This document shows positions 1 to 37,927 of a stretch of 37,927 bases of DNA, piece after piece. The stretch's first letter is position 1. Each line of letters begins with the position of its first letter. The DNA lies in contig VGFS01000021.1 in the NCBI GenBank assembly GCA_016868785.1, positions 1-37,927 on the forward strand, read 5' to 3'. The position numbers were made by a program, and so were the translations under genes. Source of the DNA: Bacteroidota bacterium (GTDB lineage Bacteria > Bacteroidota > Bacteroidia > NS11-12g > UBA955). A model generated the notes under the pieces. That model was not told the origin of the DNA. It made no database searches and saw only the letters and a program-made list of their open reading frames with translations.

Positions 1-1
1 C

Positions 2-2062
2 GACCCAGCACGTATGGCCTCAAACTTTGCCGGTGTGCAAGGTGCCGATGACTCTCGAAACGATATCGTGGTCCGTGGAAACTCCCCCCAAGGCATTTTG
101 TGGCGCATGGAAGGCATTGACATCCCCAACCCCAACCACTTTGCAATACCCGGAACAACCGGAGGTTCTGTTTCTATCATCAACAACAAAATATTGGGCA
201 ACTCAGATTTCTTCACGGGTGCTTTCCCGGCAGAATATGGAAATGCCAACGCCGGTGCTTTTGATTTGAAACTTCGCAACGGCAACAACCAAAAACGCGA
301 ATTCAGCTCCCAGCTGGGATTGTTGGGATGGGATGCGTTAACCGAAGGATACCTCGGCAAAAAAGGAGGTGCGAGTTATTTGATGACTTACCGTTACAGC
401 ACCTTGGCCATGTTCAGCAAATTGAACATCCCTTTGGGTACAGATGCCGTGCCCAATTATCAAGATTATTCATTCAAATTCAACTTCCCTCTCAAAAACA
501 ACAAGGGCAATTTGAGCTTCTTTGGAATTGGCGGATGGAGCAACATCGACATCAATATTAGCAAGGACACCCTGAGCAGCGCAGAATTGTATGGCGACAA
601 TGACCGTGATCAATTGTTTGCTTCAAAAATGCACATTGCCGGTACCACCTTCCAATACAACATCGACAAAAACAGTTACTTCAAGGCCACCATCGCCGCG
701 AGTACTCAAAATGTGACCGCCGAACACCAATTGGTCTTCCGCCAAGTAATTGGCAAGGAAATCATTGACGGTGTAGAATATCAAAAATATCAGAACGACT
801 CGTTCAAACGCAATTTGAGCTACGAATTCGACACCAAAACCATCGCAACACACGCTTTTTACAACAAAAAGTTCTCAGCAAAAAGTTCGATGCGCGCCGG
901 TTTGCAGCTCACCCAGTACTACTACATGTTTGACGACAGCGCCCTCAACTTCAACCCCACAAGTCCATTGTATTGGAAATTTTCTGTGCGATGGAACTCG
1001 AACGGAACAGCCTTCATGGCGATTCCTTACGTGCAATGGAAATATAAATTCTCACCCGCTTTGACCTTCAGTACGGGCGTTCAGATGCAGAGTTACACAG
1101 TGCACTATGACCCCACGAATACACCTTTGGGGAACAGTGGAACCGGAACTAAATTTGACACCACCAGCAACAGTGGTCCATTGTTCCGCTTTGGTGCGCG
1201 CTACCAACTTTCGAAACGCGATGCCATTAACTTGGGATTGGGTATGCACTCCCAAAACCAAAGTGCCTATGTTTATTATTACCAAAAACCCGGAAATAGT
1301 ACCCCCCACAACTTGGGTATGGGACTTTCACGCAGCAATCACGCAGTATTGGGTTGGGATCACCAAATGGGCAAAGCCAGTAGAATTAAGGTTGAAACCT
1401 ATTACCAACAATTGTCAAACCTACCGGTTGAACGTTTGATGGCAAGCAATGGCTACAAAGGCTCTTCGTTCAGTTTGGCCAACACGGGCAGTGGATTCTC
1501 GCGATTCTTCCCAGACAGCCTTGAAAATACCGGTATCGGCAAAAACTATGGGGTAGAATTTACCGTAGAGCGTTTCTTTAGCAAAGGCTTCTACTATTTG
1601 GCCTCTTTGAGCGTATTTGATGCCCAGTACCAAGGCAGCGATAAACAATGGCGCAGCAGTGATTTCAATACCGATTATGCCGCCAACGGATTGATCGCAA
1701 AAGAATTCGTTTTCAAGAACAAAAATTCTTTAAACATTGGAGGTAAAGTGACTTTCGCAGGGGCACGTAGATTCTCCCCCATGGACACCCTCAACACCAT
1801 CTACGAGAGAGAATATGTGGAAAAGAGCGATTTGAAAAATACCCAGCGATTTGGTTCTCCTTACCGTCGTTTCGACATCCGCATCGCCTACCGCATCAAC
1901 GCGAAAAAGGCCTCTCATGAAATTGCATTTGATTTGGTGAATGTCACCAACCGCAAAAACGTGTTGAAGTATAGCTACATCGATAGCGCACCGTACTCAA
2001 GAGAAACGTACCAATTGGGCTTCTTGCCGCTGTTCTATTACAAATTGGATTTCAGTTTGTAA
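2..2062 (+). CDS. TonB-dependent outer membrane receptor, 5'-truncated by window edge
   Basis: The frame is open from the first bases, and the residues before the first ATG at 14 (Asp-Pro-Ala-Arg) continue the same domain, so the true start lies upstream. The first 60 residues match the plug domain of Bacteroidota TonB receptors, including DSRNDIVVRGNSP, RMEGIDIPNPNHF and an AEYGNANAGAFD stretch. The rest alternates aromatic and polar residues in barrel-strand fashion and ends in Phe-Ser-Leu, a typical outer-membrane barrel terminus with Phe near the end. About 680 residues are visible. The missing N-terminus would be expected to carry a signal peptide and probably a carboxypeptidase-like regulatory domain. 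The family imports large ligands across the outer membrane using TonB energy. The substrate cannot be told, and there is no SusD-like partner downstream. Confidence 0.93.
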   Translation, partial: DPARMASNFAGVQGADDSRNDIVVRGNSPQGILWRMEGIDIPNPNHFAIPGTTGGSVSIINNKILGNSDFFTGAFPAEYGNANAGAFDLKLRNGNNQKREFSSQLGLLGWDALTEGYLGKKGGASYLMTYRYSTLAMFSKLNIPLGTDAVPNYQDYSFKFNFPLKNNKGNLSFFGIGGWSNIDINISKDTLSSAELYGDNDRDQLFASKMHIAGTTFQYNIDKNSYFKATIAASTQNVTAEHQLVFRQVIGKEIIDGVEYQKYQNDSFKRNLSYEFDTKTIATHAFYNKKFSAKSSMRAGLQLTQYYYMFDDSALNFNPTSPLYWKFSVRWNSNGTAFMAIPYVQWKYKFSPALTFSTGVQMQSYTVHYDPTNTPLGNSGTGTKFDTTSNSGPLFRFGARYQLSKRDAINLGLGMHSQNQSAYVYYYQKPGNSTPHNLGMGLSRSNHAVLGWDHQMGKASRIKVETYYQQLSNLPVERLMASNGYKGSSFSLANTGSGFSRFFPDSLENTGIGKNYGVEFTVERFFSKGFYYLASLSVFDAQYQGSDKQWRSSDFNTDYAANGLIAKEFVFKNKNSLNIGGKVTFAGARRFSPMDTLNTIYEREYVEKSDLKNTQRFGSPYRRFDIRIAYRINAKKASHEIAFDLVNVTNRKNVLKYSYIDSAPYSRETYQLGFLPLFYYKLDFSL

Positions 2063-2104
2063 GATCTGCTTGTTATGTCCACTCAGCAACACATGTGAAT
2101 AACG

Positions 2105-2131
2105 GTTACCCTCGTTCAAAACGAGGGTAAC
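2105..2131 (+). terminator. 12-bp perfect hairpin after the TonB receptor gene
   Basis: A perfect 12-bp stem (arms 2105-2116 and 2120-2131) closes on a 3-nt loop, 42 nt after the receptor stop codon. No T-run follows, so it is either a weak terminator or a regulatory stem. It directly abuts the presumed -7 box of the next gene. Confidence 0.5.
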
Positions 2132-2139
2132 TATCTTCG
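2132..2139 (+). promoter_or_regulatory. Variant -7 box upstream of the OmpA-like gene
   Basis: TATCTTCG differs at one position from the Bacteroidota -7 consensus TAnnTTTG and ends 6 nt before the ATG at 2146. No -33 TTG is visible at normal spacing; the hairpin occupies that position. The same octamer precedes rnz on the other strand. Confidence 0.4.
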
Positions 2140-2145
2140 CCCATT

Positions 2146-3105
2146 ATGAGATTTGCATGGAGTGTCTTCGCCCTGGCCATCGCCCTGTCTTCTTGCGTTA
2201 CCAAAAAACAATATCAAGCCCTAGAAGCATCGAAGGCCGAAATTGAAACCACACTCAAAAAGAAAAACGACGACTGCCTCGAGAAAAACGCCTCCCTCGT
2301 AGCCAGCATCGCCCAATTGGAAGCGGAAAAAGGCGACAAAGAAAAAACCATTTCTGCCCTCAAAGACACCATCGAAACTTGTCAGTTGCAACTCGATGAA
2401 AACTTGGAATACATCCGTAACCTCGGCACATCCCTCGATGCGCAACGCCAAAACCTCGCCCAAGAAATCAACGAGAAAAACAAAACCTTGGCCGCCAAAG
2501 AACTAGAGCTCAATACGGCCTTGGCAAAAGCCGAAGCCGAAAGAGCAAGACTGGAACAATTGCGCAAAGAATTGGAAAAAACCTCGCAACGCGTGAAAGA
2601 CCTCGAAGCCGAACTTTCCAAAAAAGAACGCGCAGTGCGCGAGTTGAAAGAAGCCATCGCCAAAGCCTTGGCAGGATTTGAGAAACTCGACATCAAAGTT
2701 GAATTCCGCAACGGCAAAGTGTATGTGATCTTGCCCGAAAAATTGCTCTTCGCCTCTGGCTCAATCGATGTAGATCCCAAGGGACGGGAAGCACTCATTG
2801 AAATCGGCAAAGCACTCAATAAGCAGCCCGATGTCCAAATGGCCATTGAAGGTCATACCGACAATATCCCCATGAAAGGCATCATCAAAGACAACTGGGA
2901 CCTCAGTGTTTTGCGTGCCACCAGCATTGCGCGAATCCTCATCGCCGACGCTGGCATGAACCCCAAACGCATTCAAGCCGTGGGCAGAGGTGATACCCAA
3001 CCGGTTGCCGGAAACGACACCCCGGAAGGCAGAGCCAAAAACCGCAGAACGGAGATTGTACTGACGCCCCAGCTCGACAAGATCCTCGAAATCTTGAACA
3101 ATTGA
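2146..3105 (+). CDS. OmpA-family lipoprotein with long coiled coil
   Basis: The 319-residue product begins with a lipoprotein signal peptide whose lipobox is Leu-Ser-Ser-Cys (Cys17). Residues about 25-175 are Lys/Glu/Ala-rich heptad-like sequence predicted to form a long coiled coil. Residues about 190-310 form an OmpA C-terminal (peptidoglycan-binding) domain, with LLFASGSIDVDPKG, AIEGHTDN near residue 234 and GRAKNRRTEIVL near the end. The architecture suggests an outer-membrane lipoprotein that reaches through the periplasm and binds peptidoglycan, a Pal-like tethering role. The family assignment is secure; the precise function is inferred. It lies between a TonB receptor and rlmH and probably has its own promoter. 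Confidence 0.92.
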   Translation: MRFAWSVFALAIALSSCVTKKQYQALEASKAEIETTLKKKNDDCLEKNASLVASIAQLEAEKGDKEKTISALKDTIETCQLQLDENLEYIRNLGTSLDAQRQNLAQEINEKNKTLAAKELELNTALAKAEAERARLEQLRKELEKTSQRVKDLEAELSKKERAVRELKEAIAKALAGFEKLDIKVEFRNGKVYVILPEKLLFASGSIDVDPKGREALIEIGKALNKQPDVQMAIEGHTDNIPMKGIIKDNWDLSVLRATSIARILIADAGMNPKRIQAVGRGDTQPVAGNDTPEGRAKNRRTEIVLTPQLDKILEILNN

Positions 3106-3117
3106 TTCGCAACAGAA

Positions 3118-3140
3118 GCTCCAGCCGTTTGCGGCTGAGC
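3118..3140 (+). terminator. Hairpin downstream of the OmpA-like gene
   Basis: Arms 3118-3127 and 3132-3140 pair over 9 bp with one bulged C and a TTTG loop, 12 nt past the stop codon. There is no T-tract, so intrinsic termination is uncertain. Confidence 0.35.
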
Positions 3141-3154
3141 AGAACCGCGTATCT

Positions 3155-3192
3155 CCCCTACCTACCATACCTCCCATACCTACCCTACCCCT
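3155..3192 (+). repeat. Short C-rich low-complexity tract
   Basis: Imperfect repetition of a tacc/tacct unit (ccctacc, tacc, atacc, taccc) fills 38 bp between the OmpA-like gene and rlmH. It is almost free of G on the plus strand. It looks like slipped-strand simple sequence, and I see no coding or palindromic structure in it. Confidence 0.5.
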
Positions 3193-3218
3193 TTTGCAAC
3201 CCAAACTGATATCCATTC

Positions 3219-3677
3219 ATGATCCTCATCGCAGCCATCGAAAACCACAAAAATCCGGAAATCGATGCGCTCTGTAACGATTATGTCAAGCGATGCAGTC
3301 CGATGCATGCCGTAAAACTGGAACTGCTCCCTGCAGCCAGAACCCCCGATCCTGAAGCACAAAAAGCCAAAGAATCCGATACCCTGCTGAAATTAATCAA
3401 GCCGGGCGACACCCTCATTCTGTGCGATGAACGAGGAAAATCCTTTACCAGCCGCGGGTTTTCAACCTTTGTAGAAAAAACACTCGCACTATCCCGCGGC
3501 AAAATCGTCTTCGCCATCGGTGGCGCCTATGGTTTCACCGAAACCCTGCGAAGCCAACACCCTTGCATCAAACTCAGTGAATTTGTCTTCCCTCACCACC
3601 TGGCGCGTCTTGTGCTTACTGAACAAATTTACCGGTCGCTCAACATCCTCAAAGGCACCGGCTATCACCATGATTGA
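3219..3677 (+). CDS. rlmH: 23S rRNA (pseudouridine1915-N3)-methyltransferase RlmH
   Basis: The 152-residue product has the usual length of the RlmH (YbeA, SPOUT class) family. It methylates pseudouridine 1915 in helix 69 of 23S rRNA using S-adenosylmethionine. Visible family features are the DTLILCDERGKSFTSRGFS segment, the cofactor-knot glycine motif IGGAYGF at residues 100-106, the hydrophobic SEFVFPHHLARLVLTEQIYR helix region, and the C-terminal tail GTGYHHD that shapes the active site. The ATG at 3219 gives a normal N-terminus. The gene lies 113 bp after the OmpA-like gene and 51 bp before argS, all on the plus strand, but argS has its own -7 box. Confidence 0.96.
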   Translation: MILIAAIENHKNPEIDALCNDYVKRCSPMHAVKLELLPAARTPDPEAQKAKESDTLLKLIKPGDTLILCDERGKSFTSRGFSTFVEKTLALSRGKIVFAIGGAYGFTETLRSQHPCIKLSEFVFPHHLARLVLTEQIYRSLNILKGTGYHHD

Positions 3678-3711
3678 TCCCAATTTCCCCGAAAATCCCC
3701 GCCCAATTTCG

Positions 3712-3719
3712 TATTTTTG
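3712..3719 (+). promoter_or_regulatory. -7 box of argS
   Basis: TATTTTTG matches TAnnTTTG exactly and lies 9 nt before the argS ATG, implying a leader of only a few nucleotides. No clear -33 TTG is seen at the expected distance. Confidence 0.55.
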
Positions 3720-3728
3720 CAGTAACCC

Positions 3729-5627
3729 ATGAACCTGGAACAGGCGTTAATCCAACACATTTCTGAGGCCATCACTGCCCTGTATGGCTCCAACCCGCAA
3801 CCCGTGAAACTCGAGCGGACCAACCCCGATTTCGATGGCGATTACACCTTCGTGGTTTTTCCGTTGTTGCGCATTTCACGATCTACGCCTGAAGCCACCG
3901 CTACTGCCATTGGAGAACAACTCAAACAACATGCCCCCATCGTGAGCGACTTTAACGTGGTGAAAGGGTTTTTGAACATCGTACTGAAGACCGATATCTA
4001 CGCCGATTTTTTGAAGGCTCAGTGGGACAATGCTTCTTTCGGACAAACCACCCTGGGCGAAGACAAAAAGGTCATGGTGGAATACTCCTCTCCCAATACC
4101 AACAAACCCCTCCATTTAGGTCACGTACGAAACAACCTCTTGGGGATGTCAGTGGCCAATCTATACAAAGCCGCTGGCTACCAGGTAGTTATGGCAAATT
4201 TGATCAACGACCGTGGCATTCACATCTGCAAGTCGATGTTGGCATGGCAAAAATTTGGCAACGGAGAAACACCAGAATCAACGGGCATGAAAGGCGACCA
4301 CCTGGTGGGCAAGTATTATGTAGTTTTTGAAAACGCCTTGCGCGAAAAAACACTTCCCATCATCGAAGAGGCCATTGATGGCAAATGGACGCCCGAAGGA
4401 GACATCGTAAAGACCAAGTACCAAGCCATAATCGCGCAACTTCAGCAGGCCAGCGAAGACAAACAAATCGCCAAACTCAAAGATGACCTCAAGGAATTGG
4501 TGAGAAATCAGTCTCCTTTGATGCGTGAAACCCAACAAATGCTCCGCGATTGGGAAGCCGGCATTCCTGAGGTAATTGATCTTTGGAAAACCATGAACGG
4601 CTGGGTATACAGCGGTTTTGAAAAAACATATGCGCGTTTGGGCGTATCTTTCGACCAATATTATTACGAATCGGACACCTACAAATTGGGTAAGGATGTG
4701 GTAGACGAAGGTTTACAAAAGGGCGTTTTTTATCGCAAAGACGATGGCAGTGTTTGGATTGATTTACGGGGTGATGGCCTGGATGAAAAGTTGGTTTTAC
4801 GGGGCGATGGCACCAGTGTTTATATCACCCAAGACATTGGAACAGCCGATTTAAAATTCCAACAGCACGGCGTGGATCAAAGCATTTATGTGGTGGGTAA
4901 CGAACAGGACTACCATTTCAAAGTCTTGTTTCTCATCATGAAAAAATTGGGCCGGCCTTTCGCCGAAGGCATGCATCACCTGAGTTATGGGATGGTTGAT
5001 TTACCCAGCGGCAAAATGAAGAGCAGAGAGGGAACCGTGGTAGATGCCGATGATTTGGTACAAGAAATGGTGGAAGAGGCCAAAGCCAAAACCCAAGAAT
5101 TGGGCAAAACAGACGGTTTGGAGGAAACAGAATTGCTGAACCTATACGAATCCTTGGGACTGTCGGCCTTGAAGTTTTTCATCCTCAAAGTAGACCCCCG
5201 CAAGCGGATGTTGTTCAACCCCCAAGAGAGCATCGACTTTCAAGGCGATACAGGTCCATTTGTGCAATACACTTACGCCCGAATCCAGAGCATTTTGCGC
5301 AGCGCTTCTTCAGACGGACAGGACCAATCTTGGAAACAGGGTGATGTAAACACCGAATTACAACCCATAGAAATAGAAACCATCCAAACGTTGTATCGCT
5401 ACCCTGAGGAAGTAAACAAGGCTTGCAATGATTCTTCTCCTGCTGTTATAGCACAATATTGCATTGATTTGGCACGCACTTTCAACCGATTCTACAACGA
5501 ATGCCACATCATGCGCGAGTCAGATCCGGTGATTAAAAACACCCGCCTAAAACTCGCTCATTTCACGGCACACACCTTAAAACACGGACTGAATCTGCTC
5601 GGAATCCAAGTGGTTGGGCGGATGTAA
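3729..5627 (+). CDS. argS: Arginyl-tRNA synthetase
   Basis: This 632-residue class I synthetase charges tRNA-Arg. Residues 1-110 form the ArgS-specific N-terminal domain. The catalytic Rossmann domain carries the HIGH-type signature HLGH at 129-132 within SSPNTNKPLHLGHVRNN. The KMSKS-type loop reads KMKSREGTVV from residue 429. After that, GDTGPFVQYTYARIQSI introduces the DALR anticodon-binding domain. The C-terminus ends in GIQVVGRM, close to the usual GxxxPERM end, so the protein is full length. The gene ends with TAA at 5625-5627, and the stop codon of convergent ruvC begins at the very next base. Confidence 0.97.
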   Translation: MNLEQALIQHISEAITALYGSNPQPVKLERTNPDFDGDYTFVVFPLLRISRSTPEATATAIGEQLKQHAPIVSDFNVVKGFLNIVLKTDIYADFLKAQWDNASFGQTTLGEDKKVMVEYSSPNTNKPLHLGHVRNNLLGMSVANLYKAAGYQVVMANLINDRGIHICKSMLAWQKFGNGETPESTGMKGDHLVGKYYVVFENALREKTLPIIEEAIDGKWTPEGDIVKTKYQAIIAQLQQASEDKQIAKLKDDLKELVRNQSPLMRETQQMLRDWEAGIPEVIDLWKTMNGWVYSGFEKTYARLGVSFDQYYYESDTYKLGKDVVDEGLQKGVFYRKDDGSVWIDLRGDGLDEKLVLRGDGTSVYITQDIGTADLKFQQHGVDQSIYVVGNEQDYHFKVLFLIMKKLGRPFAEGMHHLSYGMVDLPSGKMKSREGTVVDADDLVQEMVEEAKAKTQELGKTDGLEETELLNLYESLGLSALKFFILKVDPRKRMLFNPQESIDFQGDTGPFVQYTYARIQSILRSASSDGQDQSWKQGDVNTELQPIEIETIQTLYRYPEEVNKACNDSSPAVIAQYCIDLARTFNRFYNECHIMRESDPVIKNTRLKLAHFTAHTLKHGLNLLGIQVVGRM

Positions 5628-6209
5628 TCAAACCTTCCGATCCGGATTGTCTTTGACAAACTGAGCCCAACCGCCGGCTTTGTTTTTGCCACCCGCCGTT
5701 CCGCCTTTGGTACTGCCGAAAGCCCTGGGAGCAAATTGGTAAAAATGACAAACCGCCGCGGCCAAACCATCCGTGGCATCCATGGTTTCAGGTTTTTCTT
5801 CGAAATGAAACTCGGCATGCAACATCGCAAATACTTGCTCCTTACTTGCATTTCCATTGCCCGCAATGGACTGTTTGATTTTTCTCGGCACGTATTCAAA
5901 TACAGGCAAGCCCTTGCCTATCGCTGCCGCGATGGCAACCCCTTGAGCCCGCCCCAATTTCAGCATCGACTGAACATTCTTCCCAAAAAATGGCGCTTCA
6001 ACCGCCACCTCCGTCACATCAAAACCCTCAATCAACGCCGTTACCCGCTCGTAAATGTGATGCAACTTCTCCCCCGCATCGCCAACCTTCGCCAAACGCA
6101 CCACCCCCAAGGCCAATAACTTGGGCAGCTTCCCATCAATTTGTATCAACCCGTACCCCAATAAATTGGTACCCGGATCAATTCCCAAAATCACACGCGG
6201 TTTGTCCAC
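5628..6209 (-). CDS. ruvC: Crossover junction endodeoxyribonuclease RuvC
   Basis: The 193-residue RuvC resolvase cuts Holliday junctions with RuvAB. The four acidic catalytic residues are visible: Asp11 in GIDPGT, Glu71 in VAVEAPFF, and Asp144 and Asp147 in [10 protein letters not shown]. The C-terminal tail after residue 165 is Gly/Lys-rich and poorly conserved. The start is GTG at 6209; no ATG lies before the catalytic IDPGT motif, and a near-consensus -7 box ends 4 nt upstream, which supports the GTG. An internal GTG six codons in would also keep the fold. It is convergent with argS and shares no intergenic base with it. The divergent neighbour is aconitase. Confidence 0.95.
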
Positions 6210-6213
6210 CCTA

Positions 6214-6221
6214 CAAAGATG
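6214..6221 (-). promoter_or_regulatory. Near-consensus -7 box of ruvC
   Basis: On the minus strand CATCTTTG (one mismatch to TAnnTTTG) ends 4 nt before the GTG at 6209. It helps choose that start codon. Confidence 0.4.
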
Positions 6222-6287
6222 CCGATTTCCAAAAAAATCCGCAGAAAATTTCCGAAATTTGTGGAAATAGCAATTTATAGCATATCC

Positions 6288-8552
6288 ATGGCTTTCGATT
6301 TAGACCTTATCCAATCCGTTTACCAAAGAATGCCCGAGCGCGTCGCCGCAGCACGCCAACTTCTGGGCCGCCCCCTCACACTTACAGAAAAAATCCTTTA
6401 CTCCCACCTTTGGGATAATGCCGCGCCCCATTCTTTTGGCCGTGGGAAGGACTATGTAGATTTCGCGCCAGACCGCGTGGCCATGCAAGATGCCACCGCG
6501 CAGATGGCCCTTTTGCAATTCATGCAAGCCGGTCGACCCAAAGTGGCCGTTCCTTCAACCGTACATTGCGACCACCTGATCACCGCAAAAACCGGTGCCG
6601 GTGAAGATTTAACCAAAGCCACCCAAGAGAGCGCAGAAGTTTTCGACTTTTTGGCGTCGGTTTCAAACAAATATGGCATCGGCTTCTGGAAGCCGGGTGC
6701 AGGAATCATCCACCAAGTGGTGCTTGAAAACTATGCCTTCCCCGGAGGTATGATGATCGGTACCGATTCCCATACCGTGAATGCCGGTGGATTGGGCATG
6801 ATCGCCATCGGTGTGGGTGGTGCTGATGCGTGTGACGTGATGGCCGGTCTCCCCTGGGAGCTCAAATGGCCCAAACTCATCGGTATCAAATTAACCGGCA
6901 AACTCAACGGCTGGGCAGCCCCCAAAGACGTTATCCTCAAAGTGGCAGGTATCCTCACCGTAAAAGGTGGCACCGGAGCCATCGTCGAATATTTTGGTGA
7001 AGGCGCCAACGCCATGAGCTGCACCGGAAAAGGCACCATCTGTAACATGGGTGCTGAAATTGGAGCCACTACCTCCACCTTCGGTTACGACGACTCCATG
7101 GAGCGCTACCTCCGCGCCACAGGTCGCGAAGCCATCGCCGACGCTGCCAACGGCGTTCGTGAACACCTCAATGCCGACCCCGAAGTGTATGCCAACCCAT
7201 CGGCTTACTTCGATGAAGTCATTGAAATCAACCTGTCTGAATTGGAACCCCACCTCAACGGTCCTTTCACCCCAGATTTGGCCACGCCCATCTCTAAAAT
7301 GAAAGAAACCGCCGCCGCCAATGGCTGGCCTACTACCGTGGAAGTTGGCTTGATCGGAAGCTGTACCAACTCCTCCTACGAAGACATTTCTCGCGCCGTT
7401 TCCTTGGCAAAACAGGTTTCACAAAAGAACCTCAAAACCAGAGCCGAATACATGATCACCCCAGGCTCAGAGCAAGTACGCTACACCATAGAACGCGATG
7501 GCTTCCTCGAAGTCTTCGACCAGATTGGTGCCAAAGTATTCGCCAACGCTTGCGGACCTTGCATCGGTATGTGGGATCGTATGGGTGCTGAAAAACAAGA
7601 AAAAAACACCATCGTTCACTCTTTCAACAGAAACTTTGCCAAAAGAGCCGATGGAAACCCCAATACATACGCGTTTGTAGGTAGCCCAGAACTCGTGACT
7701 GCATTGGCCATCGCAGGTGATTTGACCTTCAACCCACTCACCGATACCCTCATCAACGAAAATGGCGAAGCCGTGAAATTGGATCCCCCATCTGGCGACG
7801 AATTGCCAAACCGCGGTTTTGCCGTGGAAGATGCTGGATACCAAGCGCCCGCCGAAGATGGGAGCCAAGTGGAAGTAAAAGTGGCCGCAAATAGCAGCCG
7901 CTTGCAACTGCTCGACCCATTCGCAGCATGGGAAGGCACCGACCTTGACAACCTCAAATTGCTCATCAAAGCCAAAGGAAAATGTACCACCGACCACATC
8001 TCAATGGCAGGTCCTTGGTTGAAATTCCGCGGTCACCTCGATAACATCTCCAACAACCTATTAATTGGCGCCATCAACTTCTTCAATGAAAAAGCGAACG
8101 AAGTGAAAAACCAATTAACCGGCGGATACGATACCGTTCCCGGTACACAGCGCGCCTACAAAGCAGCCGGCATCGGATCGGTTGTGGTGGGCGATGAAAA
8201 CTACGGTGAAGGTTCTAGCCGTGAACACGCCGCCATGGAACCCCGCCACTTGGGTGTTCGTGCCGTATTGGTAAAGAGCTTTGCCCGTATCCACGAAACC
8301 AACCTCAAAAAACAAGGGATGTTGGCGTTGACGTTTGCCGACAAAGCCGATTACAACAAAATTCAAGAAGCCGATACCATCAGCATTTTGGGCTTGACCG
8401 AATTTGCTCCAAACAAACCCTTGCAAATGGTATTAAACCATGCCGACGGTAGTAGCGACACCATCCCTGTGAACCACAGCTACAACGATCAGCAAATTGA
8501 ATGGTTCAAAGCCGGTGGCGCGCTGAACATCATCCGCAAGGGCGTGGCCTAA
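6288..8552 (+). CDS. acn: Aconitate hydratase, mitochondrial type
   Basis: Starting at ATG 6288 (residues [13 protein letters not shown]), this 754-residue protein isomerises citrate to isocitrate in the TCA cycle. The frame is open to an upstream ATG at 6219, but that extension is Lys/Arg/Ile-rich and unlike the family. The three 4Fe-4S cysteines are Cys359 (GSCTNSS), Cys422 and Cys425 (ACGPCIG), almost exactly the spacing and numbering of mature mitochondrial aconitase (358, 421, 424). The substrate motif [14 protein letters not shown] and the swivel-domain motif [17 protein letters not shown] are intact. Its length and sequence place it with mitochondrial ACO2 rather than the longer AcnA/IRP or AcnB types. 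The next gene starts 27 bp downstream and may be co-transcribed. Confidence 0.96.
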
Positions 8553-8579
8553 CCGCTAATTACTAAAAAATACCTCATC

Positions 8580-10172
8580 ATGAAAGGTGGAAAGTCGTAT
8601 TTCTATACAGCGCTTTCTGCCTTTCTTGTTTTAAGGGCCTTTGCCTACAGCTACTTTTCTGGCAACTACACCGATTCCGATCAATGTGTGCTCTGGCAAA
8701 TGGCCGCCGATGTAGCGCAGTTCGATTTTCGGACACCCTTTTATTACGGTCAGCATTATTCTTCCGGACTTGAGGCCTGGCTTGCCGCACCATTCATCTG
8801 GCTTGGACTTCCGGTTTATCGGGCGGTGCCACTGACAACCGCTTTAATGTCGACACTCCCCTGGCTCTGGATGGCACAACTTTCTATCAAAAAGCACAAG
8901 CACTTCCGCAATGCCACCGCTTTGCTCTTTCTCAGCCTACTTTTCCCAGTGGAATGGCTACAAACCACCTATCTCTCGAGGGGATTCATGCAATCGGTCT
9001 TCCTCATTTCCTTGGCAATACGGCTTGTAAGCATCTCCTCCGTTCGATTCAACCTCTCCATTTTCTTGGTTGGATGGGGATTGCTTCAAAATGTGAATGG
9101 CTTGCTGATCCTTCCCGCGGTTTTTCCTTTTTGGCGCGATGCGATGGGTGAGGGAATCAAACATCGACCCCTACCCCAACTGTTGATCAAATCAATACCC
9201 GGTTTAGCGTTGGTGATGTGCACCTACATGCTGCTAAACCACTTCAAACTGTCTCATCCCGAAACAAAAATCCATCCCACCGTGGAATTGAAACAATCTT
9301 GGGAGGCCCTGTGGAACAATCTCCGCAACATCAACGCCCTCTTCCAACACACCTTTCCAACAGCCTTTGCGATCGTCGGCATCACGATAATCGCTGGAGC
9401 CACCTACCTCCTGTTCAAACCGACCTCCAACTTGGAGAAAGCCATTTATCTCTCCGTAATATTGCTCCCCTTCGGACTGTTTAGCATCGAAAAGATGGGA
9501 GACGGCACGGAGAATATCTTTTTTGGCTATGGTCGTTACTTCTTGGCGATCCCGTTTTCTTGGGGATTTATTTGGGCCCATAATGAAATACAAATACCAA
9601 AGTTCAGAGAAATCCTCCCCCAAAAGTGGCTCTTTTCAATTTTGTGCCTTTTGGGAACGGGATTATATTCCTACCAGTTTTGGGACAAGACCAGTTTGAA
9701 CAAGTTTGGAAACTCATACATCCCAGTGATGGTTTATCCGATAAATCAACTTAAACAGGATGCGGAAACATTGTCTCAATTATGCGAAACCGACACCATA
9801 GGCGCAGTGGTCATCCTGGGACACTATATCCTAGATTGTGGCAGTATGGGCTATCCCTTGGTGGCCGATTTCCCTCCAATAAGCCATTTATACCTGAACG
9901 ATTCCACACCGGAAGTTTTCAAAATTGACCAGCCCATTCCCATCATCCGGCCCCAATTTGAGCGTCGCACCTGGCGTCTCAAAGAACTTAAAGAACAACA
10001 CTATATCCCCAGGAAAGTGGCTGTGATGGATGTTTTCAAACACAAATCTTGGGCCGACTCCCTACAAATCCCTTACACCGTGGCCGACGTCCGCGGCCCC
10101 GTTTATATTTTCCAAACGGGTGATTTATCCTTGACTGATTTTATTCACAAGATACTGAATATCAATGATTAG
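8580..10172 (+). CDS. Polytopic membrane protein, probable GT-C glycosyltransferase
   Basis: The 530-residue protein has about nine to eleven hydrophobic segments in residues 5-370, followed by a soluble C-terminal domain of about 150 residues. The first external loop contains Asp32 and Asp34 in NYTDSDQ. It is followed by FYYGQHYSSGLEAWLAAP, which resembles the YGQ-Y-LEA-LAAP signature of membrane glycosyltransferases of the GT-C fold (PMT/ArnT-like, using lipid-phosphate sugars). Neither donor nor acceptor can be named. It lies 27 bp after aconitase without a recognisable promoter of its own, and its last 4 bases overlap the convergent yigZ-like gene. I am fairly sure of the membrane topology and moderately sure of the GT-C assignment. 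Confidence 0.75.
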   Translation: MKGGKSYFYTALSAFLVLRAFAYSYFSGNYTDSDQCVLWQMAADVAQFDFRTPFYYGQHYSSGLEAWLAAPFIWLGLPVYRAVPLTTALMSTLPWLWMAQLSIKKHKHFRNATALLFLSLLFPVEWLQTTYLSRGFMQSVFLISLAIRLVSISSVRFNLSIFLVGWGLLQNVNGLLILPAVFPFWRDAMGEGIKHRPLPQLLIKSIPGLALVMCTYMLLNHFKLSHPETKIHPTVELKQSWEALWNNLRNINALFQHTFPTAFAIVGITIIAGATYLLFKPTSNLEKAIYLSVILLPFGLFSIEKMGDGTENIFFGYGRYFLAIPFSWGFIWAHNEIQIPKFREILPQKWLFSILCLLGTGLYSYQFWDKTSLNKFGNSYIPVMVYPINQLKQDAETLSQLCETDTIGAVVILGHYILDCGSMGYPLVADFPPISHLYLNDSTPEVFKIDQPIPIIRPQFERRTWRLKELKEQHYIPRKVAVMDVFKHKSWADSLQIPYTVADVRGPVYIFQTGDLSLTDFIHKILNIND

Positions 10173-10786
10173 CTATTCAAAACCAACTTCCCTGTGAGTT
10201 GATAATGATCCATCACGGCCTGCTCAAACGCCCTAACAATCCCCGCCTTTACGGCCAACCGATACGTCACCGACTCCCTATATTCACTGCCCAATACCCG
10301 GGCACCAAACTTTGCCACCAAACGATGGATCTCTTGTTCATGCTCAAAGGCCGACGTTACTTGAAACACCTCCTCGATATACTTTTCAACCCGGCCGGCG
10401 GCGCTGCGCGCCGCCGCCGACGAACCCCCGTAAGCCTCTATTAACCCCGGTATACCCAGCATCGTGCCCCCGAAATACCTCACCACCACCACCAAAACAT
10501 TCGTCAAACCCGCACTGATCACCGCCCGCAAAATAGGCCTGCCCGCCGAATTCCCCGGCTCGCCATCGTCGTTCGCCCGCTGACCCTCACCCCTGGCCCC
10601 CATCACCCAAGCGTAACAATGATGTGTAGCATCCGGATACTCGCGCTTCAACCCCTCCAACTTTTCCTTCACCTCAATCTCACTCCTCACCCCATATACA
10701 TAAGTATAAAACTTACTGCCCCGCTCACGCAACACAAACTCCGCATCGCGTTCCACCTCGTAATACACATCCGAAAACAACCCCAT
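10169..10786 (-). CDS. yigZ: YigZ/IMPACT family protein
   Basis: The 205-residue product equals the E. coli YigZ length. The N-terminal UPF0029 domain shows KFYTYVYGV, HHCYAWVMG, DDGEPGNSAGRPIL and VVVVRYFGGTMLGIPGLIEAY. The C-terminal DUF1949 half resembles an EF-G-like domain. The cellular function of bacterial YigZ is not settled; the eukaryotic relative IMPACT modulates translation control. The ATG at 10786 overlaps the ribD stop as TGATG, a translation-coupling arrangement, so I prefer it over the in-frame TTG at 10807. The gene is last in the serine hydrolase-ribD-yigZ unit and overlaps the convergent membrane-protein gene by 4 bp. Confidence 0.93.
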   Translation of the reverse strand: MGLFSDVYYEVERDAEFVLRERGSKFYTYVYGVRSEIEVKEKLEGLKREYPDATHHCYAWVMGARGEGQRANDDGEPGNSAGRPILRAVISAGLTNVLVVVVRYFGGTMLGIPGLIEAYGGSSAAARSAAGRVEKYIEEVFQVTSAFEHEQEIHRLVAKFGARVLGSEYRESVTYRLAVKAGIVRAFEQAVMDHYQLTGKLVLNS

Positions 10787-11823
10787 CACAACAATTCCCT
10801 TTCCCAATACCCGTGTTCATCATCACCCAAATCCTCCAACCACCGCAATTCCATCCCTGCCGATAACTTTGGCGATCTCACCCCCTCGCCCAACACCCTA
10901 TTTTTGTTCCGCAACACGTGCACCTGATCCACGGTACCCGCCTCAAACAACGCCGACAATACCTGCGCACCGCCCTCCACCATCACAACCCCCAAACCCT
11001 TCTCCGCATACAGCCAACGTAATAAATCCGCCATGTCTCGATGTCCATCCACCACCCACAAAGGACCCAAATCCCCTGACTCCTCTTCTGGCTGATATAC
11101 CCCCCTCCCGTGGCCATCCAATATAATCCTTACCGGCTGCTTCCAGACGCCATTTGCCCTATCCACGCCCCGCACGTTCAACTGCGGCCTGTCTAAATTC
11201 CATGTATTCACCCCCACCACAATGCCATCCATGCCCTTGCGCATCGTCATCACCCAAGCACCCGCTTCCGCCCCAGATATCTTCACCCGCTCCGATGTTC
11301 CCGAGCCAATAAATCCATCCCACGTCTCCGCCCACTTCGCCAATACAGCGGTTCTACCCAATCGCTGGTTTACCCAAAATGACCAATTTAACCGCCGACA
11401 TTCATCCTCCAATACCCCCACAACCACGTCGATCCCAGCTTCTCGCAACAAAGACACACCATTTCCGCTCACCTTGGGATTCGGATCCAACACCCCCACA
11501 ACCACTGTTCCTACCCCACGCTCCACAATCAAATTCGCACAGGGCGGCGTCTTCCCGAAATGAGAACACGGCTCCAGCGATACGTACAATATACAATCAC
11601 TCAGCGGCCCAACATCGCCCAGTTGATCAAACAACATCCGCTCCGCATGGGCACCGCCAAAAACATCGTGCCACCCTTCACCCAAAACCAAACCATCCCG
11701 CACCAACACCGCCCCCACCATGGGATTGGGACTCACTTTTCCCCTGCCCTGTTCGGCCAAAACCAAACAACGACGCATCCAAAATTCATGCGAAAATTCT
11801 TGGGAATGCGATTGACCCACCAC
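10786..11823 (-). CDS. ribD: Bifunctional riboflavin biosynthesis deaminase/reductase RibD
   Basis: The 345-residue protein carries out two successive steps of riboflavin synthesis: deamination of the pyrimidine from GTP and reduction of its ribosyl chain. The zinc deaminase domain shows GGAHAERMLFD and SLEPCSHFGKTPPC, with the catalytic His-Ala-Glu and the two zinc cysteines. The reductase domain follows from about residue 150. The start is probably GTG at 11823 or the adjacent GTG at 11820, because the family motif HEFWMRRCLVLAEQG begins before the first ATG at 11778. It starts 19 nt after the serine hydrolase stop and is coupled to yigZ through TGATG. No other rib gene is in view. Confidence 0.95.
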   Translation of the reverse strand: MVGQSHSQEFSHEFWMRRCLVLAEQGRGKVSPNPMVGAVLVRDGLVLGEGWHDVFGGAHAERMLFDQLGDVGPLSDCILYVSLEPCSHFGKTPPCANLIVERGVGTVVVGVLDPNPKVSGNGVSLLREAGIDVVVGVLEDECRRLNWSFWVNQRLGRTAVLAKWAETWDGFIGSGTSERVKISGAEAGAWVMTMRKGMDGIVVGVNTWNLDRPQLNVRGVDRANGVWKQPVRIILDGHGRGVYQPEEESGDLGPLWVVDGHRDMADLLRWLYAEKGLGVVMVEGGAQVLSALFEAGTVDQVHVLRNKNRVLGEGVRSPKLSAGMELRWLEDLGDDEHGYWERELL

Positions 11824-11842
11824 GCTACAAAACCCTCAATCG

Positions 11843-13051
11843 TTATTTGCCAAACAAACCAACCGCCTCACGCACATAGGTCTTCACACACGCAAAAACC
11901 TTGCCCCCATCGGCCGCCTTCTCGATACCATGACCCGTGCGCACTACCACCATATTCCTCGAGGGAATCAACACTACATACTGCCCTTTCAAGCCCTGAA
12001 AATATTGAAAATCAATGCCATCCACAGAACCTATCCAGAAAGAGTGTCCGTAATTGGGCGATAATACTTTCCCGTTACTGGCGAAAGGCGTGCGGGCCAT
12101 AGCCAAAAAAGACGAATCCAAGATGCCAGCACCGTTGTGCATGACCATCAATCCCAACCGACCAAAATCGCGGGCACGGGCGTTAAAGCAACAAAAGTTC
12201 AATTCACGTCCCGCCGCCTTATCCAATGACCAAAGGGCTGGGGACTCCATTCCCAGCGGTTTCCACAGCCATTCCGAGGCCAAATCGGCCAGGTGTTTTC
12301 CGGTTACTTGCTCTAAAACCAATCCTAACAACTGCGTTGCGCCACTCTGATATTCAAACTGGGTTCCCGGCGCCACAATTACGGGAATCTCACGCATGGC
12401 TGCCTCTACATCCGCGCCGTAATACGCTTTCGCAGTGATGCCAAATGGCGACTGATAGTTCTCATTCCATTTGAGTCCGGCCGACATCGTAACCAAATGC
12501 CTCAAGGTCACAGCTTTCGCATTGTCATCCATCGCTTGCTTGCCAACGCCATCGATATTTTCTCCCTTTTCAACCGCAGCAGCACCAACCCAAGGCAAAA
12601 ATTTCCTCACTGGTTCGTCCCACGAGGCGATTTTACCCGTTTCAATCGCTTTTTGTACCATCAAACACGTGATTGTTTTGGCCATGGAAAAGGAATTGGT
12701 AAGCACGGAATCTACTACCGGCTCAAAATATTGCTCGCAAACCAACGTATCGTTGCGAAACACCAAAAACGACCCACTTTGGGTACGTGCAAGCATATCC
12801 GTCAATGACGGCGACAAAGCCACTGTACCTGCCGTAGAAGTTGAAACCAACGGTGATACATGCGCGGGATCATTGGCAATCACACGGGTATCAAACCCTT
12901 TGTAATCCAAATAGTTGGCCGATTTCTCTCCGATGAGGTAAGTAAGTCTCACCCCTTTGATCAAATAGCCGAAAGGGGAAATCCAAACCACCCCCAACAG
13001 GACGGCAGCGATACCCAAAACCAACAAAAACCGTTGAAACGCTTTCATCAT
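11843..13051 (-). CDS. Serine hydrolase of the beta-lactamase/penicillin-binding class C family
   Basis: The product is 402 residues from ATG 13051 (a second ATG at 13048 is equally possible). Residues about 5-30 form one hydrophobic anchor or signal, so the enzyme probably faces the periplasm. The catalytic Ser-x-x-Lys is Ser122-Met-Ala-Lys125, the second motif is Tyr234-Gln-Ser, and a His-Gly pair in TGHGIE near the C-terminus takes the place of the third motif. This family includes esterases, D-aminopeptidases and peptidoglycan-active enzymes; the substrate cannot be read from sequence. The gene is promoter-proximal in a unit with ribD and yigZ and diverges from the T9SS protein gene over an 85-bp intergenic region with a -7 box on each strand. 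Confidence 0.88.
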   Translation of the reverse strand: MMKAFQRFLLVLGIAAVLLGVVWISPFGYLIKGVRLTYLIGEKSANYLDYKGFDTRVIANDPAHVSPLVSTSTAGTVALSPSLTDMLARTQSGSFLVFRNDTLVCEQYFEPVVDSVLTNSFSMAKTITCLMVQKAIETGKIASWDEPVRKFLPWVGAAAVEKGENIDGVGKQAMDDNAKAVTLRHLVTMSAGLKWNENYQSPFGITAKAYYGADVEAAMREIPVIVAPGTQFEYQSGATQLLGLVLEQVTGKHLADLASEWLWKPLGMESPALWSLDKAAGRELNFCCFNARARDFGRLGLMVMHNGAGILDSSFLAMARTPFASNGKVLSPNYGHSFWIGSVDGIDFQYFQGLKGQYVVLIPSRNMVVVRTGHGIEKAADGGKVFACVKTYVREAVGLFGK

Positions 13052-13054
13052 ATT

Positions 13055-13062
13055 CAAATGTA
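13055..13062 (-). promoter_or_regulatory. -7 box of the serine hydrolase-ribD-yigZ unit
   Basis: TACATTTG on the minus strand is an exact TAnnTTTG match. It ends only 3 nt before ATG 13051 and 6 nt before ATG 13048, so the mRNA would be essentially leaderless. The closeness slightly favours the second ATG. Confidence 0.5.
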
Positions 13063-13122
13063 ATCAAAGTCGGTGAACAATGGCATCCATCCATACCCAA
13101 ATCAAACTGAACCCACATCGCT

Positions 13123-13130
13123 TATATTTG
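13123..13130 (+). promoter_or_regulatory. -7 box of the Asp-box/T9SS protein gene
   Basis: TATATTTG is an exact consensus match and ends 6 nt before the ATG at 13137. No -33 TTG is visible. It forms a divergent pair with the box at 13055-13062. Confidence 0.5.
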
Positions 13131-13136
13131 TAGCCT

Positions 13137-15719
13137 ATGAAATTGACTTTGAACGCACGTCTTTCCTTTTTATTCTTTCCGATGGTCGTTTTCGTCGGCC
13201 TAGCCACCCTCCTCGATGCAGAAATTTTCATCAATGAAGTGTCTGAAGGCGAGGAAAATCCGGGGTATTTCACCCAATGGTTTAACGAAAAAAAGGATGC
13301 CAACGGGGAGATTCCGCCGTTTTTGAGATCGCAGTGGGCCAAATACGATGCGATGAAACTCTCGGTATCACGTCGCAGCAACGACAACCCCATCGATACC
13401 ATCATTGAGTTGGGACCCAAATCGGTGGGTGGCAGAACCCGCGGATTTTGGATCGACCCGCGCAATGAGAAAATCATGTTGGCGGCCGCCATCTCCGGTG
13501 GCCTTTGGCGCACCGTCGATGGCGGCCTCAACTGGAAACCGCTCAACGAGCACCAAGTATCGATGATGCCCTCTTGCATCACATCCAACCCCTTCAACCC
13601 CAACGAAATTTATTATGGCACCGGTGAAAGCAGGGCCAACAGCGCCGATGTAGACGGTGAAGGCGTTTTCAAATCCACAGACGGTGGCCTCACATTCAAC
13701 CAAATAACCACTTCGGCAAAAACACCCGGTTTTCAGGAAATTTGGGACATTGAACACGCCAAAGACGATTCCCAAACGGTATTCGTGGGCACCCAAACCA
13801 ACGGCTTGTATCGCTCAACCGATGGTGGATCAACCTTCATCAACGTCTATGCCGGCGGCAACAAACAAGTGACCGATATCTTGTGCCTGACCAACAAACG
13901 CGTCATCGCTACCCTGCACTCTTCACAAGTGGTTGCCTCCGATTCACTGGGAAAACCCGGCACGTTCAAAGCAATTACCTTTCCCAATGCGCCCGGATCC
14001 GGAAGCTACCGTAGAATTCAACTAGCAAGTCCAGCCAAATACCCCTCCGTGGTGTATGCGGTTTTTGAGGGCTATGCGTTCGATGATGTCCCTGTAGCCT
14101 TTTACAAAAGCAGCGATGGCGGACGCACTTGGAAGAAAAAAACGGCGCCCGGCGGAGCCGGCGCCAGTTATCAAGCCTATTGTTTGCTGTTGGGGGCGCA
14201 CCCCACCGACTCCAATTCTGTGGTTTGCGGCGGAGTTAAACTTGTTAGATCTCGGGATGGCGGAAATACCTGGACAGATTTAACAGTAGGTCATTCAGAC
14301 CATCATTCTTTTGCCTACCTCCCCAAAACCACCAATGAATTTGTGGTTGGCACAGACGGAGGCATGTACAAATACCGCTGGAACAGCACAGAAATCTTGG
14401 CTACATTGAACAACGGTTACCGCGTAACCCAATTCTATGCCGGTGCCTACGGGCCTACTGGCTTGGTAGCCATCGCTGGCGCGCAAGACAATGGCACCCA
14501 TGTAGCACGACAGCCAATGGTAAGTCAACGTTTCTTCGGCGGCGATGGGGCCTACTGCCACATCGGACTGCAAGACGGAAGCATCGCCTACATGAGTTAC
14601 CAAAATGCCGCCATTCACGTAATGAAGAGTTTTAGTCCAACCGGACCCAGCTGGGCCACCAACATCACCGATCCCGCCTTCGCAACGGACGTGGTGGACT
14701 TCATCAATTTGTACGAAATGAACCCGGCGGATCAGTATCAAGTGTACTACCGCACCAACAGAGGATTGTATCGCACAACCGACATGGGAAGCAGTTGGAC
14801 CAAGCTCAACCTCAGCATTCGCGCGGGCATCAAGGCCATTGGTATCTCTAAGCAGGAAAATCCCGTGGTATATTTTGGCGGCACTGGGGCTCAGTTATAC
14901 AAAATCGAAAAGGCGGCAACTACCGTGGCTGGAAAGGAAGTGAACTACAACAGCAGTGTGCCTTTGGCCGTGACCAATGACAACATCAAGGGGATGCATG
15001 TGCACCCACAAAACCCCTATATTCTGTATGTGGCGATGTCGAACATCAGCAACCAGCCTCGCGCTTGGAGAGTTACAGGTTTGGACAGTGTTGCCAACAA
15101 GCCGGTTTGGACAAATATTTCAGGCGATTTGCCTCCGGGATTACCCGTGAATATGTTGGCAGTGGACCCGGCGAATCCCGATGCCGTGTTCTTTGCGGGG
15201 ACGGATTTTGGTTTGTACTACACGATTGACAGCGGGAAAACTTGGCAGAAGGACTACCGATTGCCAAACGTTGCCGTGCATGAGATCAAGATGCGCGAAG
15301 ACAGAACATTGTTTGCGTTTACCCACGGCAGGGGCATGTTTGCCATCAAATTAAAGGCCCCAAAAGTTGGGATCCGTTCTATGCAAGGCCGCAAAACTTT
15401 GCAAGCCAAAATATATCCTAACCCCAGCAGCGATGGGTTGCAAGTAAACAGTGGTGGATTTAAACGGCGCCAACACTATTCAGTGATGGATGTAGGCGGT
15501 CGGGTGGTTGCCACTGGTGTGCTCAGCCGTTCACGGGGCGATGTCTTGGGCGATGGAACCGGTGCATTTACGGTAGATGGCGGCTATCGCATCAACACAA
15601 ACAATTTGAAAAACGGCAGTTATTTCTTGCAGATTTCATTGGGTAGAGTCGATGGCATTTCTGTTTCCAGCAGTGAAAGAGGTCGTGTGTTTACCGAGAA
15701 ATTCATCGTACAGCACTAA
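13137..15719 (+). CDS. Secreted Asp-box (VPS10/sortilin-like) propeller protein with T9SS tail
   Basis: The 860-residue protein has an N-terminal signal peptide (residues 1-28). It then has a beta-propeller region opening with ELGPKSVGGRTRGFWIDP. At least seven Asp-box hairpins of the form S/T-x-D-x-G-x-x-W/F occur near residues 125, 180, 227, 325, 372, 547 and 695. From about residue 755 a type IX secretion sorting domain begins with KIYPNPSSDGLQV, and the protein ends in EKFIVQH. Asp-box propellers occur in sialidases, sortilins and photosystem assembly factors; no catalytic sialidase residues stand out, so I call it a secreted propeller of unknown ligand rather than a glycosidase. Toward the 3' end the coding strand changes from C-rich to G-rich. 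Confidence 0.9.
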   Translation: MKLTLNARLSFLFFPMVVFVGLATLLDAEIFINEVSEGEENPGYFTQWFNEKKDANGEIPPFLRSQWAKYDAMKLSVSRRSNDNPIDTIIELGPKSVGGRTRGFWIDPRNEKIMLAAAISGGLWRTVDGGLNWKPLNEHQVSMMPSCITSNPFNPNEIYYGTGESRANSADVDGEGVFKSTDGGLTFNQITTSAKTPGFQEIWDIEHAKDDSQTVFVGTQTNGLYRSTDGGSTFINVYAGGNKQVTDILCLTNKRVIATLHSSQVVASDSLGKPGTFKAITFPNAPGSGSYRRIQLASPAKYPSVVYAVFEGYAFDDVPVAFYKSSDGGRTWKKKTAPGGAGASYQAYCLLLGAHPTDSNSVVCGGVKLVRSRDGGNTWTDLTVGHSDHHSFAYLPKTTNEFVVGTDGGMYKYRWNSTEILATLNNGYRVTQFYAGAYGPTGLVAIAGAQDNGTHVARQPMVSQRFFGGDGAYCHIGLQDGSIAYMSYQNAAIHVMKSFSPTGPSWATNITDPAFATDVVDFINLYEMNPADQYQVYYRTNRGLYRTTDMGSSWTKLNLSIRAGIKAIGISKQENPVVYFGGTGAQLYKIEKAATTVAGKEVNYNSSVPLAVTNDNIKGMHVHPQNPYILYVAMSNISNQPRAWRVTGLDSVANKPVWTNISGDLPPGLPVNMLAVDPANPDAVFFAGTDFGLYYTIDSGKTWQKDYRLPNVAVHEIKMREDRTLFAFTHGRGMFAIKLKAPKVGIRSMQGRKTLQAKIYPNPSSDGLQVNSGGFKRRQHYSVMDVGGRVVATGVLSRSRGDVLGDGTGAFTVDGGYRINTNNLKNGSYFLQISLGRVDGISVSSSERGRVFTEKFIVQH

Positions 15720-15723
15720 TAGA

Positions 15724-15751
15724 TTGAAACCAATTATTTGGTGTAAATTTG
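15724..15751 (+). promoter_or_regulatory. Full promoter of the 134-residue orphan gene
   Basis: TTG at 15724-15726, a 17-nt spacer and TAAATTTG at 15744-15751 give the best complete Bacteroidota promoter among the mRNA genes here. It ends 7 nt before the ATG at 15759. The following glycosyltransferase and dehydrogenase genes could be transcribed from it. Confidence 0.6.
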
Positions 15752-15758
15752 GGGTCGA

Positions 15759-16163
15759 ATGTCCATGGATCCCATCGTTGAATCGCAGTTAAAGTCACTG
15801 GAAGCCCAGTTGGGCGAGTTGAATGATTTTTTGTTGGAGGTAAGTACCGACATGGTAGATGGTGGCTTCACCGAGCATCCGATGTATGTGGCCCACCAGG
15901 AACAGGCGAAGATTGGGGAGATGATTGTGGACCGCGACGAGTTTGGTTTTCCTTTTTCGATCAATGCCACTACGTTGGAGCGATTTTTGGAATTGGGCAT
16001 TTTACAAAAGGAACGGTTGGGGGCTTTTTTAAAAGCTTACGGAAACCCCAAATCTAAGTGTTGCGTATTTTTGATGGTAGCGCCAGAGCCGCAGTTTATT
16101 TTTCACAATTTCAAAAACGGCGGGGCGGCCGTCGGAAAAAGTTCCGCCGCGGCCGCCCAATAA
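15759..16163 (+). CDS. Conserved-looking hypothetical protein of 134 residues
   Basis: I do not recognise the family. The protein starts MSMDPIVESQLKSLEAQLGE; an ATG two codons later is equally likely. Residues 5-30 look like an amphipathic or coiled helix. The middle is acidic, with VDRDEFGFPF and an LERFLELGIL helix, and a hydrophobic CCVFLMVAPEPQFIF strand sits near residue 105. The last 12 residues are Ala/Gly/Ser-rich and are encoded by a GC-rich inverted repeat, so they may be a by-product of that DNA or RNA structure. There is no signal peptide, so it is probably cytoplasmic. A strong upstream promoter supports its being real. It leads the glycosyltransferase-dehydrogenase pair. Confidence 0.75.
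   Translation: MSMDPIVESQLKSLEAQLGELNDFLLEVSTDMVDGGFTEHPMYVAHQEQAKIGEMIVDRDEFGFPFSINATTLERFLELGILQKERLGAFLKAYGNPKSKCCVFLMVAPEPQFIFHNFKNGGAAVGKSSAAAAQ
16123..16158 (+). terminator. GC-rich hairpin overlapping the end of the 134-residue gene
   Basis: The outer arms 16123-16131 and 16150-16158 pair perfectly over 9 bp. An inner stem (16133-16137 with 16142-16146) extends it past a small asymmetric internal loop. The stem ends 2 nt before the TAA stop codon. No T-run follows, so it may be an attenuator, an mRNA 3' stabiliser or a weak terminator between this gene and the glycosyltransferase. Confidence 0.45.
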
Positions 16164-16279
16164 CCCTCTCGCAAAATTCTATTTCTTATAAATCCAATCT
16201 CGTTACCAAAATTATAATCCCCGCCCTGAATTCAATTAATCCCCAAATCCAACCACTCCAAAAACCAATCCCACCCAAA

Positions 16280-17293
16280 TTGACCTCCCCCACCATCAAT
16301 ATCGTTGTCCTGAATTTCAACACCCGCAACCTGTTGCAGCAGTGTTTGCCCACGGTGATTCGGAATAGTCAATATCCAGGCGCTACAATCACCGTGGTGG
16401 ATAACGCCTCTACCGATGGCAGTGCGGAATTCATGTCTGGGCATTACCCAGAAATTAGATTGATTCAGTTGCACGAGAACTTGGGCTATGCTGGGGGCTA
16501 TAACGAGGCTTTGAAATTGTGTACCGAGGATTATTTTGTGTTGCTCAATTCCGATGCCGAGCCCGATGAGCAATGGCTAGCGCCATTGCTGGAATTGGTT
16601 GCGCAAAACCCAGATTTGGGTGCGGCGCAGCCGCACCTCATAGACTATTATCAGCGCAACAAATTCGAATACGCCGGCGCAGCCGGCGGATTCATCGACA
16701 AATATGGCTACCCTTTTTGCAGGGGTCGCATTTTTGGCAATGTTGAGTTCAACAACGACCAATACAACAACCCCATGCCCATCTTTTGGGCAACCGGTGC
16801 AGCCCTCTTCATCAAACGCGAAGCATGGGAACGCGCCGCTGGACTCGACCAAGCCTTCTTTGCCCACATGGAAGAAATAGATTTGTGCTGGCGCCTGCAA
16901 CTCATGGGTTACAGCATTTGGTCATGCCCCGCCTCACGGGTATTTCACATTGGCGGTGCTACATTATCCAACCAAAGTCCGCGCAAAACCTTCCTCAATT
17001 TCCACAACAACCTGCTGATGTTGCACAAAAACTTGCATCCGAGCGAAAAAACACAGCGTATTTTTATCCGCAAACTCCTCGATGGCCTCGCCGGGGTTTT
17101 CTTTCTGATCCAAGGAAAATGGTCGCACATTCCCCAAATCATCAAAGCCCACCAAGCATTTGATCACATTAAAAATCAGTTTGTAGAAACACCCCATTCC
17201 AAGCCCCTGAGCCAACTCACCGGCACGCTACAACATTCCATCGTTATGGGATATTTCCTGAAGCTTAAAACCACTTGGGCCAAATGGTATTAA
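16280..17293 (+). CDS. Family 2 glycosyltransferase (rhamnosyltransferase-like)
   Basis: The GT-A fold begins TINIVVLNFNTRNLLQQCLP and continues with ITVVDNASTDGS, the donor/metal motif LLNSDAEPDE near residue 90, a GAAGGFIDKYGYPF segment, and the acceptor-side motif AHMEEIDLCWRLQLMGY near residue 197. This matches WbbL-like GT2 enzymes that add sugars to polysaccharide or lipid-linked glycans. The start is uncertain. The frame has no ATG upstream of the domain; TTG at 16280 gives a natural 337-residue protein. The only earlier NTG start, GTG at 16058, would overlap the preceding gene by 106 bp and add about 74 Arg/Pro-rich residues. It overlaps the downstream dehydrogenase gene by 10 bp, so the two are co-transcribed. 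Confidence 0.85.
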   Translation: MTSPTINIVVLNFNTRNLLQQCLPTVIRNSQYPGATITVVDNASTDGSAEFMSGHYPEIRLIQLHENLGYAGGYNEALKLCTEDYFVLLNSDAEPDEQWLAPLLELVAQNPDLGAAQPHLIDYYQRNKFEYAGAAGGFIDKYGYPFCRGRIFGNVEFNNDQYNNPMPIFWATGAALFIKREAWERAAGLDQAFFAHMEEIDLCWRLQLMGYSIWSCPASRVFHIGGATLSNQSPRKTFLNFHNNLLMLHKNLHPSEKTQRIFIRKLLDGLAGVFFLIQGKWSHIPQIIKAHQAFDHIKNQFVETPHSKPLSQLTGTLQHSIVMGYFLKLKTTWAKWY

Positions 17294-18558
17294 ATCCCAA
17301 AACCAGAATTTGTGTCGTAGGACTTGGCTACGTGGGACTGCCGCTGGCAGTGGCCTTCTCACGTCAGTTTCAAACGTTGGGATTCGATATCGATGCAGAC
17401 AGAATCCAAGAATTATCTCAGCAAATCGATAAAACTGAATCTGTAAAACCTGAAGGGCTTTCCTCTGCACTGTCTTCCCAGCAACTCCTACTTTGCAGCC
17501 ATATTAATCAAGTTGCGGATTGTGATTTTTATATCATCACAGTACCCACACCGGTAACCGCAGAAAAACAGCCAGACCTTGGTCCGCTAACCACCGCCTG
17601 TACCCTTGTTGGACAAATCCTCAAGCCCAAACAAGTGGTTGTGTTTGAATCTACCGTTTACCCAGGATGCACCGAAGAGGTCTGTGCACCCCTGCTCGCA
17701 AAAATCGCCAACCTTGAATACAACCGCGATTTTTATTGTGGCTATTCGCCAGAAAGAATCAATCCCGGAGACACAACCCATACCGTTGAAACCATCGTGA
17801 AAGTAACCTCGGGTTCAACCCCAGAAATTGCCACACTGGTAGATCAATTGTATGCCACAATCGTCACTGCAGGTACGCACAAAGCACCTAGCATCAAAGT
17901 GGCCGAAGCCAGCAAAGCCATCGAAAATGCCCAACGCGATGTCAATATCTCCTTTGTGAATGAGTTAGCCGTCATCTTCGACAAAATGGACATCGACACC
18001 TATGATGTGCTCGAAGCGGCCTCAACGAAATGGAATTTCTTGCCGTTCAAACCAGGCTTGGTGGGTGGTCATTGTATCGGTGTAGACCCCTATTATCTCG
18101 CATACCAGGCGAAAAAACTTGGACACGAACCCCAAGTCATACTCAGTGGCCGTCATGTCAACGACAACATGGGACAATTTGTGGCATCAAAAATGGCCAA
18201 ACTCCTCCATGCAGCAGAAAAGCCCATTCAAGGTGCCAATTTGCTCTTGTTGGGAATCACCTTTAAAGAAAATTGCACAGATGTGCGAAACTCCAAAGTG
18301 GTCGATGTGTACCAAGAACTATGTGCTTTGGGCATGATCGTTTCAGTATACGACCCCCATGCAAACGCACAGTTGGTCGAAAATCTATACGAAATCAAGC
18401 TAACCACCGACCTCCAATCTTACGATGGCATCATTGTATCCGTGGGACATCATGAGTTCTTTCAGCTCGACTACACGGCCCTAAAAAAGGAAGACAGTAG
18501 TATCATTTTTGATTTGAAAGGAATTTTGCCAAGGGAAAACGTAAATGCAAGATTGTAA
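17284..18558 (+). CDS. Nucleotide sugar dehydrogenase (UDP-HexNAc 6-dehydrogenase, TviB/WbpA type)
   Basis: From ATG 17284 the protein has 424 residues (an in-frame TTG nine bases upstream is less likely). The NAD Rossmann motif is VVGLGYVGLPLAVAFS. ESTVYPGCTEEVC and GYSPERINPGD are typical of UDP-sugar dehydrogenases. The catalytic cysteine is Cys264 in PGLVGGHCIGVDPYYLAY. The C-terminal UDP-binding domain has GITFKENCTDVRNSKVVD. The EAAS and KWNF segment is more like the UDP-GlcNAc/GalNAc enzymes TviB and WbpA than UDP-glucose dehydrogenase, so a HexNAc uronate product is the likely output. With the adjoining GT2 it implies polysaccharide or glycan synthesis, though no flippase, polymerase or epimerase is nearby. 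It converges on xerD with a 6-bp gap. Confidence 0.92.
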   Translation: MVLNPKTRICVVGLGYVGLPLAVAFSRQFQTLGFDIDADRIQELSQQIDKTESVKPEGLSSALSSQQLLLCSHINQVADCDFYIITVPTPVTAEKQPDLGPLTTACTLVGQILKPKQVVVFESTVYPGCTEEVCAPLLAKIANLEYNRDFYCGYSPERINPGDTTHTVETIVKVTSGSTPEIATLVDQLYATIVTAGTHKAPSIKVAEASKAIENAQRDVNISFVNELAVIFDKMDIDTYDVLEAASTKWNFLPFKPGLVGGHCIGVDPYYLAYQAKKLGHEPQVILSGRHVNDNMGQFVASKMAKLLHAAEKPIQGANLLLLGITFKENCTDVRNSKVVDVYQELCALGMIVSVYDPHANAQLVENLYEIKLTTDLQSYDGIIVSVGHHEFFQLDYTALKKEDSSIIFDLKGILPRENVNARL

Positions 18559-18564
18559 CGCCCA

Positions 18565-19479
18565 TTATTTACTCCGCGGATGAAATTTCAACAAAGTATC
18601 CGCCAAATAATTTCGATCCAAATGCGTGTAAATCTCCGTAGTGGTGATGCTCTCATGGCCCAACATTTCCTGAACCGCACGTAAATCTGCACCCGCTTCC
18701 ACCAAATGCGTGGCAAAACTGTGTCGGAAAGTATGGGGCGAAATGTTCTTATTTACACCTGTTTTCAATGCCAAGCCTTTGATCAATAAAAACACCGACT
18801 GCCGACTCAAGGCGCCTCCCCGCTTACTCAAAAAAACCACATCGCGCTGACTGCTCTGGATATTGATGTGCACCCTTACTTGATTCACATACAACTTAAT
18901 ATGCTTTAGGGCCCTGCCACCCACCGGCACCAATCGCTCTTTGTTGCCCTTTCCTACCACCTGTAAAAACCCCTCTTCAGGATGAATTTGTGTCAGTTTC
19001 AATCCCACCAACTCGCTCACCCGCAAACCACAACTGTACAAAGTCTCTAACATCGCCACGTTGCGCTCTCCTTCAGCAGTGGTTCGATCGATGGCCGCAA
19101 TCATCCCATCAATTTCTTCCTCACTCAATACCACCGGCAATTTGCGCCCGGTTTTGGGGGGTTCTAAAAAATCGGCGGGACTTTCCATCAAGCTATCCTC
19201 CATCACCAAAAATTTGTAAAAGGCCCTCACGCCACTAATAATACGGGCTTGAGAAGTTGCCTGAAAACCCTGATCCGCCACCCACTGGGGAAATTGCTGT
19301 ATGGCGTTTTGATTCAATTTCAAGGGATCCTGATACCCCTCAAACTCCATCCACAGTTGAAATTTCTCTAAGTCTGCCAAATACGCTTCCACACTATTGA
19401 TCGACAGTGAACGTTCCAATTGCAAATACTGCTCGAAACGCAGTTTGGCGGCTGTCCAAACGGAAGGGCTTTGGTTCAT
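18565..19479 (-). CDS. xerD: Site-specific tyrosine recombinase XerD
   Basis: The 304-residue recombinase acts with XerC at dif, under control of FtsK, to resolve chromosome dimers. All catalytic residues are visible: Arg153 (CGLRVSEL), Lys177 (GKGNKERLVPVG), His249 and Arg252 (SPHTFRHSFATH), His275 (LGHESITTTEIYTH) and Tyr284. Each is exactly five positions later than in E. coli XerD. The N-terminal core-binding domain covers residues 1-105. The ATG at 19479 lies 2 nt after the stop of the Omp28-like gene, giving translational coupling. The intact length and housekeeping-type sequence argue against an integrase of a mobile element; there are no att-like repeats or cargo genes around it. Confidence 0.95.
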   Translation of the reverse strand: MNQSPSVWTAAKLRFEQYLQLERSLSINSVEAYLADLEKFQLWMEFEGYQDPLKLNQNAIQQFPQWVADQGFQATSQARIISGVRAFYKFLVMEDSLMESPADFLEPPKTGRKLPVVLSEEEIDGMIAAIDRTTAEGERNVAMLETLYSCGLRVSELVGLKLTQIHPEEGFLQVVGKGNKERLVPVGGRALKHIKLYVNQVRVHINIQSSQRDVVFLSKRGGALSRQSVFLLIKGLALKTGVNKNISPHTFRHSFATHLVEAGADLRAVQEMLGHESITTTEIYTHLDRNYLADTLLKFHPRSK

Positions 19480-19481
19480 TC

Positions 19482-20366
19482 CTATTTCATAGAAACGTGA
19501 TTCACTTGAACCACCTCTTTGGTGTTGGCATCCAAAATCCAAACCACCACATCACAATTCGCTGGATTCCATTTAGATTTTGGGGTCACATAAAAATGCT
19601 TTTCCCTCACATAACCCGCAGAAACTGCATTGGTATTGATATCGGAACCCAAGGTAGACCCAACAACACCGCGCAAGGCATGTTCATGTTCGTAATCCTC
19701 AACAACACCGCCTGGTGCATCTTGATCTGATTGCTTGCTCTTCACCGCACTTTCGGTAATGGCCATCACCCATTTGTATGACCCCGCAATAGCGGTATTG
19801 GCCACCGCTTTCACTTCAACACGAGCCCTGCCCTCGGCAGACTTCCACGTGCTTTTAAGTTCTAAATTGAACGGTGAACTTTTCGATAGTTGAGCCGTAA
19901 CCGCAGCACTCCAATCGCTGGTATTCAACAACTTACTTCCGTTGTACGATACTTGATCCACCGCACCCAACGGCAACGAAGTGATCCCGCCCAACGCCGT
20001 AGCAATTTGATCGGCTTCCATGGTACTCATCGTGTCGAACCCCGCCCAAGGATAAGTCAAACTCACTGGGGTTTTGGGGTACAAAGCCACCACTTCCAAA
20101 CGACCTGCATTGCTGGCCATCAAATTCTTGGCCAAAGCGGCGGCTTTCGGACAGTTATTGCATCGTACACCCGTTACATCGAACAGAAGTACTTTTTTCG
20201 GCGATGCAGAAGGTACTGAGCCCACATAAAATGTATCCAACAAAGGCTTTTCCTCTTCGGTCATGATCACCGGAGGCAATTCCTCATCACAAGATACCAC
20301 GGCACCCATTAACAACAGGAAAGTTCCCATTCCCACCAACCATACTTTTGAATCCTTCAATCGCAT
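19482..20366 (-). CDS. Omp28-related lipoprotein with thioredoxin-like CxxC domain
   Basis: The 294-residue protein starts with a signal peptide and the lipobox Val-Val-Ser-Cys (Cys26). Residues about 60-190 look thioredoxin-like, with FDVTGVRCNNCPKAA containing a Cys-x-x-Cys, then DQIATALGGITSLPLGAVD. The C-terminal half is a beta-rich domain with KHFYVTPKSKWNPANC. This is the layout of Omp28-type outer-membrane lipoproteins of Bacteroidota. The biochemical role is unknown; the CxxC suggests, but does not prove, thiol chemistry. It is transcribed before and coupled to xerD. It diverges from the glutathione peroxidase gene over 68 bp, and a TAATTTCG box ends 4 nt before its ATG. Confidence 0.87.
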   Translation of the reverse strand: MRLKDSKVWLVGMGTFLLLMGAVVSCDEELPPVIMTEEEKPLLDTFYVGSVPSASPKKVLLFDVTGVRCNNCPKAAALAKNLMASNAGRLEVVALYPKTPVSLTYPWAGFDTMSTMEADQIATALGGITSLPLGAVDQVSYNGSKLLNTSDWSAAVTAQLSKSSPFNLELKSTWKSAEGRARVEVKAVANTAIAGSYKWVMAITESAVKSKQSDQDAPGGVVEDYEHEHALRGVVGSTLGSDINTNAVSAGYVREKHFYVTPKSKWNPANCDVVVWILDANTKEVVQVNHVSMK

Positions 20367-20370
20367 TCCA

Positions 20371-20378
20371 CGAAATTA
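20371..20378 (-). promoter_or_regulatory. Variant -7 box of the Omp28-xerD unit
   Basis: TAATTTCG on the minus strand ends 4 nt before the ATG at 20366. It is one base from the consensus and of the same TTCG type seen before sucD, rnz, ftsK and the M1 peptidase gene. Confidence 0.4.
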
Positions 20379-20416
20379 ACCAAAATTCACAAATACCCAC
20401 CCAAACCAACTTTCAT

Positions 20417-20424
20417 TAACTTTG
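20417..20424 (+). promoter_or_regulatory. -7 box of the glutathione peroxidase gene
   Basis: TAACTTTG is an exact match and ends 10 nt before the GTG at 20435, supporting the GTG as start codon. No TTG is seen at the -33 position. Confidence 0.5.
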
Positions 20425-20434
20425 TTTATACATC

Positions 20435-21022
20435 GTGAGAATCATAAAATTTGCCTCCATCGCCGCCGCCATTGGCTCTTTAATCACCGCCTGTGTGTTT
20501 GGTAAATCCAAAACTATCGACCCAAGTCAAGCAGGAACAGCATCCAAAAGCATATACGACATTCAATTGAAGTCGCTGGATGGCAACACCACCCTGAACC
20601 TGACCGATTACAAAGGCAAGAAAATCCTTATTGTGAATACCGCTTCCAAATGCGGATACACCCCGCAATACGCTGAACTTCAGCAATTGCAGGAAAAATA
20701 TGCGGACAAACTCGTCATTATCGGTTGCCCCTGCAACCAATTCATGGAGCAAGAACCTGGAGGAGCGAAGAAAATCGCCAGCTTTTGCCAAAAAAATTAC
20801 GGCGTTACCTTTCCCATCAGCGAAAAATTGGATGTCAAAGGCAGTTCACAACACCCAATATATCGTTGGTTGTGCAACAAAACCGAAAACGGTGCCCTGG
20901 ACGCCACCGTGAGTTGGAACTTCAACAAGTTTTTAATCAACGAACAAGGTCAACTCATAGCCTATTACCCATCTGGTGTTAAACCCTTGGGACCCGAAAT
21001 TACGCAGGCCATCACGAAATAA
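20435..21022 (+). CDS. Glutathione peroxidase-family lipoprotein (thiol peroxidase)
   Basis: The 195-residue protein uses a GTG start that gives MRIIKFASIAAAIG followed by LITAC, a lipobox with Cys20, so it is predicted to be lipid-anchored in the periplasm. The thioredoxin-fold peroxidase domain shows the peroxidatic cysteine in NTASKCGYTPQY, the resolving-region motif CPCNQFMEQEPG (canonical CNQFGxQEPG) and VSWNFNKFLI. A Cys rather than selenocysteine occupies the active site, as in most bacterial members. These usually act as thioredoxin-dependent peroxidases, so the glutathione name is historical. It may detoxify peroxides at the envelope. It stands alone between the divergent Omp28 gene and sucD. 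Confidence 0.92.
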   Translation: MRIIKFASIAAAIGSLITACVFGKSKTIDPSQAGTASKSIYDIQLKSLDGNTTLNLTDYKGKKILIVNTASKCGYTPQYAELQQLQEKYADKLVIIGCPCNQFMEQEPGGAKKIASFCQKNYGVTFPISEKLDVKGSSQHPIYRWLCNKTENGALDATVSWNFNKFLINEQGQLIAYYPSGVKPLGPEITQAITK

Positions 21023-21036
21023 CCGCGGCCACCGCA

Positions 21037-21066
21037 TTGTGATTCAGCCCCTCTGTGTTATTTTCG
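21037..21066 (+). promoter_or_regulatory. Promoter of sucD
   Basis: TTG at 21037-21039, a 19-nt spacer and TATTTTCG at 21059-21066 end 15 nt before the ATG at 21082. The -7 element overlaps an in-frame GTG at 21055, which argues against that GTG as the start. Confidence 0.5.
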
Positions 21067-21081
21067 CACAGCAATAATTCT

Positions 21082-21963
21082 ATGAGTATACTGGTTAACA
21101 AAGACTCCCGCGTTATAGTTCAAGGTTTTACAGGAAACGAAGGCACATTTCACGCACAACAGATGATCGAATACGGCACCAACGTGGTTGGTGGTGTTAC
21201 TCCCGGAAAAGGAGGCAGTACCCACCTCGATCGTCCCGTTTTCAATAGCGTTCAAGATGCAGTCCGCGAAGCACAAGCCAACGTAAGCATCATCTTTGTA
21301 CCACCCGCATTTGCCGCTGACGCCATCATGGAATCAGCCGAAGCAGGTATCGGCGTAATCGTTTGTATCACAGAAGGCATCCCCACCAAAGACATGGTGA
21401 AAGTGCGTGAGTATATCAAAGGATTTAACTGCACACTGATTGGCCCCAACTGCCCAGGTATCATCACCCCAGGCGAAGCCAAAATTGGCATCATGCCCGG
21501 TTTTATCTTCAAAAAAGGAACCATTGGTGTTGTATCCAAATCGGGTACCCTTACCTATGAAGCGGTAGACCAATTAACAAAATTGGGATTGGGACAAAGC
21601 ACCGCCATCGGAATTGGTGGTGACCCAATCATCGGAGCAACCACAAAAGAAGCGGTTGAATTGTTCATGAACGACCCTGAAACTGAAGGCATCGTGATGA
21701 TTGGTGAAATCGGTGGTGGCATGGAAGCTGAAGCTGCCCGCTGGATCAAAGAACATGGCACCAAGCCCGTGGTGGGATTCATCGCAGGTCAAACCGCCCC
21801 CGCAGGCCGCAGAATGGGCCACGCCGGAGCAATCGTGGGTGGAAAAGACGATACAGCCGCCGCAAAAATGGCCATCATGGCTGAGTGCGGTATCCATGTA
21901 GTAGCCTCTCCCGCAGAAATCGGACAGAAAATGGCCGAAGTTTTGGGAAGAATGCCTGCGTAA
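21082..21963 (+). CDS. sucD: Succinate-CoA ligase (ADP-forming) alpha subunit
   Basis: The 293-residue subunit starts [20 protein letters not shown], the normal SucD N-terminus. It makes or uses succinyl-CoA in the TCA cycle with substrate-level phosphorylation. The CoA-binding domain covers residues 1-125. GIGGDPIIG and the phosphohistidine loop GHAGAIVGG, with catalytic His247, lie in the second domain; the histidine number matches the family. The beta subunit gene sucC, often adjacent in other bacteria, is not in this window, as is common in Bacteroidota. A weak hairpin (21974-21978 with 21999-22003) followed by four T residues lies just downstream. Confidence 0.97.
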
Positions 21964-21973
21964 TACCTGATTA

Positions 21974-22008
21974 AGCCCTTTCTGTACATTCATGCTTTGG
22001 GCTATTTT
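21974..22008 (+). terminator. Possible weak terminator of sucD
   Basis: Five-bp arms 21974-21978 and 21999-22003 enclose a 20-nt loop and are followed by TATTTT. The stem is short, so support is low. Confidence 0.25.
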
Positions 22009-22036
22009 CACCGCCATAATTTTTGCTTGTAGCAAT

Positions 22037-22204
22037 TTATTTATTCGATTTAGACTTGCCAACACCCATTGGCTCAGAAATCTTCATCGACTCATCAGCC
22101 AATCTCGCCCCTTTGTAAATCCGGATGCTGCAGTCAAATTCTTTTTTGAACTGCGCTTTAATGCTCTTAACTGAGCTTGATTTGATCACTTTAATTGTAG
22201 CCAT
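22037..22204 (-). CDS. Small basic protein of 55 residues
   Basis: An ATG at 22204 opens a 55-codon frame ending in TAA. The product starts MATIKVIKSSSVKSIKAQF, continues KKEFDCSIRIYKGARLADES and ends GVGKSKSNK. It reads like a small beta-alpha fold. I recall similar small Bacteroidota proteins with a K-SxxVxSxKxxFKxEF start and an R-V/I-Y-K/D-G-x-x-A-D motif, usually about twice as long, so this may be a short or C-terminally truncated member; that comparison is from memory. Without it, the 371 bp between sucD and the next gene would be empty. Upstream on its strand lie two copies of atttgtact spaced by 10 bp. No exact -7 box is seen. Function unknown. Confidence 0.6.
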   Translation of the reverse strand: MATIKVIKSSSVKSIKAQFKKEFDCSIRIYKGARLADESMKISEPMGVGKSKSNK

Positions 22205-22243
22205 AATTTACCACAACAATAAATCCTACATCAATGCGAATTC

Positions 22244-22262
22244 AGTACAAATGAGTACAAAT
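22244..22262 (+). repeat. Two 9-bp direct repeats with 10-bp period
   Basis: agtacaaat occurs at 22244-22252 and 22254-22262, one helical turn apart, 40-58 bp upstream of the 55-residue ORF. This is compatible with a tandem operator half-site or with chance. Confidence 0.4.
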
Positions 22263-22273
22263 AACCCTACCCT

Positions 22274-22318
22274 CCAAAACAGCGGGGGCGGACCAATGGC
22301 CCGCCCCCGCTGTTTTGG
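22274..22318 (-). terminator. Strong GC-rich terminator of the PKD/T9SS gene
   Basis: Arms 22274-22291 and 22301-22318 form a perfect 18-bp stem around a 9-nt loop, 17 nt beyond the stop codon of the minus-strand gene. The stem includes a four-T stretch near its 3' side but lacks a long T-tract. It is the strongest inverted repeat in the window. Confidence 0.75.
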
Positions 22319-22334
22319 CGTACATGTAAATCAA

Positions 22335-25300
22335 TTACCGCTCAACATTCACCCCATTCATCAATCTCATTTGTCCAACAGGCTCGCCATTTTTCATAAC
22401 CGTTATGAGGTACATCCCCGGCCTCCATAAGCCACTGAGAATTTCTAACTCTCCTGCAAAATCTGCAATCGCTGTCCGCTGCAGTTCCTTACCCACTAAA
22501 TCTGTCACCAAGACGTCTACCCTGGCCGTTGGATCCAATACTTGATATTTCAAAAACGCATTTCCAACCACCGGATTGGGTGCCAAAACTGCCATGATTC
22601 CCGCATATTTCGAATCCACGACACTCAAGTGATTTCTGCAATCAGGCAATGCCACACACACCGTTTTAAAGCAATATCGCCCCGTCGCCGGATCTGTTAG
22701 TAACACCTTAAAACATACCGTTCCGTCCAAGGGATATTGGTCGAAATAATTGAATGCAAAGGTCTGATTGCCTAATCCAATTACAGTGGGACTCAACCCG
22801 CTCACCACACCCCCCTGAACCGGCAATATTTGCACCTGAGCATTGACACCAAATGGATTAGCTACCGTAAGATCAATGTCGTAATTCCAACCGTTCAGTG
22901 ACGGCTTTGCGCAATGCGCACACAACCCGTTAACCGCAAATGTGCAACTGTCCTTACATGGTTGATATTTAAAGGCAATTGAATCTTTACACACCTTTTT
23001 TGTAACAGGATCATATACATACAAATACAACCACATAGCACCGGAATGAGGTAACAGATCTGTGTACGAAAAACACTGTGTACTAAGGCCCGTGGGAATC
23101 GAAACAGGATTAACCGCAAAACTCGCTGAATTACTCACCAATGTTAGCGTGGAACCATTACTACCACCCCAGTTCACACTCAAACACAAATAATACTGTG
23201 GGTTTCCAAAAACGTCAGTACCCATACATTGAATACTCTTCACCTTGTAAGCATCTTTACAATCTATCCCCCCACATCGCGGCAATGGAATACACAAAAA
23301 CGTATCACAAGATTTCGGTTTTGTGGTATCATTCTGAGGATTCGTGGCTATTTTCTGATAAGTGGTTAACTGAACATAAAAACATGCCGTGTCATCCACA
23401 TTGGGCAAATCTTCAAATACGAAACTTACGGTACTGTTTCCCAACGGCAAGGTTGACGGAGATACAGTCCCCACCAATCCTTGCAATGAAGAAATCAACA
23501 CCGTAGCATTGTTTCCCACCGTGTTATTGATATTGAAATTCATCTGGTACGTCTGATTTCCCGCAGGTGACACCGGTCCACAATCTACCTTCCCCATGAT
23601 ATCAAAATCACAATCTGTTTCACAAATCACAAAATCAATGTTGATTGGGTCCGACATGCTGCTACATCCCGCCGAGTTGGTTACCAACACCGTGTAAGTC
23701 GCGTCTTGATGCATCACCAAATGCAAAGTATCCTTCACATGTCCCGTCATGATAACACCATCCATATACCATTGGTAGGAAGCAAAGCCCTGAGGCGCAT
23801 ACCATACAACTTCTTTCACTGTATCACAATAAGTGTAACAGCCCGTCTTCAACCCACACAAATCGGGCAGCCGAGAAATCACCGCCGAAGCCGTAGCCTT
23901 GCAACCATTGGAATCCACAGCCGTCACCACATATCCCCCCGCAAACCCCGTAACCAAAGTATCATTGATAACACCATTGTTCCATTGATAATAGGCCAAC
24001 AATGGAGAGGGGCTCTGAGCAACCAACACATGAGATTGACCTTCACACATGTTTGGCGGAGCCAATATATTAACCGTGGGTACCCCCACCGTTGTAACCC
24101 ATAGTGTGTCGTACGCATAGCAGGTATCCGGACTTCTAATGATCACCGAAACCATATGACTGCCCAAAGAGCTTGCATAATACCCCATGGTATTGCCTGT
24201 TGCCCAAGGCACAAGCGACCCATCAACAGACCATTGTATACTCGCACCCGGCAAACTATTTGGATAGGCAACCGTAAAATCTACAAAATTGTTTTTACAT
24301 AGCTTCAACGGCCCTTGAATGTTCGCCACCGGCGTATTTTTCTGAACTACCGTTACGGTATTTGACAAAAACAAACATCCCTTCACGTCCGAAAAGGTTG
24401 CCTGGTAATCCCCGGATTGGTGCGCCCAAATAGATATCGTCGTTTCTGTGGTATTCCATAAACGGCTGTATGGAGGATAACCTCCTCCAACCACAGAGTT
24501 TAATTTTACGGAATCACCCCCACAAAAACGCAGTGGACCCACCGCCGATATACTCCCTGTCAGGGTATTTGGAAGAACCCTAACGTAACGGGAATAACCA
24601 TCAACACAACCTAAGTTGCTTGTAAGTTGCAAATTTACCAAATACAATCCCGCGTTAGCATAAGTGCGCATGGGTGACATTAACGTGCTGGTAGACCCAT
24701 CTCCAAACGACCAATTACTGTTCAAACCCAAACCTGTACTAGTATTCGTAAAGACTACAGGCGTGCCCACACATACAGAATCTATGGCATTAAATGCCGC
24801 ATTTGGAATTCCCGGTACCACCAAGTTTTGAATCATTTGACAAACTCCATTTACGGTTAGTTTTATGGAGTAGGTTCCTGGAGCTAAATTAAATACGGGA
24901 TTTTTAAGAGTACTGCTGAAACCACCCGGCGTGATGAGCCATGCGTATGAAGGTACAGGAAATCCTGACAATACCTTTGTGGTATTTATAAATTTAACCC
25001 CAACAGTTGAAGCATTGGTCACGCAATACATTGAATCAAAGAAATTGGCCACATACTTAATTGTATCCACCTTCATCACGCACTTATCGCAAAACCCTGT
25101 GCCTGCAGTGTTCGGCACTAAGCCACAAAGTTTAACACGGTAATAACCAGGTTCTGGAAAAGTATGTGTAGCACTGAGTCCGCTACCCCCTGATGAGTTG
25201 AAGGGATCATCAAAACTCCATGTTAAACCTGTCACATTTGAACTTGCAACACCTTGAAAACTGTCTGTGTTACAACCCTGTCGATAGCGGTTGAAATTCA

Positions 25301-27986
25301 AGGTATACGTTTGCGCTGTACATGGAACACAGGAAACAATTGAGACCGTTATGGCATTCGACACCCCTGTGCATCCATATGCATTGGTAGTACTAACATA
25401 ATAGGTGCCTGTTGCAAGTGCCGTATAAGATGCTCCTGTGGCGCCTCCCGGACTCCACGTGTATGTAGCACCAACAACAGGGGCAGCAACCGTCATGGTT
25501 GTTGACACGGGCTTGGAACAGAATTCCGTAGGATTGGGCGTGGAGATATTTATAGTCGGTTTGGGCTTTACCACCACGTTATGTAATGCACTCGCCGTAT
25601 CCACACAATTTCCTCCATAAATGGCAGTGAGTATAACTGTGTAATTACCGGCCGATGCAAAACTATACGAGACACTGGCACCGCTGCCAGTACCACCATC
25701 ACCAAAAGTCCATGAATAATTAGCCGCAGGGGTACTGCTGCTGAAATTGGCTGTAACCCCGGCGCAAATCGTCGACGGTCCTGCAATAACCGGTGGCGGC
25801 GGCGGTTGCACCGTAACAGCAAACGAATCCACTCGACTGCTTCCACAAACCCATCGCTGCAACACCACGTAAGCCGTTCCCGTGTATTGATTCCATTCTA
25901 CATTTGCACTGTTGGTATGGTCTCCCGCAGTAACACTACCAGCAACGGATGGTACCACGTACCAGTGGTAATCTGTAGCCACAGCCGTTGTTGAATATAG
26001 ATTCAATGGTGAACTTGGACAGCCAATCAAGGAACCAGAAATTGGTGCTGGCCCCATGGGTAATAGCGATTGTATATTCACAGTAATTGGCAATGAAGCA
26101 CAGCCTGTCTGTGGATCTACTTGCGACAAAGAAATCGAATAGGGTCCAACGGCATTCCATGTAATGGCAACCATCTGACCTACGCCTACAGCTGGAGAAC
26201 CTCCAACCACTGTCCATTTCAATACCATGGAGGGATTACTTGCCACACCAGTATAGGTATGGGTGCTACCCGGACAAACCACAAAAGGACCTTGAATAGT
26301 ATCCGGCGGCGCTGGTGGCGGAGCAACAACAAAACTTGCACCGTGAGGACCACCACAATACGTATTTGCATTGTCTGTCAACACAACGGAATAACTGCCT
26401 GGAACCAATGGCATCGACCCTGAAAATGGAACATTACCTGCCAACAACGAGGATTGTACCACGCTCCCTGCAGCATCTACAATACTCCATCCCAAGCTAA
26501 CGGATGAAGGTGGCCAAGCCGTAAAGGAAAAATTGGCACCAACACAATAAACGGGACTTACACCGCTCAAATTTAACGATGGCCTCACCATCAATGCCAA
26601 ATTTGCCGTACCACCACAAGACAATGCCGGGCTAGCCCCTTCCGCATGATGGAAATACTCCACCCACACAGAACCCGTTAAATTTTGTTGATAAAAACAA
26701 ACCTTCACAGAATGCTCATTGATGGTATCACTCATCACAGTAACACCCGCCGGAAAATGCCACACAATACTGTCAACCGGAATATCACAATCTAAATGAT
26801 AAGAATAACAATCACCGTAACAGACTGCAGATGGTCCTTCAATGTTGGTCGAGTTACCAATCACGGGAACTTCTACTGTGGTTGCAGCCGGACAATAGCC
26901 TGCACAATTAACCCCCAATGTCAAATAGAAAGGCCCAGTTTGACCCCACTGTACCGTAATCAATGAGTCATTAACGCCTTGGGTTATTTGACCACCGGTT
27001 GCACTCCAATTGTATCCATTACAATCGGCATCCGTGTAATACTGTTGGGTACTTCCACCACAAACCGTACTGATACAAAAAATATCAGGTCCCGGCATTC
27101 CTGAAACCATTACCCATTGCGTGAACGTGTCCTTACAACCACACGCATTTACTGCAACCAAGGTAACTAAGTACTGGCCACTGTCGTTGTAAGCGTGTGA
27201 TGCGGCCTCATCAGCTGGGTAACTTTGAACCGAGGTCGAACCATCCCCAAAATCCCAATACAAGGCCTGTAACGGAGTTCCGCCACCAGCATTACTCTGA
27301 TCCACAAACAATACCTCTTGACCCAAACAAGCCACAGTACCCAAACTGCCTGCCGCCGGCATCGTTGAAAACTGGGCATTTGGCGATGCAACCACCTTGA
27401 TGCATTGTTCCGCCATTCCCACACATCCGTAGGCAGATGTTTCCTGAACCGAGAGGGTATGTTCTCCCAAAGTGGTCCAATAAACCTGCACTGAGTTACC
27501 GTTAGCCACCATTACTCCCGCACTTCCGACGGACCAAACGTATGTACTTCCATAATTGGCCGGCGTTGTGTAAGTCATCCAAGTAGAGTCACAGGCAGCC
27601 AAGCATGTAAACTTGTCCTTGCCCTGACTTCTCGAACTATCACATTTCGAGACAAACGAAGAGGAAATTATGGGCTGTGGCTTAGGCCTAACAACCACCG
27701 ATTGTACATCGGTGCACACAACATTCATCGCAACATCTCTCACAACCACCGTGACAGTCCCGGCTCCAACGCTCCCCCAAAACACGGAAATCGATGCACC
27801 TGAACCCGATATGACACCCCCACCAGTACAACTCCATTGGTATGTGTATGTACCTGTGAGTGCCGACGAATAGTTAGCCGATGTCCCTGAACACGGGTTC
27901 GCATTGCCTGAAATCTCACAAACCGAGGCCAGTATCAACCCCCACTGAGCCACAATTGCAAGGATAAAGAGTATCGTTTTTTTCAT
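22335..27986 (-). CDS. Giant secreted PKD-repeat surface protein with T9SS tail
   Basis: The 1883-residue protein has a signal peptide (residues 1-21) and a long series of Ig-like/PKD domains. Clear PKD cores lie near residue 242 (WDFGDGST), 758 (WTFGDGG), 922 (WSFDDP) and 1091 (WSFGDGS), with many diverged repeats between them. Residues 1459-1783 are three copies of a Cys-framed module of about 100-115 residues. The C-terminus from about 1790 is a type IX sorting domain beginning AVLAPNPVVGNAFLKYQV. Such proteins are exported through the outer membrane and act as adhesins or matrix components; the ligand is unknown. Cysteines are frequent, suggesting disulfide stabilisation outside the cell. 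It is isolated between two strong terminators, and I see no clear -7 box upstream. Confidence 0.93.
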   Translation of the reverse strand: MKKTILFILAIVAQWGLILASVCEISGNANPCSGTSANYSSALTGTYTYQWSCTGGGVISGSGASISVFWGSVGAGTVTVVVRDVAMNVVCTDVQSVVVRPKPQPIISSSFVSKCDSSRSQGKDKFTCLAACDSTWMTYTTPANYGSTYVWSVGSAGVMVANGNSVQVYWTTLGEHTLSVQETSAYGCVGMAEQCIKVVASPNAQFSTMPAAGSLGTVACLGQEVLFVDQSNAGGGTPLQALYWDFGDGSTSVQSYPADEAASHAYNDSGQYLVTLVAVNACGCKDTFTQWVMVSGMPGPDIFCISTVCGGSTQQYYTDADCNGYNWSATGGQITQGVNDSLITVQWGQTGPFYLTLGVNCAGYCPAATTVEVPVIGNSTNIEGPSAVCYGDCYSYHLDCDIPVDSIVWHFPAGVTVMSDTINEHSVKVCFYQQNLTGSVWVEYFHHAEGASPALSCGGTANLALMVRPSLNLSGVSPVYCVGANFSFTAWPPSSVSLGWSIVDAAGSVVQSSLLAGNVPFSGSMPLVPGSYSVVLTDNANTYCGGPHGASFVVAPPPAPPDTIQGPFVVCPGSTHTYTGVASNPSMVLKWTVVGGSPAVGVGQMVAITWNAVGPYSISLSQVDPQTGCASLPITVNIQSLLPMGPAPISGSLIGCPSSPLNLYSTTAVATDYHWYVVPSVAGSVTAGDHTNSANVEWNQYTGTAYVVLQRWVCGSSRVDSFAVTVQPPPPPVIAGPSTICAGVTANFSSSTPAANYSWTFGDGGTGSGASVSYSFASAGNYTVILTAIYGGNCVDTASALHNVVVKPKPTINISTPNPTEFCSKPVSTTMTVAAPVVGATYTWSPGGATGASYTALATGTYYVSTTNAYGCTGVSNAITVSIVSCVPCTAQTYTLNFNRYRQGCNTDSFQGVASSNVTGLTWSFDDPFNSSGGSGLSATHTFPEPGYYRVKLCGLVPNTAGTGFCDKCVMKVDTIKYVANFFDSMYCVTNASTVGVKFINTTKVLSGFPVPSYAWLITPGGFSSTLKNPVFNLAPGTYSIKLTVNGVCQMIQNLVVPGIPNAAFNAIDSVCVGTPVVFTNTSTGLGLNSNWSFGDGSTSTLMSPMRTYANAGLYLVNLQLTSNLGCVDGYSRYVRVLPNTLTGSISAVGPLRFCGGDSVKLNSVVGGGYPPYSRLWNTTETTISIWAHQSGDYQATFSDVKGCLFLSNTVTVVQKNTPVANIQGPLKLCKNNFVDFTVAYPNSLPGASIQWSVDGSLVPWATGNTMGYYASSLGSHMVSVIIRSPDTCYAYDTLWVTTVGVPTVNILAPPNMCEGQSHVLVAQSPSPLLAYYQWNNGVINDTLVTGFAGGYVVTAVDSNGCKATASAVISRLPDLCGLKTGCYTYCDTVKEVVWYAPQGFASYQWYMDGVIMTGHVKDTLHLVMHQDATYTVLVTNSAGCSSMSDPINIDFVICETDCDFDIMGKVDCGPVSPAGNQTYQMNFNINNTVGNNATVLISSLQGLVGTVSPSTLPLGNSTVSFVFEDLPNVDDTACFYVQLTTYQKIATNPQNDTTKPKSCDTFLCIPLPRCGGIDCKDAYKVKSIQCMGTDVFGNPQYYLCLSVNWGGSNGSTLTLVSNSASFAVNPVSIPTGLSTQCFSYTDLLPHSGAMWLYLYVYDPVTKKVCKDSIAFKYQPCKDSCTFAVNGLCAHCAKPSLNGWNYDIDLTVANPFGVNAQVQILPVQGGVVSGLSPTVIGLGNQTFAFNYFDQYPLDGTVCFKVLLTDPATGRYCFKTVCVALPDCRNHLSVVDSKYAGIMAVLAPNPVVGNAFLKYQVLDPTARVDVLVTDLVGKELQRTAIADFAGELEILSGLWRPGMYLITVMKNGEPVGQMRLMNGVNVER
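22638..23612 (-). repeat. Three tandem Cys-framed modules inside the PKD/T9SS protein
   Basis: The modules start at Cys1459, Cys1576 and Cys1681 and end near residues 1572, 1676 and 1783. Each begins and ends with a cysteine and has a Cys about 8-10 residues in. Each then has a G/N-x-x-Y beta strand, a P-x-x-(I/L)-x-x-G-x turn followed by an F-x-(F/Y)-x-D strand, an aromatic or Cys-Phe strand, and a D-P-x-T-(G/K)-x-x-C or equivalent near the end. DNA identity between copies is low, so the triplication is old. I do not know a named domain for it. Confidence 0.6.
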
Positions 27987-28020
27987 GCTGATGTAGATTA
28001 GTTATCAGCAACATACAAGA

Positions 28021-28054
28021 AAAAGGGCAGATTATTACTCTAATCTGCCCTTTT
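28021..28054 (-). terminator. Intrinsic terminator of ftsK-lolA
   Basis: Arms 28021-28034 and 28041-28054 form a perfect 14-bp stem with a 6-nt loop, starting 30 nt past the lolA stop. The arms begin with four A and end with four T, so it can work in both directions; on the minus strand it runs into TTTTTCTT. It insulates lolA from the PKD gene. Confidence 0.85.
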
Positions 28055-28084
28055 GAAACAATTTTATTGACACTCCCTTGAATA

Positions 28085-28792
28085 TTACGGCCTGCGTTTC
28101 TTGGTCAAGTCAACCAAAGTAACATCCGGGTGACCCGCAACATTCCACTCAAAAAAAGAATCCGCCAACGCCGTGTTTGGCGTCATCGACGTTACCTCAA
28201 TCGCCACCTCAGTCCCATTCTTATAATGCTGAATCACACGTTGAATCTTGTTCGTTAACTTGTCAATCTCCAACTTTACATAGCTGTAATTTGCTGGATT
28301 TTTGGGCACCAACTGAATCACATCGTAGTTCTTGCCGTTACGAACGATCGGACCTTCATACTTACTCCTGAAACCTTTGTTATAAATGGTAAAAATCTCA
28401 TTCGGCGTGATGCTGTTGTCGCGCAACTTGAAGTTCTCCTTGGTCACCTCCGCATCGTCCTTGCTATACGTCCACGTAAACAAAGAATTGCAATAAATCT
28501 CCTGAGACGCATAGTCCAACCGAAATTTCTTGCCCTTCAACCACACATTGCCCTTTTCCACTGAAGCCCGCCCGCTCACCGGCGTGGTGGTCAGCGTAAA
28601 TGATGCCTTGATTGTACTGTACGATTGATACACCGCAGCCACCTTTTTTAAGATCGCTTCGGCTTTGGGGTCGTTCTGCTGCTGTGCCTGCAAACCAGCA
28701 AACACCAACACACCCGCCATCATCATCATCGACTTGCGCAAACCTTGGCGCAATGAGGTCATTGAACCCCAATTTTTATTGCTGTGAATCAT
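28085..28792 (-). CDS. lolA: LolA-family outer-membrane lipoprotein carrier
   Basis: From ATG 28792 the protein has 235 residues; an ATG at 28762 would give a cleaner signal peptide (RQGLRKS, then a Met-rich hydrophobic run ending GLQAQ). The mature part is a LolA-like half-barrel: DPKAEAILKKVAAVYQSYSTIKASFTL is the typical start, followed by GNVWLKGKKFRLDY and ITPNEIFTIYNKG. LolA ferries lipoproteins through the periplasm to the outer membrane; in Bacteroidota the partner LolB is usually absent. The gene follows ftsK by 11 nt, a pairing I know from other Bacteroidota, and ends at a strong terminator. Confidence 0.9.
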   Translation of the reverse strand: MIHSNKNWGSMTSLRQGLRKSMMMMAGVLVFAGLQAQQQNDPKAEAILKKVAAVYQSYSTIKASFTLTTTPVSGRASVEKGNVWLKGKKFRLDYASQEIYCNSLFTWTYSKDDAEVTKENFKLRDNSITPNEIFTIYNKGFRSKYEGPIVRNGKNYDVIQLVPKNPANYSYVKLEIDKLTNKIQRVIQHYKNGTEVAIEVTSMTPNTALADSFFEWNVAGHPDVTLVDLTKKRRP

Positions 28793-28803
28793 CAAAATAA
28801 AAT

Positions 28804-31506
28804 CTAGCGCAAATTACTCAAAAATTGCTCCAAACTGTGCTCATCCGTAATCAAAACTTGTCGCGCCTTGCTTCCGTTGTTCCCGCCAACGATGCCCGCG
28901 TCTTCCAGCTGGTCCATCAATCGACCCGCCCGGTTGTAGCCAATTTTTAATTTTCGCTGAATCATGCTCGTACTGCCAACCTGGTTCAACACCACCACCC
29001 GGGCCGCATCCTCAAACATTGGATCCCAATCGCCAGAGTCCAAGCCATCACCGGCCAGTAATCCGCCCTCCTCTTTAACCTCTGGAAGCACATACGCCGT
29101 TGGGAATGCCCGCTGCTCACCAATAAAGTCCACAATCCGCTCCACTTCAGGGGTATCCACAAACGGACATTGCAATCGGATCACTTCGTTGCCACCGCTG
29201 TACAACATATCCCCCCTTCCAATCAGCTGATCGGCACCGTTACTATCCAAAATGGTACGCGAATCGATTTTCGAGCTAACCCTAAACGCTATCCGAGCCG
29301 GGAAGTTCGCCTTGATAATCCCCGTGATTACGTTTACACTCGGACGTTGTGTCGCCAAAACCAAGTGTATCCCGATGGCCCGTGCCAACTGCGCCAATCG
29401 CGCGATAGGGGTCTCAATCTCTTTCCCCGCAGTCATCATCAAATCGGCCACCTCGTCGATCACCACCACAATGTATGGCAAGAACCGATGTCCATCATTT
29501 GGATTCAGCTTCCGCGCCAAAAACTTGTTGTTGTACTCGATGATGTTCCGCTGCAGCGCATCTTGCAGCAACTTGTAACGGTTGTCCATCTCCACGCACA
29601 AACTATTCAATGTATTGATTACCTTGTGGTTATCGGTGATAATCGCCTCGCCATCGCCCGGCAACTTGGCCAAGAAATGTCGCTCAATCTTGTTGAACAA
29701 AGTCAATTCCACCTTCTTGGGATCCACCAGCACAAACTTCACGTAGGCCGGATGCTTTTTGTACAGCAGCGATACCAAGATGCTGTTCAAACCCACCGAC
29801 TTACCTTGTCCGGTAGCACCCGCCATCAGCAGGTGGGGCATTTTGGCCAAATCGGCCACATAAATTTCATTGGAAATGGTTTTTCCAAGAATCACAGGTA
29901 GCTGGAAATCGCAGTCTTGGAATCGCTTGCTTGCGAGCACACCGCGCATCGGGACCATCTCCGGATTTTTGTTTGGGACTTCGATACCGATGGTTCCTTT
30001 TCCGGGAATCGGCGCGATAATCCGTATGCCCAATGCAGCCAAACTCAATGCGATATCGTCTTCCAGGTTTTTGATTTTGGAAATCTTTACCCCCGGTGCA
30101 GGCACGATTTCATAGAGGGTAACGGTTGGACCAACACTGGCCTTGATACTTGCGATGCCAATCTTGTAATTTTCCAGCGTTTGAATGATCAAGTCCTTGC
30201 TTCGCTGGATTTCTTCCATGTCGATCTCCTGTTTTTTGGCGTCGTGCTCTTGCAACAAATCGAGGGTTGGGAAGACGTATTTACTCAGTTCCAGGGTGGG
30301 GTCGTACAAGGTAGCAATGCCCATACGTTCCATGGAATTGTCGCCAGTGTTTTCATCCACTACCTCATCGGTTTCATCCACCATCACTTCCACTTGGAAG
30401 TCTTCGTCGCCCAGAAGGGTGTTTAGGCCGGCGCCGGGACCTGCATCATGGTCTTCGTCCACACCAAAGGGTTTGGGCTCTTGGTTTACGGGCGCCATCG
30501 CCGTATCAATTTCTTCATCTTCCCCCCGTGAAACCACAAAATCATCAAATCGCTCGATGATGGGCGGCGCGGGATTAACCACTTTCACTGGGTCTTGGGC
30601 GGTGGTATTTTTCAGCGATATTTGGGTCAGTGCCTCCCGTTCTGCTTGCGTCAACGCTGGGGTATCATCCTGCAATTCCACTTCGATCACATCTTCATCC
30701 AACGGATCTTTCACCACATCTTCATGAATGCTGGGCTCAAATCCGGAGGGCTCTTCGATGTCATCCGACGATGTTTTTTCTATTTTTTCTTCACGAAGCG
30801 ATGCGTTTCCGTCGGCTGCCCAGGCGTCACCGAGATCGGCTTCCGGATCCAACAATTCTCCATCCGGACCATATTTCAATTTGATGCGGGCGAAGGGATT
30901 GGCGTTGAAGAAGAACATAGAATACGCCACAGCATAGGCCGCCAAAAAGAAAAAAGAACCAACTGCACCGATGGCCGCTTCTATTTGTTGGTTCCCAAAA
31001 AACCCAAAAGAGCCACTCAACAGGGGCCACCAACTCAAAGCAAATCCCAAAAACAGAGAGAACCAAACCGTGAATAACACTGTGTGCACCGCGATGCGCA
31101 GCAGGGAGAACGGACGGTAATCGAAAAGGAGGTAAAGCCCCGTGAGCGCCAAATACGGCAGCAGGGCGTAGGCCGCCAGGCCGAAGCCATTGTGCACCAA
31201 TTTGAAGGCCAACTTCGCCCCGTAATATCCCATGGCATTCTTCGCTGCCCCATTGAAATAGGCGATGCCGTCGTCACTGCCCAACATCAAACTTTGATCG
31301 AGTTTCCAAGAGAAGAAAAAGGAGGTAAAACTGATGGCGAGAACCGCCGCGAAAACCACCAATAAGAACCCAACCACTTTTCGGGTGGGTTCGTGTTTGA
31401 GGGTGATGGCCGACCACACGTCGTGGGCCGATATTTTTTCAATGCGATCGCCTTGATCGCGCAAGAAATCGGGACGTGTGTCTTTGGATGATTTTCGTTT
31501 GGCCAT
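28804..31506 (-). CDS. ftsK: DNA translocase FtsK
   Basis: From ATG 31506 (MAKRKSSKDTRPDF) the protein has 900 residues; an in-frame GTG at 31530 overlaps the presumed promoter. Four membrane segments lie in residues about 45-210. An acidic, Asp/Glu-rich linker spans about 220-420. The motor domain has Walker A GATGQGKSVGLN near residue 560 and Walker B YIVVVIDEVADLMM near 675, plus LAQLARAIGIHLVLATQRPSVNVITG. The last 60 residues are the gamma winged-helix domain that reads KOPS sites (SMIQRKLKIGYNRAGRLMDQLE). It pumps DNA at the septum and activates XerCD at dif; xerD is 9 kb away. On the plus strand GC skew changes sign inside this gene near 29.9 kb. Confidence 0.97.
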   Translation of the reverse strand: MAKRKSSKDTRPDFLRDQGDRIEKISAHDVWSAITLKHEPTRKVVGFLLVVFAAVLAISFTSFFFSWKLDQSLMLGSDDGIAYFNGAAKNAMGYYGAKLAFKLVHNGFGLAAYALLPYLALTGLYLLFDYRPFSLLRIAVHTVLFTVWFSLFLGFALSWWPLLSGSFGFFGNQQIEAAIGAVGSFFFLAAYAVAYSMFFFNANPFARIKLKYGPDGELLDPEADLGDAWAADGNASLREEKIEKTSSDDIEEPSGFEPSIHEDVVKDPLDEDVIEVELQDDTPALTQAEREALTQISLKNTTAQDPVKVVNPAPPIIERFDDFVVSRGEDEEIDTAMAPVNQEPKPFGVDEDHDAGPGAGLNTLLGDEDFQVEVMVDETDEVVDENTGDNSMERMGIATLYDPTLELSKYVFPTLDLLQEHDAKKQEIDMEEIQRSKDLIIQTLENYKIGIASIKASVGPTVTLYEIVPAPGVKISKIKNLEDDIALSLAALGIRIIAPIPGKGTIGIEVPNKNPEMVPMRGVLASKRFQDCDFQLPVILGKTISNEIYVADLAKMPHLLMAGATGQGKSVGLNSILVSLLYKKHPAYVKFVLVDPKKVELTLFNKIERHFLAKLPGDGEAIITDNHKVINTLNSLCVEMDNRYKLLQDALQRNIIEYNNKFLARKLNPNDGHRFLPYIVVVIDEVADLMMTAGKEIETPIARLAQLARAIGIHLVLATQRPSVNVITGIIKANFPARIAFRVSSKIDSRTILDSNGADQLIGRGDMLYSGGNEVIRLQCPFVDTPEVERIVDFIGEQRAFPTAYVLPEVKEEGGLLAGDGLDSGDWDPMFEDAARVVVLNQVGSTSMIQRKLKIGYNRAGRLMDQLEDAGIVGGNNGSKARQVLITDEHSLEQFLSNLR

Positions 31507-31518
31507 ACTAATAGGAAA

Positions 31519-31526
31519 CGAAAATA
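31519..31526 (-). promoter_or_regulatory. Variant -7 box of ftsK-lolA
   Basis: TATTTTCG on the minus strand ends 12 nt before the ATG at 31506 and is the same octamer as at sucD. It overlaps the upstream in-frame GTG extension, favouring the ATG. Confidence 0.4.
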
Positions 31527-31600
31527 ACACCCATTTTGGTGTGTCGCCCGCGCTCGCGCGTGCGAGTTTTGCACCAGACTAAAAAGTGTTTAGTGAATCA

Positions 31601-31620
31601 TCCAAAAAGACACTTTTGGA
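31601..31620 (-). terminator. Possible terminator of rnz
   Basis: A stem of 8 bp with one bulge (31601-31609 with 31613-31620) begins at the base next to the rnz stop codon and contains a five-T run on the minus strand. A second overlapping pairing (31582-31589 with 31610-31617) is also possible. Moderate to weak support. Confidence 0.4.
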
Positions 31621-32547
31621 CTACTCCCCAACCGCGTAGGTTTGTCCTTCAACCGCTTCCACGGTATTGACAAAGACCGATTGGGCCTCATCGAGGAGGG
31701 GTTGTGCATCGTTGTATCGCGCACTAAAATGGCCAATCATGAGTATTTTCACATTGGCGGCTTGGGCAATTTGCGCCGCTTGAAGCGCTGTGCTGTGGAA
31801 GGTTTCCGCAGCCCGATCGGCCCGATCATGAAGAAAGGTGGCCTCATGGTAAAGCAGATCAACACCTTTGAGAATCGGAACCAGATATTCCGGATCGTAT
31901 AGGGTATCGGTGATGTAGGCGTAGGTGCGATTTTTATATCCGGGTGTTGTGAGCAGACTGTTGGCAATCACACCTTGACTTTGTGAGTGATAATCCGCGC
32001 CCATCTTGATGGCTTCGTATTGTTCCACTGGCACTTTGTATTGCACACAGGCATCGACATTGAGTTTGAGTTCGGGTCCTTTCTCTTGGACGAGAAATCC
32101 CGTACAGGACACTCGATGTTTCAATGGAACCGAGATCACCTTGAATTGCTCTGTTTCAACCACCGTTTCCATGGATTCCGTTTGCGTTTGTATGTACTGC
32201 AGGTCGTAGGGTAAAACCGAATCACTCTCTGCAATCAGCACCTGCAGGATGCTCTCCAATGCGGGCGGCCCAACAATGACTAAAGGTTCTGTTCTTCCAT
32301 ACAAAGCCATGGAAGTAATCAACCCGGGCAAACCAAAATAGTGATCGCCATGCAAATGGGTGATAAACACATGAGAAATCTTGAGCACACGCAAACCATA
32401 CCTCGACAGCTGTCTTTGTGCCCCTTCCCCACAATCCAAGAGCATGTAACTTCCTTCCAACCGCACATAATGAGCACTTGGATGTCTGTATTTCGTGGGC
32501 GTGGCCGACGAAGTACCGAGGACTGTAACTTCAAATGCTTTTCTCAT
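31621..32547 (-). CDS. rnz: Ribonuclease Z
   Basis: The 308-residue metallo-beta-lactamase-fold enzyme removes 3' trailers from tRNA precursors. The N-terminus FEVTVLGTSSATPTKYRHPS and the zinc motif THLHGDHYFGLPG (His64, His66, Asp68, His69) are typical. Further ligands are seen in LKHRVSCTGF, ITDTLYDPE and IGHFSARY. The length matches short-form RNase Z. The tRNA-Asp in this window carries no encoded CCA, consistent with a need for such 3' processing. The upstream promoter has a TTG and a TATCTTCG box. It is a single-gene unit between ftsK and the GT9 gene. Confidence 0.96.
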   Translation of the reverse strand: MRKAFEVTVLGTSSATPTKYRHPSAHYVRLEGSYMLLDCGEGAQRQLSRYGLRVLKISHVFITHLHGDHYFGLPGLITSMALYGRTEPLVIVGPPALESILQVLIAESDSVLPYDLQYIQTQTESMETVVETEQFKVISVPLKHRVSCTGFLVQEKGPELKLNVDACVQYKVPVEQYEAIKMGADYHSQSQGVIANSLLTTPGYKNRTYAYITDTLYDPEYLVPILKGVDLLYHEATFLHDRADRAAETFHSTALQAAQIAQAANVKILMIGHFSARYNDAQPLLDEAQSVFVNTVEAVEGQTYAVGE

Positions 32548-32567
32548 TCAGATCATTGAATCGTCAT

Positions 32568-32598
32568 CGAAGATACCCACGAAGGCTCTGCATTTCAA
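32568..32598 (-). promoter_or_regulatory. Promoter of rnz
   Basis: On the minus strand, TTG (32596-32598), a 20-nt spacer and TATCTTCG (32568-32575) end 20 nt before the ATG. Confidence 0.5.
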
Positions 32599-32653
32599 CT
32601 CACAGCAACGTCAATTGAGTAAAATAACCGTTTATTTTCTAAATACCACCAAA

Positions 32654-33739
32654 TTAAAGTGGCAGCACCCGCAAAATGGCTTCTTTCACTTGCGCCAACT
32701 CCACCCTGTCTACACAGCGATCGTCGGGCTGTGAGCAATGTTGCTGATCGCAGGGATTACAAGCCAACACATGATGCAACACCTCGCATTTATTTGAAAC
32801 AGGATAGAAAACCCTGGGCACACCCGGTCCATAAATCGCCACCGTAGGAATATCGGCCATATCAGCCAACTGCAAAGGGCCGCTTTCATTGCCCACATAG
32901 AGTGCAGCCTTGGAAATAAATGCATAGAACGACAACAAATCCAACGATTCTGGAGACACTGTGCCCGCGATCCAAGCCTTACCAGCGCCACCCAACTTCA
33001 TTGCCTCGCTGATTTGATCAACTTCATCGTTGGTACCCACCCAAATTGGCATCAGATTCAACTCATTCAATAACCATTGTGATAACTTTACAAACCGCTC
33101 GGTAGACCACCTACGCAGAGGACTACGGGCACCGGTATGCAAAACAACATACGATTTCACGGAAGTATCTGAACCTTCCAAGGCCCATTCCTTCCATCTT
33201 TCGGCATGGTCGATGTTATCCGCCGCTGGATAAATTTTCCGAAACGAACTCAATGCTTTAACATCATTCCATCCTTTGCTGTCAAACATCAAAAGAGGCT
33301 CAATGACCCTGTAATTCGTTAGCAATTCATGGGGTTGATTGCCGCGCTGTTTGAATCGAATCCAGCCACGATCAAATCGGTATTTTGGCATGGTTTTCCA
33401 ATGCAGCGATTTCTTTAAGGTACCCCATGTACCGCGAAGCTCAATCACCACATCGTAGCGTTCCTGCCATTCCCTCTCGTGGGTTATGACTTTGGAAATC
33501 GCAGGATGATTCCCCAACAACGATGCTACAAATGGCTTGCAAAGCACCGTGATTTCCGCTTCTGGATACGATGCTCGAATCAATGCAAACACATGAACCG
33601 CCGCCGCCATATCGCCAATCTCATCCCACTTAACCACCAAGATACGCTTGATGGATGCAACATGAACAGGTTTCCTCGACCCTGCATTTAAATACCGCGA
33701 AGCGATCAAATTGGCAGCATAGAGCAATTTTTCGTTCAT
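32654..33739 (-). CDS. Family 9 glycosyltransferase (heptosyltransferase-like)
   Basis: The 361-residue protein has the two-domain GT-B layout of ADP-heptose:LPS heptosyltransferases. The N-terminal domain opens with ASIKRILVVKWDEIGDMAAAVHVFALIRASYP, and the C-terminal nucleotide-binding half shows VVLHTGARSPLRRWSTERFVKL, YVGNESGPLQLADMADIPTVAIYGPG and a Cys-rich end (ACNPCDQQHC). Members transfer heptose or related sugars to lipid A core or other glycans; the actual sugar is not known here. It starts 7 nt after the cyclase-family gene stop, so the two are co-transcribed. There is no LPS core cluster around it. Confidence 0.92.
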   Translation of the reverse strand: MNEKLLYAANLIASRYLNAGSRKPVHVASIKRILVVKWDEIGDMAAAVHVFALIRASYPEAEITVLCKPFVASLLGNHPAISKVITHEREWQERYDVVIELRGTWGTLKKSLHWKTMPKYRFDRGWIRFKQRGNQPHELLTNYRVIEPLLMFDSKGWNDVKALSSFRKIYPAADNIDHAERWKEWALEGSDTSVKSYVVLHTGARSPLRRWSTERFVKLSQWLLNELNLMPIWVGTNDEVDQISEAMKLGGAGKAWIAGTVSPESLDLLSFYAFISKAALYVGNESGPLQLADMADIPTVAIYGPGVPRVFYPVSNKCEVLHHVLACNPCDQQHCSQPDDRCVDRVELAQVKEAILRVLPL

Positions 33740-33746
33740 CGATGGG

Positions 33747-34535
33747 TTAATGATTTTGAACTTCTGTCAGAGGATAGATTACAGGTCGCGATGGCACCGC
33801 ATCTGTCCTTAAATTGGGAAACTGCAAATTCAACGCATAGAGTCCGTCTGCCAACACATTGTCTACAAAAATCAACTCCGTAATGGTTGCATGATATCTT
33901 GAATGAGAGGGCGGCATTTCTAATGCGATACCCCCTTTGACCCTTTGTGGTAAACCCCACCATTCGTGGTGTGCGCTCAAACGACCTTCATCTACTTCGG
34001 GGTCTACACTGGGAAAATCAGTGAGTAAATGTTGGATACCCAAATCACGCAAATAAGCCAAAGCCTCTGGCTCAAAATAGGGGGGTTCATTACCGCTCCA
34101 TTGTTGACATTTTTTATCCAACCCATTGGGCAAACTGCGCACAATGATTGCATCAACTGCTGCCAACTGCCAAGTTTTAACCACGTCTAAAGGTATGCAC
34201 GCTTGATCGACCAAAGCCGCCGTAACAAGCTGTGCCGTGAACCAATGGTTTTGTATCACATCGCCCAAACAAAGTCGTGAATGGGTGATATGTCCGGCAC
34301 ACTCGGTGTGGGTACCATTTCCATGTGCACACAAAGTAAGCACCTCACAATTGGCCGACCCCCCTTCAGCAACCGCCCCAACAAATCCTCCCACCCGAAT
34401 CGGCTCAAATTGGGCAGCATCAATGTAAAACGCACCGGGATTATCGCCCGAAGGGCCTGTGGAAACAGAAAGGTCAAAAGACCGTGTGAGGTCAGCCTGA
34501 AACTGTTTATCGCCAATGGGAATCTGTAGAATCAC
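33747..34535 (-). CDS. Cyclase-family (kynurenine formamidase-like) metal hydrolase
   Basis: The 262-residue protein belongs to the cyclase family (PF04199), which includes kynurenine formamidases and other metal-dependent amide hydrolases. The usual metal motif HxGTHxDxPxH reads HGNGTHTECAGH: the core Gly-Thr-His is kept, but Asp is Glu and Pro is Ala, and the first His is shifted by one. The substrate may therefore differ from formylkynurenine. Near the C-terminus HHEWWGLPQRVKGGIALE and ATITELIFVDN fit the family. The start is GTG at 34535; a CACTTTTG box ends 4 nt upstream and no ATG is available. It is 43 nt after aat and coupled to the GT9 gene. Confidence 0.85.
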   Translation of the reverse strand: MILQIPIGDKQFQADLTRSFDLSVSTGPSGDNPGAFYIDAAQFEPIRVGGFVGAVAEGGSANCEVLTLCAHGNGTHTECAGHITHSRLCLGDVIQNHWFTAQLVTAALVDQACIPLDVVKTWQLAAVDAIIVRSLPNGLDKKCQQWSGNEPPYFEPEALAYLRDLGIQHLLTDFPSVDPEVDEGRLSAHHEWWGLPQRVKGGIALEMPPSHSRYHATITELIFVDNVLADGLYALNLQFPNLRTDAVPSRPVIYPLTEVQNH

Positions 34536-34539
34536 AATA

Positions 34540-34547
34540 CAAAAGTG
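34540..34547 (-). promoter_or_regulatory. Near-consensus -7 box of the cyclase-GT9 pair
   Basis: CACTTTTG on the minus strand has one mismatch to TAnnTTTG and ends 4 nt before the GTG at 34535. The pair may also be read through from aat. Confidence 0.35.
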
Positions 34548-34578
34548 GCGTATTTCTTACAATTTATTGGACCCAAGT

Positions 34579-35151
34579 TTAATATTGTCTGAGTATTCTG
34601 CGCAATTCATCCATATACCATGCTTGCGAAACCTCATAGGCCCCAAATTGCAACAAATGTGGATTTAAATATTGGCAATCAATCAATTCAAAGTGTTGCT
34701 CCCGCAAAAATTCCACCAAAAAAACCAACGCAATTTTGCTCGCATCCGTCATGGTGTGAAACATACTTTCCCCGAAAAAAACCTTCGCAATCGACACCCC
34801 ATAAAGCCCGCCCACCAGCCTTCCCTCGTACCAAACTTCGAAACTATGCGCCCAGCCCTTTCCATTTAATTCTATGTAAACATCTTTGATTTCTTGCGAA
34901 ATCCATGTCGCTTCCTCTCCCCGATTCGAACAGGCAGAAATCACCTCCCTAAATGCCCGGTTGATGGTCAATTCAAACACACCTTTGCGATACAGTCGTC
35001 TTAGATTTTTTGGAACTTTGAACCGCTCGTCTAACGGTATCAAGCCCCGCGTTTTTGGGGTGTGCCAATAAATCGCATCGCTTTCGTCCGGATCAGCCAT
35101 CGGAAAAGAACCCGATAAATACGCCTGAATAACTAACTCTGCCGACAACAC
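34579..35151 (-). CDS. aat: Leucyl/phenylalanyl-tRNA-protein transferase
   Basis: The 190-residue enzyme adds Leu or Phe from tRNA to N-terminal Lys/Arg residues, marking proteins for ClpAP degradation by the N-end rule. Family signatures are SGSFPMADPDES, IYWHTPKTRGLIPLD, NRAFREVISAC, WISQEIKDVYIELNGKGWAH, GGLYGVSIAKVFFGESMF and DCQYLNPHLLQFGA. It is somewhat shorter than the 234-residue E. coli protein but complete, as usual for Bacteroidota. The start is GTG at 35151 (a TTG follows directly), supported by an exact -7 box 4 nt upstream. It diverges from trmB. Confidence 0.95.
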   Translation of the reverse strand: MLSAELVIQAYLSGSFPMADPDESDAIYWHTPKTRGLIPLDERFKVPKNLRRLYRKGVFELTINRAFREVISACSNRGEEATWISQEIKDVYIELNGKGWAHSFEVWYEGRLVGGLYGVSIAKVFFGESMFHTMTDASKIALVFLVEFLREQHFELIDCQYLNPHLLQFGAYEVSQAWYMDELRRILRQY

Positions 35152-35155
35152 CCTT

Positions 35156-35163
35156 CAAAGATA
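35156..35163 (-). promoter_or_regulatory. -7 box of aat
   Basis: TATCTTTG on the minus strand is an exact consensus match ending 4 nt before the GTG at 35151. Confidence 0.5.
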
Positions 35164-35206
35164 TCGCCTATCGACAAAATTGGCATAGAAACTTTAATCA
35201 CATGCA

Positions 35207-35233
35207 TTGTTCATGGCGGGATTTGTACCTTTG
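35207..35233 (+). promoter_or_regulatory. Promoter of trmB
   Basis: TTG (35207-35209), a 16-nt spacer and TACCTTTG (35226-35233) end 7 nt before the ATG at 35241. The elements lie inside the frame that opens at an upstream ATG (35203 region), so that ATG is probably not the start. Confidence 0.55.
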
Positions 35234-35240
35234 CAACCCT

Positions 35241-35951
35241 ATGAGCAAACCCAAACTCATCAAATTTGAGGAGTATCGCAACTTTCCCAACACCTTTGAC
35301 ATTGAAGATACCAGTAACAAAGGACGTTGGGCGCAAATTTTTGGCAATGACAACCCAATTGTTGTAGAATTGGCCTGTGGAAAAGGCGATTATTCCGTGG
35401 GACTTGCTCGCATGAACCCCAATATCAACTACATCGGTGTGGACATAAAAAGCAATCGCATGTGGACCGGTGCCAAAGCCGCGCTCGATAGCAATTTGCA
35501 AAATGTTCGTTTCTTGCGCACGCACATCGACCACATCACTGAATTTTTTGCCACTGGAGAAGTTTCTGAAATTTGGATAACCTTTGCCGATCCCCAGCCC
35601 CACAAACCCCGGAAACGACTGAGTAGCTACAAGTTTTTGAATTTGTACCGTCAGATCGCCCACGCAAAGGCGTTAGTAAATGTGAAAACAGACAGTGATT
35701 TGTTTTATGAAAGCACGTTGGCACAAGCGAAGCAAGACGGATTGGAGATTATTACCACCATCAACAATGTTTATCAACTGTTGCCTGTTCCGGCCTTTCT
35801 GCAAATTCAAACCTATTACGAAAAAATGTGGTTGGGCATGGGCAGAACCATCAAATATTGTCAGTTTGTATTGGGCGATTGCGTTTCCGAACCTCTTGAA
35901 GAAGAGGAAGACAACAGCCGGGTTAGTTTCACTTTGAATCCTAAATTGTAA
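35241..35951 (+). CDS. trmB: tRNA (guanine46-N7)-methyltransferase
   Basis: From ATG 35241 (MSKPKLIKFEEYRNFPN) the product has 236 residues. It methylates G46 in the variable loop of tRNAs with S-adenosylmethionine. The cofactor motif is VVELACGKGDYSVGLA, followed by NYIGVDIKSNRMW. The substrate-binding motif WITFADPQPHKPRKRLSS is the family FxDPWPKxRHxKRR with Gln for Trp and Pro for Arg/His. An ATG 39 bases upstream would add 13 residues (MHCSWRDLYLCNP) but overlaps the promoter. The gene ends at a terminator shared with the convergent tRNA gene. Confidence 0.95.
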   Translation: MSKPKLIKFEEYRNFPNTFDIEDTSNKGRWAQIFGNDNPIVVELACGKGDYSVGLARMNPNINYIGVDIKSNRMWTGAKAALDSNLQNVRFLRTHIDHITEFFATGEVSEIWITFADPQPHKPRKRLSSYKFLNLYRQIAHAKALVNVKTDSDLFYESTLAQAKQDGLEIITTINNVYQLLPVPAFLQIQTYYEKMWLGMGRTIKYCQFVLGDCVSEPLEEEEDNSRVSFTLNPKL

Positions 35952-35960
35952 TTGAAAACA

Positions 35961-35989
35961 AAAAACCCCTCAAGTTTGAGGGGTTTTTT
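35961..35989. terminator. Bidirectional terminator between trmB and tRNA-Asp
   Basis: A near-perfect inverted repeat (aaaaacccctcaa paired with ttgaggggttttt) ends in T-runs on both strands. It lies 9 nt after the trmB stop and 4 nt beyond the 3' end of the tRNA on the other strand, so it can end both transcripts. Confidence 0.9.
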
Positions 35990-35993
35990 GTTG

Positions 35994-36067
35994 CGGACTG
36001 GACGGGACTCGAACCCGCGACCTCCGCCGTGACAGGGCGGCATTCTAACCAGCTGAACTACCAATCC
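35994..36067 (-). tRNA. tRNA-Asp (GTC)
   Basis: Read on the minus strand, the 74-nt gene folds into a standard cloverleaf. A 7-bp acceptor stem has one G-T pair (GGATTGG with CCAGTCC) and discriminator G. The D-stem is GTTC/GAAT, the anticodon stem CCGCC/GGCGG, and the anticodon loop CTGTCAC has anticodon GTC at 36031-36033. The T-stem GCGGG/CCCGT closes the loop TTCGAGT. The 3' CCA is not encoded, so it must be added after processing. G73, U35 and C36 fit aspartate identity. Confidence 0.97.
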
Positions 36068-36086
36068 GTTCTCTTCATTGGGTTAC

Positions 36087-36102
36087 AGTACTTTTCAGTA
36101 CT
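36087..36102 (-). ncRNA. Hairpin in the tRNA-Asp 5' leader
   Basis: On the minus strand AGTACT-GAAA-AGTACT can form a 6-bp stem with a GNRA-type loop, about 20 nt upstream of the mature tRNA end and downstream of the likely start of transcription. It may affect RNase P processing or may be incidental. Confidence 0.4.
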
Positions 36103-36122
36103 TGTTTCCCTCAAAAGGACTG

Positions 36123-36153
36123 CAAAAATAAGGCGAAATTTGCCAAGAGTCAA
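36123..36153 (-). promoter_or_regulatory. Promoter of tRNA-Asp
   Basis: TTG (36151-36153), a 20-nt spacer and TATTTTTG (36123-36130) on the minus strand fit the Bacteroidota consensus. A start about 6 nt downstream predicts a leader of roughly 50 nt before the tRNA. Confidence 0.55.
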
Positions 36154-36203
36154 GTACCTGTTGCAAAAAATGCCAAAGAATTTTTCTCCCCTGCCACAAT
36201 CTC

Positions 36204-36211
36204 TATATTCG
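36204..36211 (+). promoter_or_regulatory. Variant -7 box of the M1 aminopeptidase gene
   Basis: TATATTCG ends 16 nt before the ATG at 36228. No -33 TTG is visible at normal spacing. Confidence 0.35.
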
Positions 36212-36227
36212 CTGCATCAACCAAACC

Positions 36228-37927
36228 ATGAATCGCAAAGTATCTAAAACCCTACTTCATCGAATCCTGCGCAAAGCCACCAGGTCTGTTCTGCTATGCA
36301 TGTGCCTAGGGTATTTGCCAAATCTCTTGGCGCAATTCCCCGAGACGCAATGTTACCATATCGACAATGGAGGACATGAACGCAACCGCAACATCGATGT
36401 ACAACAAATGAAAGTAGAGGTTCGCTTCGATGCGATGAAAAAAACGGTTTTTGGAAAGGTCACACATACATTCAAGGCTTTACAATCTTCCATCGATACG
36501 ATATTCTTCGATGCCCCCGGCATTCAAATCAAATCGGCCACTATAGATGGAAAACCACTCAATTATAAAATCATACCCACTGGCGTGGTTGTTTACCCGG
36601 CGCTGACATCGTCCATCGCACTGAAAATCGACCGAATTGAACCCGGATCCACTCCCAAGAAAGGTGGGAAACCAGCGGTGTTGGCATCGCCGAACCATCT
36701 CATTGTCTTTGAATACACCGCCCAACCACTAAAAGGTATTTATTTCAGCGGATTTACAGCGGCCAACGGCGAACCATTGAGTAATACACGCGATGAAAAA
36801 GAAATGATTCGGCAGCAGATCTGGACGCAAGGACAGGGGATCGACAACCGACATTGGATCCCCATGATGGATGATCGAGGCGACAAATACATCACTGAAA
36901 CTGTGGTAACCTACGATTCAAAACACCAAGTATTGTCGAACGGAACATTGAAATCAAAACGCGCCAACAAAGACGGTACTACGACTTGGCATTATGCGAT
37001 GGAAAAACCCCATGCGGGCTATTTGTTGATGTTGGCCATTGGCGAATATGCGGTGCAAAAAACACTGTCGGCCGCCGGAATCCCATTGCAATTTTGGTAC
37101 TACCCTCAGCACCCCGAAAAACTGGAACCCACCGCCCGATACAGTGAGGCAATCATTGATTTCTTGTCGAAAGAAACTGGCATCCCCTACCCTTGGGGCA
37201 CTTATTCTCAAGTGATGGTTCAAGACTTCTTGTATGGTGCGATGGAGAACACCTCCGCCACCACGTTCGGTGATTTCTTTTGGGTGGATCGTCGCGGATT
37301 CCTTGACAGGAATTACATCACTGTGAATGCACACGAAGCCACGCATCAGTGGTTTGGTGATTTAATCACGGCCCGACATGATGGCGACCAATGGTTACAG
37401 GAGAGTTTTGCCACCTATTATCCGGGTTTGTTTCTCGGCAGCATTTATGGCGAGGATGAAATGAATTGGTACTTCCGCGAACAAATGAGGGGGGCCATCG
37501 CGGCGGGGAAAGCCAACAGTTTGCCGGTGCGACATTCCGAAGCCGGCTCATCGCGCCATTATCCCAAAGGCGCATCGGTATTGCACATGTTGCGGCACCA
37601 ACTGGGCGAGGACAATTTCCGAAGGAGCATCAACCATTATTTGCTCAAACACCAATATGGAACCTTAGAAACGTGGGATCTGCAGAAGGCCATCATCGAT
37701 GAAACGGGCATCAACATGGATTGGTTTTTTGACCAATGGATTCACCGCGGCGGGGAACCCATTTACCAAGTTGATTGGTCAATGAACACAAAACCTGAGG
37801 CATCAGGTAAAACAGAAGTGGACGTTTTGATACCGCAACATGAAGTGATCATCAATGTAAAACAAATCCAAAAGCTGGACCCCATTGTGGGACTGTTCAA
37901 GGCACCCATAGACATTGAATGTTTGTA
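36228..37927 (+). CDS. M1-family metalloaminopeptidase, 3' end outside the window
   Basis: The frame runs open from ATG 36228 to the window end (566 full codons). A signal peptide of about 36 residues (basic start MNRKVSKTLLHRILRK, hydrophobic core, LLAQ) predicts export. The M1 exopeptidase motif is GAMEN at 337-341. The zinc site is HEATH at 369-373 with the third ligand Glu392 (LQESFATY), the exact HExxH-x18-E spacing. A catalytic-type RHYPKGASVLHMLRHQLG segment follows, and GTLETWDLQKAI and DWFFDQWIHRGGEP complete the catalytic region. The N-terminal beta-sandwich domain precedes it. Such secreted M1 peptidases release N-terminal amino acids from peptides. The C-terminal domain is cut off. 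Confidence 0.95.
   Translation, partial: MNRKVSKTLLHRILRKATRSVLLCMCLGYLPNLLAQFPETQCYHIDNGGHERNRNIDVQQMKVEVRFDAMKKTVFGKVTHTFKALQSSIDTIFFDAPGIQIKSATIDGKPLNYKIIPTGVVVYPALTSSIALKIDRIEPGSTPKKGGKPAVLASPNHLIVFEYTAQPLKGIYFSGFTAANGEPLSNTRDEKEMIRQQIWTQGQGIDNRHWIPMMDDRGDKYITETVVTYDSKHQVLSNGTLKSKRANKDGTTTWHYAMEKPHAGYLLMLAIGEYAVQKTLSAAGIPLQFWYYPQHPEKLEPTARYSEAIIDFLSKETGIPYPWGTYSQVMVQDFLYGAMENTSATTFGDFFWVDRRGFLDRNYITVNAHEATHQWFGDLITARHDGDQWLQESFATYYPGLFLGSIYGEDEMNWYFREQMRGAIAAGKANSLPVRHSEAGSSRHYPKGASVLHMLRHQLGEDNFRRSINHYLLKHQYGTLETWDLQKAIIDETGINMDWFFDQWIHRGGEPIYQVDWSMNTKPEASGKTEVDVLIPQHEVIINVKQIQKLDPIVGLFKAPIDIECL

Follow-up and report, generated by a model that had tools for sequence, protein, structure and literature searches.

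A giant T9SS cargo protein encoded in the analysed window (the whole 37,927-nucleotide stretch of DNA, from a Bacteroidota bacterium) carries, between an array of PKD/Ig-like domains and a sorting tail, three copies of an Ig-like beta-sandwich domain family of about 105 residues, which is unnamed in the libraries searched. The triplication is old, and we lean towards the view that the triplet is a stalk holding the PKD array off the cell. With these observations, the known parts of T9SS surface proteins are extended by a domain family that has a clear signature and no name yet.

The giant protein and its three terminal units

The protein is the product of a minus-strand open reading frame (22335-27986; 1883 aa, 72 Cys), and the 13 long orthologs of the order, the window's own included, align along its length. 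All of the parts described below lie on the minus strand. Residues 24-1375 (23862-27917) form the PKD/Ig-like domain array, with PKD_4 and PKD matches above the Pfam cut-off (137.6 and 77.1 bits, respectively, for the protein). Residues 1376-1458 (23613-23861), directly ahead of the triplet, form an Ig-like domain with a G-C-Y motif, which by eye also precedes the units in giant proteins of other orders; in structure comparison, the prediction for this domain matched Ig domains such as that of MALT1 (Z 10.2, 1.8 A over 80 residues). Behind the triplet, a linker (residues 1784-1801; 22584-22637), in which cleavage by PorU would be expected, leads to a T9SS type A sorting domain (residues 1802-1868; 22383-22583). 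Just past the stop codon there is an inverted repeat (22274-22318, 22-nt arms, 95% complementary), which is a probable terminator.

The T9SS tail proposed in the initial annotation was upheld by a TIGR04183 match above the cut-off on the protein (26.5 bits, cut-off 23) and by the presence in the same genome of SprA (2191 bits, cut-off 200) and PorU (1009 bits, cut-off 420). The predicted structure of the sorting-domain part matches the C-terminal parts of PorU (Z 8.9) and PorZ (Z 8.4). The tail is a divergent one, since the Pfam tail model PF18962 gives 11 bits on the C-terminus, below its cut-off of 27, and since a whole-genome TIGR04183 search gave 57 type A tail matches without listing that of the giant.

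Translation of 22638-23612 gives exactly the 325 residues (1459-1783 of the giant) that had originally been split into three units, and each unit does begin and end in Cys, as claimed. Unit 1 spans C1459-C1571 (113 aa; 23274-23612), unit 2 spans C1576-C1677 (102 aa; 22956-23261) and unit 3 spans C1681-C1783 (103 aa; 22638-22946), with linkers of 4 and 3 residues between the frames. The Cys framing is thus real, but it is not peculiar to the triplet, as the PKD/Ig array ahead of it also has regularly spaced conserved Cys residues. As regards the motifs that the units were said to share, the P-x-x-I/L-x-x-G turn and F-x-F/Y-x-D are seen by eye in all three, but the late D-P-x-T-G/K-x-x-C occurs only in units 2 and 3; at the corresponding place unit 1 has D-T-T-K-P-K-S-C, after an insert that lies before C1560.

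The homology of the three units was borne out in two ways. The pairwise local alignment scores (121 for units 1 and 3, and 64 for both pairs that include unit 2) were reached by none of 1000 shuffles, whose means were 27-28 (SD about 5). In addition, 21 consecutive segments of the protein, represented by an alignment of 13 orthologs, were tested with a profile of 13 units, none of which came from the order. This profile matched residues 1459-1571 at 99.5%, 1572-1677 at 99.1% and 1678-1783 at 99.3%, whereas none of the 18 other segments (PKD/Ig array and tail) exceeded 1.6%. The unit boundaries therefore follow the regular spacing of the Cys residues, and the units differ from the PKD domains that precede them, both of which the initial annotation had anticipated. 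The low DNA identity that it reported also stood: codon-aligned, the units are 35-49% identical to each other, and 21-37% identical at the amino acid level.

The window triplet matched no family in Pfam (E 1), NCBIfam or PHROGs, and when 33 units of the order were scanned singly against Pfam, none reached any cut-off, that of an existing Ig or PKD family included. The PKD families (PF18911, PF00801) are absent from the 13 Pfam families that these 33 units match weakly, and the PKD domains ahead of the units in the same protein have no profile kinship to them. Nearest by score is He_PIG (PF05345), whose best match among the 33 is a first unit (locus L048) with 23.7 bits, just short of the cut-off of 24. 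This score, together with the Ig-like sandwich predicted for unit 3, might be taken to mean that the units are merely divergent He_PIG or PKD domains. We find this hardly credible: even at E 1 a He_PIG match is seen in just 3 of the 33 units, none is seen in the three window units, and in a profile-profile comparison with a seven-row He_PIG alignment (a small sample) the unit profile gave at most 2.9%, against 88.1% for a control of half versus half; the low values of the PKD/Ig segments mentioned above argue in the same direction.

Among 31 units including those of other orders, the best Pfam match was that of a single member to FtsH_ext (E 3.7e-5, 24.3 bits, cut-off 25.5). A sequence search of the PDB returned no convincing match for the triplet (best E 0.6) or for a 33-row profile (best E 0.093). 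Genome contigs scanned with a single sequence yielded 6 pattern-matching stretches and viral contigs 48 pattern matches, with no relative in either set; plasmid records yielded 10 weak matches, which cover at most 39% of the protein and whose query ranges end by residue 1372, short of the triplet. A literature search returned no paper whose title or opening part of the abstract describes the domain or the giant protein.

Predicted fold and cysteine pairs

The model of unit 3 alone, obtained from 46 rows (pLDDT 93.5, pTM 0.81), is all-beta, with seven strands (8-19, 22-33, 39-43, 49-55, 62-73, 79-87 and 94-102), and matches solved Ig-like domains. Two Foldseek matches had E values under 0.001 (best 6.9e-4). 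The 50 Foldseek matches shown, most of which we take to be Ig-like or FN3-like domains, have TMq values of 0.31-0.60 and include adaptin ear, GGA GAE, MHC and FN3-like protease domains. With VIA, the best Z was 8.9, which is middling and little above the stated background; the top matches, with this near-background score, were to the copper-binding PCuAC domain (2.9 A over 98 residues, 10% identity). We take these results to mean that the family, though unnamed, has an ordinary Ig-like fold. The model of the 523-residue C-terminal piece, obtained from 18 rows, reached a pLDDT of 77.7 and a pTM of only 0.47, so the arrangement of the units relative to each other is not readable from it; in the linker, model residues 425-434 (1785-1794 of the protein) have a pLDDT under 50.

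Cys residues were tallied, in unit-3 numbering, over 86 units (57 from the order and 29 from elsewhere), many of which are orthologs and hence not independent; weak profile matches with E near 1e-3, which are probably false (e.g. that in G364, which is located on a sorting-tail-like end), are included. The four framework Cys at positions 4, 15, 95 and 106 occur together in 82 of the 86 units, and two of the four exceptions look truncated or poorly aligned. A further pair is found at 81 and 100 in 60 units, at 28 and 67 in 21 units, and at neither place in 5; no unit among the 86 has half of a third pair or both pairs, with or without alignment tolerance. Nearly all carriers of the 28/67 pair (19/21) are second units of the order, the other two coming from outside the class (G637 and G520). 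In the window protein, the third pair is C1535/C1565 in unit 1 and C1758/C1777 in unit 3 (strands F and G in both cases), but C1601/C1638 in unit 2 (strands B and E).

According to the strand table of the unit 3 model, positions 81 and 100 are in antiparallel register (strands 79-87 and 94-102), and so are 28 and 67 (strands 22-33 and 62-73). That the third pair sits at one of two places, never at both and never as a half, is what two alternative disulfides would produce. Judging from the sequences, each unit would be held by three disulfides, two of them common to all units and the third predicted to clamp strands F and G in units 1 and 3 but strands B and E in unit 2. The paired disulfides that the initial annotation suggested are thus supported by Cys co-occurrence, and the exclusive choice between two pairs offers a clean natural case for the study of how a disulfide can move within one fold. 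Within the framework, bonds 4-95 and 15-106 would share an offset of 91, as might be expected if strands A and G ran parallel; the alternative bonding would be 4-106 with 15-95.

Unit 3 has a seventh, odd Cys, which lies inside a C-A-H-C motif in strand A (residues 1689-1692; 22911-22922). This residue, C1689, has no counterpart in the other units: a Cys at position 12 occurs in 19 of the 86 units, and all of these are third units. C-x-x-C is present in all 19 unit-3 sequences of the order, and the His in 18 of them. Over the whole giant, 71 Cys columns are kept in at least 11 of the 13 long orthologs of the order, and 19 of these columns, an odd number, fall inside the triplet. Other conserved residues include W34, G36 and S37 of unit 2, and in unit 3 altogether 23 positions are kept in at least 18 of the 19 sequences.

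Distribution, age and possible role

All genome tallies given here count the window's own genome, and they too include such weak, probably false profile matches. Within the order, 21 of 108 genomes match a 3-row unit profile and 20 of 108 a 33-row profile. Exactly three units are present in all 19 complete loci of the order (the window included), and the remaining two of the 21 genomes (G074 and G099) have partial, weak matches only. In a tree of the 57 units, the second units lie together on one side of a branch (100/100) and the third units likewise (99/98), which makes them positional orthologs; the first units are not recovered as a group (2 changes). When units from other classes were added, units 2 and units 3 each stayed together (99/98 in both cases), and the deeper forks were weak. 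The presence of three units in 19 of 19 loci and the clades of second and third units indicate that the triplication is old, in agreement with the old duplication with conserved structure proposed initially. It should precede the split between the order's two families, because both carry all three unit types.

Beyond the order, 13 of 395 genomes of the class match the 33-row profile and 14 of 395 a 31-row profile; in a draw from the phylum, 19 of 395 genomes match. The named scan comprised 18 loci, 17 of them with the triplet. The window protein can be aligned along most of its length, with 25-28% identity, to six giants found in other orders (1772-2046 aa, 60-81 Cys), which carry three (G187, G223, G312), two (G213, G244) or one (G302) recognisable units. 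The giant can therefore be regarded as a collinear family in which the number of terminal units varies with the lineage. Within the order it keeps its length, its domain order and nearly all of its Cys residues, and it is collinear in other orders of the class; adhesins usually have variable repeats. In other classes, one or two units are found inside proteins of 1.0-2.6 kaa. A 955-aa protein of genome G452 has a single unit behind its signal-like N-terminus, and no tail was listed for this protein when it was scanned against Pfam at E 0.1. Since the domain also occurs near the N-terminus or inside other proteins, it is not a dedicated anchor and is not tied to the tail.

Several individual loci deserve mention. 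The two units of G244 (L104, 7161-7838) are nearly identical by eye, which suggests that they were duplicated recently, in contrast to the window's old triplet. G072 (contig C23, 119836-120088) contains a second copy of a unit, partial and broken, with an internal stop. In G024 the giant gene is spread over five open frames (L014, 9180-14821), through either decay or misassembly. In G016 (L015, 530-9980), three frames of 969-988 aa next to one another have about 28% identity to part of the adjoining giant, and a 3082-aa frame with weak similarity to the giant adjoins it in another locus (L068, 7778-17023).

In Porphyromonas gingivalis, PorU removes the CTD of type A cargo by cleavage and attaches the newly formed C-terminus to A-LPS (PMC5562754). 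By analogy, the giant would probably lose its tail through a PorU cut within the disordered linker that follows unit 3, and its new C-terminus may be joined to an outer-membrane glycolipid. Unit 3 would then be nearest the membrane, and units 3-2-1, with joints of 3-4 residues between their Cys frames, might make up the stiff, protease-resistant base of a rod, which would lift the PKD array outward. We consider this stalk, a role suggested already in the initial annotation beside that of a surface anchor, the best reading of the triplet because of the position beside the tail, the 3-4 residue linkers and the precedent of gingipain RgpB, whose Ig-like domain before the CTD has been proposed as a spacer or insulator, followed by a disordered linker (PMC4804311). 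The likeness to the RgpB IgSF-CTD is one of part order, i.e. Ig-like domain, unstructured linker and T9SS sorting domain; RgpB has one Ig domain behind a protease, whereas the window protein has three units with conserved Cys pairs behind a PKD array. Several observations count against a stalk. The domain also occurs away from sorting tails, the model of the C-terminal piece does not show how the units are arranged, the giant's tail fails the Pfam cut-off and is missed by the genome search, passing only in the TIGR04183 protein scan, and the conservation of W34, G36 and S37 in unit 2 and of C-x-H-C in unit 3 answers no obvious need of a mere spacer.

Other long surface proteins offer partial parallels. 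SprB carries a type B CTD. Type B CTD proteins such as SprB are, like the giant, large T9SS surface proteins, but they associate with PorP-like proteins (PMC9143113), whereas the giant has a type A tail. SiiE is also a very long Ig-like chain on a bacterial surface; it has 53 BIg domains, type I secretion and calcium sites (PMC5466336), whereas the giant is a Cys-rich T9SS protein of about 20 domains (estimated from its length).

The conserved residues of units 2 and 3 could instead point to binding, with these two units recognising a ligand (a glycan, a polymer or a partner cell) and the PKD array acting as a mere carrier. Unit 2 keeps a W-G-x-S-type loop region, unit 3 is well conserved, the copy number is fixed in the order, the lone unit after the N-terminus in G452 is in an odd place for a stalk, and one unit has a sub-threshold CBM_35 match (16 bits versus 28). 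However, the triplet lies beside the tail, no family of known binding passes its cut-off, and the conservation of the triplet is equalled or surpassed in array residues 201-400 and 1351-1400; we therefore hold a binding module to be unlikely. The part order that is shared with RgpB, including the low-pLDDT linker (1785-1794) between the Ig-like domain and the CTD (PMC4804311), would also fit a role of the last unit or units in the logic of secretion and sorting, as a folded Ig-like insulator ahead of the cleavage linker. Such a role seems rather improbable, as three copies exceed the need of an insulator and the genome has units in just one gene but 57 type A tail matches, which indicates that the T9SS of this bacterium needs no such unit in general.

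The extra Cys of unit 3 brings up yet another explanation, namely that the extra Cys of C-x-H-C bonds to another chain (in a dimer or with a partner protein), which would make the triplet a point of covalent docking or cross-linking. The near-invariance of the motif, the restriction of the position-12 Cys to third units and the odd number of conserved Cys columns in the triplet are in its favour. Against it, total Cys differs among the orthologs (69-75 in the 12 that exceed 1860 aa), so that the Cys parity is only suggestive, and C1689 might have a bonding partner in its own chain or serve as a metal ligand; we give cross-linking little credence. With equally small probability, the findings could be joined in a bolder picture: a phylum-wide Ig-like family of two disulfide types (F-G or B-E clamp), whose third copy in the order, through the free Cys of C-x-H-C, would cross-link neighbouring giants at the membrane into a disulfide-bonded surface layer. 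The stalk remains the reading that we prefer.

Genomic setting of the giant gene

The giant gene of the window lies between convergent lolA and sucD (21964-28084). No units were found at E 0.001 in 14 genomes of the same genus. In six of these congeners lolA is directly beside sucD, without the giant, with 86-254 bases between the frames; the comparison consists of these six, as the other eight gave no lolA match and are uninformative. The site looks like a single-gene gain or loss, either a gain in the window species or a loss in the congeners. The third-position G+C of the giant gene is 0.43, compared with 0.47-0.62 in eight other genes of the window, and a repeat search at both ends of the gene revealed just two terminator-like inverted repeats. 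Between sucD and the giant there is also a 55-codon open reading frame (22037-22204, minus strand) starting with MATIKVIKSSS, which is too long for five of the six congener spacers.

The flanks of 12 giant loci from other genomes have no gene in common with the flanks in the window, except for a weak similarity in L046 (24% over 137 aa). In 23 loci, some of them truncated by the end of a contig, four gene families other than that of the giant were seen in at least three genomes: MurB (5 genomes), urocanase (5), a ClpB-like ATPase (4) and a LytTR response regulator (4). The LytTR-domain regulator is located less than 0.8 kb from the giant in four genomes of three families (L056, 2785-3507; L104, 5991-6695; L184, 7866-8645; L105, 3992-4801). 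LytTR regulators are common, so this proximity may be due to chance. The window also encodes, on the plus strand (13137-15719), a second T9SS cargo protein, which has repeats of the sortilin/BNR type and a sorting tail (Por_Secre_tail, 29.2 bits versus a cut-off of 27).
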